Shown: piece by piece, positions 1 through 64,000 of the stretch
Layout: each line of letters starts with the position of its first letter
How positions within the stretch are numbered: the stretch's first letter is position 1
From: Flavobacterium profundi
GTDB taxonomy: Bacteria > Bacteroidota > Bacteroidia > Flavobacteriales > Flavobacteriaceae
Assembly: GCF_006491645.1 (NCBI RefSeq)
Contig: NZ_VDCZ01000012.1
Span: 62,001 to 126,000 of the forward strand
DNA length: 64,000 bases
Reading direction: 5' to 3'
Translations under genes and position numbers: made by a program
Notes under the pieces: generated by a model
The model's database searches: none
Told to the model about the DNA's origin: nothing
The model's input: only the letters and a program-made list of their open reading frames with translations

Positions 1-33
1 TTGAAGAAGATATAGACTCTTAAGAAAATATAA

Positions 34-71
34 AAAACCTGATTTATCGTTGTTTAAATCGGGTTTTTTTT
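34..71 (+). terminator. Rho-independent terminator, probably bidirectional
   Basis: An 11-bp stem (AACCTGATTTA / TAAATCGGGTT, one G-T pair) is followed by a T tract on the plus strand and preceded by an A tract. It closes a gene that ends at or before the left window edge and also lies just beyond the stop of the minus-strand hydrolase. The first 24 bases contain only a possible last few codons of that upstream gene. Confidence 0.8.
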
Positions 72-83
72 AAGCAAGCTTAA

Positions 84-1082
84 TTATTTATTGTTTAACC
101 ATTTTTTTATTGCGTTAAGTGCTGTTTCGTCCATGTTATATAAAGAGTCTCCAATAACAGCATTTTTATCGGTCAACCAATGATTAAGATCTTTCAAAAT
201 TTGAACCTCAATATTTTGATTATTAAATTTTCGAAGTAAATCTATTTCTTTCTCATAGTCTATAATTTTATTTTTCGTACCAGTTAAATAAAGTACAGGA
301 ATTGAGATAGTTTCTACTACACTTTCTAAATTAGTGGTTAACATTTCAACTAAAAGATCATCTTGAATAATTGCTGAACATTTTTTATTAAACCCTTTTT
401 CTTTTATATATTTTTTTATATTACTTTGGTTAAATAATTTATTGTTTGAAATAATTTTGAATAGGCCTTCAAGAAATACTAAAGTTTCTTCTTTAGATTT
501 ATCCTTTCTCATAATTTCAGGAATTATTTTCTCATAATCCATTTTTATTTGATTCGTAACAAAAGCACCATTTTTTATTATTGGAGTTTCAATTAAAATA
601 ATGAAATCAGGAATTGATTTATTTTGAATAATATCTAAGGTTGCAATTCCTCCAAGACTATGGCCTATTATACCTATTTTCATATTTTTATAGGAATCTT
701 TTAAATATTTAAAGACAAAGTTTAAATCTTCTGATAAATCTTTTGCCAATTCAGAATATTTGCCTTCCGATTTGCCAATACCTCTTTCATCAAATCGATA
801 TACTGCTATTCCTTCTTTTAATAAACTAGCTGCCAATTTGAAATGGGAATTTCTTGTGTCTTTCCCACTTCCTGGAACAATAATTACTATTTTATTGAAT
901 TCTTTTTTAGGTTGTAGGAGCGTACCAGAGAGTATTATTTTTTTAATTGTATTATCAATATTGATTTCTGTGGAAATATAATTTTCAATAGAATCAACTT
1001 CTTTTTCATAAGTAAAGATATTTTGAGAATTTGCAACAATGGAAAAGAATAGAAGAAAAAGAATTTTTTTAGAGATAAACAT
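84..1082 (-). CDS. Exported alpha/beta hydrolase
   Basis: 332 residues. A Sec signal peptide covers about residues 1-20 (hydrophobic run ending ANSQ), so the enzyme is periplasmic or exported. The alpha/beta-hydrolase core is clear: PGSGKDTR at 70-77, the nucleophile elbow GHSLGG with Ser142, a candidate acid Asp275, and catalytic His301 in LNHW. The family (dienelactone-hydrolase/YqiA-like esterases) cleaves ester or similar bonds; the substrate cannot be read from sequence. It stands alone, with a terminator just downstream and about 100 bp of AT-rich DNA upstream. No T9SS tail is present. The fold is secure, the specificity unknown. Confidence 0.85.
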   Translation of the reverse strand: MFISKKILFLLFFSIVANSQNIFTYEKEVDSIENYISTEINIDNTIKKIILSGTLLQPKKEFNKIVIIVPGSGKDTRNSHFKLAASLLKEGIAVYRFDERGIGKSEGKYSELAKDLSEDLNFVFKYLKDSYKNMKIGIIGHSLGGIATLDIIQNKSIPDFIILIETPIIKNGAFVTNQIKMDYEKIIPEIMRKDKSKEETLVFLEGLFKIISNNKLFNQSNIKKYIKEKGFNKKCSAIIQDDLLVEMLTTNLESVVETISIPVLYLTGTKNKIIDYEKEIDLLRKFNNQNIEVQILKDLNHWLTDKNAVIGDSLYNMDETALNAIKKWLNNK

Positions 1083-1183
1083 TTTTTTTAATTATGATTT
1101 TTTTATTTTTTTGGATATAACAAATTTTATAAAAATATTTTGATACGTTTCTACAGGAATTAATTAGAAATATGAAAAACAAC

Positions 1184-2035
1184 TTATTCTTCAGTCACAA
1201 TTCCCTTCCCATTTCGAGACCATTCACTCCAAGAGCCTACATATAAATTAGGTAGAGATAAGCCTGCACTTGCAATAGCTAATAGGGTATGACAAGCCGT
1301 AACTCCTGAACCACAATGCACGATTTGATTTTCAATTGGAATATTTCCTAAAATTGCTTCATATTTTTCTTTCAATAGGGAAGGAGACAAAAACAAACCA
1401 TTTTCATCCAAATTAGTCGAAAAAGGCACATTCACAGCATTCGGAATATGACCCGCAACCAAGTCTAAAGGCTCTACATGACCTTTGTATCGAGCCGTTT
1501 CTCGAACATCAATAATGATGGCATCGGGATTTGTAGTTGCTTTTTCTACTTCATCCATCGTAACTTGTGGTAATTGCCAATTCGTGACAGGATAAAGTCC
1601 CACTTTTTCCGCCTTTTCAATGCCTTTTGCTAATGGAAATCCAATAGCTTCAGCAGTACTTTTTCCACCATTCAAAACCTGAATTTTTTCATGACCAATT
1701 GCTTTTAACATCCACCAAAAACGTGCAGCAGCATTCGCTCCGCTTTTATCATCATACACCACTACATGACTTTCAGGAGTAATACCTAATGCACCAACAA
1801 CTTTTGAAAATTGTTCCAAAGTAGGCAAAGGATGACGACCACCTTCAGCAACATCTTCTTTAATAGCTGCCAATTGCGTATTCAAATCGACAAACAAAGC
1901 ACCTTGTAAATGACTTGCCAAGTAATTGTTAAAAGCTTCTTTACCATTACTAGCATCGATGAGTACGAGCTTTTTAGTTTCTAGTAAAGCGAGAAGTTCG
2001 GTTGCGGAAATAAGAGGAGAGAGTTGTTGTTTCAT
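1184..2035 (-). CDS. sseA: Sulfurtransferase, 3-mercaptopyruvate type (two rhodanese domains)
   Basis: 283 residues with two tandem rhodanese domains (about 8-125 and 160-280). The catalytic loop in the second domain is CGSGVTAC with Cys241. CG(S/T)GVTA is the loop typical of 3-mercaptopyruvate sulfurtransferase, whereas thiosulfate rhodaneses usually have CRKGVTA, so mercaptopyruvate is the likelier sulfur donor. The first domain lacks a Cys at this site, as is normal for the family. No signal peptide is seen, so it should be cytoplasmic. The substrate assignment rests on the loop only. Confidence 0.9.
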   Translation of the reverse strand: MKQQLSPLISATELLALLETKKLVLIDASNGKEAFNNYLASHLQGALFVDLNTQLAAIKEDVAEGGRHPLPTLEQFSKVVGALGITPESHVVVYDDKSGANAAARFWWMLKAIGHEKIQVLNGGKSTAEAIGFPLAKGIEKAEKVGLYPVTNWQLPQVTMDEVEKATTNPDAIIIDVRETARYKGHVEPLDLVAGHIPNAVNVPFSTNLDENGLFLSPSLLKEKYEAILGNIPIENQIVHCGSGVTACHTLLAIASAGLSLPNLYVGSWSEWSRNGKGIVTEE

Positions 2036-2167
2036 GTGGTATAGTGACTATATAAATTAAGTATTTAAATAAGATAAAATTTCAAAAATTTCCTTTGAAT
2101 TTTAAAAGAATCTTTTGAATTTAATATTTTATTTTTTGATTTGAAAAAACTTTTGGATTTAGTTTTG

Positions 2168-2581
2168 TTATTCTAAAAACCCCAACTCTAAGCCACATTC
2201 TTTAAAATTTAAATATCTCAGTTCAATATGTGTTTTATAATATGGTAATTTTCTAAAAAGAAATTGGTTCTTTTTGAATAGAATATTTTTAATACCATTA
2301 TTATCTTCGAAATTCAGTTTTAATGTGTCTGAATTTGTTTGCCAATTAAAAACATCTTTTTCTGATATTTTTTCGTATTCGACATAACCTCTTCCATTTT
2401 CATAAAAAGTAAAGGAAAAACCTTCAGGAGCTTCTTCTCTTTCAGAACAAAACATACCAGAAACTCTCCATTTTCCAACTAAAATAATATTATTTTCAGG
2501 TTTATAATTTTCTGTAAACGAAAAAAATAAATAAGTTGAAATAAACATTATTAAAAATTTAATTTGGTTTTTTGTTCTCAT
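2168..2581 (-). CDS. Small exported protein of unknown function
   Basis: 137 residues from the chosen start. The frame is open 38 codons further up to 2695, but that part overlaps the 3' end of bshC. The ATG at 2581 has a good AGGAG about 5 nt upstream, which is rare here and decides the start. The N-terminus has one hydrophobic segment (about 7-22) resembling an uncleaved signal. The rest is beta-rich, with GKWRVSG, FTFYENGRGYVEYE and a Cys near residue 46, reminiscent of lipocalin-like small exported proteins. I do not recognise a family with certainty. It is likely cotranscribed with bshC. Confidence 0.6.
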   Translation of the reverse strand: MRTKNQIKFLIMFISTYLFFSFTENYKPENNIILVGKWRVSGMFCSEREEAPEGFSFTFYENGRGYVEYEKISEKDVFNWQTNSDTLKLNFEDNNGIKNILFKKNQFLFRKLPYYKTHIELRYLNFKECGLELGFLE

Positions 2582-2633
2582 ATCTCCTGGGTTTATTTTC
2601 TTTTGTATACGAACATAACTTATTGAAATACAA

Positions 2634-4223
2634 TCACAAAACCACCACAGTAAACTCCTGTTCCAATGGTTGTAACTCTTCCAAAAGCGTTTCAATTAAT
2701 TTAGGTCCAAAAGCTTCATAAAACGCAGCAAAATTTACTTTTCGTTCTTGTAAACTTTGACTAGGAAATAATTCATTTTGTAACAGTGTAATGCGTTCTA
2801 ATTTGTCTGCTAAAACACGCTTTTCAGCTTTTAATAAACGTTTTTCTAAATTGTCTAATCCTTTCAATTGTTTTATTTCTTGTGCTTCTACAGCACCAAT
2901 AAAGGATTTGTCTGTTTGTTTTGCCATTTCTTTTAACCCAACAAATTGTTGTTTCAGATGTTCTTTTTGCTCTGAAAAATCAATCGTAAATTGCGATAAT
3001 TGTTTGGTTTTATTCGTTAGAAGAATGTTTTGTTTTTGAAATAAATCCGACCAATTTAAATCTAATTTAGCTGCTTTTTGGGCTTGTTTCTCGGTTGCCA
3101 AAAGCACCGAATTGCGTAACAAAAGGATAGGAAAAGGAACTTTATTTGCCTTAAAATTAGATTGCAATTGTAACCAATAGGCCAATTCGCCTCCACCACC
3201 AATGTAGCATAAATTAGGTAAAATAATTTCTTGATACAAAGGTCTTAAAATAACATTCGGACTAAATTTTTCGGGATGATTCTCTAATTCGGTACGTATT
3301 TCTTTTTCTGAAAAAGTCATTTTAGTATTCAAAACGCTGTATTGGCCGTTTTCAAAAACAATGCGTTCTCTCAAATGATCTTCAATGTAAAACAAGTTAA
3401 TTTCCCTAGGATTTACCTGAATTTTATAATCACGTAATGCCTCGTTCGTTTGTAAAACTTCAGTACTGGAGGTTTGATGCAACAACTCTTCTTTTGCATA
3501 GGGAACGAAAAGTTGTTTCAAGTTTTTATCGTCACCGTCTAAAATAACTAAACCTTCTTCTTTAAACAACTCATTGGCTAAATAACGGGTAGCATCGGCT
3601 AAATTGGAATGCTCTAAATAGGCTTTTTGAAACACTTTTTTCAAGTAATTGGCATGCTCACTAATCCCAATAGCTTTTGAAAATTCTTCAAAAACAGTTT
3701 CTAATCCTTTCGTATCTAAGCGTCCTACGGGTCCAAAACTCTCTTTTTTCCATTGGATTTTCTTACCATTTAGGTTGAAATAATTGATTTCTTCAAAATC
3801 ATGATCCTCAGTTGCCATCCAATAAATGGGTACAAAATTATTTTCTGGATATTTTTTTTGTAATTCTTTACATAAATTGATAGTAGAAATAATTTTATAC
3901 AAAAAATACAACGGACCTGTAAATAAATTCAATTGATGACCGGTTGTAATGGTAAAAGAAGTAGTGTTTTTTAAAAGCTGAATGTTGTTTAAAGAGGCTT
4001 CAGAAATTTCAAAATTCATATATTGTTTTTCTAAAGCTGAAACTAAAATTTTTCTATTTTCTAAAGTAAAACTATTCTGTTTTTCAAGGAGTTGGTCTTT
4101 AAAGTTTTCCAACTTTGGAAAGCGATGGTACAGCGGCCTCAAAGCATCTTTTTCATTTAAATAATCCATCATTAAGTCTGAAAAATATCCTGAGTTTTGG
4201 TAGCTGATACAGTCGGTTGGCAT
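2634..4223 (-). CDS. bshC: Bacillithiol biosynthesis cysteine-adding enzyme BshC
   Basis: 529 residues, the usual length of BshC. The family signature TITTGHQLNLFTGPLY is near residues 92-107, followed by MATEDHDFEEINYF. BshC is the last enzyme of bacillithiol synthesis and adds cysteine to glucosaminyl-malate. Bacillithiol is the low-molecular-weight thiol of many Firmicutes and Bacteroidota. The C-terminal coiled coil (about 400-490) agrees with family structures. The other pathway genes bshA and bshB are not in this window, so the gene is unlinked here. No exact -7 promoter element was found upstream. Confidence 0.95.
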   Translation of the reverse strand: MPTDCISYQNSGYFSDLMMDYLNEKDALRPLYHRFPKLENFKDQLLEKQNSFTLENRKILVSALEKQYMNFEISEASLNNIQLLKNTTSFTITTGHQLNLFTGPLYFLYKIISTINLCKELQKKYPENNFVPIYWMATEDHDFEEINYFNLNGKKIQWKKESFGPVGRLDTKGLETVFEEFSKAIGISEHANYLKKVFQKAYLEHSNLADATRYLANELFKEEGLVILDGDDKNLKQLFVPYAKEELLHQTSSTEVLQTNEALRDYKIQVNPREINLFYIEDHLRERIVFENGQYSVLNTKMTFSEKEIRTELENHPEKFSPNVILRPLYQEIILPNLCYIGGGGELAYWLQLQSNFKANKVPFPILLLRNSVLLATEKQAQKAAKLDLNWSDLFQKQNILLTNKTKQLSQFTIDFSEQKEHLKQQFVGLKEMAKQTDKSFIGAVEAQEIKQLKGLDNLEKRLLKAEKRVLADKLERITLLQNELFPSQSLQERKVNFAAFYEAFGPKLIETLLEELQPLEQEFTVVVL

Positions 4224-4327
4224 AGGTTAAAATTTTTGTAAAAATAGAGAAATTTAAACAAGTTGTTAAACGCTTTAACATTCACTTAATATAGTTTTTC
4301 TACTACAAAAAAATATTTTTTTTAAAA

Positions 4328-4335
4328 TAAATTTG
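4328..4335 (+). promoter_or_regulatory. -7 element TAAATTTG ahead of the 27-codon ORF
   Basis: Matches TAnnTTTG exactly, 65 nt upstream of the small ORF at 4400. No TTG is seen at the expected -33 distance, so this is a half-supported promoter. Confidence 0.4.
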
Positions 4336-4399
4336 GAAATGTGAAAAATAATTACAAAAATTTGTCCCAGAAAAAAATAACATTAAAAACGAAGAAAAA

Positions 4400-4483
4400 A
4401 TGACATTATTCAATTTATACTTTCAAAGCAACCCATCAGTAGAGACTGGTGCTGCTTTTCTTCGTGGTTTATTTCATTCCTAA
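4400..4483 (+). CDS. 27-residue small ORF with its own terminator
   Basis: ATG to TAA, encoding a 27-residue peptide that begins MTLFNLYF and ends GAAFLRGLFHS. It follows an A-rich leader of the kind used by neighbouring genes, lies 65 nt after an exact -7 element and stops 19 nt before a strong terminator. It therefore looks like a compact transcription unit of about 200 nt. It could be a small protein, a leader peptide whose terminator acts as an attenuator for rtcB downstream, or chance coding in an sRNA gene. It has no run of one amino acid, so classic amino-acid attenuation is unlikely. I do not recognise the peptide. Confidence 0.45.
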   Translation: MTLFNLYFQSNPSVETGAAFLRGLFHS

Positions 4484-4502
4484 AATCAGAATCAAAGATA
4501 TG

Positions 4503-4537
4503 AAAAAGCCCGAAGCTATTTAGATTCGGGCTTTTTT
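4503..4537 (+). terminator. Strong intrinsic terminator after the small ORF
   Basis: Stem AAGCCCGAA / TTCGGGCTT with a 10-nt loop followed by six T. It separates the small ORF from rtcB. Confidence 0.85.
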
Positions 4538-4626
4538 AATTCTAGACCCTTCAAAAATTCCCGAAATACACGAACTTTTACATTATCATTTTGATAATGC
4601 GGTTTTACCTAATTCATTGTGCTGTA

Positions 4627-4687
4627 TTCAAAACCGTCAATTCGAGTACTTTTTCAAAGAAAAAGTGTATCGAGAATAGGTTTTGAA
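4627..4687. repeat. Palindromic interspersed repeat, copy 1
   Basis: A 61-nt hairpin. Perfect outer arms are TTCAAAACC (4627-4635) and GGTTTTGAA (4679-4687), and perfect inner arms are ACTTTTTC and GAAAAAGT around 4648-4666. Between them are the family termini GTCAATTCGAG and ATCGAGAAT, shared with copies at 6357, 15694 and 55182. The remaining parts of the interval between the terminator at 4537 and rtcB show only a weak TTATCATTTTGATAA hairpin and no further gene. Confidence 0.7.
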
Positions 4688-4801
4688 TCACTCAAATTCT
4701 TCTTTTAAAGCTATTTCGCCAAATAGTTAGGATACTTTAGCGATGACATTTAAGAATAGAATAATTATTGGGTAATTAATTATAACATTATTAAAAATTT
4801 C

Positions 4802-6193
4802 ATGGGAAATAAATTATCAGGAAAAGACCTAATCAAATTAGGCTTTCCAAAGAATAACGCCATCAATATTGCTTTAGGGCAAATTAATAGATACAGAAAA
4901 AGAGAAAAAAAGGAAAGTATTTTAAATGAAGCCAAAGAGGTTTTGTTGCATCCAGAAAAGTTTAAAATGCACGGTACTTGGGGAAAAGTAGCAGAAGGAT
5001 TGGTAAACCCGGTTCAAGTGAAATTCAACCAATTGAAAAATACAAGAGCTCCTTTTTCCATTTTTGGAGAAAATGAAATCGATGAACAAGCAAAGTTTCA
5101 ATTGTATGACGCTTTAAAATTACCTGTAGCCGTTAAAGGGGCTTTAATGCCCGATGCACACTCTGGTTATGGTTTGCCAATTGGAGGCGTTTTGGCAACC
5201 GAAAATGCGGTGATTCCTTATGGAGTAGGTGTCGATATTGGTTGTAGAATGAGTTTGTCCATTTTTGATTTACCAGCTTCTTTTTTAAAAGGAAAAGACC
5301 ACCAATTAGAATCGATTTTAAAAGACCATACTCAATTTGGGATGTATGAAACACATAAAATCAAAGCAGATCATGAGGTGTTTTATCGCAACGAGTTTGA
5401 TACGATTCCTTTACTGAAAAAGTTAAAAGATAAAGCGTATAAACAATTGGGTACATCTGGTGGAGGGAATCATTTTGTAGAATTTGGTATTGTAAAATTA
5501 GAGCAACCCTTATCCGAATGGAAATTAGAACCTAAAGAATATCTAGCGGTATTATCACACAGTGGTTCGAGAGGTTTGGGAGCCAATATTGCCAAACATT
5601 ATACGTATTTGGCAACCAAACAATGTCCGTTGCCTAAAAATGTACAGCATTTAGCATGGCTCGATTTGAATACACATGACGGACAAGAATATTGGTTGGC
5701 TATGAATTTAGCAGGTGATTATGCCAAAGCGTGTCACGATGACATTCATCGCAGAATTGCCAAAGCTTTAGGAAAAAGAGTAGTGGTTACGATAGAAAAC
5801 CATCACAATTTTGCATGGAAAGAAATGGTTGACGGTAACGAATGCATCGTGCATCGAAAAGGAGCAACTCCAGCGCAAAAAGGAGTTTTAGGTATTATTC
5901 CTGGTTCCATGACTGCACCTGGATTTATCGTTATGGGAAAAGGCAATGAAGCCAGTTTAGATTCTGCTTCTCACGGAGCTGGACGTTTGTTCTCAAGAGC
6001 CAAATGCAAAGCAAATTTTACGCAAAGTCAGATTAAAAAAGAGTTGGCTGCACAAGATGTAAAATTAATAGGAGGCAATGTAGACGAAGCTCCAATGGCC
6101 TATAAAGACATACACAAAGTAATGGCTTTACAATCGGAATTAGTGGAGGTTTTAGGCACATTTACCCCTAAAATAGTACGAATGGATCGCTAA
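4802..6193 (+). CDS. rtcB: RNA ligase of the RtcB family, RtcB2-like
   Basis: 463 residues. RtcB joins RNA 2',3'-cyclic phosphate (3'-phosphate) ends to 5'-OH ends using GTP and Mn2+. The active-site motifs are complete: DIGC (Asp145, Cys148), GGNHF (His224), HSGSRG (His253), ENHHN (His334/335), HRKGATPA, and SHGAGR with His391, the expected guanylylated residue. An N-terminal extension of about 60 residues, basic and helical, precedes the core. A nucleotidyltransferase-fold gene and prfH follow, and published RtcB2-PrfH work places such ligases in repair of ribosomes cut in the decoding centre. The 285-bp gap to the next gene holds repeats, so cotranscription is uncertain. No exact promoter was found; TACTTTAG at 4732 is a weak candidate. 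Confidence 0.93.
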   Translation: MGNKLSGKDLIKLGFPKNNAINIALGQINRYRKREKKESILNEAKEVLLHPEKFKMHGTWGKVAEGLVNPVQVKFNQLKNTRAPFSIFGENEIDEQAKFQLYDALKLPVAVKGALMPDAHSGYGLPIGGVLATENAVIPYGVGVDIGCRMSLSIFDLPASFLKGKDHQLESILKDHTQFGMYETHKIKADHEVFYRNEFDTIPLLKKLKDKAYKQLGTSGGGNHFVEFGIVKLEQPLSEWKLEPKEYLAVLSHSGSRGLGANIAKHYTYLATKQCPLPKNVQHLAWLDLNTHDGQEYWLAMNLAGDYAKACHDDIHRRIAKALGKRVVVTIENHHNFAWKEMVDGNECIVHRKGATPAQKGVLGIIPGSMTAPGFIVMGKGNEASLDSASHGAGRLFSRAKCKANFTQSQIKKELAAQDVKLIGGNVDEAPMAYKDIHKVMALQSELVEVLGTFTPKIVRMDR

Positions 6194-6202
6194 TATTTTT
6201 TT

Positions 6203-6288
6203 GTAGGAGCGAATGGTTTGGGCATTTTTGGCTCACCATTTTCCCGCTTTTCGAAGTAGTCCCGAAATATCGGGAGCTACTTCCTACA
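6203..6288. repeat. Large imperfect palindrome between rtcB and the nucleotidyltransferase gene
   Basis: Outer arms GTAGGA (6203-6208) and TCCTAC (6282-6287) enclose an inner perfect hairpin TCCCGAAATATCGGGA (6260-6275). It is more GC-rich than the surroundings and resembles REP-like intergenic repeats of flavobacteria. It starts about 10 nt after the rtcB stop and could also act as a transcript-stabilising or terminating structure. Confidence 0.6.
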
Positions 6289-6356
6289 ATCGGGACTAAA
6301 CAGGAAGCCAATCGAATTTTTGGAAAGAGAAATTAAGTAGTTAACTCTAGTTACTC

Positions 6357-6408
6357 GTCAGTTCGGGTGTTTTTGTGTAGTGAAAAGGAACAAAAAAGTA
6401 TCGAGAAC
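6357..6408. repeat. Palindromic interspersed repeat, copy 2
   Basis: Begins GTCAGTTCGGGTG and ends GTATCGAGAAC, with an A/T-rich centre whose GTTTTTG and CAAAAAA parts can pair. The termini match the copies at 4636, 15694 and 55182. It lies in the gap between rtcB and the nucleotidyltransferase gene. Confidence 0.65.
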
Positions 6409-6478
6409 ATTCTTATAAGGAATGAATTTTTAAATGAAGCATGTTTTAATAGTGACATGTTTATAATAAATAATAAGT

Positions 6479-7024
6479 ATGGGAGCACCACATAATAAAA
6501 ACAGATATGGTGAACTATGGAATCAAAATAGAATCGATGAAAGTTTGAAAATCTTACATCTTTTAAAAGAGTACATCGTTCTCTCAGGAGGTTGGGCCTG
6601 GCATTTTATGAGCATACCCAATCATATAGAGTATAAACACGCTCACGATCATAAAGATATCGACATTTTTGTACATCCTAAAAATGTAGCGAAAGTGATG
6701 GAAGTGTTATTAGAAAATAATTTTGAAAAAGTTTGGACAAGATATGATCATTTGTATAGCGCAGAAAACTTTAGGAGATATGAAAAAGTAATTGCAATAA
6801 CTAATGAAAAAGCATTTCGAATTACAATTGATTTTTTTGAAAGAACCGATTTACAAACGGAAATATGCAATGGTTTCACAGTCGTTTCTCCACAAATGTT
6901 ATTGCGTTTTTATTCTAATATACATTCCAGTGATAAATGTTGGGCAGTAATTAAAGCAAAGGAATTTTTAGAGAAAGGAATCAATCCAATAGGAAGAAAA
7001 GAACTCTCTGAAATACCAAAATAG
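6479..7024 (+). CDS. Predicted nucleotidyltransferase (MNT fold) linked to rtcB and prfH
   Basis: 181 residues. It shows the nucleotidyltransferase signature GGWA (37-40) followed by [10 protein letters not shown] with metal-binding Asp60 and Asp62, and a third likely acid Asp118 in ITIDFFE. This is the layout of the lincosamide/AbiEii-like nucleotidyltransferase superfamily, which moves NMP groups to RNA, protein or small molecules. The carboxylates are intact, so it is probably active. It ends 8 bp before prfH and the two are surely cotranscribed. The context suggests a role in RNA end processing or ribosome/tRNA modification; that is inference. A drug-modifying or toxin activity is the main alternative. 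Confidence 0.75.
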
Positions 7025-7032
7025 AAAGAAGT

Positions 7033-7767
7033 ATGGGGCATTATAACAAACATATATTTTCAGAAGAAGCGCATAATAATCAAGCTTTAAAAATAATACA
7101 AATCACCTCAGGAAGAGGTCCAGCAGAATGTACTTGGGTAGTGGCTCAGGTTGTAAAAAAAGTGTTGGAGGAAGCTCATGAAAAACAGCTAAAAGCAACT
7201 GTTGTGCAACGAGAAGCCGGTCAGGAAAATGGTACTGTAGAAACAGCTATTATTCAACTGGAAGGTAAAAATGCTAACACTTTTGTTGCTTCTTGGGTAG
7301 GCACCATTCAATGGATTGGTAAGAGTACGTTTCGAAAGTTCCACCAACGTAAGAATTGGTTTGTGGGTATTTTTGAAATTGAACAATCAAAAGATACTGC
7401 ATTTCATGAAAAAGACGTGCAATACCAAGCCATGAGGAGTTCTGGAGCAGGAGGGCAACATGTAAATAAAGTGAGTTCTGCAATTCGAGCGACACACGTT
7501 CCTACAGGTATTGCCGTTGTTGCTATGGATTCAAGATCACAACATCAAAACAAAAAATTAGCTACAGAACGGTTAAAGCAAAAGATTGAAGAAAATAATT
7601 GGAACCAATTTAAAAATCAGGAGCAAAATGCTTGGTCGAATCAAATGCAAATAGAACGTGGTAATCCTGTTCGAGTTTTTGAAGGTTCCGATTTTAAGAA
7701 GCAAAAAGAGGATAAAAGTTATAAAAAAGAGCGATTGAAATTAAAACGACAAGATTATAATGAGTAG
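7033..7767 (+). CDS. prfH: Peptide chain release factor H (PrfH)
   Basis: 244 residues. The release-factor catalytic domain carries [12 protein letters not shown] with the GGQ at 140-142, which triggers peptidyl-tRNA hydrolysis in the ribosome. The codon-recognition domains 2/4 of RF1 and RF2 are absent; instead there is the PrfH-type N-terminal region ([12 protein letters not shown], 25-35). The C-terminus ends in a Lys/Arg-rich tail, as in ribosome-bound release factors. PrfH genes commonly sit next to rtcB, and PrfH is reported to release nascent chains from ribosomes cleaved in the 16S decoding centre before RtcB seals the break. At 244 residues it is longer than I recall for PrfH, because of the tail. 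The spacing to the gene before it is 8 bp. Confidence 0.93.
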
Positions 7768-7776
7768 TACTTTTTT

Positions 7777-7860
7777 GCGTGAAGGATTGCAGCGAAAAGC
7801 CCACAATGAGGAACGAATGAGGACTTGTAGCGCAAAGCCTGACCTGAAAGGGCACGCCCT
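7777..7860. repeat. GC-richer interspersed repeat after prfH
   Basis: Bounded by GCGTG and CACGC inverted termini. It contains two imperfect 18-19-nt direct repeats, GGATTGCAGCGAAAAGCC (7784-7801) and GGACTTGTAGCGCAAAGCC (7821-7839). The composition is clearly richer in G+C than the flanks. Similar AGCG-AAAGCC elements are familiar from intergenic regions of flavobacterial genomes. Together with copies at 4627 and 6203-6408 it brackets the rtcB-prfH cassette. Confidence 0.6.
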
Positions 7861-7907
7861 AAAAAAGAGTTTAGAAATTTGAGTTTAGAATTTAGAAAAT
7901 TAAAAAA

Positions 7908-8447
7908 ATGAAATCAATAGATAAATATTTGTTTCAAGCGATGGATAATTATCCGTATTGTTTGGAAGAAACCATAGAGTCTTTAGACTATGCCTTATCT
8001 TATGACGATAAGAATACAACAGCTTTATGTTTGTATGCGAGAATACAAGCAGAGCAATTGTTTCATTATGAAGAAGCGAAAAATTATTACCAACAAGCCT
8101 TAGGTATAAATATTAATGCGATTGAAGTGTATCCTTTTTACATTCAAACCTTGTTGTGGAATGAAGATTTTGAGGAAGCAGCCACGTTGATTGACTTTGC
8201 TTTAACGGTAAAAGGAATCAATAAGGTAGAAATTTTGATGAAGAAAATTCAGTTTTTAGAGATAAAAAGAGAATTCAAAGCAATCAAAAAAATATTAAAA
8301 GAGCTTCAGTTATTAGTCGTTTCAAATGAATATACATATTATTTGGAAGAAACTAAGAAAAGAATCAATGAAAAACTAGCGCTTCTAAAACCTAAAAAGA
8401 AAAAAGGTAAGAAATCTAAAAAAGACAAAAAAAAGAAAGGATGCTAA
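7908..8447 (+). CDS. TPR-like protein with Lys-rich tail
   Basis: 179 residues, all helical, with tetratricopeptide-like pairs (AL-YDDKNTTALCLYARIQAEQ, then YYQQALGININAIEVYPFY) spanning about 20-150. The last 20 residues are almost all Lys, ending KKKKGC. TPR proteins are interaction scaffolds; no partner is evident. The final Gly-Cys codons GGATGC are the left arm of the terminator stem, so the C-terminus is partly dictated by RNA structure. No signal peptide, so it is cytoplasmic. The basic tail could bind nucleic acid, but this is a guess. Confidence 0.7.
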   Translation: MKSIDKYLFQAMDNYPYCLEETIESLDYALSYDDKNTTALCLYARIQAEQLFHYEEAKNYYQQALGININAIEVYPFYIQTLLWNEDFEEAATLIDFALTVKGINKVEILMKKIQFLEIKREFKAIKKILKELQLLVVSNEYTYYLEETKKRINEKLALLKPKKKKGKKSKKDKKKKGC

Positions 8448-8465
8448 AAGGCATCCTTTTTTTGT
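8435..8465 (+). terminator. Terminator overlapping the stop codon of the TPR-like gene
   Basis: Stem AAAGGATGC / GCATCCTTT with the TAA stop codon of the upstream gene in the loop, followed by a T tract that also contains the -33 TTG of the next promoter. Confidence 0.85.
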
Positions 8466-8492
8466 TTACCAAAAGAAAATCAAGTATTTTTG
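8462..8492 (+). promoter_or_regulatory. Promoter of the PhyH-type dioxygenase gene
   Basis: TTG (8462-8464), 20 nt, then TATTTTTG (8485-8492), an exact TAnnTTTG. The expected start of transcription is about 8496, downstream of the TTG codon at 8490 and upstream of the ATG at 8511. This decides for the ATG. Confidence 0.7.
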
Positions 8493-8510
8493 AGAATAAC
8501 AATCGTAGAA

Positions 8511-9413
8511 ATGGAGGAGATTATACTTTCAAATTTTTGGAGAAGAACCTTGCAAAATGAACCTAATCAAACGACAACTTGGGATGAAGAAACGGGTTAT
8601 TTGTATCGTTTAGGAATTAGTATGGAACTTACTTTGCAATTTATATATGAATCAAAACCTAGTTTAGAAGATTTTAAGCAATGGATTAGTACCAATAGTA
8701 AAGCATTTGATTCTGAAAAGTATGAAGAAAATGTACTTACTGCTGAAGATTTGCAATTTTGGGAAACCAATGGTTATGTGATTGTAAAAAATGCTATTCC
8801 AATTCAGGATTGCTTAGAGACACAACAGGTAATTTGGAATTTTTTACAGAAAGATCCTGAGGATAGTACTACTTGGTATACGTTTCACGAAGCTCAAAAA
8901 GGACTCATGGTGCATTTTTTTAATCATCCCATTTTAGAAAAAAACAGAGCGTCTTTGAAAATTAAAAAAGCATACGAACAGTTATACGGTACAGATGCAA
9001 TTTTTAAAACAATTGATAAAGTAAGTTTTAATCCGCCCGTTACAGACAACTATGCTTTTTTAGGAAGTAATTTACATTGGGATGTGAGCTTGCAACAACC
9101 GATTCCTTTTCGTTTACAAGGGTTGTTGTATTTGTCAGATTGTGGTGCAAAGGATGGTGCTTTTCATTGTGTTCCAGGTTTTCATCATAAAATTGAAAAT
9201 TGGATGCAATCTTTAGGGCCTAATGAACATCCTAGACAAGTAGCATTAGAAACTTTAAAACCTGAACCTATAATTGGAAATGCTGGTGATTTTATCATAT
9301 GGCATCAAGCTTTACCGCATTGTGCCACACCAAATAGAGGTAGTAAACCGAGATTGGTACAGTATTTAACCTATTTTACTGAAAATTATAAAGAAGCAGA
9401 AGAATGGATTTAA
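8511..9413 (+). CDS. Phytanoyl-CoA dioxygenase family protein (Fe(II)/2-oxoglutarate)
   Basis: 300 residues from the ATG; an upstream TTG at 8490 lies inside the promoter and is rejected. The double-stranded beta-helix carries the iron triad HWD (His189, Asp191) and His270 in LPHCATP, plus Arg281 for 2-oxoglutarate. The family hydroxylates small molecules, lipids or peptide-bound substrates. The N-terminal 80 residues are helical and not recognised. It has its own promoter right after the terminator of the gene before it and no close downstream partner, so it is a single-gene unit. The substrate cannot be inferred. Confidence 0.85.
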   Translation: MEEIILSNFWRRTLQNEPNQTTTWDEETGYLYRLGISMELTLQFIYESKPSLEDFKQWISTNSKAFDSEKYEENVLTAEDLQFWETNGYVIVKNAIPIQDCLETQQVIWNFLQKDPEDSTTWYTFHEAQKGLMVHFFNHPILEKNRASLKIKKAYEQLYGTDAIFKTIDKVSFNPPVTDNYAFLGSNLHWDVSLQQPIPFRLQGLLYLSDCGAKDGAFHCVPGFHHKIENWMQSLGPNEHPRQVALETLKPEPIIGNAGDFIIWHQALPHCATPNRGSKPRLVQYLTYFTENYKEAEEWI

Positions 9414-9529
9414 TATATTGATTCATTTGTGTTAATTATAACTTCATAATCAAGTCTTTTTTTGGCAATTTATTAATGAAAAGTTAAACTTATTAACAAA
9501 TTTTCTTAATAAAAAAATAAACTAGAAGA

Positions 9530-9559
9530 TTGTTTCGTTATCCTAAAAAGATATTTTTG
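9530..9559 (+). promoter_or_regulatory. Promoter of the small T9SS cargo gene
   Basis: TTG (9530-9532), exactly 19 nt, then TATTTTTG (9552-9559). This is a near-ideal Bacteroidota promoter. It lies inside the upstream extension of the reading frame and so excludes the start at 9530. Confidence 0.75.
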
Positions 9560-9586
9560 CAAGCGCAAACAACAACTATAAAAAAA

Positions 9587-9970
9587 ATGATTATGAAAAA
9601 AGTAAAATTAGGCCTTGTTATGGCAATGGTCGCGTCTTCTTCGATGATGATGGGTCAGCAGTCGGTTTCTCTAGAGAAGAATAAATTTGAAATGAAAACA
9701 ATTGTTGCTAAAAACAATCAAGAGAGCAACGATAAAGGGTTAGTAATTAGTGATATTAAAATGTTTCCTAATCCTGCAAGTGATTTAGTTACACTTCAAG
9801 GTGTAAAAGTAGATGACCAAATTAGTATTACAGACAATAAAGGTAAAACGAGACTTCAAATTAAAGCGAAAGCTGAAGTTGAAATTATTCCAATCGACTT
9901 TTTAGAATCTGGTATTTATTTATTAGCAATCAATGGTGAAAAAAGAAGGTTGATTGTAGAGAATAAATAA
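9587..9970 (+). CDS. Small exported protein with T9SS type A sorting domain
   Basis: 127 residues from ATG 9587 (or 125 from ATG 9593). The frame opens at 9530, but the promoter occupies that part. A signal peptide of about 24 residues (KKVKLGLVMAMVASSS, ending at MGQ) is followed by a short linker and a T9SS type A tail: MFPNPASD, then ITDNKGK, SGIYLLAI and a basic end. Such tails direct cargo through the type IX machinery to the surface or medium. Almost no passenger domain remains beyond about 25 residues, so this is either a very small secreted protein or a free-standing sorting domain. Confidence 0.8.
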   Translation: MIMKKVKLGLVMAMVASSSMMMGQQSVSLEKNKFEMKTIVAKNNQESNDKGLVISDIKMFPNPASDLVTLQGVKVDDQISITDNKGKTRLQIKAKAEVEIIPIDFLESGIYLLAINGEKRRLIVENK

Positions 9971-9985
9971 AAAAGTATTTTAAAT

Positions 9986-10019
9986 AAAAAAGGCAATGCA
10001 TTCGCATTGCCTTTTTTTT
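9986..10019. terminator. Bidirectional terminator between convergent T9SS genes
   Basis: Perfect stem GGCAATGC / GCATTGCC with a 4-nt loop, A tract on the left and T tract on the right. It serves both the small plus-strand gene and the large minus-strand gene, whose stop codon lies in the T tract. Confidence 0.85.
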
Positions 10020-13000
10020 ATCTCTTCAAACTAAAATGTCCTTTGTAAACTTTTCCATTTTCTCGAGTTACAGTAAACCAATAATCAGTAGAAGGAAGCA
10101 TTTTGCCTAAATAAGTGCCATCCCAACCTTGAGTATTCGAACCTAATTCTTTTATGAATTTTCCATAACGATCAAAGATTTGAACTCTTAAATGGGGCTC
10201 GTTTTCTGAAAACTGAATTTTCCAAAAATCATTGTACCCGTCTCCATTAGGGGTAAAAAATTTTGGATACATGAATACGTATACAGTTTCTTTCACTTCA
10301 CCACAACCATTTTTATCGTTAATGTATACGGTATACATCCCACTTTGTAGTCCATTAAAAACATTGCTTTCTTGGTAATGTATTCCGTCTAATGAATATT
10401 CATAATCACCAGTGCTACTTCCCGATAATAAAACAGTAATTGTATTTTCAGTATCGGTCCAATCAGAACTGATAATTTGAGTAATAGAACCAATATTAGA
10501 TTGAACTACAGTAAAGTCTTTAGTGGTTGTACAGACTAATGTACCATGATTTTGAGTAACAGTAACTGAATAACTTCCAGGTTGAGAAACTACAATAGAA
10601 GGAGTCGTTTCATTAGTAGACCATAAATAAGAATCATAACCATTTCCAGCAGTAATAGTTATGGAAGAACCTTCACAAATAGGCATAATATCCGTAATGT
10701 TTACAATAGGGTTGCTATATAATGTAAGTTCTAATTCTACGATTTGGTGACACGTATTTGGGGAATCGATGCGTACATAAATGATTTGACTTCCAATAGT
10801 TAAATTATAATTACTAAAATTTATAATTTCTTCCTGATTCATTTCATTTTCAGCAGCATTTTCTGAAGTATAATACCGAAAAGTATTTCCAGTGGAACCA
10901 ATTAAATAAGTATTGTAGTTCGCTAAGTTGAGTACTTCATGTCCATCATTTTGTGCATCACATAAGGACTCGGAATAATTCGTTGCATTTAAGGTATTAA
11001 TTAAACTAATATGTATGGGTCTTTTAGGACTTTCACAACCATTAATAGTTTGTGTACAATAATATATTGTTTCATGTTGAAGAGGTGTTGAACTAGGTAT
11101 TATTGTTCCACCCACAAAAGAATCATACCAAATTAAATTTACTCCTGTAACTTCAATATCATCGAGAGTTAAATTAGCAGATGCACAAAATGTTTGAGTA
11201 AGATACGCACCTGGTATTGCTGGAGAATTAACAATAGTTCTTATTCCAATTCTTTCACTTTCGCATCCATTAATAGTTTGACTCGCATAATAAGTCGTTG
11301 CATTATAGATAGAGGTAGAAGGAGATAAAGTTGTTCCACCAACTGAAGCACTATACCAAGTAATATTTTGACCCACAATTTGAATGTCGTTGATTGTTGG
11401 GTTATCTTGGAAACAAAATTGTTGTGCTAAATCGGCTACTGGTGGTGCTACTGATGTAATAACTATGTTTTGAGTTTGTGAACTAGTATTTCCATTGCCA
11501 TCATCATAAAGCCAAGTAATAGTGTAATTTCCTGGATTGGTGTAACTAAGTGGATCAGTAGTAGTAGCTGTAATTGTTCCTGCACAATTATCTGTGGCAG
11601 TTGGATTAGTTAAGGTTGTATTACAATCTCCTGTTACAGTAGGTAAATTTTGAAGAGTAGGAATTGGAGCTTCCGAGTCACCAACTCTAACATCAATAAT
11701 TATTGTATCATCACATCCTGTCGTAGAACCAGTAATAGCACAAGAATATTGACCGTTGTTTGCAATAGTTGCATTTGGGATAATTGGATTTTGTTCAGTT
11801 GAGGTAAAGCCATTTGGTCCTGTCCATGAATAGTTTATTCCGCCAGATGCTGTTAACTCTAAGTTTTCACCAATACAAATGGGTGCGTTTGAATTTGCAA
11901 TTGTTATAGATTGACAATCTCGAAATTTTGCCAGAAATGAATCTAAATAATTGTTTGTATAAGGATTAGGTTGATGAGAATTTGTAGTTGAAATGCCCGT
12001 ATTACTACCAGTTATTCCGTATAAATAAATGTCATTATTAGTATCTAAATATAATCGTCCTATTGTGTCTGGTCCAAGACCACCATAGTAAGTCCCCCAT
12101 ATTTTTTGTCCGAATGGGTCCAGTTTTATAATGTATGTGTCATGATTAGAGCTACTTATATTGGGTAAAAAGCCATTAGGAGTTGCTATATCTGAATTTA
12201 AATTAGTTTGACCTGAGAAAAAAACTTCATGGTTGTTATTCATTTTAACATCAGAGATATAACCATAAAAATAGGTGCCCCATATTTTTTCTTGAGTAAC
12301 GTGGTTAAAATTTATTATAAATGGAGATTCACTAGGAGAGGTAGGGCTAGTTACTAAATTTTGAAAAATAGGGACTAATGAGTTTGTTGTAGCAATAGAT
12401 GTTTGATTTTGTGTTAGCCCAAAAATACAAATAATATCACCTTTTAATTCGGCATTAAAAACAGAGCTATTGTCTGCTATATAGGTGCCCCAAATTCTAT
12501 TTCCATCTAAATCAAATTTCACTATCATCCCTCCAAAAACTCCATTATTTGTGGTTTGGTATGTATCTGAAGTAGCAATATTAGTTTGACTACTATGAAT
12601 ACCAGTTGCAAATAAATAATCATCATTTGAAATTGATAAATTGGTAAAACTATCTGAACCTTCACCTCCGTAAAATGTGCCCCATATCCTATTTCCAGAG
12701 CCATTAAATTTAGCAATAAAAGCATCTGAACGATTTACGTTAGAATTATTTGAACTTTGATGCGCTCCAGGAGTTGAAAGTGCATCAGTGCTAAATGTTT
12801 CTCCTGATATATAAATATTATCATATGAATCAATACAAATAGCAAAGACTCGTTCACGTCCATTTCCTCCGTAATAAGTTCCCCATTGTTTAATTCCAAA
12901 ATCATTTAATTTTACTAAAAAAAGATCTAAATTTGAATTTTTTATTGGTTGGAATGTTCCAGGAGTGCCTATATTTGTATTATATAGTTCTCTTCCAGCT

Positions 13001-14076
13001 AGATAAACATTGTTTTGACTGTCAACTTTTATATACGGAGATTGAATATTAGTTTGTCCAAAGTCGCTATAAAAATACGTCCCCCAAATTCGAATACCAT
13101 TGGTGTCGAATTTTGTGATAAAAATATTCCAGCTTGCTATTAAACTTGATTGATGAGTTCCTAAAGTAGCAATATTTTGTATACTATTTGTAGTGCCAGA
13201 AATGTATACATCATTGTTTTGATTTGTGGTTAAAGTGGAAGGTAATTCATCTCCACTTCCTCCATAATAAGTCCCCCAAAGTCTTACAGGAACAGGGTCA
13301 ATAACAATCACTTTATTAGAATGATTTATGTCACCATCAAAACCAAAAACATTCTTCTTAATTTTTTTATAATGTAATGCGATCTCTTTTTTAGCGTTTT
13401 TATCTTCAATCCAACTCAAAGGCAGCGTTTCTTCCATTTGTCCAAACCGTAGATGCATTCTAATCTTGTTATCAATTAATTCGGTTTTTCCGCCCTTAAA
13501 TTGTAATTGAATATCAGAAACTTTTCCTCCAGGTTTTACAATAAAATTATACTCTACTACTTTTGTACTATCTTTTGGAATAAAAAAAACAACATCAATG
13601 TTAGTGTAAATGTTTTGATAGGTAACTTTTTGATATTTATGTACTTGGGTTTTCCCATCTGGAGCATGAGCCACATTGTAGTAATTGTCATAATCAGCAG
13701 ATTTTTCCTCAGAAACGAGAGTAACGTTTTTATTCGAATTCAAAAAGTCAATATCAATTCTGTGAAAATTATACTTTAGGGAGTAATCAGGATTTTTTAT
13801 TCCAGTATCAAAACTTGGGTTAGAACCTTTAAATTCTTTATCTTTTTTTGTTAATGGTAGGCGCTCTGTTTCATAAACATCATATGAAAAGCCCTTTTCT
13901 CTTAATTGAACATTTAATCCATTAGTATTTAATAGATATTTTACTTGAGAATTTTCTTTTCCTTTTTGATCAACAATTTGCCCTTTGTTTTCAATAAAAC
14001 CAATAGAAGTTGTTTGTTTCTGAGCAAAAACAATACTTGTATTAATTAAAAAAACCAGAACATAAAATGCTTTCAT
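10018..14076 (-). CDS. Large SBBP-repeat surface protein with gliding-motility C-terminal (T9SS type B) domain
   Basis: 1352 residues. Signal peptide 1-18 (ending VFAQ). Residues 20-265 form the beta-rich domain that commonly precedes SBBP repeats. Seven repeats marked by WGTYYGG-like motifs run from about 265 to 715. A PKD-like domain (WTGPNGFTSTEQNP) lies near 740-800, a HYR/Ig-like domain follows, then two near-identical 70-residue Ig-like repeats (WYxxxVGGT, QTINGCES). The last 85 residues are the gliding-motility-associated domain: FFTPNGDGYNDFW, IFDRYGK, GWDGTYLGK, YKGHF. The protein is expected on the cell surface via T9SS, perhaps as an adhesin. A -7 element TATTTTTG lies 26-33 nt upstream. 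Confidence 0.92.
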   Translation of the reverse strand: MKAFYVLVFLINTSIVFAQKQTTSIGFIENKGQIVDQKGKENSQVKYLLNTNGLNVQLREKGFSYDVYETERLPLTKKDKEFKGSNPSFDTGIKNPDYSLKYNFHRIDIDFLNSNKNVTLVSEEKSADYDNYYNVAHAPDGKTQVHKYQKVTYQNIYTNIDVVFFIPKDSTKVVEYNFIVKPGGKVSDIQLQFKGGKTELIDNKIRMHLRFGQMEETLPLSWIEDKNAKKEIALHYKKIKKNVFGFDGDINHSNKVIVIDPVPVRLWGTYYGGSGDELPSTLTTNQNNDVYISGTTNSIQNIATLGTHQSSLIASWNIFITKFDTNGIRIWGTYFYSDFGQTNIQSPYIKVDSQNNVYLAGRELYNTNIGTPGTFQPIKNSNLDLFLVKLNDFGIKQWGTYYGGNGRERVFAICIDSYDNIYISGETFSTDALSTPGAHQSSNNSNVNRSDAFIAKFNGSGNRIWGTFYGGEGSDSFTNLSISNDDYLFATGIHSSQTNIATSDTYQTTNNGVFGGMIVKFDLDGNRIWGTYIADNSSVFNAELKGDIICIFGLTQNQTSIATTNSLVPIFQNLVTSPTSPSESPFIINFNHVTQEKIWGTYFYGYISDVKMNNNHEVFFSGQTNLNSDIATPNGFLPNISSSNHDTYIIKLDPFGQKIWGTYYGGLGPDTIGRLYLDTNNDIYLYGITGSNTGISTTNSHQPNPYTNNYLDSFLAKFRDCQSITIANSNAPICIGENLELTASGGINYSWTGPNGFTSTEQNPIIPNATIANNGQYSCAITGSTTGCDDTIIIDVRVGDSEAPIPTLQNLPTVTGDCNTTLTNPTATDNCAGTITATTTDPLSYTNPGNYTITWLYDDGNGNTSSQTQNIVITSVAPPVADLAQQFCFQDNPTINDIQIVGQNITWYSASVGGTTLSPSTSIYNATTYYASQTINGCESERIGIRTIVNSPAIPGAYLTQTFCASANLTLDDIEVTGVNLIWYDSFVGGTIIPSSTPLQHETIYYCTQTINGCESPKRPIHISLINTLNATNYSESLCDAQNDGHEVLNLANYNTYLIGSTGNTFRYYTSENAAENEMNQEEIINFSNYNLTIGSQIIYVRIDSPNTCHQIVELELTLYSNPIVNITDIMPICEGSSITITAGNGYDSYLWSTNETTPSIVVSQPGSYSVTVTQNHGTLVCTTTKDFTVVQSNIGSITQIISSDWTDTENTITVLLSGSSTGDYEYSLDGIHYQESNVFNGLQSGMYTVYINDKNGCGEVKETVYVFMYPKFFTPNGDGYNDFWKIQFSENEPHLRVQIFDRYGKFIKELGSNTQGWDGTYLGKMLPSTDYWFTVTRENGKVYKGHFSLKR

Positions 14077-14101
14077 AGACTAAATTTTAAAAACAATCTT
14101 G

Positions 14102-14109
14102 CAAAAATA
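14102..14109 (-). promoter_or_regulatory. -7 element for the large surface protein gene
   Basis: On the minus strand this reads TATTTTTG, an exact TAnnTTTG, about 26 nt before the ATG at 14076. The nearest TTG is 26 nt upstream of it, slightly beyond the usual spacing. Confidence 0.45.
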
Positions 14110-14183
14110 GGGTTTAAAGAATAATAAATGAGGATCAAATAATTATTTTTAAATAATGAAGAAAAAAAAAGTAAAGAATAAAC

Positions 14184-14218
14184 AATTGTAGGAACTCAAT
14201 TTTAATTACACTACAATT
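14184..14218. repeat. Inverted repeat in the divergent intergenic region
   Basis: AATTGTAG (14184-14191) and CTACAATT (14211-14218), perfect 8-bp arms 19 nt apart. It could be a regulatory site or a chance hairpin; function unknown. Confidence 0.4.
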
Positions 14219-14220
14219 AT

Positions 14221-14282
14221 TTTTTATATCTTGCTATTTTATTTTTATATCTTACTATTTATTTTTTGTATCTTATTAGTAA
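14221..14282. repeat. Three tandem 21-bp direct repeats
   Basis: Units start at 14221, 14242 and 14263: TTTTTATATCTTGCTATTT, TTTTTATATCTTACTATTT and TTTTTGTATCTTATTAGT. The 21-bp period is two helical turns, so proteins bound to each unit would sit on one face of the DNA. The repeats lie between the divergent surface-protein and XRE-regulator genes. An operator array is plausible; an AT-rich slippage product is the alternative. The rest of the 400-bp intergenic region is AT-rich without a recognisable gene. Confidence 0.55.
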
Positions 14283-14427
14283 TTTTTCAGATATTAATTG
14301 GTATTTTTTATTTTAAATTATTTTGTATTTATAACTTGTTTTATTATTACTATTACTTAGTGTTTTATTAATGAAACTTGTTGTACTATTTTAAAAACAG
14401 GTTAATTTATTTCTATTTCTTGTTACT

Positions 14428-14463
14428 ATAATACGATATCATATTATTTTTTTATTACTTTTG
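14428..14463 (+). promoter_or_regulatory. 20-bp palindrome and -7 element upstream of the XRE regulator
   Basis: ATAATACGATATCATATTAT (14428-14447) is a palindrome with a single mismatched pair. It ends 8 nt before TACTTTTG (14456-14463), an exact TAnnTTTG, and so covers the -33 to -10 region. That placement is typical of a repressor operator. The ATG is 13 nt after the -7 element. Confidence 0.6.
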
Positions 14464-14476
14464 AAATAAAAACAAC

Positions 14477-14821
14477 ATGATTTATTTCAATTTTGCTCGC
14501 ATTTTTAAACTGAAAGGTATAGCAAGACCTTTTACATATCTAACAAAGAACGGTTACTCAGCAGGATACGCCACCAAACTTACAAATAATAGAGTACAGG
14601 AAATAAACTTAGAGCGTCTAGAAAAGTTTTGCCGAGATTTTAATTGCACTCCAAACGATATTTTAGATTTTAAACCTTCTTCTAAAGACCCTATTCCAAA
14701 GGATCATGCACTACATACTCTTACCAAAAAAGAGATTGATAACGAGTTAATTAGTAAAATAAATGCTTTACCAGTAGATAAAATCCAACAAATACATAAT
14801 ATTCTAAAAGAGATGGAGTAA
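14477..14821 (+). CDS. XRE-family helix-turn-helix regulator
   Basis: 114 residues. Residues 5-70 form a Cro/CI-type helix-turn-helix of the kind with the motif YLTKNGYSAGYATKL, then LEKLEKFC-like RLEKFCRDFNCTPNDILDF. The C-terminal 40 residues are helical and may dimerise. It is a DNA-binding regulator, probably acting on its own promoter through the palindrome that overlaps it. A radical SAM gene follows 23 bp later and is likely in the same operon. Related small regulators are common in flavobacteria; target genes are unknown. Confidence 0.85.
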   Translation: MIYFNFARIFKLKGIARPFTYLTKNGYSAGYATKLTNNRVQEINLERLEKFCRDFNCTPNDILDFKPSSKDPIPKDHALHTLTKKEIDNELISKINALPVDKIQQIHNILKEME

Positions 14822-14844
14822 TTTTGTCTTCTTTTTAATTGATA

Positions 14845-17076
14845 ATGAAAGACATTCTTCTCATAACACCTCCTTTTACCCAACTGAATACACCGTATCC
14901 AGCAACAGCTTATTTAAAAGGATTTTTGAATACTAAGGAGATATCTTCTTTCCAAATGGATTTAGGAATAGAAGTGATTTTAGAATTATTTTCTAAATCT
15001 GGATTGACCAATATTTTTCAATACGCTTCCAAACAATCTAAAAAAGATTGGTCAGAGAATGCCCAACGTATTTTTACTTTACAAAATGAATATGCTAAAA
15101 CCATAGATGCGGTGCTTGCATTTCTACAAGGGAAAAATGCTTCTTTGGCAAGGCAAATTTGTAGTGGTAATTTTTTGCCAGAAGCTTCACGATTTAACGC
15201 TTTTAATGAAGATGAAGAGGGTTTTACTTGGGCTTTTGGAGCCATGGGTATGCAAGATAAAGCCAAACATTTGGCTACGCTTTATTTAGAAGATATCTCA
15301 GATTTTATAGTGGAATGTGTCGATGCTAATTTTGGTTTTAGTCGCTATGCAGAACGATTAGGTAGAAGTGCCAATTCTTTTGATGAATTATACAACGAAT
15401 TGCAAAAAGAACTTACTTACATCGATACTATAACTTTAAAACTTTTAAAGGAAAGAGTAGTAGCAGTAGACCCAAAATTAGTCTTGTTTTCTGTCCCTTT
15501 TCCAGGTAATTTGTATAGTGCTTTTCGATGTGCTCAATGGATTAAAAAAAATAATCCTGCTATTAAAATTGCAATGGGTGGAGGTTTCCCAAACACAGAA
15601 CTAAGAGATGTAAAAGACAAACGCGTTTTTGAATTTTTTGATTTCATAACATTAGATGATGGGGAATTACCAGTAGAATTATTATATAATTTTGTCAGTT
15701 CGAGCGGAGTCGAGAACCAATTCAAACGTACCTTTCTTCTAGAAAAAGAGGAAGTAGTTTATAAGAATACGACTTTAAAAAAGGACTATAAACAAAGTGA
15801 AATTGGTACTCCTGATTATACAGATTTATTATTGAACCAATATATTTCAGTCATTGAAATTGCCAATCCCATGCACAGCTTATGGAGTGATGGTAGATGG
15901 AACAAGTTAACCATGGCACACGGTTGTTATTGGGGAAAATGTACATTTTGTGATATATCGCTTGATTATATTAAAGTGTACGAACCCATTGCTGCTAAAC
16001 TTTTAGTGGATCGAATGGAAACATTAATTGCACAAACTGGAGAAACCGGTTTTCATTTTGTGGATGAAGCGGCGCCACCCGCTTTAATGCGTGAAGTAGC
16101 ATTAGAAATCTTGAAGAGAAATTTGGTGGTAACCTGGTGGACAAACATACGCTTCGAAAAAAGTTTTACTTCCGATTTATGTTATTTATTAAAAGCTTCG
16201 GGTTGTATTGCAGTTTCTGGTGGTTTAGAAGTGGCTTCTGATCGTTTGTTGGAACTCATAAAGAAGGGTGTAACGGTAGAACAAGTAGCACAAGTTACTC
16301 GAAATTTTACGGTAAATGGCATTATGGTTCATGCTTATTTAATGTACGGCTATCCTACGCAAACCGTTCAAGAAACAGTAGATAGTTTGGAAATGGTGCG
16401 TCAACTTTTCGAATTAGGAATTATTCAATCGGGTTTTTGGCACCAATTTGCCATGACAGCTCATAGTCCTGTTGGACTCGACCCAGATGCCTTTGGAGTT
16501 ATTCCACAACAAAATGGCACGAGCTTTAGCGAATTGGCGAAGCAAATTACTTTTGCAAACAATGATATCGCATTCAAAGATAAAACGGGTATTGATCATG
16601 AAAAATTTAGCTTTGGATTGAAAAAATCATTGTTCAATTATATGCATGGTGTTTGTTTTGATTATGAGTTGCAAGATTGGTTCGACTTTAAAATTCCAAA
16701 AACGACAATTGATCCTAATTTTATTTCCAATTGTTTGGAAAAAGAAGAAAATTTTGCTTTAAAATTAAACGCTAAAGTGATTTGGTTAGGAAATTTACCT
16801 GAAATAAAGCATTTTACCAAATCCAAAAAAGGAAAATCTTGGAAAATGATACAGTTCCTTTTTCACGATAAAAGCACTTCATTTGAAATCGTATTAGAAG
16901 AGGAAAAAGGGTTATGGTTGTATGATTTTTTTCAAAAAAATACACCTCAAAATAGTAATAAATTAACTTTAAATCAAATGAAATTGGATTATGAAACTAA
17001 TTTCGATGACTTTGAGTTATTTTGGTATGCCAAATCCATGCAAATTATCCGAAATAATGGCTTATTAGTGTTGTAA
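14845..17076 (+). CDS. B12-binding-like radical SAM protein of unknown substrate
   Basis: 743 residues from ATG 14845 (an in-frame TTG lies 6 nt upstream). The N-terminus ILLITPPFTQLNTPYPAT resembles the cobalamin-binding start of B12 radical SAM enzymes, and a Rossmann-like part with AMGGGFPN lies near 244. The cluster motif is HGCYWGKCTFCD, with Cys361, Cys366 and Cys369. That is CX4CX2C instead of CX3CX2C, a variant I have seen in this class. The TIM barrel continues with SGGLEVASDRLL and MYGYPTQT. The codons for residues 284-291 (VSSSGVEN) are a copy of an interspersed repeat. The product may be a methylated or rearranged metabolite; no pathway genes sit nearby. Confidence 0.85.
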   Translation: MKDILLITPPFTQLNTPYPATAYLKGFLNTKEISSFQMDLGIEVILELFSKSGLTNIFQYASKQSKKDWSENAQRIFTLQNEYAKTIDAVLAFLQGKNASLARQICSGNFLPEASRFNAFNEDEEGFTWAFGAMGMQDKAKHLATLYLEDISDFIVECVDANFGFSRYAERLGRSANSFDELYNELQKELTYIDTITLKLLKERVVAVDPKLVLFSVPFPGNLYSAFRCAQWIKKNNPAIKIAMGGGFPNTELRDVKDKRVFEFFDFITLDDGELPVELLYNFVSSSGVENQFKRTFLLEKEEVVYKNTTLKKDYKQSEIGTPDYTDLLLNQYISVIEIANPMHSLWSDGRWNKLTMAHGCYWGKCTFCDISLDYIKVYEPIAAKLLVDRMETLIAQTGETGFHFVDEAAPPALMREVALEILKRNLVVTWWTNIRFEKSFTSDLCYLLKASGCIAVSGGLEVASDRLLELIKKGVTVEQVAQVTRNFTVNGIMVHAYLMYGYPTQTVQETVDSLEMVRQLFELGIIQSGFWHQFAMTAHSPVGLDPDAFGVIPQQNGTSFSELAKQITFANNDIAFKDKTGIDHEKFSFGLKKSLFNYMHGVCFDYELQDWFDFKIPKTTIDPNFISNCLEKEENFALKLNAKVIWLGNLPEIKHFTKSKKGKSWKMIQFLFHDKSTSFEIVLEEEKGLWLYDFFQKNTPQNSNKLTLNQMKLDYETNFDDFELFWYAKSMQIIRNNGLLVL
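15694..15717. repeat. Interspersed repeat copy 3, inside the radical SAM gene
   Basis: GTCAGTTCGAGCGGAGTCGAGAAC, 24 nt, in frame and read as VSSSGVEN. It matches the copy inside the YggS gene (55182-55205) at 20 of 24 positions and shares its ends with the longer intergenic copies at 4636 and 6357. Confidence 0.7.
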
Positions 17077-17165
17077 TTTCTTTTTCAATGTAAATTGAGA
17101 TAATTTAGATATTTCTTTTTGAAATATTTAATTTTTTAACTAAGTTTATTGATTAAATTGATTAT

Positions 17166-19274
17166 ATGTCATTTACAACTGCTAGAAAAAACCTAAGAGT
17201 TACCACTTACTCTAAAGTAGTCTTTGTATTACTTGTAGTGTCGTTTGGATTTATCCTTCTTTTTACAGCATTGTTCTATTTTAATCAAAAGCAAGAAAAA
17301 GAATTTTATCAAACATCATCTTTAGGTTTAGAAAGAGAAATTAATGGCTTAATAGATTTAAATTCCGATTCCTATATTTCTTTAATTAATGAAATAACGT
17401 ATTGGGATGATTTAGTGGATTTTGTACATACGAAAGATATCGAATGGTTTGATAATTCGGTTGTTTATTTAATTGATTCTTATAAAGTTGATTATATTGA
17501 TGTATATACCATACAAGAAGAATTTGTAAGTAAGGCTTCTACAACCAAAATCAATTCTAAAAATTTTATTCCAAAAGAAGTATTTCCCAAACTTAAAAAT
17601 GAAAAACTAATTAAATTTTATGCTAAAATTCCGGAAGGTATTGTAGCAGTTTATGGAGCTACCATTCACTCTTCAATAGATCCTTTTAAGAACAAGACCG
17701 CACCACAAGGCTACTTTTTTATTGCTAAATTATTAGACAAAAAATACTTTTTAAATATTCAAAATGTTAGTAGTGCCAAAGCAGAATTTTATGATCCTCA
17801 AAAGAAAATAGAAGCGAAAACGATTTACTATATTAAAGATTTAAAAGATATAAATGGCAACAAAATTACTTCTTTGTTTTTTCAAAGAGACGCTAAAGTA
17901 GATTTTTCAAATACAAGAAAGATACTTTATATTATGCTGATAGCGTTTTGTCTTTCCATATTAATTTTTTTCTATTATGCAAAAAAATGGGCGCAAAGAC
18001 CTATACGTTTAATAAAAGAAGTTTTAGAAAAAGGCAATGTTTCAGCAATTGATTCTTTAAAAAGAATTAGAGGGGAATTCAGATACATTGGAAAACTCTT
18101 TGAACAAAATTTCAATCAGAAAATTCAGCTAGAGAAGACCAAAAAGAAAGCAGAAGAAAGTGATAAACTCAAATCGGCTTTCCTAATGAATCTTTCTCAT
18201 GAAATACGAACTCCTATGAATGCAATTATGGGATTCTCGGATTTGTTATTAAAGAAAGATTTAAAAGAAAATGAAAAAGAGGAGTATCTGAAAATTATTC
18301 AAAAAAGCGGCAAAAATCTAATTGATATTATTGATGATTTAGTAGAAATGTCAAAAATAGATTCCGATTTAATCGAACCTAAATACAGCAGTATCGATTT
18401 AAAAAACATGATTCAAGCTACCTTTGAATCTATAAAAGTGACTGTTCCTTCTTATAAAAATATTGACTTTAAATTAATTACTCCCAAAGGGACTACAACT
18501 CAAAATGTAGTAACAGACGTAGTGAAATTGAACCAAGTAATTACAAATTTACTCACAAATGCCATTAAATTTACTGAGGAAGGTTTTATTGTATTGGACT
18601 ACGAATTTGATTTAAAAAAGAATCAAATTCATTTCACGGTTAAAGATTCTGGAAAAGGAATTCCAGATGACTTACAAGAAACTATTTTTTCCAGATTTAA
18701 TAAAGTCGATTTTATTTCGGATCAAGACAATAAAGGTTTAGGTTTAGGATTAGCTATTTCTAAAGCCTATATAGAAATGTTAGGAGGAAAAATTAGTCTA
18801 AAATCAGAAGTTGGAGTAGGTTCCACCTTTTCTTTTTCTATTCCTTTGTTATTTGATTCTGAAACGGTACATGAAGCTGAACCAATTTATGAAAATATAA
18901 GTCTTGGTGATGAAGAGATTATCTTAGTTGCTGAAGATGATAATATCAATTATTTGTTGATAGAAAAATTGTTAAAACTGTTGAATTTTAAAGTGGTAAG
19001 GGCCAAAAACGGACAAGAAGCTGTTGAGATATGTAAACAAAATAAGGAAGTGGATCTAATTTTAATGGATATCAAAATGCCAAGCGTAGATGGTCATGAA
19101 GCATTTACCAAAATTAGAGAGTTCAATAAAGACATTCCTATAGTAGCGCAAACATCTTATTCTTTTCCTGAGGAAATTGAAAAAATTAACAAAACAGGCT
19201 TTAATGACTTTATTTCTAAACCTATTGATAAAGATAAACTCTACATCATTATTCGAAAATACATTCAAAAATAA
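17166..19274 (+). CDS. Hybrid sensor histidine kinase / response regulator with CHASE4 sensor
   Basis: 702 residues. TM1 about 17-39, a periplasmic CHASE4-type sensor (YWDD at 79-82) from 40 to 250, TM2 about 253-272, then a linker and coiled coil. The kinase core has the H box LSHEIRTPMN with His345, N box NLLTNAIKFT, G1 DSGKGIP and G2 GLGLGLAIS. A receiver domain (585-702) carries acidic pocket Asp591/Asp592, phospho-acceptor Asp635 and Lys in SKPID. It senses an extracytoplasmic cue and phosphorylates its own receiver; the next relay partner is not adjacent. It has its own upstream region and stands alone. The ligand is unknown. Confidence 0.92.
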   Translation: MSFTTARKNLRVTTYSKVVFVLLVVSFGFILLFTALFYFNQKQEKEFYQTSSLGLEREINGLIDLNSDSYISLINEITYWDDLVDFVHTKDIEWFDNSVVYLIDSYKVDYIDVYTIQEEFVSKASTTKINSKNFIPKEVFPKLKNEKLIKFYAKIPEGIVAVYGATIHSSIDPFKNKTAPQGYFFIAKLLDKKYFLNIQNVSSAKAEFYDPQKKIEAKTIYYIKDLKDINGNKITSLFFQRDAKVDFSNTRKILYIMLIAFCLSILIFFYYAKKWAQRPIRLIKEVLEKGNVSAIDSLKRIRGEFRYIGKLFEQNFNQKIQLEKTKKKAEESDKLKSAFLMNLSHEIRTPMNAIMGFSDLLLKKDLKENEKEEYLKIIQKSGKNLIDIIDDLVEMSKIDSDLIEPKYSSIDLKNMIQATFESIKVTVPSYKNIDFKLITPKGTTTQNVVTDVVKLNQVITNLLTNAIKFTEEGFIVLDYEFDLKKNQIHFTVKDSGKGIPDDLQETIFSRFNKVDFISDQDNKGLGLGLAISKAYIEMLGGKISLKSEVGVGSTFSFSIPLLFDSETVHEAEPIYENISLGDEEIILVAEDDNINYLLIEKLLKLLNFKVVRAKNGQEAVEICKQNKEVDLILMDIKMPSVDGHEAFTKIREFNKDIPIVAQTSYSFPEEIEKINKTGFNDFISKPIDKDKLYIIIRKYIQK

Positions 19275-19289
19275 GTGAGAAATCAAAAC

Positions 19290-19312
19290 AAACAATCTTT
19301 TTGTTTCTTTTT
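19290..19312 (+). terminator. Weak possible terminator
   Basis: AAACAA / TTGTTT with a 5-nt loop and a following T-rich run. The stem is short and mostly A-T, so support is weak. Confidence 0.35.
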
Positions 19313-19334
19313 TACCATTTGATTCCTAAATTTG
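19301..19334 (+). promoter_or_regulatory. Promoter of the aldo/keto reductase gene
   Basis: TTG (19301-19303), 23 nt, then TAAATTTG (19327-19334). The -7 match is exact and the spacing is at the long end of the accepted range. The leader would be about 70 nt. Confidence 0.55.
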
Positions 19335-19409
19335 TAAAAAGGATGCTCACTACTAACAAGTTTAATTTGTTAAGATGTTATTGAAAATCCATGTATTAAA
19401 ATTACTTGC

Positions 19410-20366
19410 ATGAAATACAATAGGTGTGGTAAAAGTGGTTTGTTATTACCTCAAATTTCTTTAGGATTGTGGCATAATTTCGGTTCTGTAGATCGTTTCG
19501 AAAATGCTCAACATATTGCTTTAACCGCTTTCGATAAAGGAATTACTCATTTTGATTTAGCCAATAATTATGGACCAGTTCCTGGTTCAGCTGAAGAAAA
19601 TTTTGGTAAAATAGTTCAAAATAACTTCAATGGATTCTTAAGAGACGAATTAGTCATTACGACCAAAGCTGGATTTAAAATGTGGGAAGGCCCTTATGGA
19701 GAATGGGGCTCTAGAAAGTACTTAATTTCAAGTTTAAACCAAAGTCTAAAAAGAATGAATTTAGAATATGTCGATATATTCTATTCTCATAGACCAGATC
19801 CTAATACTCCAATAGAAGAAACCATGTCTGCCTTAGATTATGCCGTTCGTTCTGGAAAAGCTATATATGCAGGTATTAGTAATTACAATGCGGAAGAAAC
19901 GAAAAAAGCAGTGGCTATTTTAAAACAACTTGGAACACCTTGTATTGTTCACCAAGCAAAATATTCATTATTGGATCGTTGGGTTGAAGATGGATTGCTC
20001 GATATTTTGGATAGCAAAGGAATGGGTTGTGTTGCTTTTTCTCCTTTGGCACAAGGTTTGTTGACTACTAAGTATTTAAAAGGGATTCCTGAAAATTCAA
20101 GAGCAGCAAATCCTAATGGACATTTGCAATCTTCAGAAATTACAGAAGATAAAATCAAAAAGATTAATGCGTTACATGAAATAGCTTTAGAAAGAGGACA
20201 AACTTTAGCACAAATGGCTATTGCATGGCTGCTCAAAAAAGAAACGATTACTTCGGTAATTATAGGTGCCAGTTCCGTAAATCAATTGTTGGATAATTTA
20301 GGAAGTTTGGATAAATTAGCCTTTTCTAATCAAGAGTTACAACAGATAGAAAATATATTAAAATAA
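19410..20366 (+). CDS. Aldo/keto reductase, L-glyceraldehyde-3-phosphate reductase (YghZ) type
   Basis: 318 residues, full length for the AKR14/YghZ group. The catalytic tetrad is visible: Asp in HFDLANNYG, Tyr five residues later, Lys in ITTKAG and His in YSHRPD. NADPH-binding features (VIIGASSVNQ near the C-terminus) are present. The E. coli YghZ enzyme reduces L-glyceraldehyde 3-phosphate and methylglyoxal, so a detoxification role is likely. No signal peptide; cytoplasmic. It is preceded by its own promoter and followed 58 bp later by an unrelated hydrolase gene. Confidence 0.88.
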   Translation: MKYNRCGKSGLLLPQISLGLWHNFGSVDRFENAQHIALTAFDKGITHFDLANNYGPVPGSAEENFGKIVQNNFNGFLRDELVITTKAGFKMWEGPYGEWGSRKYLISSLNQSLKRMNLEYVDIFYSHRPDPNTPIEETMSALDYAVRSGKAIYAGISNYNAEETKKAVAILKQLGTPCIVHQAKYSLLDRWVEDGLLDILDSKGMGCVAFSPLAQGLLTTKYLKGIPENSRAANPNGHLQSSEITEDKIKKINALHEIALERGQTLAQMAIAWLLKKETITSVIIGASSVNQLLDNLGSLDKLAFSNQELQQIENILK

Positions 20367-20424
20367 ATCACGTTACTATTCGTTGACAAACAGAAAGAAC
20401 AGAAAGTATAAAAGGTCATAAAAG

Positions 20425-21570
20425 ATGAATAAATTAAAAGTAGTTTTCTTTTTTTTATTACTAATACATAATTTAGCTTTTGGACAAGCTTCATTTGAGC
20501 ATAAAGTAGCTTCGGGTGAAACCATGTATGCTATAGCGAGAAAATACAATACTACTGTTGCTGTTCTTTATCAACTCAATCCTAAATTAAAAGACAAAAC
20601 CTTACAGGTTAATGCAGTAGTAAAAGTGCCTTCCAAAAAAGAGATCGAGAAGGATGTTAGTACAACTCAAGAAGAGAGTGTTGTTTCAGAATTTCATACT
20701 GTTACTAAAGGAGAGTCTTTTTACAGCATTTCAAAAAAATACAATTTAACCCTAGCCGATTTAGAAGCTTTAAACCCAAAAATAAAGCCTAAAAAACTCA
20801 AAGAAGGTGTTGTTTTAAAAATAGTAAAAGAAGATCCAAAAAATCTCGGAGAACAGCAAGAAACTACAGTAATTGTCGTTGATGTGAATCAAGAAAATGA
20901 AGAAGTTATTCCAAAAAATATTCCTTTAGAAATTAAAGATAATGCTTCGTTTACGATTTTGCACACCATTAAACGTAAAGAAACGAAGTATGGCGTTGCT
21001 AAATTATATGGAATTAGTATTCGTGAATTAGAAGCGTTAAATCCTAATTTACCCTCCGATTTTCCTGTTGGTTATGAATTAATCATCAAAAAAGATGCGG
21101 TAAATGAAACAACAGTAGCTTCCAATACGGAATTATCTTATGAGGAAGAAGATGCTGTCGATAAAATGTCTAAAGATTTTATGTCAAAAGCAGATTTGTT
21201 AGTAGAAAAAGCTTCTGAATATATTGGAATACGTTATAAGTATGGTGGCGATACACCTAAAGGGTTTGATTGTTCCGGATTAATGTGTACTACTTTTAAA
21301 GAAATAGATTTAAGTTTGCCAAGAACTTCTTCTGCACAAGCTACTTATGGAGAAAAAGTTAAAATGAAAGATTCTCAAAAAGGAGATTTGATTTTTTTTG
21401 CAACCGGAAGAAAAAATCGTATTTCTCATGTGGGTTTAATCACAGAAGTGAATGAAGATGAAATTAAATTCATACATGCGTCAACTTCATCAGGTGTAAT
21501 GATTTCTTCTAGTAAAGAACCGTATTATGCTTCTAGAATTATTCAAGTAAATCGCGTTTTAAACCAATAA
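20425..21570 (+). CDS. Secreted peptidoglycan endopeptidase, three LysM plus NlpC/P60
   Basis: 381 residues. Signal peptide 1-20 (ending AFGQ). Three LysM domains bind peptidoglycan: about 25-68, 90-134 and 178-222. The C-terminal NlpC/P60 cysteine peptidase domain (260-381) has Cys283 in FDCSGLM, His335 in SHVGLI and His351 in FIHAS, a complete triad. It should cleave the peptide stems of peptidoglycan in the periplasm, for cell-wall growth or division. The linkers are rich in Lys/Glu. No exact promoter element was found in the 58-bp gap before it. Confidence 0.93.
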   Translation: MNKLKVVFFFLLLIHNLAFGQASFEHKVASGETMYAIARKYNTTVAVLYQLNPKLKDKTLQVNAVVKVPSKKEIEKDVSTTQEESVVSEFHTVTKGESFYSISKKYNLTLADLEALNPKIKPKKLKEGVVLKIVKEDPKNLGEQQETTVIVVDVNQENEEVIPKNIPLEIKDNASFTILHTIKRKETKYGVAKLYGISIRELEALNPNLPSDFPVGYELIIKKDAVNETTVASNTELSYEEEDAVDKMSKDFMSKADLLVEKASEYIGIRYKYGGDTPKGFDCSGLMCTTFKEIDLSLPRTSSAQATYGEKVKMKDSQKGDLIFFATGRKNRISHVGLITEVNEDEIKFIHASTSSGVMISSSKEPYYASRIIQVNRVLNQ

Positions 21571-21665
21571 TTTTACATTTTCACGCTATTAATTTTTTTC
21601 TGAAAAGGGATACATGTCTTATCTTTTTTTTCAGGTTATCTCTTTTTACATTTTATATAAAGTTG

Positions 21666-21673
21666 TAGCTTTG
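21666..21673 (+). promoter_or_regulatory. -7 element for the DUF2200/DUF1003 pair
   Basis: TAGCTTTG, an exact TAnnTTTG, 48 nt before the ATG at 21722. No TTG at the expected distance upstream. Confidence 0.4.
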
Positions 21674-21721
21674 ATAATGTGCTATCATTTTCCAAAATTG
21701 AAATTATAAAATAAATTTTCT

Positions 21722-22087
21722 ATGAGTACTTCACCAGAACACGATCAAAAAATTGCCAAATTAACTCTAGCTTCTGTTTGGCCACATTATATTACAAAAG
21801 TTGAAAAAAAAGGGAGGTCAATTCAAGAACTTTACGAAGTGGTTACATGGTTGACTGGATATTCCCAAGAAGAGATAGACCAGCGCATGGCGGAAAAAGA
21901 AACTTTTGAAATTTTTTTTAAGGAAGCCAAATTAAATCCGAATGCCAGTTTGATTACAGGTGTAATTTGTGGGTATCGAATTGAAGAAATACAAACTCCT
22001 TTAACACAGCAAGTACGCTATTTGGATAAATTAGTGGATGAGTTAGCGAAAGGTAAGAAAATGGGAAAAATATTGAGAGTTAGCTAA
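21722..22087 (+). CDS. DUF2200 family protein
   Basis: 121 residues. Recognised by its conserved blocks: KIAKLTLASVWPHYITKVEKKG, EELYEVVTWLTGY-like text and IITGVICGYRIEEI-like text, matching DUF2200. The function is unknown; the family is small, cytoplasmic and widespread, and its members often respond to stress-independent housekeeping roles without a known reaction. There is no signal peptide or membrane segment. A DUF1003 gene follows after 15 bp, so the two are probably cotranscribed, but no functional link is known to me. Confidence 0.85.
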   Translation: MSTSPEHDQKIAKLTLASVWPHYITKVEKKGRSIQELYEVVTWLTGYSQEEIDQRMAEKETFEIFFKEAKLNPNASLITGVICGYRIEEIQTPLTQQVRYLDKLVDELAKGKKMGKILRVS

Positions 22088-22102
22088 TGTAATAAATAAT
22101 TT

Positions 22103-22651
22103 ATGGATCCAGATATCGAAAATTTGCTTACCGCTGAAAATGAGCATATTGTTAAACTTCAAGAAATTGTAAAAAAAACGATGGAAGATGAAAACCTAAT
22201 CATTCAAAACCTATTAAATCCACCCAAAGAGATTGTCACCAGAGGACAAAATATTTCAGATAAAGTAGCACGTTTTGGAGGTAGTTGGGTTTTTATTATT
22301 TCCTTTTTATTGCTTTTGACCGTTTGGATACTCTTTAATGTTTTGGTACCAAAAGGAGACGAATTTGATCCTTATCCATTTATTCTAATGAATTTGGTCT
22401 TGTCTTGCGTCGCTGCTTTACAAGCACCCATTATCATGATGAGTCAGAATAGGCAAGAAGAAAAGGATAGAAAAAGAAGTGAAAATGATTATCTCATCAA
22501 TTTAAAAGCAGAGTTAGAAGTAAGAGCTTTAAATCAGAAATTAGATGTGTTGGTGCAAGAACAAATTAAAGTGCTTTTTGAAAGTCAAGCCAAACAAATG
22601 GAAATTTTAAAAGAAATACAAGTTGAAATAGTGAAGAGAAAAGAAAAATAA
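22103..22651 (+). CDS. DUF1003 membrane protein
   Basis: 182 residues. Two membrane segments, about 58-78 and 93-113, enclose a short loop with PKGDEFDPYPF. The segments are flanked by FGGSWVFI and by QNRQEEKDRKRSENDY, which are hallmarks of DUF1003. The C-terminal 60 residues form a long charged helix, likely a coiled coil in the cytoplasm. The family is inner-membrane and of unknown function. It lies 15 bp after the DUF2200 gene. Confidence 0.88.
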   Translation: MDPDIENLLTAENEHIVKLQEIVKKTMEDENLIIQNLLNPPKEIVTRGQNISDKVARFGGSWVFIISFLLLLTVWILFNVLVPKGDEFDPYPFILMNLVLSCVAALQAPIIMMSQNRQEEKDRKRSENDYLINLKAELEVRALNQKLDVLVQEQIKVLFESQAKQMEILKEIQVEIVKRKEK

Positions 22652-22703
22652 TATTTTTTACGCAACCTTTTATAAAAAACAAGTCTTATAAGAAACATTA
22701 AAT

Positions 22704-23141
22704 ATGAAAAAAATAGTTCTTATTGTGTTGTTTACTTTATCCTCACTACTTTTTTATAGCTGTTCTAAAAATGAGGAAGTTATTGAGGTTTCAGATTTTA
22801 GTTTAGAAGGAACTTGGGAATTAGTTGAAATATATAGAGATTCGGGTAATGGTGTAAGTACATGGGATTCTGTTGATGAGGGCTATGAGTATACTTTTTT
22901 TGCAGATGGAAGCTTTCAATCTAACAGGTTTACATCTTGTTTTAGCGGGAATTACACTTTATTAGGCGACGAATTAAAATTAATTTATGATTGTCCAGGT
23001 TTTAATACACAACTGGGAAATACAGAAGATACATTCATTGAAACTATTTCTTGGGAAGCTAATACAATTATTTTAGTTCCAACTTATTTAGACTGTACTG
23101 AAGGATGTGGATGGAAATTCAAAAAAACAATTATTCCATAA
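22704..23141 (+). CDS. Lipocalin-like lipoprotein
   Basis: 145 residues. The lipobox is LLFYSC with the lipidated Cys at residue 20, followed by SKNEE; acidic residues right after the Cys are typical of surface-exported lipoproteins in Bacteroidota. The mature part has the lipocalin-like pattern LEGTWELVEIY, EYTFFADGSF, GNYTLLGDELKL and four further Cys, which may form disulfides. Such proteins are common and of unknown ligand. A good terminator follows 30 bp after the stop. Confidence 0.8.
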   Translation: MKKIVLIVLFTLSSLLFYSCSKNEEVIEVSDFSLEGTWELVEIYRDSGNGVSTWDSVDEGYEYTFFADGSFQSNRFTSCFSGNYTLLGDELKLIYDCPGFNTQLGNTEDTFIETISWEANTIILVPTYLDCTEGCGWKFKKTIIP

Positions 23142-23170
23142 ACGAATAGTTAAACTTAAGGTTATTAAAT

Positions 23171-23207
23171 AAAAATCCTATTATTCCAAAGAGTAATAGG
23201 ATTTTTT
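23171..23207 (+). terminator. Intrinsic terminator after the lipoprotein gene
   Basis: Stem AAAAATCCTATTA / TAATAGGATTTTT with a 10-nt loop followed by T residues. Confidence 0.85.
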
Positions 23208-23260
23208 AAAAAATGGTTAGTTATTACAGTAAATTAATCCTTATGTAGACACACAGAGAT

Positions 23261-23425
23261 TTATATTTTAACATTATTTAATGGTGAAATTCCTTGACTG
23301 GTTGATTTAATATCTAAAATTGAATAACTATATGGAGTAATAGTTTCTATACCAATTTGAGAAAAGAACATAATAGTTACTAATAAAACAAATACATTTA
23401 GAAGAATTACTTTGTATGGTTTCAT
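23261..23425 (-). CDS. Small exported or membrane peptide, 54 residues
   Basis: 54 codons plus TAA. It starts MKPYKVILLNVFVLLVTIMF, a Lys-containing N-terminus followed by a hydrophobic stretch to about residue 22, then a polar tail with ITPYSYSILDI. The shape is that of a short signal-peptide or single-pass protein. It fills an otherwise empty 436-bp gap between the lipoprotein gene terminator and the YdjM-like gene. TATATTTA, one base off the -7 consensus, lies about 60 nt upstream. No homology is recognised; it is supported by composition only. Confidence 0.45.
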   Translation of the reverse strand: MKPYKVILLNVFVLLVTIMFFSQIGIETITPYSYSILDIKSTSQGISPLNNVKI

Positions 23426-23577
23426 ATGTTTTAAAAACTTGGGTTCTTATTTAATTTATTTGTGGTTAAAAACAGTAATTCGGTGTAAATATATAAAAAA
23501 AAGTGAATGAAATGTTAAAAAAGTACATTTTTTCTGTAATGAATTTATATCAGCGTTTGCAAAAAAGGAGCTTTTAA

Positions 23578-24567
23578 TTAATTTCCTTTTATTCTTATGA
23601 AAAGTTTTTCTAATAATTCTGCGTAATTATCAGGTTGCTTTTGAGCCAAAGTATAAGTACCGTCTTTTTCAAATTCTAATGGGAAGAAAAATTCTGCTTG
23701 TTCATTTTTTATGGAGATGGGACCAAATTTTGTTCCGTAAATCATCATTTTTCCATTTTCTTCACGAGCCAATGCATAACCTTCCGTAAAATTAAAGAAA
23801 GGTTCTAATGCTTTAATTTTTTGTTTGCTTTCTAAAAAAGAGACATTACTTTTCTCGTAATGAAAGTCCAATGTGTTTTTTGAATCTAACAAACTATAAT
23901 CTGAAAAATAAAAGCCTTCATTGGTTTTAACAATGCCTTGCCAAAGAATGGTGTTAAAAGGAGTGGGAACAATTTTTAATTGAGTATAGTCTATGTTTTG
24001 TCTTTCCAATTCTTTTTTAAAATGATGACGCACATATAAATTGGTACACAATCCAAATACTAAATAAGCGGTAGATAGTAGCAAAGACCATTGAATCACT
24101 AAAGTTCTTTTAGGATTCGAGTTTTTCATGAAGAGCAAAACCATACATCCAATTAATAACCAAATGGTGTATAATGGATCAATCACAAAAACATTATCTA
24201 AACTGTAAAAAGATTTGCTTAAAGGATATAAAATACGCGTTCCATAGGTAGTGCAAATATCTAATAGAGGATGTGTAAATAAAGCCAAAAATGATGCCCA
24301 AAACCAAGAAAGATAAGAGGTTTTATATTTGTAAGAAAACCATTTAGCGAAGAGTAAACTCAAGACCAAGGAAAAAAATATAGAGTGTGAAAAAGCTCTG
24401 TGAATGGCTAATTGTTGAATAGGGTCAAAAAAGGAATTCAGTAGCACATCTAAATCAGGGATGGTACCTAGAATAGCACCATAAAGTAAAGCTTTTTTGC
24501 CAATTTCTTTGTCTTTTACCAATGCAAATGTTGCTGCTCCTAAAACAATTTGTGATAATGAATCCAT
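23578..24567 (-). CDS. Membrane-bound metal-dependent hydrolase family protein (YdjM-like)
   Basis: 329 residues. The N-terminus MDSLSQIVLGAA and the motifs GTIPDLDVL and HRAFSHS match the YdjM / DUF457 family, whose conserved His and Asp residues suggest metal binding. Four or five membrane segments span about residues 10-180 (including WFWASFLALFTHPLLDI); the last 150 residues are a soluble beta-rich domain. The biochemical role is unproven; the E. coli member is SOS-induced. A -7 element TACATTTG (24603-24610, minus strand) lies 36 nt upstream. It is probably a single-gene unit. Confidence 0.88.
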   Translation of the reverse strand: MDSLSQIVLGAATFALVKDKEIGKKALLYGAILGTIPDLDVLLNSFFDPIQQLAIHRAFSHSIFFSLVLSLLFAKWFSYKYKTSYLSWFWASFLALFTHPLLDICTTYGTRILYPLSKSFYSLDNVFVIDPLYTIWLLIGCMVLLFMKNSNPKRTLVIQWSLLLSTAYLVFGLCTNLYVRHHFKKELERQNIDYTQLKIVPTPFNTILWQGIVKTNEGFYFSDYSLLDSKNTLDFHYEKSNVSFLESKQKIKALEPFFNFTEGYALAREENGKMMIYGTKFGPISIKNEQAEFFFPLEFEKDGTYTLAQKQPDNYAELLEKLFIRIKGN

Positions 24568-24696
24568 AATCTGGAGTTAGTAATTATACTTTTTCAATTT
24601 CACAAATGTAAGGCAATACCTTAATATGCCCTAGTTTGTCATTGACAAATTAAAGTTAAAATTATAATAGTCAAAAATAATAAAAGGTAGCGGGTT

Positions 24697-24930
24697 TTAA
24701 GCTACTAATTGATGAATCTGTTCCGCTAATTTTCTGTCTTTTTCTGTAATCATGTTTCCTGCATCGTGAGTGGTAAGCGTAATCTCAACTTTATTGTACA
24801 CATTTTTCCATTCAGGATGATGATTCATTTTTTCTGCTAAAAAAGCCACTTTAGTCATAAAAGCGAAAGCTTCTATAAAATTTTTAAATTCAAAGCTTCG
24901 CTGTAAACTATTGTCAATTTCTTTCCACAT
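24697..24930 (-). CDS. phhB: Pterin-4a-carbinolamine dehydratase
   Basis: 77 residues, somewhat short for the family but with the core intact: [18 protein letters not shown] with His37/His38, and LTTHDAGN followed by TEKDRKLA. The enzyme dehydrates 4a-hydroxytetrahydrobiopterin during pterin recycling for aromatic amino acid hydroxylases. The usual N-terminal helix is shortened to [14 protein letters not shown]. No hydroxylase gene is adjacent. Confidence 0.92.
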
Positions 24931-24970
24931 GTTTTTGTTTTTTGGTATTATAAAAATAGTTATTTATTTT

Positions 24971-25930
24971 TTAAAGTTTGCATGAAGCCCTTTTTAATCG
25001 GTCATTAATAGCTTTACCTTGTTCTTTTTCAGGAAATAAATGAGTTATAATAGCATCATACTTTTTAGAATCTATATGAATTAATGTTCTATATAAGTTT
25101 TTTGCTGCTTCATTTAAATCCCTTTTTTCTGAAAGTAAGTAAGAAGTTTTAATTTTAGGATGTCTATTTTTTTTATTAAAGCCTAAATAAGCAATACTAG
25201 ATAAAGAAGTTTCTTCTAAAAAAGTATTTAAATTATCAATTATATACAAAGGAATTTTTGGTGCATAATGTTTGGAAAACATACCTGGTGCAGCCGGTAA
25301 ATTATTTGCATTATTTTTGATTTTAATTTGACCAACAACTTTTTCTATTGTTTCAACTGATAAAGCACCCAATCGATACAAAACAGGCTCCTTATTTTCA
25401 AAACCAATTATAGTAGATTCAAGCCCTTTTTTACATTCACCACCATCTAAAATAAAAGGGATTTCACTCTCAAAATAACCTTTAACGTGATTGGCATTTG
25501 TTGGACTAACTCTATTAGAAGGATTAGCACTTGGAGCTGCAAGAGGAAAAGATAAGCAATTTAATAATTGTAAAGTCATCTCATGTGCTGGAACACGAAG
25601 TGCAACAGTATCTTTATAGGCACTAATATAAGAAGGAATTTTTTCAGATTTAGGTAAAACTAAAGTTAAAGGTCCTGGCCAAAATCTTTCTGCTAGTAAT
25701 AAAGCTTTTTCTGATGCATCAAAAGTATATTGAGCCAATTCATCTTTAGACTTAATGTGAACTATTAAAGGATTCGTTAAAGGCCTCTTTTTAATACTAT
25801 AAATGGAACGTATAGCAGATTCATCATAAATATTCGCAGCTAACCCATAAACCGTTTCTGTAGGAATAGCTATAATTTTGCTTTGTTCTAGATACTTTTT
25901 AGCTTCAAGAATGTTGGTACTAATTTTCAT
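24971..25930 (-). CDS. sua5: L-threonylcarbamoyladenylate synthase with C-terminal Sua5 domain
   Basis: 319 residues. The YrdC domain (about 1-200) has the KR/PTETVYGLAAN start, SIKKRPLTNPLIVHI and PSANPSNRVSPT, and the Sua5 C-terminal domain covers about 215-319 after a linker with APGMFSKHYAP. The enzyme makes threonylcarbamoyl-AMP for tRNA t6A37. It is the last gene of a tight unit: the DUF6671 gene ends 4 bp upstream. That linkage is unusual for a tRNA-modification gene, so it could be a paralogue with a specialised role rather than the main t6A enzyme; a genome-wide check for a second copy would tell. Confidence 0.9.
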   Translation of the reverse strand: MKISTNILEAKKYLEQSKIIAIPTETVYGLAANIYDESAIRSIYSIKKRPLTNPLIVHIKSKDELAQYTFDASEKALLLAERFWPGPLTLVLPKSEKIPSYISAYKDTVALRVPAHEMTLQLLNCLSFPLAAPSANPSNRVSPTNANHVKGYFESEIPFILDGGECKKGLESTIIGFENKEPVLYRLGALSVETIEKVVGQIKIKNNANNLPAAPGMFSKHYAPKIPLYIIDNLNTFLEETSLSSIAYLGFNKKNRHPKIKTSYLLSEKRDLNEAAKNLYRTLIHIDSKKYDAIITHLFPEKEQGKAINDRLKRASCKL

Positions 25931-25934
25931 ACTA

Positions 25935-26771
25935 TTAAGGATTACAATAATTACAGTACATAGGTACTTCTACTTCTTTTTGATGAGGAAAAAAAGATTC
26001 TTTTTCAAAAGCACATTTTTTACATTTATAAACCCAGGATAATGTAGATTTCGTAGGTAAATTACAAGAAGAACAACGCAAACCAGGTTTTACAATCGCA
26101 ATATCAAATCCAGGTGTTTTACAAGAAGGACAACAAGATTGTATTTTAGAAATTAATTGTTGAGTGGCTTTTTTGATTATTTGCATCCTGCTAGGATTCA
26201 TATGAGCACGCATATCAGTTTCTACATGAACTTTTGAAAAATTATCTTTTAAATATTCAAATTGGTTTATTAAATCTTTTTCTGACTGAATTCCTTTATA
26301 GATAAGTGTGGGCTTTTTCTCGGAAGATTTAAGAATTAAAGCATGTGTTGGAAAACAAGCTTTTTCAGCAAAAGCAAGTAATTCTTGCAAATTAGTAATT
26401 GTTTCGCCTCCAAAATTAGTAGCAGTAGACAACTCTTTAGCTACAATTTCTAAGTTGTTCTTTAAATCTAATAGCATAATAAACTCTTCATCAGCTGCTG
26501 AAAAAAACAAAGTAGGATGCATTCCAAAAGATCCTTCACTACCAAGAACTAAATCACATTGATGTAATTTTGCTGTTCTAATACATTTTTCTCTTAAAGT
26601 ATCTAATGCAGTTGATGTTCTTTCTATTTCACCAGAAAAAGTACCTAAGGAATCAGTATTAAATAAAGTATTAGTGAAACAAGTTACTCCTATTTCTTTT
26701 TCTAAAATAGGAGCTATAACTTGTTCTTTTTTATGCTGAGTGGCAATAACTAATTTTCTTCCTTTAAACAT
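25935..26771 (-). CDS. DUF6671 protein with C-terminal zinc ribbons
   Basis: 278 residues. The N-terminal two thirds (RKLVIATQHKKEQVI, LVLGSEGSFGMHP) match what I know as DUF6671. The last 70 residues have four CxxC pairs (CPSC, CSSC, CKKC, CNYC) forming two zinc ribbons, typical of nucleic-acid or protein binding. No catalytic motif is recognised. It overlaps the 95-codon gene upstream by 8 bp and precedes the Sua5 gene by 4 bp, so the three are translationally coupled. The link to Sua5 hints at RNA, but this is inference. Confidence 0.8.
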   Translation of the reverse strand: MFKGRKLVIATQHKKEQVIAPILEKEIGVTCFTNTLFNTDSLGTFSGEIERTSTALDTLREKCIRTAKLHQCDLVLGSEGSFGMHPTLFFSAADEEFIMLLDLKNNLEIVAKELSTATNFGGETITNLQELLAFAEKACFPTHALILKSSEKKPTLIYKGIQSEKDLINQFEYLKDNFSKVHVETDMRAHMNPSRMQIIKKATQQLISKIQSCCPSCKTPGFDIAIVKPGLRCSSCNLPTKSTLSWVYKCKKCAFEKESFFPHQKEVEVPMYCNYCNP

Positions 26772-27051
26772 GATTCTGCATCACTTTAATACTAATTATA
26801 CCATCTATTTGAACGGAATTACCTTCTTCAAATTGTTGATTCATAAATTGAATTACTTTTTCTCTAGCTTGATTGAGTTCTTCAATTCTATTTTCCGAAT
26901 AGGTAATACTTCCAGCATTTCTTTCGCTAATACTAAATGCTTGTTGTTGATGGTATTTTATTTTACTATTCAATAAACTGAAAAGCACTTCTTTAGCTTC
27001 TTCTAGATTAAATGTTCCTTTTACTAATTGGAATTCAATAGCTTCTTTCAT
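26764..27051 (-). CDS. Small helical protein upstream of DUF6671
   Basis: 95 residues, mostly helical with heptad-like stretches (EEAKEVLFSLLNSKIKYHQQQ, ENRIEELNQAREKVIQFM), ending in a short beta part (VQIDGIISIKVMQN). No signal peptide or membrane segment. It overlaps the DUF6671 gene by 8 bp, so the two proteins are probably made together and may interact. I do not recognise the family. Its ATG overlaps by 4 bp (ATGA) the stop of a possible 57-codon ORF upstream. Confidence 0.7.
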   Translation of the reverse strand: MKEAIEFQLVKGTFNLEEAKEVLFSLLNSKIKYHQQQAFSISERNAGSITYSENRIEELNQAREKVIQFMNQQFEEGNSVQIDGIISIKVMQNHV

Positions 27052-27221
27052 TGTTTTGATTTTTTGGGATTGTTAGAAAAAATCATGATTATGTTTAAAT
27101 TGTATAAAATCAATAAACTAATAATGAAATGTTCTTTAATGGTTTTTGTAACATTGGATTGGATGCCAACTATGGATACTGACAAGATTACCAAAGTCAA
27201 GATTATTATTTTATATTTCAT
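27048..27221 (-). CDS. Possible 57-residue exported peptide coupled to the helical small protein
   Basis: 57 codons plus TGA. It starts MKYKIIILTLVILSVSIVGI, a good signal-peptide shape, and then a polar and hydrophobic tail. Its stop overlaps the next ATG as ATGA, the arrangement of coupled genes. Against it: the second half looks less coding-like, and a plus-strand ORF of 36 codons (27124-27234) lies opposite. Only one of the two is likely to be real. Confidence 0.35.
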   Translation of the reverse strand: MKYKIIILTLVILSVSIVGIQSNVTKTIKEHFIISLLILYNLNIIMIFSNNPKKSKQ

Positions 27222-27245
27222 ATCATTTTTATAATTTGTATCGAT

Positions 27246-27285
27246 AACTACCCGACTATAAATTAGGAGTCGGGTAGTTTTAGTT
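27246..27285. terminator. GC-rich hairpin after icd
   Basis: Perfect 12-bp stem AACTACCCGACT / AGTCGGGTAGTT with a 10-nt loop. It lies a few nt past the icd stop on the minus strand, where it has a poor T tract, but it has a T-rich run on the plus-strand side. It may therefore serve icd, a plus-strand small transcript, or both. Confidence 0.7.
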
Positions 27286-28722
27286 TTATTGACCTTGGCC
27301 TAAAGAATAAGCTTGTATACCATCAAACTCATACAAATTTTCTGTTTTAATAACATCTATCTTAGCTTCGTGTGCACGTGTTAAAAGTGTAAGAATTTGA
27401 TTTTTAAACATCACTTTGCCCTTTGTCGGTTTAAATCTACATCTCCAATGATCTGTACAATAAGTTTCTTCAAAGCCATTGGGCCATACTTTGATACCTC
27501 TATTTGTTATCATTGTTAATTCTTTGTTTTCCGTATTAATTCCTTGCATAATTCTAGCAATTTCATTTGGATCAGTTCCATTCCAATGCACAAACAAATC
27601 AATTCCGACTAATACTTTTTCTTGTGGTGTTTTTTTAATGTATTTTGGGAGATGAAGTACAGCATCTTTTGCATAGTTGACTGCTTTTAATTGTATAGGA
27701 CGTTTGCCTAGATTTTCGATTACTGCTTGAGCAAATTCTTTTGTTCCTACCTTTTTTGTACTTACATTTTCGTTAAAGATGTCATAGGTGTGAATCCCAT
27801 CTTCAATAGTTTTCAACCAAGCATTTTGAATTTTTTCAGCAATTTCGGTTTGTCCAATGTGCGACAACATCATGATGGCACCTTGTAGAAGACCTGAAGG
27901 GTTTGCCATATTTTGACCTGCTCTTCTCGGTGCCGAACCATGAATTGCTTCAAACATAGCACATTCTTCGCCTATATTTGCAGAACCTGCTAATCCTACA
28001 GAACCTGCTATCTGTGCCGCTACATCTGAAAGCACATCACCATACAAATTTAAAGTAACTATCACATCAAAAACGTCAGGGGTATCAGCCATTTTTGCTG
28101 CACCTATATCAATAATCCAATGTTCATTTTCAATTTCAGGATATTCTAAAGCAATTTCATCAAATACTTTGTGAAATAAGCCGTCAGTTTGTTTCATAAT
28201 ATTGTCTTTAGTGAAGCAGGTAACCTTTTTTCTTCCATTTACTCGCGCATATTCGAATGCGTATCGAATAATTTTTTCACAACCTGGTCTGCTAATTAAT
28301 TTCAAGCATTGTACTACTTCATCTGTTTGCTGGTGCTCAATTCCAGCATATAGATCTTCTTCATTTTCTCTTACAATTACGATATCCATATGCGGATGTT
28401 TCGTTTCAACAAAAGGATGTAAGCTTGTGCAAGGTCTTACATTGGAATACAATCCTAAAAATTTACGAGTCGTTACATTTAGACTTTTATAGCCACCACC
28501 TTGAGGAGTAGTTATTGGAGCTTTTAGAAAAATTTTATTTTTTCTAATGATATCCCAAGATTCATTGGCAATACCTGAAGTATTTCCACTTAAGTATACT
28601 TTTTCGCCAATTTCGATTTCGTCAATTTCTAATTGAGCTCCTGCAGCTTTTAAAATGTTTAAGGTAGCATCCATAATTTCTGGACCAATTCCGTCTCCTT
28701 TTGCAACTGTAATTCGTGTCAT
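27286..28722 (-). CDS. icd: NADP-dependent isocitrate dehydrogenase, Thermus type
   Basis: 478 residues. It oxidises isocitrate to 2-oxoglutarate in the citric acid cycle. The Rossmann-like fold has KGDGIGPEIM, PITTPQGGGYKSLN for substrate binding, RENEEDLYAGIEH with the catalytic Tyr, and NLYGDVLSD. HGSAPRRAGQ is the cofactor site. A C-terminal extension of about 130 residues beyond the core is typical of the Thermus-like long form, which uses NADP. A LysR-type regulator is transcribed divergently from the 95-bp gap; it may control icd, by position only. Confidence 0.92.
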   Translation of the reverse strand: MTRITVAKGDGIGPEIMDATLNILKAAGAQLEIDEIEIGEKVYLSGNTSGIANESWDIIRKNKIFLKAPITTPQGGGYKSLNVTTRKFLGLYSNVRPCTSLHPFVETKHPHMDIVIVRENEEDLYAGIEHQQTDEVVQCLKLISRPGCEKIIRYAFEYARVNGRKKVTCFTKDNIMKQTDGLFHKVFDEIALEYPEIENEHWIIDIGAAKMADTPDVFDVIVTLNLYGDVLSDVAAQIAGSVGLAGSANIGEECAMFEAIHGSAPRRAGQNMANPSGLLQGAIMMLSHIGQTEIAEKIQNAWLKTIEDGIHTYDIFNENVSTKKVGTKEFAQAVIENLGKRPIQLKAVNYAKDAVLHLPKYIKKTPQEKVLVGIDLFVHWNGTDPNEIARIMQGINTENKELTMITNRGIKVWPNGFEETYCTDHWRCRFKPTKGKVMFKNQILTLLTRAHEAKIDVIKTENLYEFDGIQAYSLGQGQ

Positions 28723-28785
28723 AATAAATTGTTTTTTTAAAATTAACAGGGCAAATGTCGAAACAAATAATTATAAATTTTTATT

Positions 28786-28793
28786 TATATTTG
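28786..28793 (+). promoter_or_regulatory. -7 element for the LysR regulator gene
   Basis: TATATTTG, an exact TAnnTTTG, 24 nt before the ATG at 28818. No TTG was seen at the usual -33 spacing. Confidence 0.4.
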
Positions 28794-28817
28794 TAATGTT
28801 TAATATAAAAAATATTT

Positions 28818-29744
28818 ATGAATTATACTTTACATCAGTTGCAAATATTCTTAAAAATTGTAGAAACAAAGAGTATCACTAAAGCAGCTGAAGAATTGCA
28901 TTTGACACAACCAGCGGTTTCTATTCAATTGCGTAATTTTCAGGATCAATTTGAAATTCCATTAACAGAAATTATTGGAAGACAACTATACATAACTGAT
29001 TTTGGGAATGAAATTGCTACTATTGCCAAAAGAATTAATAAGGAAATTCAAGAGATTTCATTTAAAACACTAGCTTATAAAGGGTATTTAACTGGTACAT
29101 TAAAAATATCAGTAGTTTCGACAGGAAAATATATCATTCCTTACTTTTTATCTGATTTTTTAAAAAGACATCCTGGTATCGAATTGCAATTGGATGTTAC
29201 TAATAAGTCTAAAGTTATTCAAAGTTTAGAAAATAATGAAGTAGATTTTGCATTGGTTTCCATTTTACCAGAATCAATATCTGTCTTTAATGAAGAATTA
29301 ATGCAGAATAAATTATTTTTAGTTGCCAATAAGGATTTTAGTATTCCACAAAAGGGGTTACAAATTAATGATTTGACAAAATATGCAATTATTTATAGAG
29401 AGAAAGGTTCGGGTACACGTTTTACCATGGAACGTTTTTTTGAAAAGCATAATATTATCATAAATAATACATTAGAATTAACTTCAAATGAAGCTGTCAA
29501 ACAAGCTGTTATAGCAGGTTTAGGGTTGTCTATTATGCCGTTAATTGGTATAAAAAACGAGCTTCAAAAAGGAGATTTACAAATTATTCCTTTAAAAAAA
29601 TTGCCTTTAATGACTACTTGGAATCTAATTTGGCAATCTCAAAAATCGATATCACCTATTGCCAAAGAATATCTAAAATTCATAAAAGAAGAAAAACAAA
29701 AAATTATCCATGCAACTTTTAATTGGTATGAAGACTACAGCTAA
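28818..29744 (+). CDS. LysR-family transcriptional regulator
   Basis: 308 residues. The winged helix-turn-helix (1-65) reads LHQLQIFLKIVETKSITKAAEEL, LTQPAVSIQLRNF. The effector domain (about 90-295) has the CysB/CbbR-like periplasmic-binding fold. Divergent placement next to icd, with 95 bp between starts, is the classic LysR layout, and the gap is AT-rich with a short A/T palindrome. Whether it controls icd is inferred. The stop at 29744 abuts the stop of the next convergent gene with no terminator. Confidence 0.9.
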   Translation: MNYTLHQLQIFLKIVETKSITKAAEELHLTQPAVSIQLRNFQDQFEIPLTEIIGRQLYITDFGNEIATIAKRINKEIQEISFKTLAYKGYLTGTLKISVVSTGKYIIPYFLSDFLKRHPGIELQLDVTNKSKVIQSLENNEVDFALVSILPESISVFNEELMQNKLFLVANKDFSIPQKGLQINDLTKYAIIYREKGSGTRFTMERFFEKHNIIINNTLELTSNEAVKQAVIAGLGLSIMPLIGIKNELQKGDLQIIPLKKLPLMTTWNLIWQSQKSISPIAKEYLKFIKEEKQKIIHATFNWYEDYS

Positions 29745-30272
29745 TTAGCGTAACCAAAAATGAAATTCACGTTCCATTTCTTGTTTGAAATGTTTTACAG
29801 AAGATTTAATTATAAAAAAGGGAATACCTATCATAAATGCAGCGTGTACAATAAGAAAAGGAATAGGTAAAAATGCGAAATTAGTATCTTTAAAGGATAT
29901 CACTAAAAGTATAGTAAAACCGAATAAATATGAAAATACGATAAATACAAAGAAAAATTTCATAAAAGGAGTGATGCCATTTATTTCAATATCTAATTTG
30001 ATATCGTTTATATTCTCTATTATTTTACCAGTTGCAATAGGGCTTTGTCTTCTATTATTGAAAAGTTGTTGTTTCTTTTGAATTTTAAAAGTTGAATTAT
30101 CAAGGTTACCTTTGTATAATTTTGTACCGCCTGAAAAAGCTTCAAAAGGACTAAAAGACAAATTTGATGGTTCAACATTTTCTTTAAACTTTTCAATAAA
30201 TGTAGCTTTATTACAATTTAATTTCAAGCTTAAGGTATCAATAAGCATGTATTTTCTTAGAAATGAATCCAT
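29745..30272 (-). CDS. Membrane protein of unknown function
   Basis: 175 residues. The first 90 are soluble with Cys20, then two membrane segments at about 104-126 and 133-154 separated by a short loop FKDTNFAFLP, followed by a basic amphipathic end. No conserved motif is recognised. Its stop codon abuts the LysR gene stop. It starts only about 25 bp after the rimO stop on the same strand, so it may be the second gene of a rimO unit. Confidence 0.6.
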   Translation of the reverse strand: MDSFLRKYMLIDTLSLKLNCNKATFIEKFKENVEPSNLSFSPFEAFSGGTKLYKGNLDNSTFKIQKKQQLFNNRRQSPIATGKIIENINDIKLDIEINGITPFMKFFFVFIVFSYLFGFTILLVISFKDTNFAFLPIPFLIVHAAFMIGIPFFIIKSSVKHFKQEMEREFHFWLR

Positions 30273-30296
30273 TAATTTTATATTTTGTACAAATTA

Positions 30297-31610
30297 TTAA
30301 TTGACGGGTTCTGCATACAAATCAAATTCTGTGGCATCCGTAATTTTTAATTGTACAAAATCGCCTGTTTTTAAATAGTGCTTTGAAGCTTCAACTAATA
30401 CTTCATTATCAACATCTGGACTATCAAATTCGGTTCTACCAATGAAATATTCACCTTCTTTTCTATCAATAACACATTTGAAAACTTTACCAATTTTTTC
30501 TTGATTTAATTCCCAAGAAATTTGTGCTTGAATATCCATAATTTCCATAGCACGTTGTTGTTTTACCTCGTCTGGAACATCGTCAATTAGACTATAAGCA
30601 TGTGTGTTTTCTTCATGAGAATAGGCAAAACAGCCTAAACGCTCAAATCGCATTTCGGTTACCCAATCTTTTAAAATTTGAAAATCTTCTTCCGTTTCAC
30701 CAGGATAACCCACAATTAAGGTAGTACGAATTGCCATTTCTGGAACGGCTTTTCTAAAGTCTTTTAAAAGGTTGGTCGTTTTTTCGTAAGTAGTTCCTCT
30801 TCGCATTGATTTTAAAACACTATCCGAAATATGTTGTAGTGGAATATCAATATAATTACAAATTTTAGGCTCTTTCTTCATTAAATCTAAAACTTCCATT
30901 GGAAAACCTGTTGGGAAAGCATAATGCAAACGAATCCATTCGATACCTTCTACTTTTACTAAAGCTTCTAATAGTTCTGCTAAGTTTCTTTTTTTGTAAA
31001 TATCTAAACCGTAATACGTTAGGTCCTGGGCAATTAAAATTAATTCCTTAACTCCATTTTTAGCTAATTTTTCCGCTTCAATAACTAATTTCTCAATTGG
31101 TGTAGAAATATGTTTTCCACGCATTAGAGGAATCGCACAAAAACTACAAGGGCGATCACAACCTTCTGATATCTTTAAATAAGCATAATTTTTTGGAGTA
31201 GTGGTTAAACGTTCTCCAATTAATTCATGTTTGTAATCAGCTCCTAATGCTTTCAATAAAAGGGGAAGTTCTGTAGTTCCAAAAAATTGGTCTACATTTG
31301 GAATTTCTTTTTCTAAATCAGGTCTATATCTTTCCGATAAACAGCCAGTAACAAATACTTTGTCTACTAAGCCTTGTTCTTTTTTGTCAGCATATTCTAA
31401 AATCGTATTTACAGATTCTTCTTTTGCATTGTCTATAAAACCACAAGTGTTAATTACAATGATATTGCCTTCGTCTTTTGTAGCTTCATGAGTCACTTCT
31501 TTGCCATTAGCTTTGAGTTGCCCCATTAAAACTTCACTATCATAGACGTTTTTTGAACATCCTAGTGTAATTACATTGATTTTATTTTTCTTTAACGATT
31601 TGGTTCTCAT
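30297..31610 (-). CDS. rimO: Ribosomal protein S12 methylthiotransferase RimO
   Basis: 437 residues from the ATG at 31610; another in-frame ATG lies 15 nt upstream at 31625. RimO is a radical SAM methylthiotransferase acting on the S12 aspartate. The N-terminal UPF0004 domain has TLGCSKNVYDSE and INTCGF with the extra-cluster cysteines, the radical SAM motif is CDRPCSFCAIP, and a C-terminal TRAM domain covers the last 65 residues. A -7 element TAATTTTG (31642-31649, minus strand) lies 32 nt before the chosen start. The gene stands alone apart from a membrane-protein gene behind it. Confidence 0.95.
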   Translation of the reverse strand: MRTKSLKKNKINVITLGCSKNVYDSEVLMGQLKANGKEVTHEATKDEGNIIVINTCGFIDNAKEESVNTILEYADKKEQGLVDKVFVTGCLSERYRPDLEKEIPNVDQFFGTTELPLLLKALGADYKHELIGERLTTTPKNYAYLKISEGCDRPCSFCAIPLMRGKHISTPIEKLVIEAEKLAKNGVKELILIAQDLTYYGLDIYKKRNLAELLEALVKVEGIEWIRLHYAFPTGFPMEVLDLMKKEPKICNYIDIPLQHISDSVLKSMRRGTTYEKTTNLLKDFRKAVPEMAIRTTLIVGYPGETEEDFQILKDWVTEMRFERLGCFAYSHEENTHAYSLIDDVPDEVKQQRAMEIMDIQAQISWELNQEKIGKVFKCVIDRKEGEYFIGRTEFDSPDVDNEVLVEASKHYLKTGDFVQLKITDATEFDLYAEPVN

Positions 31611-31641
31611 ATACTTAAAATTCATCCAAAGATTTAGGGCG

Positions 31642-31649
31642 CAAAATTA
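31642..31649 (-). promoter_or_regulatory. -7 element for rimO
   Basis: Minus strand reads TAATTTTG, an exact TAnnTTTG. A TTG at the right distance was not found. Confidence 0.4.
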
Positions 31650-31792
31650 CATAAAATTATTCATTAGAAGCATTAGGCTTGTGAGTTTTTTAAAAGTTTG
31701 TTTTTTTTTGAAGCCAAAGTTTAAATCTTCTTTATCTTTTGTTTTGGTAGTTATATGTTTAAATCTGGTCATACCAGAAAAGAATTGGTGAA

Positions 31793-31822
31793 TAAAAAAA
31801 TCCTTCGGTTAAGAAGGATTTG
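31793..31822 (-). terminator. Terminator of the outer-membrane protein gene
   Basis: Stem AAATCCTTC / GAAGGATTT with a 6-nt loop and a seven-T run on the minus strand, 25 nt after the stop. Confidence 0.85.
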
Positions 31823-31847
31823 AATAAATACTCACTGCTTTATAATT

Positions 31848-33356
31848 TTAAAAATTAATAGAGTAGGTAAGTGTAACGTTATTTTGTAAGGCTCTAACTC
31901 TAGCTGTGTCAGTCATACCTGAAGAAATGAATCTTTGATTGTAATTTCTATAACTGTAGGAATAGGCTAAATCTAGTTTGCTATCTCCAAAGTTATAACC
32001 TAAACCACCTGAATAGCCTGTTAAATCACCCATAGTATAATCTACTTTATACGGACTCTGTTCAAAACGATATCCAGCTCTTAAACTAAATTCTTTAATT
32101 CGATATTCACCACCCATTCTTATCTCATAAGCTTCTGTTAAATTTTCGCTTAAGCTTTGATTAATACCAGTATAATCACTAACGGGTTTGAATTGTGTGC
32201 TTGAATAATCTTTTCTAGAGACATCAACACTGAATAAACCTTTTTTATCAAAAATATAAGCACCACTTACTGTCCATTTGGATGGAGTAGTTAGTTTATA
32301 AGGTGCGTATTCAATAGTAATGTTAGGATTGGTTACTTTGCCTATAAAATCATTATCGTTTGGAGCTTCAGTTCTTTCAGTATATAAGTTTTGAGATAGT
32401 TGGTCAGTTAATCTATGCCAAGTAGGAGTTTCATAAGTTAAACCTATTCTAAAAGCTTCCGTAATTTTTGCAATAGCTCCAAAATTCATTGAAAATCCAT
32501 TTCCAAATGTGTATTGTTCGTTATTAAACTCAATGTAGCTTACACTAGCACCTGTTGGATATAATCCATTATTTGTCTCAATTAATTGATAGGTATTAAC
32601 ATAGTCGGTAAAATGAAAATTCAAATTCATTCCAAAGTAAACCTTGTCTTGATAGGAGGTTGCAAAATTTGCTGTAAACTTACCATTGTATCCTGTAGCT
32701 TTAGAATACCTTGATTGTTGATAAGTGGTGTTATTAGGAACGTTACTATAGTAAATATTATTAGTTGAATCGTATTCAACAATGTAGGAATTGTATCCTA
32801 ACCAAGCCTGTTGGTCAATAAAAGATAAAGATTCAAAAGGACTGTTAGCACTATCTACATTGAAAACACCTTCATTTCCTATTCCATTAGCAAAACGTAA
32901 AAAATATTGATCAATTGAGTTGGTGCTATTTCCAAAAAAATAATTTGTATTGTCAAAATTTTTCGAATTTTCATAATTTAGACCAATGGAAATCTTTCTC
33001 CAATTATTTGTTTCGTTATTATCGACAAATACAAAAACAGCTCCTAATTGATTCAAGTCTAGGGTGCTGTTATTCTGTGTTCGACTTGTTCCATAATAAT
33101 TGGATTTATTGTTAGTATTGAAACTACTAGCTGTTACAGTTGCCATGTTATGATTGAAAATGGCAGTACCTGCAGGGTTTACATTAATAGAAGATAAATC
33201 TCCGCCTAAAGCACCAAATGCGCCACTCATAGCTCTAAATCGTGCTGTTCCTGTTAAGTCTTCAGTGGCATAACGTAAAGCGTCTTGAGTGGTTATTTCT
33301 TGACTAATTCCATTAATAAAAGTCAATACTAAGGGGATTATATAAAATTTTTTCAT
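31848..33356 (-). CDS. OmpP1/FadL-like outer-membrane transport protein
   Basis: 502 residues. Signal peptide 1-18 (ending GISQ). The start of the mature protein, ALRYATEDLTGTARFRAMSGAFGALGGDLSSINVNPAG, is the FadL/OmpP1 hallmark. The remaining part alternates aromatic beta-strands and ends in YSINF, a typical porin C-terminus with terminal Phe. FadL proteins move hydrophobic substrates across the outer membrane; in flavobacteria homologues are sometimes called hemin receptors without proof. It lies between rimO and a lipoprotein gene on the same strand, 56 bp after the latter. Confidence 0.88.
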   Translation of the reverse strand: MKKFYIIPLVLTFINGISQEITTQDALRYATEDLTGTARFRAMSGAFGALGGDLSSINVNPAGTAIFNHNMATVTASSFNTNNKSNYYGTSRTQNNSTLDLNQLGAVFVFVDNNETNNWRKISIGLNYENSKNFDNTNYFFGNSTNSIDQYFLRFANGIGNEGVFNVDSANSPFESLSFIDQQAWLGYNSYIVEYDSTNNIYYSNVPNNTTYQQSRYSKATGYNGKFTANFATSYQDKVYFGMNLNFHFTDYVNTYQLIETNNGLYPTGASVSYIEFNNEQYTFGNGFSMNFGAIAKITEAFRIGLTYETPTWHRLTDQLSQNLYTERTEAPNDNDFIGKVTNPNITIEYAPYKLTTPSKWTVSGAYIFDKKGLFSVDVSRKDYSSTQFKPVSDYTGINQSLSENLTEAYEIRMGGEYRIKEFSLRAGYRFEQSPYKVDYTMGDLTGYSGGLGYNFGDSKLDLAYSYSYRNYNQRFISSGMTDTARVRALQNNVTLTYSINF

Positions 33357-33411
33357 AGCAATTCTATTCTAAATATATAGATTTAATTTGTCTTTTTAAA
33401 TTGGATTTAGA

Positions 33412-34404
33412 TTAACCTCTTCCGCCTCTTCCTCCGCTTGAACGTCCACCGCCGCCGCCTGAAGATCTACCACCTCCATAAGAACCTCCTGAACTTCTTG
33501 AGGGAGAGTAACTGCCAGAAGAACGGGTAGATGAAGAACTTCTTGGTGTAGAATAATTAGTGTTTGATCTTGTAGAACTATTTCTAGGTGTAGAATAATT
33601 ATTTCTTGTTCCAGAAGTTCTAGGAGAAGAATACGTGTTTCTAGTTCCTGATGAGGTTCTGGTATTAGTGTATGTGTTTCTATTATTTGAACTTCGGGTA
33701 GAATTGAAATTTCTAGTAGAAGTTGCTCTATTGCTATATCTGTTTCCATTAGCAACATAATAACTAGAACCTCCTCTTGTGCCAGCATTATAAGCTACAT
33801 GTCTTCTACCGCCTCCATAATATCCGTAATAATTAGAGTAATAAGGACTATAGTATCCACCCCATCCTGGACCGTACCATGAATTCCATCCCCATCCCCA
33901 ACTAGGACCATACCATGAATTCCAACCCCAAGAAGAGCCATAATAGGGATAACCCCATCCCCAGCTTGATCCATACCAATTATTCCATCCAATTCCCCAA
34001 TATGGAGAATACCAATTGTTCCAACCCCAATTGTCATAATAATTCACCGTAACATTACTTGAGTTATTTCCCCAACCTGCATATTGTGAATTGGTTTCAT
34101 AATTTCTATAAACCGTTACAACTGTATCGTTGTTTTCCGATGAATAATCTTCAACATCTGTGAAGTAGGTGTAATCATCTTGCATGTCTCTAAATTGTTC
34201 TGAATACTTATTGGATTTTTCAATATTTTGTTCAGAATATTTATTATCAACATTACCTTCGTATCTCTGATTGGACCCATAAACGCCATCATTATCGTAA
34301 TAGGATGAGTTTTGGTAGGAACCACAAGAAACGAGTATTGCGCTTATTCCTCCCGCGAGAAAAAATAAGCGAAATTTTCTTAAAAATGGTAAATTAGTTT
34401 TCAT
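33412..34404 (-). CDS. Lipoprotein with Trp/Tyr/Gly-rich middle and RGG-like tail
   Basis: 330 residues. The lipobox AILVSC puts the lipidated Cys at residue 27. Residues 28-110 are Tyr/Asn/Asp-rich, 120-195 are a low-complexity WGWNSWYG-type array, 215-300 are Ser/Thr/Arg/Asn-rich, and the C-terminus is an SSGGGGGRSSGGRGGRG tail. No enzyme domain is present. Such regions are disordered or stack into fibrous material, so it may be a surface or envelope matrix lipoprotein. It shares a 98-bp divergent promoter region with proS. Function is unknown. Confidence 0.75.
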   Translation of the reverse strand: MKTNLPFLRKFRLFFLAGGISAILVSCGSYQNSSYYDNDGVYGSNQRYEGNVDNKYSEQNIEKSNKYSEQFRDMQDDYTYFTDVEDYSSENNDTVVTVYRNYETNSQYAGWGNNSSNVTVNYYDNWGWNNWYSPYWGIGWNNWYGSSWGWGYPYYGSSWGWNSWYGPSWGWGWNSWYGPGWGGYYSPYYSNYYGYYGGGRRHVAYNAGTRGGSSYYVANGNRYSNRATSTRNFNSTRSSNNRNTYTNTRTSSGTRNTYSSPRTSGTRNNYSTPRNSSTRSNTNYSTPRSSSSTRSSGSYSPSRSSGGSYGGGRSSGGGGGRSSGGRGGRG

Positions 34405-34418
34405 AACGTTTTTTTTTA

Positions 34419-34449
34419 TTGTTGGACATCACAAAAATAGTTAGTTTTG
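34419..34449 (+). promoter_or_regulatory. proS promoter
   Basis: TTG (34419-34421), 20 nt, then TAGTTTTG (34442-34449). Predicted leader about 50 nt. Confidence 0.65.
34432..34439 (-). promoter_or_regulatory. -7 element for the Trp/Tyr/Gly-rich lipoprotein gene
   Basis: Minus strand reads TATTTTTG, an exact TAnnTTTG, 28 nt before the ATG. It overlaps the spacer of the divergent proS promoter, so the two may compete. Confidence 0.45.
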
Positions 34450-34502
34450 CGTTACATTTAGTTAAAATAAATATAAACAAAATTTATGCCAAAACCTAGA
34501 TA

Positions 34503-35981
34503 ATGAGCAAAAACTTAACAACAAGAGCAGAAGATTATTCAAAATGGTATAACGAATTAGTAGTTAAAGCTGATTTGGCCGAGAATTCAGGAGTTAGAGG
34601 ATGTATGGTTATCAAGCCTTACGGATATGCAATTTGGGAAAAAATGCAAGGAGAATTAGACAGAATGTTTAAAGAAACAGGTCATACCAATGCATATTTC
34701 CCCCTTTTCGTTCCTAAAAGTATGTTTGAAGCAGAAGAAAAAAATGCGGAAGGCTTTGCGAAAGAATGTGCTATTGTAACTCATTATAGATTAACCAATG
34801 ATCCAGAGAAAAAAGGGAAATTAATTGTTGATCCAGAGGCGAAACTAGAAGAAGAATTAATTGTTAGACCTACAAGTGAAGCAATTATTTGGAGTACATA
34901 TAGAGGTTGGGTGCAATCTTATAGAGATTTACCATTATTAATCAATCAATGGGCAAATGTAGTGCGTTGGGAAATGAGAACTCGTTTGTTTTTAAGAACG
35001 GCTGAATTTTTATGGCAAGAAGGGCATACTGCTCATGCAACTCGAGTAGAAGCTATTGAAGAATCTGAAAGAATGATGCATGTATATGCAGATTTTGTTG
35101 AAAATTTTATGGCTATTCCTGTTGTAAAAGGACTTAAGACAGAATCAGAACGATTTGCAGGTGCAGATGAAACGTATTGTATTGAAGCTTTAATGCAAGA
35201 TGGAAAAGCGTTGCAAGCAGGAACTTCTCACTTTTTAGGACAAAATTTTGCTAAAGCTTTTGATGTTAAATTTACTAGTAAAGAAGGTAAATTAGAACAT
35301 GTATGGGGTACTTCATGGGGTGTTTCTACACGTTTAATGGGAGCTTTAGTGATGACTCATTCGGATGATAATGGTTTGGTTTTGCCTCCAAATTTAGCTC
35401 CTATTCAAGTCGTTATTGTTCCCATTTATAAAACGGATGAACAATTTGATGCTATTTTGGAAGAAGTAAATAAACTTGTAATTGCTTTACGAAAGCTAAA
35501 TATTTCAGTTAAGTTTGATAATAGGGATACTCATAAACCAGGTTTTAAATTTGCGGAATGGGAATTAAAAGGAGTGCCAGTGCGTTTGGCTATTGGTCCA
35601 AAAGATTTAGAGAATGGAACTTATGAAGTGGCTAGAAGAGATACATTAAGTAAAGAAGTTGTAAGTAAAGAAGGAATTGAAGTTTATCTTCAAGATCTAT
35701 TAGAAACAATTCAAAAGGATTTGTTTACAAGGGCAGTGGATTATAGGACAGCTCATACAACTGAAGTAAATTCATTTGAGGAATTTAAAGATGTTTTAGA
35801 AAACAAAGGAGGATTTGTTGCAGCGCACTGGGATGGAACAGCAGAAACGGAAGAAAAGATAAAAGATGCAACAAAAGCAACGATTCGTTGTATTCCATTA
35901 GATAGGGTTGATGAAGTCGGAAAGTGTGTATTTACGGGGCTTCCATCCAAAGGAAGAGTGCTGTTTGCTAAGGCATATTAA
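34503..35981 (+). CDS. proS: Prolyl-tRNA synthetase, short archaeal/eukaryotic type
   Basis: 492 residues. Class II aminoacyl-tRNA synthetase charging tRNA-Pro. Motif 2 ([26 protein letters not shown]) and motif 3 ([24 protein letters not shown]) are clear, the anticodon-binding domain covers about 300-400, and the C-terminal zinc-like domain of the short ProRS is present but with few Cys ([27 protein letters not shown]). The length and the missing editing insertion are characteristic of Bacteroidota ProRS. It has a divergent promoter with the lipoprotein gene. Confidence 0.95.
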
Positions 35982-36009
35982 AAAAAAATAAAAATTTTTC
36001 GAAAGTTAC

Positions 36010-36039
36010 TTGCAGGAATAAAAAAAAGTTGTAGTTTTG
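36010..36039 (+). promoter_or_regulatory. Promoter of the tandem tRNA-Glu genes
   Basis: TTG (36010-36012), exactly 19 nt, then TAGTTTTG (36032-36039), 22 nt before the first tRNA. It is one of the best promoter matches in the window, as expected for a stable RNA. Confidence 0.75.
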
Positions 36040-36060
36040 CATCCGCATTCGAGAAATAAT

Positions 36061-36132
36061 GGTCCGTTCGTCTAGGGGTTAGGACGCCAGGTTTTCATCC
36101 TGGTAACACGGGTTCGATTCCCGTACGGACTA
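36061..36132 (+). tRNA. tRNA-Glu (anticodon TTC)
   Basis: 72 nt. Acceptor stem GGTCCGT / ACGGACT (one G-T), D arm with GGGGTTAGGAC, anticodon stem CCAGG / CCTGG around TTTTCAT with anticodon TTC, and T arm ACGGGTTCGATTCCCGT. The discriminator base is A and CCA is not encoded. Confidence 0.95.
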
Positions 36133-36148
36133 CAAATTTAAGCTCAAT

Positions 36149-36220
36149 GGCCCGTTCGTCTATCGGTTAGGACGCCAGGTTTTCATCCTGGTAAGAGGGG
36201 TTCGATTCCCCTACGGGCTA
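36149..36220 (+). tRNA. tRNA-Glu (anticodon TTC), second copy
   Basis: 72 nt. Acceptor stem GGCCCGT / ACGGGCT, anticodon TTC in TTTTCAT, T arm AGGGGTTCGATTCCCCT. It differs from the first copy in the acceptor, D and T arms but not in the anticodon arm, and lies 16 nt downstream. CCA is not encoded. Confidence 0.95.
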
Positions 36221-36378
36221 CAAATTAGTTGTGAAATAGTTTTATGAAATAAAACTTTAGTGTCTCAAAGTCTTATTTTATTAGTTAAAACCAAAGTGAT
36301 TATTAAATATAATTGTGGGAGGTTTTTCTTTTTTAACTAGTAGTTTATAATAATTATTACAATTAAAAAAAGTACAAA

Positions 36379-36630
36379 ATGGCAAATCATAAATCTGCTT
36401 TAAAGAGAATTAGAAGTAACGAGAAAAAAAGAGTGTTAAACAGATACCAACACAAAACAACTCGTAATGCAATCAAAGCTATTCGTTTAGCAACTGATAA
36501 AGCCGATGCTTCTGCTAAATTATCTTCAGTAATTTCAATGATTGACAAATTAGCTAAGAAAAATATTATTCATAATAATAAAGCTTCTAATTTAAAATCA
36601 AAATTAACGAAGCACGTAGCATCATTATAA
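36379..36630 (+). CDS. rpsT: 30S ribosomal protein S20
   Basis: 83 residues, complete. It begins MANHKSALKRIRSNEKKR, followed by the helical hairpin typical of S20 (RNAIKAIRLATDKADASAKL, IIHNNKASNLKSKL). Binds 16S rRNA in the body of the small subunit. It follows the two tRNA-Glu genes by about 160 bp and has a strong terminator right after. Confidence 0.97.
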   Translation: MANHKSALKRIRSNEKKRVLNRYQHKTTRNAIKAIRLATDKADASAKLSSVISMIDKLAKKNIIHNNKASNLKSKLTKHVASL

Positions 36631-36658
36631 TTTAGATATTATAATTTTTGAAAATAAT

Positions 36659-36688
36659 AAAAGCTCTCCTATCGAGAGCTTTTTTTTA
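36659..36688 (+). terminator. Terminator after rpsT
   Basis: Stem AAGCTCTC / GAGAGCTT with a 4-nt loop and eight T. Confidence 0.85.
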
Positions 36689-36753
36689 TATTATATTTAT
36701 GTTATTTGTAATTTACTTATTTCATATGTAGTGTTTTATCCAAAAAAATACCT

Positions 36754-36761
36754 TAATTTTG
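36754..36761 (+). promoter_or_regulatory. -7 element for typA
   Basis: TAATTTTG, an exact TAnnTTTG, 22 nt before the ATG. No clear TTG upstream. Confidence 0.45.
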
Positions 36762-36782
36762 CACCTTCAAAAAAATAGTTAA

Positions 36783-38579
36783 ATGACGTCTATTAGAAAC
36801 ATCGCAATTATTGCACACGTTGACCACGGTAAAACAACTTTGGTTGACAAAATTATGTATCACTGTCAATTATTTCGTGAAAACGAAAACACAGGTGATT
36901 TAATCCTTGATAATAATGATTTAGAGCGTGAGAGAGGGATTACAATTACATCTAAAAATGTATCTGTAATTTATAAAGGAACCAAAATTAATATTATTGA
37001 TACACCAGGTCACGCCGATTTTGGTGGAGAAGTGGAACGTGTACTTAATATGGCTGACGGTGTTTGCTTATTGGTAGATGCATTTGAAGGGCCTATGCCT
37101 CAAACACGATTTGTATTACAAAAAGCAATCAGCTTAGGTTTAAAACCATGTGTAGTAATCAATAAAGTTGATAAAGAAAACTGTACTCCTGAAGAAGTTC
37201 ATGAAAAAGTTTTTGACTTAATGTTTGAATTAGGAGCTGAAGAGTGGCAATTAGATTTTCCTACAGTTTACGGTTCTGCTAAAAACAACTGGATGTCAGA
37301 TGATTGGAAAAATCAAACTCAAAATATTGAACCATTATTAGATATGGTTTTAGCGAATGTGCCTGCACCTAAAGTTTCTGAAGGAACGCCTCAAATGTTG
37401 ATTACTTCTTTAGATTTCTCAAGTTTTACTGGACGTATTGCTATTGGACGTTTGCAAAGAGGTGTTTTAAAAGAAGGGATGAACATTTCTTTGGTAAAAA
37501 GAGATGGGAAAATTATAAAGTCTAAAATTAAAGAATTACATACTTTTGAAGGTTTAGGACGTAAAAAAGTTACAGAAGTTGTTGCTGGTGATATCTGTGC
37601 TTTAGTTGGTTTAGAGGGATTTGAAATTGGTGATACTGTTGCTGATTTTGAAAATCCAGAAGCTTTGGAAACCATTGCAATAGATGAACCAACGATGAGT
37701 ATGTTGTTCACGATTAACGATTCGCCATTCTTTGGTAAAGAAGGAAAATTCGTTACGTCTCGTCACATTAAAGATCGTTTAACTAAAGAATTAGAGAAAA
37801 ATTTGGCATTACGTGTACAAGAAACTGATAGTGCTGATAAATTCTTGGTTTTTGGTCGTGGTGTACTTCACTTATCGGTTTTAATTGAAACCATGAGAAG
37901 AGAAGGATATGAGTTACAAATTGGGCAACCTCAAGTAATTATTAAAGAAATTGATGGTGTAAAATGTGAACCAATTGAAGAATTAACTATCGATTTACCA
38001 GAAAATTTATCAGGTAGAGCTGTAGAATTTGTGACCATTCGTAAGGGAGAAATGTTAAGTATGGAACCAAAAGGAGAGCGAATGATTATTAAATTTAACA
38101 TTCCTTCTCGGGGAATTATTGGATTACGTAATCAATTGTTAACGGCAACTGCAGGTGAAGCTATTATGGCACACCGATTTATTGAATACCAACCCTACAA
38201 AGGTGAAATTCCAGGACGTTTAAGTGGTTCTTTAATTTCAATGGAAAATGGTAAAGCAATTCCTTATTCAATTGATAAGTTGCAGGAACGTGGTAAATTC
38301 TTTGTGGATCCTAATGAAGATATCTACGAAGGTCAGGTAATTGGTGAAAACTCTCGTGGTGATGATATGGTGGTAAACGTTACAAAGACTAAAAAATTAA
38401 CGAACGTACGTTCTTCTGGAGCTGATGATAAAGCGAGAATTATTCCTGCTATTAAATTCTCTTTGGAAGAAGCATTAGAATACATACAAAAAGATGAGTA
38501 TGTAGAGGTTACTCCAAAATCGTTACGTTTGCGTAAGATTTATTTAAATGAGAACGACAGAAAACGTTTTAAAATGTAA
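36783..38579 (+). CDS. typA: Translational GTPase TypA/BipA
   Basis: 598 residues, full length. G domain: G1 AHVDHGKTT (near 10-18), switch I RERGITI, G3 DTPGHADF, G4 NKVD. Then EF-Tu-like domain II, EF-G-like domains III and V, and the BipA C-terminal domain with PSRGIIGLRNQ and GRLSGSLISMENG. BipA binds ribosomes and helps 50S assembly and cold or stress growth. It follows rpsT after a terminator and its own -7 element. The next gene starts 13 bp on and may share the transcript. Confidence 0.96.
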   Translation: MTSIRNIAIIAHVDHGKTTLVDKIMYHCQLFRENENTGDLILDNNDLERERGITITSKNVSVIYKGTKINIIDTPGHADFGGEVERVLNMADGVCLLVDAFEGPMPQTRFVLQKAISLGLKPCVVINKVDKENCTPEEVHEKVFDLMFELGAEEWQLDFPTVYGSAKNNWMSDDWKNQTQNIEPLLDMVLANVPAPKVSEGTPQMLITSLDFSSFTGRIAIGRLQRGVLKEGMNISLVKRDGKIIKSKIKELHTFEGLGRKKVTEVVAGDICALVGLEGFEIGDTVADFENPEALETIAIDEPTMSMLFTINDSPFFGKEGKFVTSRHIKDRLTKELEKNLALRVQETDSADKFLVFGRGVLHLSVLIETMRREGYELQIGQPQVIIKEIDGVKCEPIEELTIDLPENLSGRAVEFVTIRKGEMLSMEPKGERMIIKFNIPSRGIIGLRNQLLTATAGEAIMAHRFIEYQPYKGEIPGRLSGSLISMENGKAIPYSIDKLQERGKFFVDPNEDIYEGQVIGENSRGDDMVVNVTKTKKLTNVRSSGADDKARIIPAIKFSLEEALEYIQKDEYVEVTPKSLRLRKIYLNENDRKRFKM

Positions 38580-38592
38580 TTGAAATTTATTT

Positions 38593-39780
38593 ATGAAAAA
38601 TACAATTTTTGTAACTTTAATAACTTTAATAAGTTTTTTAGGATTCAGTCAGAAAATAAAAATTAAAAAATCTGAAATTAAAATTAACGAAACCACCATT
38701 GGTAAAGTTACTCCTGTAAAAAAAGGAGAAAAATATGATTATCAGGATGTAAATGGGAATCATTTGTTTTTTGGAAGTTATTTTACAAAATCATTAAGTG
38801 GTTCAGAAGATAAAGTTAATTACATTGAAATTAAAATTAATGAAAATGATGAACCCGCTTCTTTTAATGCTGAATCAGATATAAATGATTTGAGTTTAGC
38901 TTCTTTTTCTTTCGATAATTCTAGAGAAATTGTACAACAATTATTCAAGAAAGGCTTTGTGAGTGAAGAAGGAGGTTTCGATATGGATAAAATTACTGCA
39001 TTTGCATCTTCTAAAGGACAAGCAGATTTAACTCAGTCTTCAACAGTAGAAAGAAAACCTACAGACATTGGCACAAATTCAAAAAGTGACGGTACGGGTT
39101 TAAGTGCTGCATTAATTGAAAATTTTATAAACGAAAAAGGGGTTTTCACAATTGATGGAGTTGAATATAATGGCTGGGTAAGTATTATATTTAATCCTTT
39201 ATCAATGAAAGATGAAGAAAAATTAGAAAATGCTGATTCTAGATTAGTTAATTATATTAAAAATATAAAAGAAGAAGAATTTGGAAGAAGAGCCATTCTT
39301 CATTATACAAAAACTAATTCTAGTGGAGAGAAGCAAGAAGAACTTGTTAGTATAAAATCTAAAACAGGTTTTAAAATTGCTATTACAAAAGAAGATGGTC
39401 AAAACTATGTGTTTACTAGTTATGAATTTGAAGATAATAACCTAATCGGTGAAGGGCTTAGTGTTTTAAAAATGGCTACTAAAAAAGTTGATGATTCAGC
39501 TTTAAGTACAAAAAATGCAGAACCTGTAGTGTTTTTTAATATAATTTCTACTATTGGTGATATTTTAATTTTGCAAGATCCTGTTACAAATACTTTAGCG
39601 GTTAAAATTCCAGCTAATAAAAAAGCTATGTCAATTAACGACATGTTTGTAGGAACGTATCAACCAAAAAATTTAAAACGTTACTTAGATTGTAAATCTT
39701 TAAATAATGAGATTGATACTTTAAAATCAATTTCAGATTTAGAAGCCTTACTGAAAAAATATCAATCTGAATGTAAATAA
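38593..39780 (+). CDS. Exported protein of unknown function
   Basis: 395 residues. Signal peptide 1-19 (ending LGFSQ). The mature part is beta-rich with Lys-rich strands (KIKIKKSEIKIN), no Cys pair until CKSLNNEIDTLKSISDLEALLKKYQSEC at the C-terminus, where two Cys flank a predicted coiled coil. No family is recognised. It is 13 bp after typA and ends with its own terminator. Function cannot be given; a periplasmic or surface location is likely. Confidence 0.6.
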   Translation: MKNTIFVTLITLISFLGFSQKIKIKKSEIKINETTIGKVTPVKKGEKYDYQDVNGNHLFFGSYFTKSLSGSEDKVNYIEIKINENDEPASFNAESDINDLSLASFSFDNSREIVQQLFKKGFVSEEGGFDMDKITAFASSKGQADLTQSSTVERKPTDIGTNSKSDGTGLSAALIENFINEKGVFTIDGVEYNGWVSIIFNPLSMKDEEKLENADSRLVNYIKNIKEEEFGRRAILHYTKTNSSGEKQEELVSIKSKTGFKIAITKEDGQNYVFTSYEFEDNNLIGEGLSVLKMATKKVDDSALSTKNAEPVVFFNIISTIGDILILQDPVTNTLAVKIPANKKAMSINDMFVGTYQPKNLKRYLDCKSLNNEIDTLKSISDLEALLKKYQSECK

Positions 39781-39784
39781 TCAC

Positions 39785-39813
39785 AAAACTGCCTTGAAAA
39801 AGGCAGTTTTTTT
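39785..39813 (+). terminator. Terminator after the exported protein gene
   Basis: Stem AAAACTGCC / GGCAGTTTT with an 8-nt loop and further T residues. Confidence 0.85.
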
Positions 39814-39831
39814 ATATTATAATTTATAACT

Positions 39832-40263
39832 ATGAAAGTAAAATTAAAATATGGTGTAGATCAATTGTTGTTTGGAATGAAGCAAAAAGATGTGGAAGCC
39901 ATATACGGTAAACCAAACAAACAGTATATTGATGAAGAAGATAATATTGTGTATATGTATAATGCCTATAAAATGCGTTTGACTTTTTATGATGAAGAAG
40001 AATTACGTTTGGGATATATTACTTCTACCAATGAAAATTTAGAGTTATTTGACACTAAAATAATTGGTAAATCTTGGAATGAAATACATCAATTATTGCA
40101 AAATAACAAGTTGAAGGATTTTGAAACTGAAATTGTAGATGGAACTGAAAATTATTTCTTTGAAGACTCTTGGCTTTTTGTAAATGTGGATTATAATCAG
40201 GTTTTTAAAATAGAAATTGGTGCGGTTTTCACCAATCAAGATGAATTTGATTGGAAATTCTAA
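39832..40263 (+). CDS. Uncharacterised cytoplasmic protein
   Basis: 143 residues, alternating beta and helix: KYGVDQLLFGMKQKDVEAIYGKP and DEEELRLGYITS. The early part recalls the small beta-lactamase-inhibitor/SmpA-like fold in which a GMKQKDVEAIYGKP-type motif marks the first helix. No signal peptide. It begins 52 bp after the terminator of the previous gene and ends before a bidirectional terminator. The function is unknown. Confidence 0.65.
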   Translation: MKVKLKYGVDQLLFGMKQKDVEAIYGKPNKQYIDEEDNIVYMYNAYKMRLTFYDEEELRLGYITSTNENLELFDTKIIGKSWNEIHQLLQNNKLKDFETEIVDGTENYFFEDSWLFVNVDYNQVFKIEIGAVFTNQDEFDWKF

Positions 40264-40283
40264 TGAAATATATTTAAAAGTAT

Positions 40284-40309
40284 AAAAGCCCTATTAAAGG
40301 GCTTTTTTT
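40284..40309. terminator. Bidirectional terminator between convergent genes
   Basis: Stem AAAAGCCC / GGGCTTTT with a 7-nt loop, A tract on the left, T tract on the right. Confidence 0.8.
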
Positions 40310-40320
40310 ATGGTTTAAAA

Positions 40321-42147
40321 TTATTCGATTACCATTTCTTTTAATTGACTTCGATATTTTTCTAAAATCATGGTTTTGTTAACGAAGCCAATAAAAATAC
40401 TACCCTTAAAAACAGGTAAAATAGTCGTATCGGTTCTTTCAAATTTATCTAAGACACATTCAATACTTTCATTATGCATTATAATTTCTTTTGGAGCCTG
40501 CATAATTTCATGAGTGGAAGTATATTTGACTTTAAAAGCTGAAAAAATTAAGGTTCTTATTTTGGTATCATCTAAATTAATCAAACCTAATAACTCTTTC
40601 TTTTCATTAAGTACTGGAAAAATAGTTTCGTCAGAATATTTAATCACTTCCACTAAATTTTCAAGAGAATTTGATTCTGAAATTGCCTTATAATTGGTTA
40701 AGATGAAATTAGAAATGTGTAAAGAGGTCAATATGTTTTTGTCTTTATCATTGGTAAAAACTTCTCCCTTATCAGCTAAATGCTTAATGTCGAAAGAATA
40801 GGGTTCAAATCGTTTTGAAATTGCAAAACTTACCGAAGAAACAATCATTAATGGTACCATTAAATTATAACCGCTCGTAATCTCTGCAATTAAGAAAATT
40901 GCCGTTAATGGAGCATGGAACAAACCACTTAATACTCCTGCCATTCCTACAAGTGTAAAATTACTTACCGATAAATGTTTAGTAATTCCTAACAAATTTG
41001 ATAATTGAGCGATACAAAAACCTAAATAGGAACCTACAAATAGAGAAGGTGCAAAATTACCACCATTTCCACCAGATCCTAATGTTAAACCTGTTGCATA
41101 TACTTTAATCATCATAGTAATACCTACGAAAAATAACAATATCCAGCTATTGGATTTATAATCACTTAACAAGGTGTTTTCTAATATTTTACTCGGATTT
41201 GCATTTGCTAATGTTTTAATACTTTCATATCCTTCACCAAATAAAGACGGGAAAAGGAAAATTAACCCTGCTAAAAGAGCAGCACCATACAAAGCTCTGC
41301 GATATTGACCCATTTTTAAATTAGAAAAATGATGTTCTACTTTTCTAAAAATTCTAGAATAATAAATCGACATAAACCCAGATAAAAGGCCTAAAATAAT
41401 GTACTGAGGAATGTTATGGTAATCAAAGGCTTCTCCTTGTTTAAAAACCAAAAGAATGTCTTCATTTAAAATAATTGTCGATACAAGTGCACCGGTAGCT
41501 GCACTAATCATAATAGGGATGAATGCAGTAATACTAATTTCAGCTAGTACCACTTCAATAGCAAACAGTACGCCAGCAATTGGTGCATTAAAGGCAGCTG
41601 CAATACCAGAAGCTACACCACAAGCTAATAGTAAAGAACGATCTTTATAGGTTAATCTATAATTTTGGGCATAATTACTTCCAAAAGCTGCTCCAGTTAT
41701 GGTAATGGGCGATTCTAATCCTGCGCTTCCTCCTAAACCAACAGTAAACGAGCTGGTTAAAATTTGTGAATACATTTGCTTAATAGGCATGATGCTTCCT
41801 TTTTTGGCAACTGCATACATAATATGAGAGGTACCTTTTTGTATCGAACCGTCTAGTAATTTTTTTACGATAATAACAGTAACCAGTATCCCAATAATTG
41901 GTAATATACTATTACTGTAAGGTAAGTGAAGGAGATTGTTAAGATATTGAGCAAAATTATATACTAAATGGGCAAAGGCTTTTAATATGATTACAGCTAA
42001 TGCAGATGAAATACCAACCAAAACACATGAAAAATAAATAAATTGTCTTGGGGTTAATAGCGATTTTAGAATAAAAACGAATCGTTCTAATTTTTTGAAG
42101 CTTTTGCCTAAGAATTGAATAATTGATTTTTTTTTCTGTGCTGACAT
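40321..42147 (-). CDS. CLC-family chloride channel/transporter with CBS pair
   Basis: 608 residues. The membrane domain (about 20-455) shows GLGGSAGLESPITITG, the variant in which the usual Glu of GxEGP is preceded by Leu, then ASGIAAAFNAPIAGVLFAIE and LTLGSGGNGGNFAPSLFVG, all CLC selectivity motifs. Two CBS domains (about 480-595) follow and commonly bind adenylates to regulate transport. A gating Glu can be placed at GLESP. Chloride exchange or conductance is likely in the inner membrane. No clear promoter and no partner gene. Confidence 0.93.
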   Translation of the reverse strand: MSAQKKKSIIQFLGKSFKKLERFVFILKSLLTPRQFIYFSCVLVGISSALAVIILKAFAHLVYNFAQYLNNLLHLPYSNSILPIIGILVTVIIVKKLLDGSIQKGTSHIMYAVAKKGSIMPIKQMYSQILTSSFTVGLGGSAGLESPITITGAAFGSNYAQNYRLTYKDRSLLLACGVASGIAAAFNAPIAGVLFAIEVVLAEISITAFIPIMISAATGALVSTIILNEDILLVFKQGEAFDYHNIPQYIILGLLSGFMSIYYSRIFRKVEHHFSNLKMGQYRRALYGAALLAGLIFLFPSLFGEGYESIKTLANANPSKILENTLLSDYKSNSWILLFFVGITMMIKVYATGLTLGSGGNGGNFAPSLFVGSYLGFCIAQLSNLLGITKHLSVSNFTLVGMAGVLSGLFHAPLTAIFLIAEITSGYNLMVPLMIVSSVSFAISKRFEPYSFDIKHLADKGEVFTNDKDKNILTSLHISNFILTNYKAISESNSLENLVEVIKYSDETIFPVLNEKKELLGLINLDDTKIRTLIFSAFKVKYTSTHEIMQAPKEIIMHNESIECVLDKFERTDTTILPVFKGSIFIGFVNKTMILEKYRSQLKEMVIE

Positions 42148-42195
42148 TAGAAAATTTAAAATTTATGCGAAGTTAGGGTATAAATGAAAAATACA

Positions 42196-42780
42196 CTAAT
42201 CATTCTTGATTTTTTCTACTGCCATTTTCTGGATATCTTCAAAAAAAAGAGTAAATTCTTCTTCAAATTCTTTGTAATGCAGCTGTAATTCTTCCGTAGC
42301 ATATTGCATTTTTGAAGTAAATTTAGTTCGATAATCCATTTGATATAAAATTTTAGCTAAACCCTCTATAGTAGCATAACTTAATAACCAATTTTCTCTT
42401 ACCATGGAAGGAAACATTTTTTGAATTCGTAAGGTAAGAATATCAAAATTTTGTTCTAATAATTGGTAAAAATTGAAAACATATTTTTCTAAAGGTATAT
42501 TGTTATAATTTGACCAATTTTTAGCTAAAAAATGATCGTAAAAGATATCCATAATTACTCCAGAATAATGACCATAACGATCATGTAAACGATGCTTGCT
42601 TTTTCGAAATACTGGATGTAAATCTGTAAAAGAATCTATAGATCGATGTAATAATATTCCTTTTCGTATATATTCAGGATAATTATTATAGTGATCACCT
42701 TTGATACTATCGGCCATAAAATTTCCAATTTTAATGAAATCATTGTCTCCTGAAAGGTATATATGGGCTAAAAAATTCAT
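42196..42780 (-). CDS. acpH: Acyl carrier protein phosphodiesterase
   Basis: 194 residues, family length. It begins MNFLAHIYLSGDN and has the His-rich motifs GNFMADSIKG, HRSIDSFTDLHPVF and YGHYSGVIMDIFYDHFLAKNW typical of AcpH/DUF479, which belong to the HD-like phosphohydrolases. It removes 4'-phosphopantetheine from ACP. It lies 48 bp before the CLC gene on the same strand; no functional link is known. Confidence 0.92.
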   Translation of the reverse strand: MNFLAHIYLSGDNDFIKIGNFMADSIKGDHYNNYPEYIRKGILLHRSIDSFTDLHPVFRKSKHRLHDRYGHYSGVIMDIFYDHFLAKNWSNYNNIPLEKYVFNFYQLLEQNFDILTLRIQKMFPSMVRENWLLSYATIEGLAKILYQMDYRTKFTSKMQYATEELQLHYKEFEEEFTLFFEDIQKMAVEKIKND

Positions 42781-42858
42781 GGGCGTAATATGGGATAGTA
42801 TTTATTATTCGTAAATATAGTAAAATTACTTAAGTTTTTTTTTCATAGTGAACTCTCT

Positions 42859-42866
42859 TATCTTTG
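42859..42866 (+). promoter_or_regulatory. -7 element for glmM
   Basis: TATCTTTG, an exact TAnnTTTG, 25 nt before the ATG at 42891. Confidence 0.45.
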
Positions 42867-42890
42867 TGCATCTAATATTAAAATTTCGAT

Positions 42891-44291
42891 ATGACCTTAA
42901 TAAAATCAATTTCAGGAATTCGTGGAACTATTGGAGGAAAGGTGGGTGATAACCTTACTCCAGTGGATGCTGTTAAATTTGCATCGGCTTATGGTACTTT
43001 TTTAAAGCTAAACAATAGTGCTGTTATTAAAGATAGAAGATTAAAAGTTGTAATTGGAAGAGATGCACGAATTTCAGGTCCAATGATTCATAATTTAGTT
43101 CAAAATACATTAATAGGTTTAGGAATTGATGTGATTGATTTAGGATTATCTACAACACCAACTGTAGAAATAGCAGTGCCTCTTGAAAAAGCAGACGGTG
43201 GTATTATCTTGACGGCCTCTCACAATCCAAAACAATGGAATGCGTTAAAATTACTAAATAACAAAGGAGAATTTTTAAATGGTACAGACGGAGCAATTAT
43301 TTTAAAAATTGCTGAAGATGAAGCTTTTGATTTTTCTGAAGTGGATTATTTAGGTGAAGTAACGGAGAATTCTTCCTACATGGATATACATATTGACGAA
43401 GTTTTAGCCTTACCTTTAGTGGATGTGGAAGCGGTAAAAGCCAAACAATTTAAAGTAGTAATAGATGGTGTGAATTCTTCTGGAGGTATTGTTATTCCTA
43501 ATTTATTAGAACAAATGGGAGTGGAAGTTGTAAAATTATATTGTGAGCCAAACGGCCATTTTCCTCATAATCCAGAACCCCTAAAAGAGCATTTGGGAGA
43601 CATTTGTAAATTGGTTGTAGAAGAAAAAGCAGATTTTGGTATTGTTGTTGATCCAGATGTAGATCGATTGGCTTTTATATCCAATGATGGAGAAATGTTT
43701 GGGGAAGAATACACTTTGGTAGCAGTGGCTGATTATGTTTTAAGTAGGACCAAAGGGAATACTGTGTCCAATATGTCTTCTTCTAGAGCACTACGTGATA
43801 TTACTGAAAAACATGGTGGAAAATACCAAGCAAGTGCTGTTGGTGAAGTAAATGTAGTTACCTTAATGAAAGAAACCAATGCTATTATTGGAGGTGAAGG
43901 AAATGGTGGTATCATTTATCCTGAAAGTCATTATGGTAGAGATAGTTTAGTTGGTGTGGCTTTATTTTTAACGCATTTAGCAAAGCAAAACCTTTCAGTT
44001 GCTGAGTTACGAGCAAGTTATCCTCATTATTTTATGAGTAAAAATAAAATTGAATTAACGCCTCAAATAGATGTAGATTTGATTTTAAAATCAATGACAG
44101 ATAAATATAAAAATGAAGACATTTCAACGATTGATGGAGTAAAAATAGACTTCCCAACGGAATGGGTACATTTGAGAAAATCCAATACGGAACCAATTAT
44201 TCGTATTTATACGGAAGCTCCTTCTCAAAAAGAAGCAGATGTGCTTGCGGAACGATTTGTAAAGGAGCTCAAAGAAATAGCTGGAATTTAA
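42891..44291 (+). CDS. glmM: Phosphoglucosamine mutase
   Basis: 466 residues. Alpha-D-phosphohexomutase: catalytic phospho-Ser110 in ILTASHNPKQWN, metal site DPDVDRL (Asp254, 256, 258), sugar loop GGEGNGGII and phosphate-binding RKSNTEPIIRIY near the C-terminus. The assignment to glucosamine 6-phosphate to glucosamine 1-phosphate (for UDP-GlcNAc) follows the standard Flavobacterium annotation; a phosphomannomutase role cannot be excluded from motifs alone. It has a -7 element and a terminator of its own. Confidence 0.85.
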   Translation: MTLIKSISGIRGTIGGKVGDNLTPVDAVKFASAYGTFLKLNNSAVIKDRRLKVVIGRDARISGPMIHNLVQNTLIGLGIDVIDLGLSTTPTVEIAVPLEKADGGIILTASHNPKQWNALKLLNNKGEFLNGTDGAIILKIAEDEAFDFSEVDYLGEVTENSSYMDIHIDEVLALPLVDVEAVKAKQFKVVIDGVNSSGGIVIPNLLEQMGVEVVKLYCEPNGHFPHNPEPLKEHLGDICKLVVEEKADFGIVVDPDVDRLAFISNDGEMFGEEYTLVAVADYVLSRTKGNTVSNMSSSRALRDITEKHGGKYQASAVGEVNVVTLMKETNAIIGGEGNGGIIYPESHYGRDSLVGVALFLTHLAKQNLSVAELRASYPHYFMSKNKIELTPQIDVDLILKSMTDKYKNEDISTIDGVKIDFPTEWVHLRKSNTEPIIRIYTEAPSQKEADVLAERFVKELKEIAGI

Positions 44292-44302
44292 TAATAGTAT
44301 AG

Positions 44303-44330
44303 CAAAGCCGTAGTTTCTACGGCTTTTTTT
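44303..44330 (+). terminator. Terminator after glmM
   Basis: Stem AAGCCGTA / TACGGCTT with a 5-nt loop and seven T. Confidence 0.85.
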
Positions 44331-44377
44331 CAAAACCTTTACTTGTCATTTCACCCCAAGAATGATTTCTTTTTTTA

Positions 44378-44758
44378 TTAATGCTTAGGACCTTTTCCTT
44401 TTTTTTCTTTCTTTACCTTTTTAGATTTTTTATAGGTTATTTTGTGTTGTTCATTATACTGATAGGGAGTATGACCTCCAATTTCTAACTCTACCTTACG
44501 TGCTGTGTTTAAATTAATAGTTCCAAAAACAGATGGAATTGAAGCAGAAATGGACCAACTACCATTGTTTAAATAAAGATATACACGTTTTTCTAGGTCA
44601 AAATAAAAATTTTGATCCGGGAAATAAATGTGTTTCGTTTTAGCTCTATAACCATGTGCTGGAGCCCAAGGTGGAGGACCTTGCGAAAACAGATCTTGTG
44701 GTGTAATAAATAGCAAGAATAAAGTGATGATAACTAGTAGTTTTGGGAATGTTTTCAT
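44378..44758 (-). CDS. Small exported protein with Lys-rich C-terminus
   Basis: 126 residues. Signal peptide about 1-26 (hydrophobic FPKLLVIITLFLLF, cleavage near LFSQ). The mature part begins GPPPWAPAHGYRAKTKHIYFPDQNFYFD, then a beta strand pair and a Lys-rich tail ending KKEKKGKGPKH. It is convergent with glmM. No homologue with known function is recognised. The shape recalls small periplasmic proteins with YXFPX motifs. Confidence 0.65.
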   Translation of the reverse strand: MKTFPKLLVIITLFLLFITPQDLFSQGPPPWAPAHGYRAKTKHIYFPDQNFYFDLEKRVYLYLNNGSWSISASIPSVFGTINLNTARKVELEIGGHTPYQYNEQHKITYKKSKKVKKEKKGKGPKH

Positions 44759-44933
44759 AATGTTTTTTGTTAATTATTGGATATAAATATATTTAAATAA
44801 CTGAATCGTACTGTACAATATTGTGTCTTCTTTATACTATTTTGATAAAAAAAATATAAAATAAAAAAAGAGGAAAATCGAGGTAGGGTTTTCTTTTTGT
44901 CAACTGTTTTATTAGAACATGTAAACAAAAAAA

Positions 44934-44950
44934 AGGCATTTTTTAATGCC
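44934..44950. other. Hairpin in the leader of the T9SS protein gene
   Basis: GGCATT / AATGCC with a 4-5-nt T loop, flanked by A tracts; as minus-strand text it ends in a T run. It lies 35 nt before the ATG, in the A/C-rich leader. It may be a leader structure or a weak minus-strand terminator; role not clear. Confidence 0.4.
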
Positions 44951-44984
44951 AAAAAACAAAACAAAACAAATAAAACAAACAAGT

Positions 44985-45854
44985 ATGAATGTAAGATTAT
45001 TCTTATGTGTTACTATTGCCTCAATTTTTAGTATTACAAATTTAACCGCACAAGATTGTTCCGGATTTAAAACCTTTACCATTGGTGGTTGGGGAACCAA
45101 TTGTCATGGACAAAATCCAGGTTGTTACCGAGATGCCATGTTTGATTTAGCATTTCCAAATGGTTTAACTATTGGTTGTGGAGAAAACCAATTGGTTTTT
45201 ACTTCTTCTCAAGCCATAAATGATTTTTTACCTTCGGGTTCAACACCTAGAGCTCTAGAAGAGGGAATTTTAGTAAATCCAGGAAGAACGTATAAAAATG
45301 TATTAGCAGCTCAATTAGTTGGTGTTACACTAGCCATGGGTTTTGATGAATATGATGAAGAGTTTGCATTAAGTTCACAATACTTTGGAAATTTAGTAAT
45401 TACAGAAGGGGTTTTTGAAGGGATGAACGTTTATGACTTTTTAGAAACAGCGAATGGTATTATTGGGGGGTGTTTAACAGGTTACTCTTTTAGTGATTTA
45501 AATGCAACTGCTACAGCAATTAATGAAAATTTTGATGGTGGAAATTCAGATAATGGGTTTTTATCTTGTCCAGATAATATTTATACGGAGAGAACTGCTG
45601 CGGTTAACATTTATCCTAATCCAATAGCAAGTCAAGCAACTCTTGAATTTTCTTTCAAATACGATTCACCAATTAACATAGAATTGTATAATGTAAACGG
45701 TCAGTTTCTAAACGAAATTTATAATGGTGATATAAAATCAGAGAAGAAGTATCGTGTAAGTATGGACGCAAATGCATTAAAGCCAGGAGTTTATTTTGTT
45801 AAGTTGATAACGAACCTTCAAGCTTACACGAGAACGATAACTATAACGAATTAA
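44985..45854 (+). CDS. T9SS type A sorted exported protein
   Basis: 289 residues from the ATG at 44985; an ATG 39 nt earlier lies in the A-rich leader. Signal peptide about 1-21 (ending NLTAQ). The mature part DCSGFKTFTIGGWGTNCHGQNPGCY resembles secreted proteins with Cys-rich Trp/Gly motifs found in flavobacteria; a second part around 100-190 has a GLTIGCGENQLVF-type strand set. The last 75 residues are the T9SS type A tail: VNIYPNPIASQATLEFSF, YDSPINIELYNVNGQ, PGVYFVKLIT, then a basic end. It should be on the surface or released. Function unknown. Confidence 0.85.
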   Translation: MNVRLFLCVTIASIFSITNLTAQDCSGFKTFTIGGWGTNCHGQNPGCYRDAMFDLAFPNGLTIGCGENQLVFTSSQAINDFLPSGSTPRALEEGILVNPGRTYKNVLAAQLVGVTLAMGFDEYDEEFALSSQYFGNLVITEGVFEGMNVYDFLETANGIIGGCLTGYSFSDLNATATAINENFDGGNSDNGFLSCPDNIYTERTAAVNIYPNPIASQATLEFSFKYDSPINIELYNVNGQFLNEIYNGDIKSEKKYRVSMDANALKPGVYFVKLITNLQAYTRTITITN

Positions 45855-45985
45855 AATAGATACATTTTATCTATTGTGAAGAATTTTTTTTTCATGTTTA
45901 GAGGATATGTCTAAAAAGATGTTTGTTTGTATGCATTTTTTTAAATAAAAATAAATTAGATGTATTCTTGAGTTTTTTTAAAGAG

Positions 45986-45993
45986 TATCTTTG
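45986..45993 (+). promoter_or_regulatory. -7 element for the glycosyltransferase gene
   Basis: TATCTTTG, an exact TAnnTTTG, 15 nt before the ATG at 46008. Confidence 0.45.
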
Positions 45994-46007
45994 CCTAAAA
46001 AACAAAG

Positions 46008-47003
46008 ATGCTTTTTTCTTTTATAATACCTGTATATAATAGACCTGAAGAAATAGAGGAGTTGTTGCAAAGTATGACTCAATTTAATTTTGAAGCTCCT
46101 TTTGAAGTTGTAATCGTAGAAGACGGTTCTTCTATGCCTTGTGAACACATCGTTGAAAAGTATAAAAATACGTTGCAAATTTCCTATTATTTTAAGCCCA
46201 ACTCAGGACCTGGAAATTCGCGTAACTTTGGTATGCAAAAAGCGAAAGGTAATTATTTTATTATTTTAGACTCCGATTGTATCCTACCTAAAGAATATTT
46301 AACTGTTGTTTCTCAGTCTTTACAAAATCATTATGTAGATTGTTTTGGCGGTCCAGATAAAGCTTTACCTACATTTTCTAACATTCAAAAGTCCATTAAT
46401 TTTTCCATGACTTCTTTCTTAACTACAGGAGGAATAAGAGGAGGAAGCGAAAAAGTGGATAAATTTCAACCGAGAAGTTTTAATATGGGCCTTTCTAAAA
46501 ATGCGTTTGAAATTTCAAAAGGCTTTGGAAATATTCATCCTGGAGAAGATCCAGATTTATCCATACGATTGTGGGAATTAGGTTTGCAAACCAAATTAAT
46601 TAAAGAAGCGTATGTGTATCATAAGCGAAGAATCGACTGGAATAAATTTTATATTCAAGTGAATAAATTTGGAAAAGCCAGACCTATTTTAAATTTTTGG
46701 TATCCTAAATACACAAAATTAACCTTTTGGTTTCCTTCCTTTTTTCTTTTAGGCTTTATTTTAAGCCTTATTTTAATTGTATTTTCATTGCCTATATTAT
46801 TTTATTTGTATTTAGCCTATTTTGGAATGATTTTTGTAAGCTCATTAGTACAAAATAAAAGTGTTACAATTGCCGTTTATTCAATTATAGCTACGGCAAT
46901 TCAGTTTTATGGGTATGGTATTGGTTATTTAAAATCATTTACAAATGTATTTTTCTTAAAGAAAAAACCTCAAGAAGCACACCCAGAATTGTTTTTTAAA
47001 TAA
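46008..47003 (+). CDS. Family 2 glycosyltransferase
   Basis: 331 residues. N-terminal GT2 domain: FIIPVYNRPEEI, VEDGSS near 37-42, SGPGNSRNFGM and the metal-binding LDSDC with Asp88 and Asp90, then HPGEDPDLSIRLW. The C-terminal part has two membrane segments at about 247-268 and 273-295, placing it at the inner membrane. The sugar substrate is unknown; GT2 enzymes of this layout act on lipid-linked sugars. coaE starts 5 bp after its stop, and the kinase gene follows, so the three to four genes form an operon-like row. Confidence 0.88.
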   Translation: MLFSFIIPVYNRPEEIEELLQSMTQFNFEAPFEVVIVEDGSSMPCEHIVEKYKNTLQISYYFKPNSGPGNSRNFGMQKAKGNYFIILDSDCILPKEYLTVVSQSLQNHYVDCFGGPDKALPTFSNIQKSINFSMTSFLTTGGIRGGSEKVDKFQPRSFNMGLSKNAFEISKGFGNIHPGEDPDLSIRLWELGLQTKLIKEAYVYHKRRIDWNKFYIQVNKFGKARPILNFWYPKYTKLTFWFPSFFLLGFILSLILIVFSLPILFYLYLAYFGMIFVSSLVQNKSVTIAVYSIIATAIQFYGYGIGYLKSFTNVFFLKKKPQEAHPELFFK

Positions 47004-47008
47004 ATAGT

Positions 47009-47596
47009 ATGACTAAAATTATTGGTTTAACAGGAGGAATTGGTAGCGGTAAAAGTACAGTGGCAAAATATATTGCTTCAAAAGGAATACCCGTTTATAT
47101 TGCTGACGAGGAAGCCAAAAAAATAATGACTCAAGAAGTTGTCATTAGAGAGATCCAACAACTTTTTAAGGAAAATATCATTTTAGAATCAGGTCAATTG
47201 GATCGAAAAAAAATAGCGTCTATCGTTTTTCAACATCCAGATTTATTAAAACAATTAAATGCAATTGTACATCCCAAAGTAAAGCAACATTTTGAGGCTT
47301 GGTTACTGAAAAATAAAACGGCTCCATTTATTATCAAAGAAGTTGCTATTTTGTTTGAAACGAAAGGAAATGAGGCTTGTGACAAAGTGATTTTAATAAC
47401 AGCACCAGAAGATGTTAAAATTGAAAGAGTGATGAAACGAGATAATGTGAGTCGAGAGGAAGTAGTAAAAAGAATGAAGAATCAACTTTCTGATGTTGAA
47501 AAAGCAAAGAAAAGTGATTTTATTGTAACAAATGTTAAAATTGACGACACATTTTTAGAGATTGATGAAATTCTTAATTTTTTAAAAATATCGTAA
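47009..47596 (+). CDS. coaE: Dephospho-CoA kinase
   Basis: 195 residues. The P-loop GGIGSGKST (9-17), YIADEEAKK and the lid/adenosine-binding AILFETKGNEACDKV-type segments identify CoaE, which phosphorylates dephospho-CoA in the last step of CoA synthesis. It begins 5 bp after the glycosyltransferase gene, with overlap of promoters unlikely. The link to the glycosyltransferase is probably transcriptional only. Confidence 0.95.
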   Translation: MTKIIGLTGGIGSGKSTVAKYIASKGIPVYIADEEAKKIMTQEVVIREIQQLFKENIILESGQLDRKKIASIVFQHPDLLKQLNAIVHPKVKQHFEAWLLKNKTAPFIIKEVAILFETKGNEACDKVILITAPEDVKIERVMKRDNVSREEVVKRMKNQLSDVEKAKKSDFIVTNVKIDDTFLEIDEILNFLKIS

Positions 47597-47654
47597 AAAA
47601 TGCTTTGAATGTTAATCTTTGGTTAATGTTTTAATAGGCTAAATGTTAAAATAC

Positions 47655-47662
47655 TAATTTTG
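47655..47662 (+). promoter_or_regulatory. -7 element abutting the kinase start
   Basis: TAATTTTG ends only 5 nt before the ATG at 47668, so the transcript would be almost leaderless. No matching TTG upstream, so it may be coincidental. Confidence 0.35.
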
Positions 47663-47667
47663 TATTG

Positions 47668-49251
47668 ATGAATAAAAAGAGGTTTCGACTATTGGTTTTC
47701 TTAATGAGTGTGTCGCTTATTGGGATAATTTTAGTACAATTATACTGGATAAATACATCTTTAAAGAAAAGTGAAGAAGAATTTAAGCTTCACGTTCAAC
47801 AAGTTATTGGTCGTGTAGCAGAAAGGATTAACGAAAAAGAGTTCTACTCTTTTTACAAAAAATACAATGCTATTAAAGATAGTATTGGTAAAGAACCTGA
47901 AGAAAAAACATTAAAAGAATTTTTCTTCATGGAACGTAATAAAAAGACTAATGAAACCATTATTTACACCAGTTCATTGGTTTCACAAGATTATGGAATT
48001 AATGGATCGTTCTTTGATAAAAATGCAGATACAATTAAAGTAGGCAATATTTTAGCCAATAGAAAAACAGAAATTTATGCTGGTACGCCTTTAGATAATA
48101 ATTCGGTTGAACTAAACAGAAAGCCAGATATCACGATAGAAAAGAAAGGAAGTTTATCTTCAATTGATAAAGCGAACTATCAATTATTCTTTAGAGATAT
48201 TGTTTCTCAAAGGCCTATTCAAGATCGAATTAGTAAAGAGGAATTAGATAAATATCTAAAGAATGAATTGGAACGCTATCAAATTAAAACCCCTTACGAA
48301 TATGCTATTTACAGTAATGGTTTAGCCACTAAAATTCGTTCAGATCGTTTTAAATATGATAAAAAATCTACGTATGGAATACCTGTTTTTCAGGATAATG
48401 AAGGCATGAGTCAATATCAGTTATTGGTAACTTTTCCTCAAAAGAGTAAATTTTTCTTTTCTTCGATTCTAGGGATTACGATGTTATCGATATTATTTAC
48501 TTTAATTATTGTATTAACGTTTTCAAGTGCATTAAATCAGTTAATAACTCAGAAACAAATTTCAGAGATTAAAACTGATTTTATTAACAACATGACTCAC
48601 GAATTTAAAACACCTATTGCTACTATTAATCTAGCTTTAGATGCGATTAAAAATCCTAAAATTATTGAAGATAAAGATAAAGTACAACGTTATCTTCAAA
48701 TGATTAAAGATGAGAATAAAAGAATGCATGCACAAGTTGAAAATGTACTGCGTATTTCAAAATTAGAAAAGAAAGAATTAGATATATCAAAAGAACCAAC
48801 GGATGTATTAGGAATAATTGATGATGCTGTAGAACACATTGGTTTGATTGTGGAAGATAGAGAAGGACAGATTACAAAACATATCGACGCTAAAAGATCT
48901 ACTATTTTATTAAATGAAGTTCATTTTACAAATGTACTAGTAAATATTCTAGATAACGCGGTAAAATATTCACCAGGTCCTCCTGTAATAGATATTTATG
49001 TCGAAAATATAAAAGATTATATAGTTATAAAAATTAAAGACCAAGGTGCTGGGATGAGTAAAATAGCTCAAAAAAGAGTATTTGAGAAATTTTATAGAGA
49101 GCATACCGGAGATTTGCATAATGTTAAAGGTCACGGATTAGGCTTAGCCTATGTGAAACAAATTGTAGAAGATCACAACGGACAAATTTTTGTTGAAAGT
49201 GAAAAAGGTAAAGGAAGTGTCTTTATATTAAAAATGCCCTTAATAAATTAA
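47668..49251 (+). CDS. Sensor histidine kinase of a two-component pair
   Basis: 527 residues from ATG 47668. TM1 about 9-28 and TM2 about 264-288 flank a periplasmic sensor of about 230 residues. The H box is NNMTHEFKTP with His311, N box NILDNAVKYS, G1 DQGAGMS, G2 GHGLGLAY. It autophosphorylates and passes phosphate to the response regulator that starts 6 bp downstream. Its place behind coaE agrees with the RprX-type kinases of Bacteroidota. The signal is unknown. A -7-like element ends 5 nt before the ATG, so the mRNA could be near-leaderless. Confidence 0.93.
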   Translation: MNKKRFRLLVFLMSVSLIGIILVQLYWINTSLKKSEEEFKLHVQQVIGRVAERINEKEFYSFYKKYNAIKDSIGKEPEEKTLKEFFFMERNKKTNETIIYTSSLVSQDYGINGSFFDKNADTIKVGNILANRKTEIYAGTPLDNNSVELNRKPDITIEKKGSLSSIDKANYQLFFRDIVSQRPIQDRISKEELDKYLKNELERYQIKTPYEYAIYSNGLATKIRSDRFKYDKKSTYGIPVFQDNEGMSQYQLLVTFPQKSKFFFSSILGITMLSILFTLIIVLTFSSALNQLITQKQISEIKTDFINNMTHEFKTPIATINLALDAIKNPKIIEDKDKVQRYLQMIKDENKRMHAQVENVLRISKLEKKELDISKEPTDVLGIIDDAVEHIGLIVEDREGQITKHIDAKRSTILLNEVHFTNVLVNILDNAVKYSPGPPVIDIYVENIKDYIVIKIKDQGAGMSKIAQKRVFEKFYREHTGDLHNVKGHGLGLAYVKQIVEDHNGQIFVESEKGKGSVFILKMPLIN

Positions 49252-49257
49252 AGAAAT

Positions 49258-49956
49258 ATGGAAGCAAGAAAAATTTTATTAGTTGAAGATGACCCCAATT
49301 TTGGCGCAATATTGAAAGATTATTTAATCATAAATGATTTTGATGTTACCCTTGCGAAAAATGGTATGGAAGGTTTTGAAAAATTTAAAAAGGATATCTA
49401 TGATTTATGTATCCTAGATGTTATGATGCCTTACAAAGACGGGTATACTTTAGCTAGAGAAATTCGCGAAAAAAACCAAGAAGTGCCAATTATTTTCTTA
49501 ACTGCTAAAACTTTAAAAGAAGATGTTTTAAAAGGCTATAAAGTTGGGGCAGACGATTATTTGAATAAACCGTTTGATTCTGAAGTTTTATTGATGAAAA
49601 TAAAAGCAATTATTCAAAGAAAAGCTTCTGAAGTAAAGCCAGATAATACTAAATTTGAATTTGAAATTGGTAAATTTCATTTGAATTCTAAATTGCGTTT
49701 CTTGTCTTTCCAAAACGAAGAACCAATTAAGTTATCTCCTAAAGAGTGTGAACTTCTTAAAATGTTAGCATTACATGAAAACGATTTAATGCCTCGTGAA
49801 TTAGCTTTAACTAAGATTTGGAGAGATGATAATTACTTCACTTCAAGAAGTATGGACGTTTACATTGCTAAATTGAGAAAATACATGAAACGTGATGAAA
49901 ACGTTGAAATTTTAAACATTCACGGTGAAGGATTCCGATTAGTTGTGAAAAAATAA
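49258..49956 (+). CDS. OmpR-family response regulator
   Basis: 232 residues. The receiver (1-120) has acid pocket Glu10/Asp11/Asp12, phospho-acceptor Asp54 in CILDVMMP, Thr in TAKTLKEDV and Lys in NKPFDSE. The winged-helix DNA-binding domain (135-230) carries KLSPKECELLKML and DVYIAKLRKYMKRDENVEI. It is the output partner of the kinase 6 bp upstream. A strong terminator follows. Confidence 0.95.
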   Translation: MEARKILLVEDDPNFGAILKDYLIINDFDVTLAKNGMEGFEKFKKDIYDLCILDVMMPYKDGYTLAREIREKNQEVPIIFLTAKTLKEDVLKGYKVGADDYLNKPFDSEVLLMKIKAIIQRKASEVKPDNTKFEFEIGKFHLNSKLRFLSFQNEEPIKLSPKECELLKMLALHENDLMPRELALTKIWRDDNYFTSRSMDVYIAKLRKYMKRDENVEILNIHGEGFRLVVKK

Positions 49957-49992
49957 AACCAAAAGAATAAAAAACCTAAAAATATTAAACCT

Positions 49993-50027
49993 AAAAAAAA
50001 GCTTCGAAATTTTCGAAGCTTTTTTTT
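49993..50027. terminator. Strong terminator between convergent regulators
   Basis: Stem AAAAGCTTCGAAA / TTTCGAAGCTTTT with a short loop, A tract on the left and T tract on the right, so it works in both directions. Confidence 0.85.
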
Positions 50028-50032
50028 GAATT

Positions 50033-50413
50033 TTAACTTAAAATATCTCCTAAAATGTTAGAAGATAAAGGTTTTGAAATATAATCTTTCACTAAGAAGT
50101 GATCTTTCGCTTTTGTAATGTCTTCGTCTTCTGTAGAGGAAGAAAGCATGTACAATTTAATAGTTGTTGCATGGTTTTCAAATTCTTGTTGAAATTCTTC
50201 TAAAAAATCCCAGCCACTTTTTATAGGCATGAAAATATCAATAAAAATAACATCAGGTATCCAATAGTTTTTATTTTCTCTTAAGAAAGTGATAGCATCG
50301 CTAACACTATTTACGGTTTTTACTTCTATAGGAGTGCTACTTTGTTCTATTAATTTTCGATTAAAAAAATTGGTGACTTGATCATCATCTATTAAGAGTA
50401 TTTTTTTTGTCAT
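50033..50413 (-). CDS. Single-domain (CheY-like) response regulator
   Basis: 126 residues, receiver domain only. Acid pocket IDDDQ (9-12), phospho-acceptor Asp59 in IFIDIFMPIKSG, Ser/Thr in LSSSTEDED and Lys in YISKPL. It has no output domain, so it relays or binds a partner protein; small receivers of this type with TNFFNRKL text are common in flavobacteria. No kinase is encoded next to it. Confidence 0.88.
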   Translation of the reverse strand: MTKKILLIDDDQVTNFFNRKLIEQSSTPIEVKTVNSVSDAITFLRENKNYWIPDVIFIDIFMPIKSGWDFLEEFQQEFENHATTIKLYMLSSSTEDEDITKAKDHFLVKDYISKPLSSNILGDILS

Positions 50414-50521
50414 TTGCTATCCAGTTTAAAATAAGGTTAGTTCCTATAAAGTTAGTGTAAAATTTGCATTAAATTATAGTTAATAGCTTTGTTGTAAACA
50501 CATTTATTAACAATTAGTACC

Positions 50522-51262
50522 TTATTGGTACCAATTTATTTCTAATGCATAAACTTTTTTATCTTCCTTAGCAATACTGTATAAAGTACTATGGTTATTT
50601 GTTTCTTTTTGAAGCACCGCAACATCGTTCCAATTTAATTCTTTAATAAAATTAATGTCTAAAGTTGCAATTTCTTGATGGAGTAATCGTTTCGGATCTT
50701 CAAAATCGAGACACCATTCCATATATTTTACATTATTTACATGGTTTACCACATCTAAATCAGACAAAACTACATTTCGATTCGCTATTGTTGTTGCATT
50801 TATACTAATGTCAATTTTTTTAGTAGAAGCTATGGTAGCATCCTTATCAAATTTCTGAAAATGATCGTGAGGTAAAGCCAAAGCTTCGGGCCTTCTTGTT
50901 TGGGTGTTAATTACAGCCCAAAAAGTTTCACAACCTACAATTTTTTCATCGTTCAGATACATTTCTAAACAACGAACCGAACGGGAATTCTCTAATGATT
51001 TTACCCAAGTTTTAATGGTAACGATATCGCGCCATTTAGGAAGTTTTTTTATTTCCAAACGCATTCTGATCATTACCCAAGCTTGGTTAAAGGCTTGCAT
51101 ATCTGTAAAACTGATACCCCCTAAATCGGCATGACGACCAGCAGTTAATTGAAGTAAATTACACAAATCGGTATACTTCAAATACCCATTAGGATAACAA
51201 TGCAAAAATGTTATTTCTTGTTGTTGTTCTAAAATAGAGGTAAAGTTGGATGAAATAGGCAT
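50522..51262 (-). CDS. Acyl-ACP thioesterase
   Basis: 246 residues, two hotdog domains as in FatA-type bacterial acyl-ACP thioesterases. The first has GRHADLGGIS and the active-site helix region; the second starts near residue 155 (NRNVVLSDLDVVNHVNNVKYMEW) with the catalytic Asp/Asn/His style DVVNHVNN. It releases free fatty acid from acyl-ACP. The stop abuts the start region of miaA (51263) without gap, so both are in one unit. Confidence 0.85.
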   Translation of the reverse strand: MPISSNFTSILEQQQEITFLHCYPNGYLKYTDLCNLLQLTAGRHADLGGISFTDMQAFNQAWVMIRMRLEIKKLPKWRDIVTIKTWVKSLENSRSVRCLEMYLNDEKIVGCETFWAVINTQTRRPEALALPHDHFQKFDKDATIASTKKIDISINATTIANRNVVLSDLDVVNHVNNVKYMEWCLDFEDPKRLLHQEIATLDINFIKELNWNDVAVLQKETNNHSTLYSIAKEDKKVYALEINWYQ

Positions 51263-52183
51263 TTATAGTTGTAATTTTATGTAATTAATAATTTCCTGAA
51301 CATTGGTTTGGTATGGAAACCATTTGGCATTTTCGGTTCGTTTAAACCACGTAATTTGCCTTTTAGCAAAACGACGTGTATTTTTCTTGATTTCTTCAAT
51401 GGCAAATTCCAAAGTTGTTTTTTTATCAAAATAATCAAATAATTCACGATATCCAACAGTCTGCAACGCATTTAAGTTTTTATACGGTATCAATTCCTTT
51501 ACTTCATCTAATAAACCTTCTTCTAACATCAAATCGACTCGTTTATTAATACGTTCATACATTACCGCTCTGTCTGCTTCCAAACCAATGATAATAGGCG
51601 TAAAGTTTCTCTTATTTTTTCGTTTACCAATAAAACTCGAATAAGGTTGGCCACTTCCTAGACAAACTTCTACAAATCGTTTCATTCGTTGCGGATTTTG
51701 TAAGGTTTGTGGGTTTTCTGTTAACAATGTATGGTAATAAGTAGGGTCTAAGGTTTGTAATTGTTCTTGTAAATAGGAAATGCCTTCTTTCTCATACTTT
51801 GCGTTAATTTGGTCACGAACCGAAACTTCAATGTCTGGAAAAGTATCAAAGCCTTTTAAAACAGCATCTACATATAAACCCGAACCACCAACGATAATTT
51901 GGATAGGATTTTTTTGAAAGAGGGTATCTAATTTTACTAAAGCTTCTTCTTCAAAGTCACCCACAGAATAGGCTTCTTGTATGCTTATATTTTGTATGAA
52001 ATGATGCGAGGCAGCAGCTAACTCTTCTGTATTGGGAACAGCAGTGCCGATTCTCATTTCTTTAAAAAACTGACGGCTATCACAAGAAAGAATTTCGCAA
52101 TTAAAATAGCGCGCCAATTGAATGCTTAAGGCAGTTTTTCCAATAGCAGTGGGTCCTATGATAGTGATGAGGTAGTTGTTCAA
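51263..52183 (-). CDS. miaA: tRNA dimethylallyltransferase
   Basis: 306 residues. GPTAIGKTALS P-loop (10-20), SCDSRQFF, GTAVP and GGSGLYVDAVL are MiaA hallmarks. It transfers a dimethylallyl group to A37 of tRNAs reading UNN codons. The stop is directly followed by the acyl-ACP thioesterase gene; a HAD gene ends 4 bp before its start, giving an operon of HAD, miaA and thioesterase. Confidence 0.95.
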   Translation of the reverse strand: MNNYLITIIGPTAIGKTALSIQLARYFNCEILSCDSRQFFKEMRIGTAVPNTEELAAASHHFIQNISIQEAYSVGDFEEEALVKLDTLFQKNPIQIIVGGSGLYVDAVLKGFDTFPDIEVSVRDQINAKYEKEGISYLQEQLQTLDPTYYHTLLTENPQTLQNPQRMKRFVEVCLGSGQPYSSFIGKRKNKRNFTPIIIGLEADRAVMYERINKRVDLMLEEGLLDEVKELIPYKNLNALQTVGYRELFDYFDKKTTLEFAIEEIKKNTRRFAKRQITWFKRTENAKWFPYQTNVQEIINYIKLQL

Positions 52184-52187
52184 AGTA

Positions 52188-52649
52188 TTACTCTTTATTT
52201 GTAATTAAAAACTGTATTTTGTTTTCTATAGTTTTGTACCAATGATTATCGTTTGTGTATATAATTATAACTTCGAAATTAAATTTTTCACTTTCTATTT
52301 TTACGCCTTCTGAATCGTCTATATGTACATCAAAATTAAATGCTTTAGGATATTTAGAACTTGAAATGCCTAATTGTTTTAACTTTTTATTATTTTCAAT
52401 CTGATTTACTATTTTTTTAATTTTTATACCATAAAACCAGAAAGTCATTCTAATTTTGAACTTTGTTCTGTATGAAGTAGTATAAATGTGAATGTGATGT
52501 CCTTCATTTTGTAAACGATGCATTAAATTAGGAGTTCCTTTTCTAATTTTTTCAATGCCAATATACTTTGCAAACCAATTTCTTTTCTCTGTTTTAAATT
52601 GGTCAGAATAGGGTATTAAAGTATTGTCTAAATCAAAACTAATATTCAT
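52188..52649 (-). CDS. Small HAD-family phosphatase
   Basis: 153 residues. HAD motif I is FDLDNTLI (Asp6, Asp8), motif II TTSYR (near 58-62), motif III Lys in SSKYPKAF, and motif IV HIDDSEG. All four catalytic elements are there and no cap domain is present, so it is a small phosphatase of unknown substrate. It overlaps the K+ channel gene by 1 bp upstream and lies 4 bp before miaA. Confidence 0.85.
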   Translation of the reverse strand: MNISFDLDNTLIPYSDQFKTEKRNWFAKYIGIEKIRKGTPNLMHRLQNEGHHIHIYTTSYRTKFKIRMTFWFYGIKIKKIVNQIENNKKLKQLGISSSKYPKAFNFDVHIDDSEGVKIESEKFNFEVIIIYTNDNHWYKTIENKIQFLITNKE

Positions 52650-53485
52650 TAATCATCTAATAAATTATTGCCACATTGATGACAAAATTTAGCATTTTCT
52701 TGATGACCTTCAGCACCACAATCGGCACATGGATTTTTATCTATAAGTGCTAATTTTTGATCAGTTTTAGCTAATTCAGCTGAAACAATTCCTGTTGGTA
52801 CAGCAATAACACCATATCCTAAAATCATGACCAAGGAAGCCAAAAATTGTCCTAAAGGTGTAACTGGGGAAATATCTCCATAACCTACCGTGGTTAAGGT
52901 TACTATGGTCCAATAAATACTTGTGGGTATGCTTGTAAAACCATTTTCTCTACCTTCTACTACATACATAATGGAACCAATGAGCACCGTACTGATTAAA
53001 ACAAAATAGATGAATACCAAAATTTTACCTTTACTAGCTAATAAAGCATCTTTCAATTGTTGGGATTGACCCGTAAATTGAGGATGATTCAATACTTTGA
53101 ATAATCGTAATAAACGTAGCGAGCGCACAATAGATAATACTCCTGAACCCGCAACTACTTGTGCCAAATACATGGGTAACGTAGCGATAAGGTCGATAAT
53201 TCCGTAAAAACTAAAAATGTATTTTAAAGGTTTATTAATAGATATGATACGTAGGAAATATTCTATGGTGAAAAAAATGGTAATTCCCCATTCTAATGCA
53301 ATCCTGATATCGTGGTATTTAGTTTCAAAACTTTTGACCGTTTCCATCATGGTTAACAGAATGCTAAGTAAAATAACGCCTAGTAAAATGAGATCGAAGG
53401 CTTTGCCAGCTATGGTATTGGTTCCATAAATGACAATGTAGGTTTTCTTTCGAAACTGTTGAAAAACACTTCTTTCTTTACTCAT
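52649..53485 (-). CDS. Voltage-gated-type potassium channel with C-terminal zinc ribbon
   Basis: 278 residues. Six membrane segments from about 30 to 225, an S4-like basic segment RSLRLLRLFK (121-130), pore helix and filter TVGYGD (199-204) for K+. After the last segment comes a coiled helix and a C-terminal zinc ribbon with Cys in CADCG and CHQCG (254-273). The extra ribbon is unusual and may bind a regulator. It overlaps the HAD gene by 1 bp. Confidence 0.9.
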   Translation of the reverse strand: MSKERSVFQQFRKKTYIVIYGTNTIAGKAFDLILLGVILLSILLTMMETVKSFETKYHDIRIALEWGITIFFTIEYFLRIISINKPLKYIFSFYGIIDLIATLPMYLAQVVAGSGVLSIVRSLRLLRLFKVLNHPQFTGQSQQLKDALLASKGKILVFIYFVLISTVLIGSIMYVVEGRENGFTSIPTSIYWTIVTLTTVGYGDISPVTPLGQFLASLVMILGYGVIAVPTGIVSAELAKTDQKLALIDKNPCADCGAEGHQENAKFCHQCGNNLLDD

Positions 53486-53502
53486 GATACAAATTTAAAA
53501 AA

Positions 53503-54864
53503 TTAAAAAGGAATCACTTTCATTACTTTGTGTTTTCTCAAATAGCCTTGAATGATATTCTTTGAATCGCGATTATTTTGCATGGGTATGATAATTTTCT
53601 GCAAAATTTCTAAATTGTTGATTTGGTAATTTAGATCGTAAAAGCAGTAGCCTTTTAGGTTGCCATTTTCAATGACAATAGCACTTCTTTCATCATGAGT
53701 TCTACCTCTGTCCACAATGACCAAGTTGTTTTTAGAAAGCGTATTTTCTTCGATAAACAACTGAACCCTTTTATTATATTCTTGTGGTGTTTCTTTATTG
53801 ATACAAGCTCCATAACATTGCTTTAAGTCGTATTGAAAACAACTACTCTTAGTATCGTATAAACCGTTTATTTTTTGACAAAGGTTGTATTTTTCTGTAA
53901 TTTTAAACAAATAATTTTTGCCTTCTAGTAAGGAAGTAAAAGAGGTGATTTCTTTTTTTCGACCATCTACTTTTTGAACGCTAAGTTTAATATAGCCTTT
54001 CTCATCTTTTTCAGTATATAGAGCCCAACCAAATAGCGATTTTTTCAAAGATCTATTGTAAATAGGTTTGTTAATTTTAATTTCTTCACTTTCTTTTAAA
54101 AGTGCGATTAATTCACTTCCAGTTTCCTCATAAGTAACAGTATAGACATCACGTTGTATCTTTTTACTTTTGTGTGTGGTTCCTGTGAAATGCTGATTGA
54201 CTCTTTTTTTGATGTTTTTGCTTTTACCAATGTAAATCAGGTCGCCTTTTTCATTATGAATGTAATAAATACCTGTTTTAGAAGGAACGGCATCTATAAT
54301 ATCGAGTAGTTTGGGAGATAAACCCGCTTTGATTTCGGTTTTTACAAAACTTTTTACAATTTCTTTTCCTGTGTCTTTGGAAAGTAAAAGTTTGAATAAT
54401 TTTACTGTAGCCATAGCATCACCACTTGCTCGGTGTCTATCCGCAATAGGAATACCTAAGGAACGAACCAATTTACCTAAACTATACGAAGGTTGCTCTG
54501 GAATCAGTTTTTTAGCTAATTCTACAGTGCATAATGTTGGTTTTTTAAAGGTATACCCTAATCTTCTAAATTCGGTGCTTAAAATGCGATAATCGAAAGA
54601 TGCATTATGAGCAACAATAATACTACCTTCAGTAATTTCGATAATTCTTTTGGCTACTTCATAAAACTTAGGTGCTGAACGCAACATAGCATTATTAATA
54701 CCTGTTAATTTAACCACAAAAGGTTGTATCGGTTTTTCTGGGTTTACCAAACTAATAAATTGATCAATTACTTCATGACCATCGTATTTATAAATAGCGA
54801 TTTCGGTAATACCTTCTTCGTTGTATTGCCCACCAGTTGTTTCTATGTCGAGTATGCAGTAAAT
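53503..54864 (-). CDS. DnaQ-like exonuclease fused to GIY-YIG endonuclease domain; start likely ATT
   Basis: About 453 residues if translation starts at an ATT at 54864; the first ordinary start codon is a TTG at 54750, which would cut off exonuclease motif I. Motif I (YCILDIETTGG, Asp6, Glu8) is conserved in this family right after the start Met, so the true start is near 54864. Motif II AHNASFDY (Asp91), motif III HRASGDA (His144, Asp149). The GIY-YIG domain (about 199-280) has TGIYYIHNEKGDLIYIGKSKNIKKRV. DnaQ/UvrC-N fusions are known repair nucleases (Cho-like). The ATT reading, or a lost start by mutation or sequencing error, needs checking. Confidence 0.85.
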   Translation of the reverse strand: MYCILDIETTGGQYNEEGITEIAIYKYDGHEVIDQFISLVNPEKPIQPFVVKLTGINNAMLRSAPKFYEVAKRIIEITEGSIIVAHNASFDYRILSTEFRRLGYTFKKPTLCTVELAKKLIPEQPSYSLGKLVRSLGIPIADRHRASGDAMATVKLFKLLLSKDTGKEIVKSFVKTEIKAGLSPKLLDIIDAVPSKTGIYYIHNEKGDLIYIGKSKNIKKRVNQHFTGTTHKSKKIQRDVYTVTYEETGSELIALLKESEEIKINKPIYNRSLKKSLFGWALYTEKDEKGYIKLSVQKVDGRKKEITSFTSLLEGKNYLFKITEKYNLCQKINGLYDTKSSCFQYDLKQCYGACINKETPQEYNKRVQLFIEENTLSKNNLVIVDRGRTHDERSAIVIENGNLKGYCFYDLNYQINNLEILQKIIIPMQNNRDSKNIIQGYLRKHKVMKVIPF

Positions 54865-54920
54865 GGTAATTAACGTTTAATGATTTAAAAATTTCAAAGT
54901 TACATTTTTTTCTTTTTGGA

Positions 54921-55613
54921 CTAACTTCTATGTCCAAATATACTACTTCCTATTCGAACCATGGTACTTCCACAAGAAATAGCCAATTCATAATCTCCCG
55001 ACATGCCCATTGAAAGAATATTCAAGTCTATAGTATCACAAGTAACGGAGCCGAAATGTTTTTTTGAGGTATCGAAAAGGACTTTTAAATGTTGAAACTC
55101 TTTTTGAATTTGGTTCTGGTTTTCAGTAAAGGTAGCCATTCCCATTAATCCAACTACTTTTATGTTTTTAAATGAAGGATTGTCACTTTGAGCAGAGTCG
55201 AGAAGTAGGTTGAGAATGTCATTTAATTCGGTTTCATCTAATCCAAACTTCGTTTCTTCTTCAGCAATATGCATTTGTAATAAACACGGAATAACGCGAT
55301 TGTTTTTTGCCGCTTGTTTGTTAATTTCTTGCAGTAGTTTTAAGCTATCAACACCATGAATCAAACTCACAAAAGGAGCCATATATTTCACTTTATTGGT
55401 TTGAACATGACCAATCATATGCCATTCAATATCTTTTGGCATTTGCTCATACTTTTCAGTCATTTCTTGAATTTTGTTTTCACCAAAAATACGTTGGCCA
55501 GCATGGTACGCCTCCATTACATCTGAAACAGGTTTTGTTTTAGAAACCGCCACAAGTGTAACTTGTTGAGGAATATTTTTTTTTATGCTGTTAAGATTTG
55601 TTGCTATGGACAT
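54921..55613 (-). CDS. YggS-family PLP homeostasis protein
   Basis: 230 residues. YggS/PLPBP binds pyridoxal 5'-phosphate through Lys25 in AVSKTKP and keeps vitamin B6 balance. GENKIQEM, WHMIGHVQTNKVKY and MGMSGDYELAISCGSTMVRIGSSIFG are family marks. The segment LLLDSAQSD (near 138-146) is encoded by an interspersed repeat copy (55182-55205) and is an addition compared with the relatives I recall. The insertion sits in a surface-loop region before KNIKVVGLMGMATF, so activity should be retained. Confidence 0.92.
   Translation of the reverse strand: MSIATNLNSIKKNIPQQVTLVAVSKTKPVSDVMEAYHAGQRIFGENKIQEMTEKYEQMPKDIEWHMIGHVQTNKVKYMAPFVSLIHGVDSLKLLQEINKQAAKNNRVIPCLLQMHIAEEETKFGLDETELNDILNLLLDSAQSDNPSFKNIKVVGLMGMATFTENQNQIQKEFQHLKVLFDTSKKHFGSVTCDTIDLNILSMGMSGDYELAISCGSTMVRIGSSIFGHRS
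55182..55205. repeat. Interspersed repeat copy 4, inside the YggS gene
   Basis: GTCACTTTGAGCAGAGTCGAGAAG, 24 nt, read in frame on the minus strand as LLDSAQSD with one more Leu. It differs at 4 of 24 positions from the copy in the radical SAM gene (15694-15717). Confidence 0.7.
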
Positions 55614-55617
55614 TGAT

Positions 55618-56673
55618 TTAATATTTTTTTAATCGGATAAATTTTCTTTCAAAATAAATATATGAAAAATGAGATAAAATTATAGTACATATAATCGAAG
55701 AAAAATAAAATATAAAAATTGATAGATTTTCAGAGATATGGTTTGTAATTTTAGATTTAAGAAAAATCAATCCAATAAACTGAAAAATAATTGCATGGTA
55801 CATGTATATACCATATGAAATTTTTCCAAAATAGTTTAAATACTTGTTATTTAAAAAAGGAATATAGGTTGTAGTTAAAATTCCAATAAATATAGGAAAA
55901 GTAAGCATACATATAAAATGATAGGTGATGGTTTCAAAATTATCATTTATTATGTCTGTAAAAAATAGTAAAAAAAATAGTAAGTGAGTTATTATTTTTA
56001 AAGGTTTAGAAAATAAAATAGTGTTTTTTTTAATAGATATAAATGCAATTACTCCGCTAAATGAAAAAAAATAAAAATACATCAGATATTTTTGTAAAGG
56101 AATAAATTGGCAGAAATGAAAAATGTAAAAATAAAGTAGGGTAAAAGTTAAAAAAAAGATTAAAAAATATTTAGCTTTTAATTTGTATAGAATGGGAGCA
56201 ATTATAATATAAAATTGTTCTTCAATACCTATTGACCATAAAATTTCTAAAATGCCACCAGGTTTAAATGTGGCTAAAATATTTGCAAAAAATGTGAAGC
56301 CTAAAAAAATACCGAATACTAAATTATAATTATTATCTGGAATATACCCAAAATTAGGAGCGACAAATTCATAAAAGATAAAGCCAAAAATAAGTACTAA
56401 ATAATACAATGGAAAAATTCTTAAAGCTCTTCTTGAAAAGAATTTTTTCAAATCAATGGTATTATTATTATCCTTTTCTATAATCAAATTCCGTATTATT
56501 AGAAAACCACTCAAGGAAAAGAACACATACACGGCTTCATCTCCTTTAAAAAAAATAGGAAGTTTATTATAATACGGAAAGCATCTATTTGCACAATACT
56601 GAGGCAAATGGTATAAAATTACGAATAGGGCTAAAAAAAAACGTAATGGTGTTATGTTTGGTAATATTTTCAT
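55618..56673 (-). CDS. Acyltransferase 3 family membrane protein (OafA/YrhL-like)
   Basis: 351 residues from ATG 56673; a TTG 3 nt upstream is ignored. Ten or so membrane segments from 10 to 345, with the family His/Arg motif in LFVILYHLPQYC and the FFSRRALRIFPLYYLVL signature near 85-101. These integral enzymes move acetyl or other acyl groups to surface polysaccharides. The start codon overlaps the DUF1015 stop by 1 bp (TGATG). The gene is very AT-rich compared with its neighbours and might have been acquired separately. The substrate is unknown. Confidence 0.85.
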   Translation of the reverse strand: MKILPNITPLRFFLALFVILYHLPQYCANRCFPYYNKLPIFFKGDEAVYVFFSLSGFLIIRNLIIEKDNNNTIDLKKFFSRRALRIFPLYYLVLIFGFIFYEFVAPNFGYIPDNNYNLVFGIFLGFTFFANILATFKPGGILEILWSIGIEEQFYIIIAPILYKLKAKYFLIFFLTFTLLYFYIFHFCQFIPLQKYLMYFYFFSFSGVIAFISIKKNTILFSKPLKIITHLLFFLLFFTDIINDNFETITYHFICMLTFPIFIGILTTTYIPFLNNKYLNYFGKISYGIYMYHAIIFQFIGLIFLKSKITNHISENLSIFIFYFSSIICTIILSHFSYIYFERKFIRLKKY

Positions 56674-57899
56674 CAAATTTCATACACAATTAAACCACTT
56701 CTAAATTTAGGTTCGATATAGGTACTTTTTGGAGGCATAATTAAATTATGATCGGCCAATGTTTTTATTTCTGAAATATCAGAAGGGTAAAGCATAAAAC
56801 CAACTTCAAAATCTCCTTCATCAATTACTTGTTTAATTGTGGTAATGGATTGTTTTCCAGGGATGTATTCAATACGTTCGTCATTACGCAAATCTTCAAT
56901 TCCTAAAATAGGATGCAGAACCGTATTGTATAAAATTTGTGCATCTAAAGTATTCAAAATTGAATTCTCTGCTTTTTCTTGTAAGGGATGTTTGTAAAAT
57001 AAAGCATAAAAATTACCATCCAAATACATACCAAATTCAAATTTGTTTTCTGGTTTCCAAAGTTCTTGTTCTTTTGGTTTTACAATAAAATATTCTTCCA
57101 ATAAAGTGAGAAAATTTGCTTTGGAATGTCCGTTTAAATCTCTAATAATTCGATTGAATTCATAAATTTTAACATTGCTTTCAGCAATTAAAAAACTCAT
57201 AAAATATTCTAAATTTGGGTTGCCCAATTTCTTATCTTGCTCGTAAAGCATTTCAGCTGAAGCCGAACGATGGTGTCCATCAGCTATATATAGATTAGGG
57301 ATATTCTCAAAATACTCTTGTAGCCAATCGATATCACTTTGAGTATCTATTTTCCAAAGCGTATGCTTTTCTTTAGTTGTGGTAGTAAATGCATAAATAG
57401 GTTCACTTTGTTTCTTTAATAACAACCAAGTATTAATTTCCACACTATCAGGATACGTAATTAATACAGGTTCTGTATTAAATTGGGTTTGATGTAAATA
57501 ATCTTTGAATAATTCCACGCGATATTGTAAGGTGTCTTCGTGTTTTTTAATTACATCTTTTTGATAATCTTCAACTGAAGTTCCTGCAATTATACCTGTA
57601 AAAGTCTGACTTTTCGTTTGAATTTCATAAACATAAAAAACCGCTTTTTCTTCTTGAATAAAGATACCTTCGCTTTTAAAATCCTTGTATTTTAGAGCCA
57701 CTCCTTTAAAGCGTTTGTCCCAACTTATTTTTTGCGAATGCGCATAGGCAGGATTAATTACATGCAAAAATGAATACGGATTGAAGTTAAGCCATGCCGC
57801 TAACTCGGCCGGACTATAATCGTCATAATTTCTGCAGGTAACCAAACCAATTTTATCCGATGCTGGTCTAACTGCTTTAAAAGGAATTATTTTACTCAT
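56673..57899 (-). CDS. DUF1015 family protein
   Basis: 408 residues. MSKIIPFKAVRPASDKIGLVTCRNYDDYSPAEL at the start, and IADGHHRSASAEMLYE near 200, are hallmarks of DUF1015. The family is soluble, cytoplasmic and often next to serine or biosynthesis genes; its activity is unproven. Its stop overlaps the acyltransferase start by 1 bp. A gap of 65 bp with an inverted repeat separates it from the hydroxybutyryl-CoA dehydrogenase gene. Confidence 0.88.
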   Translation of the reverse strand: MSKIIPFKAVRPASDKIGLVTCRNYDDYSPAELAAWLNFNPYSFLHVINPAYAHSQKISWDKRFKGVALKYKDFKSEGIFIQEEKAVFYVYEIQTKSQTFTGIIAGTSVEDYQKDVIKKHEDTLQYRVELFKDYLHQTQFNTEPVLITYPDSVEINTWLLLKKQSEPIYAFTTTTKEKHTLWKIDTQSDIDWLQEYFENIPNLYIADGHHRSASAEMLYEQDKKLGNPNLEYFMSFLIAESNVKIYEFNRIIRDLNGHSKANFLTLLEEYFIVKPKEQELWKPENKFEFGMYLDGNFYALFYKHPLQEKAENSILNTLDAQILYNTVLHPILGIEDLRNDERIEYIPGKQSITTIKQVIDEGDFEVGFMLYPSDISEIKTLADHNLIMPPKSTYIEPKFRSGLIVYEI

Positions 57900-57916
57900 A
57901 GTTTAGTTAAAAATCA

Positions 57917-57955
57917 AAAGCCTAAAAATCAAGAATGTAACTTTTAGACTTTTGA
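57917..57955. repeat. Inverted repeat between DUF1015 and hbd
   Basis: CAAAAGCCTAAAA (57917-57929) and TTTTAGACTTTTG (57943-57955) form a 13-bp stem with one mismatch. No T tract follows on either strand, so terminator function is doubtful. Confidence 0.35.
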
Positions 57956-57964
57956 CATTAGTCA

Positions 57965-58858
57965 TTACGACTTCATAAATTGTTTTGAAACTTTTTCTGC
58001 TTTTTTAACTTCAGCATAATCGTAGAAACCTTCTCCAGATTTTACACCTAATTTTCCTGCCATCACCATATTTATTAATAAAGGACAAGGAGCGTATTTT
58101 GGGTTTTTAAAGCCATCATACATAACGTTTAAAATAGAAAGACAAACATCTAAACCAATAAAATCGGCTAACTGTAAAGGTCCCATTGGATGTGCCATTC
58201 CTAATTTCATTACGGTATCAATTTCTGCTACACCAGCAACACCATTGTATAAAGTTTCTATAGCTTCGTTAATCATTGGCATTAAGATACGATTGGCAAC
58301 AAAACCTGGATAATCATTTACTTCTGTTGGTGTTTTTCCTAATTTTTCAGATAAGCTCATGATAATTTTAGTCACTTCATTAGAAGTGTTGTATCCTCGG
58401 ATAATTTCAACCAATTTCATGATAGGCACTGGATTCATGAAGTGCATTCCAATCACACGCTCAGGGTGTACTACTTGTGCTGCAATTTGTGTAATAGAAA
58501 TGGAAGAAGTATTGGTTGCTAAAATCACATTATGATCACAAATATCACTTAATTGTTTGAAGATTTTTAATTTTAAATCTACATTTTCAGTAGCTGCTTC
58601 AATCACTAAATCACAACCAACAACACCATCTTTAGTATCGGTATAGGTAATAATATTGCTTATTGTATTAATTTTATCGTCTTCAGTGATGCTGCCTTTG
58701 GCTACCATTCGATCTAAATTTTTAGCGATTGTGGTCATGCCTCTTTCAATTGCGGCTTCTGAGATATCGATTAATTTTACTGTAAATCCAGATTGTGCAA
58801 AAGTATGAGCGATTCCGTTGCCCATAGTTCCTGCACCTATTACTGCTATTTGTTTCAT
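57965..58858 (-). CDS. hbd: 3-hydroxybutyryl-CoA dehydrogenase
   Basis: 297 residues. NAD-binding GAGTMGNGIAH (8-18), VIEAATENVDLK, ATNTSSISIT, and the catalytic His in GMHFMNPVPIMKLVEI with the later NDYPGFVANRILMPMINEA. It oxidises 3-hydroxyacyl-CoA to 3-oxoacyl-CoA with NAD, in fatty-acid or butyrate metabolism. A small membrane-protein gene ends 4 bp upstream; that gene overlaps the oxidoreductase gene by 1 bp. The three could be one unit. Confidence 0.92.
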   Translation of the reverse strand: MKQIAVIGAGTMGNGIAHTFAQSGFTVKLIDISEAAIERGMTTIAKNLDRMVAKGSITEDDKINTISNIITYTDTKDGVVGCDLVIEAATENVDLKLKIFKQLSDICDHNVILATNTSSISITQIAAQVVHPERVIGMHFMNPVPIMKLVEIIRGYNTSNEVTKIIMSLSEKLGKTPTEVNDYPGFVANRILMPMINEAIETLYNGVAGVAEIDTVMKLGMAHPMGPLQLADFIGLDVCLSILNVMYDGFKNPKYAPCPLLINMVMAGKLGVKSGEGFYDYAEVKKAEKVSKQFMKS

Positions 58859-58862
58859 TGTA

Positions 58863-59264
58863 TTAATTGAGTTTTGTTTTTTTAGTATATATTAAAAATG
58901 AGGTTAGGCCTGGAATTAACATCATGAAAAGTTCTAAAAGCTTAGATTCTATTATAAGTTGAATGGTCAAGCCTAATAAAAAAAGGATACTTATAATTTT
59001 AAAAAATAGTACTATTGAATTAACTATCATTTTAGCTTTTATGGATAGCTGATTTTTAACTTTTCTTGCAAAAAAATGAATAGTCATGAATGCTACAATT
59101 ATTCCAAGACCTAAGCTACATAAAATAAAAATGTTTCTTTCATTGCTGTCCTTATTAAAAATGACTTGAATGAAAAAATAAATTACAACAAATAAAAAAG
59201 ACAGAATTAAAAAAGGTTTGATTCTTTTTGATATAAAAAATAAGATAAAATCTTTTCTATTCAT
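58863..59264 (-). CDS. Small membrane protein of unknown function
   Basis: 133 residues with four membrane segments: about 16-33, 43-61, 83-103 and 108-124. No motif beyond membrane composition. It overlaps the end of the Gfo/Idh/MocA gene by 1 bp and lies 4 bp before hbd, so it is cotranscribed and translationally coupled. Function unknown. Confidence 0.65.
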   Translation of the reverse strand: MNRKDFILFFISKRIKPFLILSFLFVVIYFFIQVIFNKDSNERNIFILCSLGLGIIVAFMTIHFFARKVKNQLSIKAKMIVNSIVLFFKIISILFLLGLTIQLIIESKLLELFMMLIPGLTSFLIYTKKTKLN

Positions 59265-60235
59265 TATGATTTATTTTCCATCGATTCAATAATCATGTAA
59301 GCTACACGTAAAGCTTCGGTACCATCTTCCAAGGTTACAATTGGTGTTGTATTATTGTTAATTGCATCTGCAAAAGTTTCTAATTCTTCTAAGATAGCAT
59401 TGTTAGCATTTACTTTAGGATTGTCAAAATAGATTTGTTTTTTTATCCCTTCCGCATTTTGTAAAATCATATCAAAATCACCAGGTACTTCTGGTGCGTC
59501 TTTCATTTTAACCACTTCACATATTTTCTCCAAATAGTCTACAGAGATGTAAGCGTCTTTTTGGAAAAATCGTGATTTACGCATGTTTTTCATGGAAATT
59601 CTACTCGAGGTCACATTGGCAACACAGCCATTTTCAAACTCAATTCGAGCATTAGCAATGTCTGGGGAATCCGATATAACAGCAACTCCACTGGCATTGA
59701 CCGATTTAACTTTGGAACGAACCACACTTAAAATGGCATCAATATCATGAATCATTAAATCCAAAACTACTGGAACATCTGTGCCTCGCGGATTAAATTC
59801 CGCTAAACGATGTGTTTCAATAAACATTGGATTTTCAATCTTATCTTTAACAGCTTGGAAAGCAGGATTAAAGCGTTCTACATGACCTACCTGACCTTTT
59901 ACATTATGTTTTTGTGCTAATGCAATGATTTTTTCTGCTTCTTCAACCGTATTTGAAATGGGTTTTTCTAAAAACACATGTTTACCCGCTTCAATTGCTG
60001 TAACCGCACATTCGTAATGAGAAAGAGTAGGCGTTACGATATCTACAACGTCTACTTCTTGGATTAAACTTTCAATAGAGTCAAATTTTTTATAACCAAA
60101 TTCAGCAGCTACTTTTTTAGCATTTTCTTCAAATGGGTCATAAAAGCCGACTAATTCATATTTTGAGGATTGATTTAATAAACGCAAATGTATTTTTCCT
60201 AAGTGACCAGCACCTAGAACGCCAACTTTCAACAT
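59264..60235 (-). CDS. Gfo/Idh/MocA-family oxidoreductase
   Basis: 323 residues. Rossmann fold GAGHLGKIHLRLL (8-20), VDIVTPTLSHYECA and EKPISNTVEEAE typical of the family, then the C-terminal alpha/beta domain with a His-containing site (NASGVAVISD, MIHDIDAILSVV). It reduces or oxidises sugars or cyclic alcohols with NAD(P). A -7 element TATTTTTG lies 24 nt upstream. First gene of a unit with the small membrane protein and hbd. Substrate unknown. Confidence 0.9.
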   Translation of the reverse strand: MLKVGVLGAGHLGKIHLRLLNQSSKYELVGFYDPFEENAKKVAAEFGYKKFDSIESLIQEVDVVDIVTPTLSHYECAVTAIEAGKHVFLEKPISNTVEEAEKIIALAQKHNVKGQVGHVERFNPAFQAVKDKIENPMFIETHRLAEFNPRGTDVPVVLDLMIHDIDAILSVVRSKVKSVNASGVAVISDSPDIANARIEFENGCVANVTSSRISMKNMRKSRFFQKDAYISVDYLEKICEVVKMKDAPEVPGDFDMILQNAEGIKKQIYFDNPKVNANNAILEELETFADAINNNTTPIVTLEDGTEALRVAYMIIESMENKS

Positions 60236-60251
60236 AATAAAGTATTTTCAA

Positions 60252-60259
60252 CAAAAATA
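60252..60259 (-). promoter_or_regulatory. -7 element for the Gfo/Idh/MocA gene
   Basis: Minus strand reads TATTTTTG, an exact TAnnTTTG, 17 nt before the ATG at 60235. Confidence 0.45.
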
Positions 60260-60367
60260 CATATTTGTTTGAAGTTTTTGAGATACAGTTTGTATTTTTT
60301 TTGAACTTTATAGCTTGTTTATTGTGTTTTTTACTGTTATTTTTACCAAAAACTAATAGCCTATAAA

Positions 60368-61009
60368 TTGAAAGATACTCCCAAACATCAAGGACTTAGA
60401 AATCAACTTGCTAAATTATTAGAGCAAAAAGGAATTACTGATAAAAATGTATTAGATGCCATAAGAAAAATTCCGCGTCATCTCTTTTTAAATTCGAGTT
60501 TTGAAGATTTTGCTTATCAAGACAAAGCCTTTCCAATAGCTGCTGGACAAACTATTTCTCAGCCTTACACCGTAGCATTCCAAAGTCAGTTATTAGATGT
60601 TAAAAAAGAACATAAAATTTTAGAAATTGGTACAGGAAGTGGTTATCAAACTGCTGTATTGTGTACTATGGGAGCCAAAGTGTATACCATAGAAAGACAA
60701 AACGAACTTTTTAAAATTACTTCTTTATTGTTGCCAAAATTAGGAATTAGACCCAAACATATTTCTTTTGGTGATGGCTACAAAGGATTGCCTCAATATG
60801 CTCCTTTTGATAGTATTATTGTTACCGCAGGTGCACCCTTTATTCCACCTGCATTAATGGCTCAGTTGAAAATAGGTGGTAAATTAGTTATTCCTTTAGG
60901 AGAAGAACATCAAATTATGACGATGCTTGTTAGAAAAAATGAATCACAATTTGAAAAACATGAGTTTGGAGAATTCCGTTTTGTACCCCTTTTAGAAGAT
61001 AAAAATTAG
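60368..61009 (+). CDS. pcm: Protein-L-isoaspartate O-methyltransferase
   Basis: 213 residues starting at TTG 60368, with no ATG in frame upstream. The start [22 protein letters not shown] matches family N-termini. The SAM-binding [13 protein letters not shown] (near 82-94) and the [17 protein letters not shown] motif are those of Pcm. It repairs isoaspartyl residues in damaged proteins. Its stop overlaps the stop of convergent smpB by 4 bp. Confidence 0.95.
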
Positions 61010-61458
61010 TATGATTTTTTAATTCGGTCTAAATCTCTTTTAGTATCTCTTTCTTTCATTGTTTCCCTTTTGTCATAGTTCTTTTTACCACGACATAGAG
61101 CGATGTCTAATTTGGCTAAACCTTTTTCATTGGTGAATAAGCGTAAAGGGATGATAGTGAGTCCTTTATTATCACTGTCTTTTTGAAGTTTCTTTAATTC
61201 TTTTCTATTTAAAAGTAACTTTCTTTCACTTTTAGCTCTATGGTTGTAATGTGTACCAAAAAGGTACTCTTCTATAGTAGAATTAATTACAAAAAGTTCG
61301 TTATTGTGAAATTCACAAAAACTTTCAGCGATGGAAGCTTTACCTAAACGAATTGATTTGATTTCAGTACCAGTTAATACTATTCCAGCCGTATACTTAT
61401 CGATAATTTCATAATCGAATTTAGCTCTTTTATTGAGTATGTTAATCGTTTTTTGCAT
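61006..61458 (-). CDS. smpB: SsrA-binding protein SmpB
   Basis: 150 residues. The N-terminal [30 protein letters not shown], the [17 protein letters not shown] motif and the tail [20 protein letters not shown] identify SmpB, partner of tmRNA in trans-translation. The C-terminal tail, disordered in solution, enters the mRNA channel of stalled ribosomes. It is convergent with pcm. The ssrA gene is not seen within this window. Confidence 0.97.
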
Positions 61459-61627
61459 GGGATTGCAAATGTAATTTAAAATATTAGAATTAGAAATTTT
61501 TATTACAAATATTGTAATTCTTTGAAAAATGTCATTTTTACAATAAACAATACTTAAAATTATGTACTTAATATTTTTTTACACAAAAAATTCATAAATT
61601 CGTATTTTAAACAGTAAACAAATAAAT

Positions 61628-63148
61628 ATGAAAAAAACGGTATTCAAGATATGCTTCTTGGCAGTTCTTGGCTTGAATGTAGCATGTACAGAAGATTCTA
61701 TTGAAAAAAACTCTGCAGAAGAAGTACAAAATTTTGATCAGAAATTATTATCCCCTCAACAAATTAATGATGAAATTAAGAGCACCTTGCAACAAACAGG
61801 TCAATTTTATTGGAAAAACGCATCCTTGCAATTATTGTGGAGTGCTTCCCAACATGGACAAAATCTAGTAACTATTGGTTATGGTACCTCTACAACTGAT
61901 TTTGAAAAATCAGCATCTTCTAGAAGTAAAGAGATTGTAGAACAATTATTAAATAGTATTCAAGCCAATGAATCCAATCCTGCAGAAAAACTTTTGGTTT
62001 ACAATGATCCCGTTTTGAACATTATAGATGTAATTGTTAAAGATCAAAAAACATTATTTGCTTTACGAAATAATAAAAATGTTAGGTATGTGGAACCAGC
62101 GGATTATCGCTTTTTTAAATTTGAAGAAGAAAATGGAACACAAAGAAGTTCAAGTTCAGGATCTTCTGGATGTGGATTCGATTCTCAAACTTTAAGTACA
62201 GCTGATTATACTTCTATTACTCCAAATGCAAAGGTGCCATGGAGTTTTTATAAGCATAACATTCCAAATGCATGGAGTAAAAGTACAGGTTCTGGTATCA
62301 CTATAGGCGTTATCGATTCGGGCGTTTCGCCTAATCAATCTTTATTGGGTAGTAATTTTAATAATGGTGATTCCAATGGTAGGAGTGTACAAAAATACGG
62401 AACCTATGTAGATTCTATTTGGCCATGGTCAACTTCAACAGACGGACCAAATGATCAATGTGGTCACGGTACCAGTATGACAGCTACTGCTACAGCACCT
62501 AGAAACAATAAAGGCTTGCCTGTGGGCGTTGCGTATAATGCCAATTTAATTTCTTATAGAGCAGCTGCAAATGTAGTTTTAGAGGGTTATCATGAACAAA
62601 AAGGAGTTCAAAATGCATTTGTTGGTTTAGGAAATAACTCTTCTGTTAAAATTATTTCTATGTCTATGGGACATATTTTTTCTGTTGGTCGAATTGAAGA
62701 TGGGGTACGCTATGCTAATAACAGAGGAAAACTGATTTTTTGTGCTGGTGGTACTTCCACTAGTTTTACCAATTTTGTAGGTGTAATTTTTCCAGCTTGG
62801 ATGAACGAAACAGTTGCTGTTACAGGTATTAAAGAAGGATCAGGTTATAATAAATGTTCCAATTGTCATTCAGGAAGTAAAATTGATTTTACAGTTGTAA
62901 TGGAGCGTTCAGCTTCAGGAAATACAGCTCCTGTATTAAGTTATTACGAAAATCAAACGGACTATGTAGGAGGATCTTCGGTTGCAACAGCTACAACAGC
63001 TGGGATAGCTGCCTTAGTTTGGTCAAAAAATCCAAGTTGGTCAAAAGATCAAGTTTTAAATAAATTAAAACAATCTGCATCCTTATATCCAAATAGAAGT
63101 TCAGAATACGGCTATGGGAACATTAATGCGGCAGTAGCAGTACAATAA
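61628..63148 (+). CDS. Subtilisin-like (S8) serine protease lipoprotein
   Basis: 506 residues. Lipobox LNVAC with Cys20, then an acidic-rich segment. The propeptide-like region covers about 40-165. The protease domain has Asp230 in GVIDSG, His280 in CGHGTSM and Ser451 in GGSSVATAT, a complete catalytic triad with the canonical order. Cys pairs occur in CSNC near 410. A lipoprotein anchor instead of a T9SS tail is notable for a flavobacterial subtilase. It should act at the cell surface or periplasm. It ends in a good terminator. Confidence 0.9.
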   Translation: MKKTVFKICFLAVLGLNVACTEDSIEKNSAEEVQNFDQKLLSPQQINDEIKSTLQQTGQFYWKNASLQLLWSASQHGQNLVTIGYGTSTTDFEKSASSRSKEIVEQLLNSIQANESNPAEKLLVYNDPVLNIIDVIVKDQKTLFALRNNKNVRYVEPADYRFFKFEEENGTQRSSSSGSSGCGFDSQTLSTADYTSITPNAKVPWSFYKHNIPNAWSKSTGSGITIGVIDSGVSPNQSLLGSNFNNGDSNGRSVQKYGTYVDSIWPWSTSTDGPNDQCGHGTSMTATATAPRNNKGLPVGVAYNANLISYRAAANVVLEGYHEQKGVQNAFVGLGNNSSVKIISMSMGHIFSVGRIEDGVRYANNRGKLIFCAGGTSTSFTNFVGVIFPAWMNETVAVTGIKEGSGYNKCSNCHSGSKIDFTVVMERSASGNTAPVLSYYENQTDYVGGSSVATATTAGIAALVWSKNPSWSKDQVLNKLKQSASLYPNRSSEYGYGNINAAVAVQ

Positions 63149-63180
63149 ACAATAAATTTCATACAATTATTAATTCTTGC

Positions 63181-63220
63181 AAAAGCGGATTCTAAGGTAT
63201 TAGAATCTGCTTTTGTTTTT
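63181..63220 (+). terminator. Terminator after the subtilase gene
   Basis: Stem AAAAGCGGATTCTAA / TTAGAATCTGCTTTT (one G-T pair) with a 4-nt loop, followed by GTTTTT. Confidence 0.85.
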
Positions 63221-63394
63221 TAAATTAAAATATCTTTTATGTAGATAATTTGGGTTTGTATAAGGTTTTAAGAATGCTAACTTGTTCAAAATGAATAAAT
63301 TTAAAAAATAAAAAAAGGTTTTTTTTAACATTTTTATACATGCTAATATTTTTTTTGTATATTTATTACTATTAACCCCCAAAACAAACCTACT

Positions 63395-63676
63395 ATGATT
63401 TTAGAATGCCAACAAATCGACAAAGAGCTTATCCATTCTTTGCATTTCCCCACAGAAGAAGTATTACTCGATAAAGACGATGTAATACAACGAAAGAATG
63501 ATTTAGACAGAGCTTTAGCTTTAGGGAATTTAGAACATCTAAAAATGAAAATTTATTTTGAAGACGATACCAACCTTAAAATGACAGAAACGACGATTTG
63601 GGGTGTTACTGATAATCGGATTATTTTAAAACAAGGAGTTGTTATTCCTTTAAATAGAATACATAAAATTATATAA
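63395..63676 (+). CDS. Small conserved cytoplasmic protein of unknown function
   Basis: 93 residues, with ILECQQIDKELIHSLHFPTEEVLLDKDDVIQRKNDLDRALALGN as a helical part and then a small beta sheet (KMKIYFEDDTNLKMTET, GVTDNRIILKQGVVIPLNRIHKI). I have seen this layout as a conserved Bacteroidota hypothetical. No signal peptide or catalytic motif. It has its own terminator and about 240 bp of AT-rich DNA before it. Confidence 0.75.
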   Translation: MILECQQIDKELIHSLHFPTEEVLLDKDDVIQRKNDLDRALALGNLEHLKMKIYFEDDTNLKMTETTIWGVTDNRIILKQGVVIPLNRIHKII

Positions 63677-63677
63677 T

Positions 63678-63710
63678 AAAAAAGAGCTGTTCATGAACAG
63701 CTCTTTTTTA
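63678..63710. terminator. Perfect palindromic bidirectional terminator
   Basis: Stem AAAAAGAGCTGTTC / GAACAGCTCTTTTT with an AT loop; it ends the small plus-strand gene and the convergent minus-strand gene. Confidence 0.9.
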
Positions 63711-63711
63711 T

Positions 63712-64000
63712 TTAATAGATTTCAATTGAAAATTTGCATGTATAATTGGACTTTGAAGACAACCATTGGATTCCTTCTTTTTCTTCTATTTTTCGAGAGG
63801 TATCCTTATGGTCGGCCAATCCTAACCAAGGTTCGATACAAAGGAAAGGCGCTTTGTCTTTGGTCCAAATTCCTAAATACGGAAAGCCACTATAATCCAT
63901 TTTAAAGATGGGTTTATTTAAATGTGATAGTGTAACTTCGGATGAAAGTAAGTTTTTAAAAACCAAGGCATCTTCTTCAAATAAACGATATTCCAATGGA
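63712..64000 (-). CDS. Aldose 1-epimerase-like protein, 3' end only
   Basis: Partial: 95-96 codons of the C-terminus, with the 5' part beyond the right window edge. The text PLEYRLFEEDALVFKN near the edge, DYSGFPYLGIWT and FLCIEPWLGLADHKD match the C-terminal half of the LacX/galactose-mutarotase group of aldose epimerases, where the conserved Glu in CIEPW is the catalytic base. The family interconverts anomers of hexoses. A TTG at 63996 is not the start because the frame continues off the window. It ends at a bidirectional terminator. Confidence 0.85.
   Translation of the reverse strand, partial: PLEYRLFEEDALVFKNLLSSEVTLSHLNKPIFKMDYSGFPYLGIWTKDKAPFLCIEPWLGLADHKDTSRKIEEKEGIQWLSSKSNYTCKFSIEIY

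Follow-up and report, generated by a model that had tools for sequence, protein, structure and literature searches.

A 24-nt REP-like palindrome read in frame in a Flavobacterium radical SAM gene, at a protein loop occupied by different repeat families in related species

The window analyzed in this work is a 64-kb stretch of DNA corresponding to positions 62001-126000 of contig C12 in a 4.0-Mb Flavobacterium genome (G000). The following features are relevant to this study.

4636-4677, plus strand: intergenic long form of the repeat, 42 nt, GTCAATTCGAG...TATCGAGAAT
14839-17076, plus strand: radical SAM host gene, 745 codons, ORF called from TTG
15694-15717, plus strand: 24-nt REP-like element, identical to the genomic consensus and encoding VSSSGVEN in frame
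54921-55613, minus strand: yggS (230 aa), which carries a decayed copy
55182-55205, plus strand: decayed copy GTCACTTTGAGCAGAGTCGAGAAG, antisense to yggS, whose minus strand encodes LLDSAQSD

The element, GTCAGTTCGAGCGGAGTCGAGAAC, starts at a codon boundary of the radical SAM ORF and forms codons 286-293, ahead of the radical SAM core (PF04055, residues 360-519); the position, frame and translation given in the first-pass annotation were all reproduced. It is the sole match to this sequence at up to 3 mismatches in the window, where shuffles expect 0. The copy reported to share 20 of 24 bases with it inside yggS is indeed present with 4 mismatches. As had also been claimed, a longer form sharing these ends occurs between genes, with one such copy in the window. 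In a structure model of moderate confidence (mean pLDDT 69.8), the element lies in a loop that connects a predicted helix with a strand. The length of this loop varies among orthologues, the nearest named ones being Flavobacterium proteins with 75% identity, and the element fills most of it. Existing loop codons were replaced, with a net gain of about 1 residue compared with the shortest orthologues. A clean 8-residue insertion is thus ruled out at this length-variable, mostly replaced loop. Orthologues carry unrelated residues at the site, so that the encoded peptide is not ancestral; the outcome named in the first-pass annotation as refuting, the same residues in distant orthologues, was not found. 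Elsewhere in the window, two adjoining direct repeats of 81 nt (36058-36226, 91% alike) resemble a duplicated tRNA gene.

The palindrome had been proposed to belong to a dispersed repeat, and the genome-wide pattern GTCANTTCGAGN{2,32}TCGAGAA indeed gave 28 matches versus 0 for the reversed control. A looser pattern, GTCANNTCGAGN{4,34}TCGAGA, gave 45 and 0, respectively. Since the controls gave no matches, these sequences represent a dispersed repeat and not a chance pattern. The idea that the match is ancestral coding sequence, similar to the repeat only by coincidence, has nothing in its favour beyond the open reading frame and is refuted by the zero expected matches and the unrelated residues in orthologues.

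In each element, an unpaired GTC(A) foot precedes an imperfect palindrome, which folds as a REP-like hairpin with a stem of about 6 pairs, a 2-nt bulge and a 6-nt loop. The short form has 24 nt (GTCA-NN-TCGAGCGNAGTCGAGA-N'N'), while longer forms of about 30 and 42-53 nt keep the ends and differ in the middle. The first paired bases vary freely (GT, CT, CA, CC, TC, TA, GG, AA, AG, CG and others), and the end triplets of the 24-mers covary: 24 of 34 distinct copies are fully paired, using 13 pair types, compared with a mean of 3.1 fully paired in shuffles, none of which (0/2000) reached the observed value. Because of this covariation, the hairpin must have been under constraint as nucleic acid. 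The base preceding GTC, scored by eye in 28 copies of this genome, is T in 21, C in 5 and G in 2, giving TGTC or CGTC in 26 of them. The bases 3' of the palindrome vary, and no fixed CCA tail was established among these copies.

Across congeners, the number of copies per genome is uneven, ranging from 0 to 50, and the copies are mainly intergenic; many species have no element at all, and outside the genus only 1 of 59 genomes contains any. Inverted close pairs occur in G029, G047, G051 and G066, whereas the copies of G000 are mostly single or arranged in same-strand arrays. Two such one-orientation arrays, in which short and long forms recur as composite units, lie at the end of contig C12 (L066:8390-11175) and at the start of contig C16 (L067:1-1026). 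Both contigs end within near-identical array sequence and are probably neighbours split by the repeat array. The ORFs spanning these regions are short spurious frames within the arrays; they were rejected as genes and excluded from the counts.

Well-formed in-frame copies were found in convincing genes of G000 in eight instances (radical SAM, LeuRS twice, UvrA, PurL, SerA and epimerase-like twice), with YggS adding one decayed copy. The hosts include several genes that our analysis calls essential. The earlier claim that the repeat donates coding sequence is therefore borne out as far as reading frames are concerned, by the radical SAM gene and six other genes of the same genome. The frames of LeuRS, PurL and SerA are intact despite the elements, which only suggests, from sequence, that the host proteins are expressed and functional. 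Of the six reading frames of the common 24-mers, whose length is divisible by three, five are open, and coding copies use four of these. In contrast, the lengths of the 52-53 nt forms do not divide by three, and no 42-53 nt copy lies within a convincing gene. For these reasons of length and openness, the short form is the coding one. Two copies within a single epimerase-like gene (L068:4376-4398 and 4641-4663) are even read in different antisense frames, yielding LLDSARSD and FSTPLEVT.

The net length change across the sites ranges from 0 to +8 residues. An excess of exactly 8 residues, which the first-pass annotation had proposed to look for in the radical SAM and YggS proteins, is seen at the second LeuRS site, but neither in the radical SAM protein, where a variable loop was rewritten, nor in PurL, where the net change is zero. 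At this LeuRS site, G000 and its nearest relative G061 share VSNEF-LSSRAESRD-ENKTVF, while 27 of 28 other congeners are empty and exactly 8 residues shorter; the remaining one, G071, holds a different palindrome (TLSAVEG). Both LeuRS copies are common to G000 and G061. Likewise, the YggS loop is 4-6 residues longer than in all congeners examined except G061, which shares the extension. In SerA, the element replaces three residues for a net gain of 6, and G065 carries a similar but distinct element there. For UvrA, the PDB alignment with the solved structure 2r6f gives a gain of about 1 residue, which speaks against a clean +8 insertion.

Several observations on these host proteins are added here. 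At the first LeuRS site, in the loop before the editing domain, L229, L233 and L244 contain peptides resembling IANEVKQS or IASEAKQS, apparently encoded by a further dispersed palindrome. The LeuRS open frames of many congeners (G016, G025, G031, G044 and others) reach 1,000-1,386 codons, and their alignments are interrupted near residues 300 and 670, which suggests larger insertions at permissive places. SerA in G000 (L078) and about 14 congeners has a glyoxalase-like C-terminal domain and 456 aa, while it has about 320 residues in most congeners.

In a comparison of radical SAM orthologues across the genus, the palindromes seen in this loop fell into four types: family A (TCGAGCGNAGTCGAG; read as VTSSEVEK or LSSRAESRD), family B (TTCTGAACTTGTTTCAGAA; CHSELVSES), family C (CTGAGCTTGTCGAAG; CQTELVEV) and family D (CATTCCGACGAAGGAGGAATC; CHSDEGGIS). 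Scored at up to 3 mismatches, 34 of 106 loops are occupied, versus 6 of 3,556 control windows taken from elsewhere in the same genes. F. johnsoniae and F. defluvii are among the species with an occupied loop. Families B-D were recognized partly at this loop itself; B and C were then confirmed as dispersed repeats in the genomes of species in which they occupy the loop. In addition, occupancy by family A tracks the genomic copy number of family A (P=0.002). On a tree of the gene from which the loop had been removed, at least 27 changes of occupant were counted, a number that depends on a topology weakly supported in part. Close relatives can differ as well: L144 (family A) and L316 of G012 (family C) are 95.5% identical proteins with different families in different frames, and in L199, L336 and L339 one element is nested inside another. 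Combined, these findings mark the radical SAM site as a hot spot of repeated occupation.

All 34 clear occupants lie on the coding (plus) strand. Those of family A are read in frames 0 and 2, those of B, C and D in frame 1 and at the same nucleotide offset. The constant orientation and the shared offset and frame would also be expected if each site had received a single ancient insertion that was inherited vertically and diverged, the families being its decay products, which is the model favoured for Rickettsia RPE-4, RPE-6 and RPE-7, where the same alternatives were weighed (PMC3767692). In line with this, the G061 radical SAM protein, 95% identical to that of G000, retains an eroded GTCA... 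element at the same site, and G061 also shares the YggS copy and both LeuRS copies. However, the occupants stand in three frames and at several offsets, they match families dispersed in the same genome, and some are nested. The G061 copy and the perfect one of G000 disagree at 9 of 24 bases, a divergence above that predicted from silent sites (P=0.011). We read this sequence difference as a sign that the G000 copy was probably refreshed recently in the G000 lineage.

PurL bears on the same question. Here, PVIDASKPRPKAA has become PVISSGVERPKAA with no change in length, and the bearers are six species that form separate tips among empty sites, corresponding to six changes on a gene tree that is again weakly supported in part, so that the number depends on the tree. 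This points to about six independent strikes. The elements of G000 and G008 are identical at 24 of 24 bases, although the silent sites of the two genes are only 58% identical. Spread of the purL segment by gene exchange was considered and rejected, as the identity extends no more than a few codons beyond the element. In G061, whose PurL is 97% identical to that of G000, no element is recognizable. Perfect copies within flanking sequence of only about 57% silent-site identity and the scattered PurL bearers are further difficult to reconcile with one old insertion per site, an explanation that we consider improbable overall. In the PurL of G068 (L289), the same loop contains a different palindrome in reverse orientation (TSSIDCAQDDTLSVT).

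Even where PurL is empty, its sequence is similar to the two ends of the element (CCNGTNAT... and ...AGACC), and part of this is conserved coding sequence. An old element could mark each loop and be overwritten by very short ectopic gene conversion, that is, by recombination between repeats instead of transposition. This proposal shares much with repeated occupation by a spreading element and differs in requiring a prior resident element. It would account for the constant orientation, the GTCA foot and GAGC..GTCGA core shared by families A and C, the matching ends and zero length change in PurL, and the refreshed copy in G000 next to the eroded one in G061. On the other hand, frame changes between close relatives would need non-aligned exchange, the second LeuRS site represents a gain at a truly empty site, and most empty PurL sites have no trace of an older element. 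We regard it as a possible, though less likely, explanation. Constant orientation and the offset common to B, C and D also agree with in-place swapping of an old element as opposed to a fresh insertion. The data as a whole favour repeated occupation, to which in-place overwriting may contribute.

Convergent selection was also considered, whereby the sequence would be kept for a role in DNA or RNA (binding site, terminator) or as a peptide. The repeated choice of the same loops and the strongly conserved core would agree with such a role. Nevertheless, the peptides found in these loops are unrelated and come from many frames, the element is missing from many species, and the copies are mainly intergenic and unevenly distributed, which makes this scenario very unlikely.

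The REP-like anatomy of the elements raises the question of a transposase. The Y1 transposase domain (PF01797) has no match in the G000 genome, which rules out a resident REP transposase, and likewise none in G029 (41 copies) or G012; G061 (18 copies) is absent among the matches listed. Y1 proteins occur in 58 of 90 congeners, and across congeners the copy number is slightly higher in their presence, a weak trend (P 0.05-0.09). When 30 Y1 loci were searched by regular expressions for families A-C, none was flanked by them, and the notion that the elements are RAYT-flanking REPs was rejected. The RAYT-like Y1 gene of G047 (L132), the one inspected with flanking repeats, is surrounded by inverted and tandem copies of a separate family (CTATAAATAT..CGCTCCTACGGAGCT). 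A classical REP that was once mobilized in trans by a RAYT (Y1) transposase, since lost from the genome, would suit the anatomy, the wide occurrence of Y1 proteins and the weak trend; already weakened by the missing domain matches and the unflanked loci, this origin appears rather unlikely.

In the past, REPs tagged with CGTC or TGTC were described that have no transposase, include intragenic copies and list Bacteroidetes among their phyla, and Rickettsia RPE-4 and RPE-6 were placed within this superfamily (Di Nocera, De Gregorio, Rocco 2013, PMC3733652). The first-pass annotation held that in-frame coding copies are rarely described in flavobacteria; this must be qualified, since intragenic tagged REPs, RPE-4 and RPE-6 included, were already known (PMC3733652). 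Searches of the literature for coding palindromes in flavobacteria yielded nothing closer. Tagged REPs are the closest known kind to our elements. Both are short palindromes that bear an unpaired nGTC tag on one side (TGTC or CGTC in 26 of 28 copies here), both form several families per genus with intergenic and intragenic copies, and both show no association with transposase genes. However, tagged REPs have an 8-9 bp stem starting with A-T pairs and a 4-5 nt loop, unlike the free first pairs, bulge and 6-nt loop observed here. Tagged REPs also have a short unpaired tail, mostly CCA; in G000 copies, the bases after the palindrome vary. Head-to-head dimers predominate among tagged REPs; G000 copies are mostly single or same-strand, and inverted pairs are found in G029, G047, G051 and G066. 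Because the elements share the tag, the occurrence within genes and the missing transposase but depart from the stem and loop definition, we consider them a variant of tagged REPs.

The Rickettsia elements RPE-4, RPE-6 and RPE-7 are likewise in-frame palindromic inserts in housekeeping genes (PMC3767692, PMC3733652), with different element groups at the same orthologue sites and an ATGAC motif, which reads GTCAT on the other strand. They are longer, 84-144 nt in the cases compared, and the insert is present in all orthologues at a site, whereas here occupancy flips between close relatives. As in GTAG REPs and REPINs, a tetranucleotide foot precedes an imperfect palindrome, with clusters and, in relatives, inverted close pairs (PMC3733652, PMC3116915). 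In contrast to GTAG REPs with a RAYT, the foot is GTCA, the genome contains no RAYT and the Y1 genes are unflanked. MITEs, with 70-300 bp, terminal inverted repeats matching a transposase and a target duplication, differ from a 24-nt element, and since the empty-site comparison gives exactly +24 nt in LeuRS and net zero in PurL, no room is left for a target duplication. Cyanobacterial small dispersed repeats, reportedly described by Elhai in 2008 as about 20-30 nt long, without a known transposase and in some cases within genes, are similarly very short; their sequence is not known to be related.

With regard to sites, a single instance of different REPs at nearly the same position has been noted, in recB of two Xanthomonas species, and the study that noted it does not describe a protein loop being re-occupied repeatedly in about 100 species (PMC3733652). 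In R. japonica, different RPE groups were seen at the same sites and hot spots could not be excluded (PMC3767692). Our searches found no description of the same protein loops being repeatedly re-occupied by different repeat families across a genus.

Taken together, the explanation that we prefer, with a probability of roughly 0.75, is that a 24-nt REP-type element spreads through the genomes of this genus and lodges mostly between genes, and that in-frame landings in tolerant protein loops may survive as coding sequence because the element measures 24 nt and has five open frames out of six. The radical SAM loop would be occupied, eroded and re-occupied by whichever palindrome family abounds in the species. 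As to the mechanism, a hairpin-bearing, probably single-stranded, sequence would be copied into the target at short homologous ends and take the place of 0-24 nt; the target sequence between the matching ends would be lost, and purifying selection would then keep frame and tolerance. Spread would thus proceed by hairpin-strand copying rather than by a resident REP transposase. The encoded peptides are presumably tolerated rather than useful, the loop position being taken from a moderate-confidence model. In a more general and quite tentative form, a transposase-independent process might overwrite DNA with hairpin repeats at short matching ends, sometimes without changing its length, such that loops are independently rewritten by the active family.

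For Rickettsia, the question had been whether such inserts represent hot-spot insertions or one diverged old insert (PMC3767692). Here, repeated re-occupation is favoured, because the comparison spans about 100 species, several genes and the divergence of silent sites, and the free-living, culturable hosts make the question testable. Loops in the core enzymes LeuRS, PurL, SerA and UvrA would be a regular landing place for selfish DNA. Repeat-filled loops may represent a continuing source of new peptide sequence as well as a trap for protein alignments and annotation, and they point to a spreading mechanism for REPs without a transposase.
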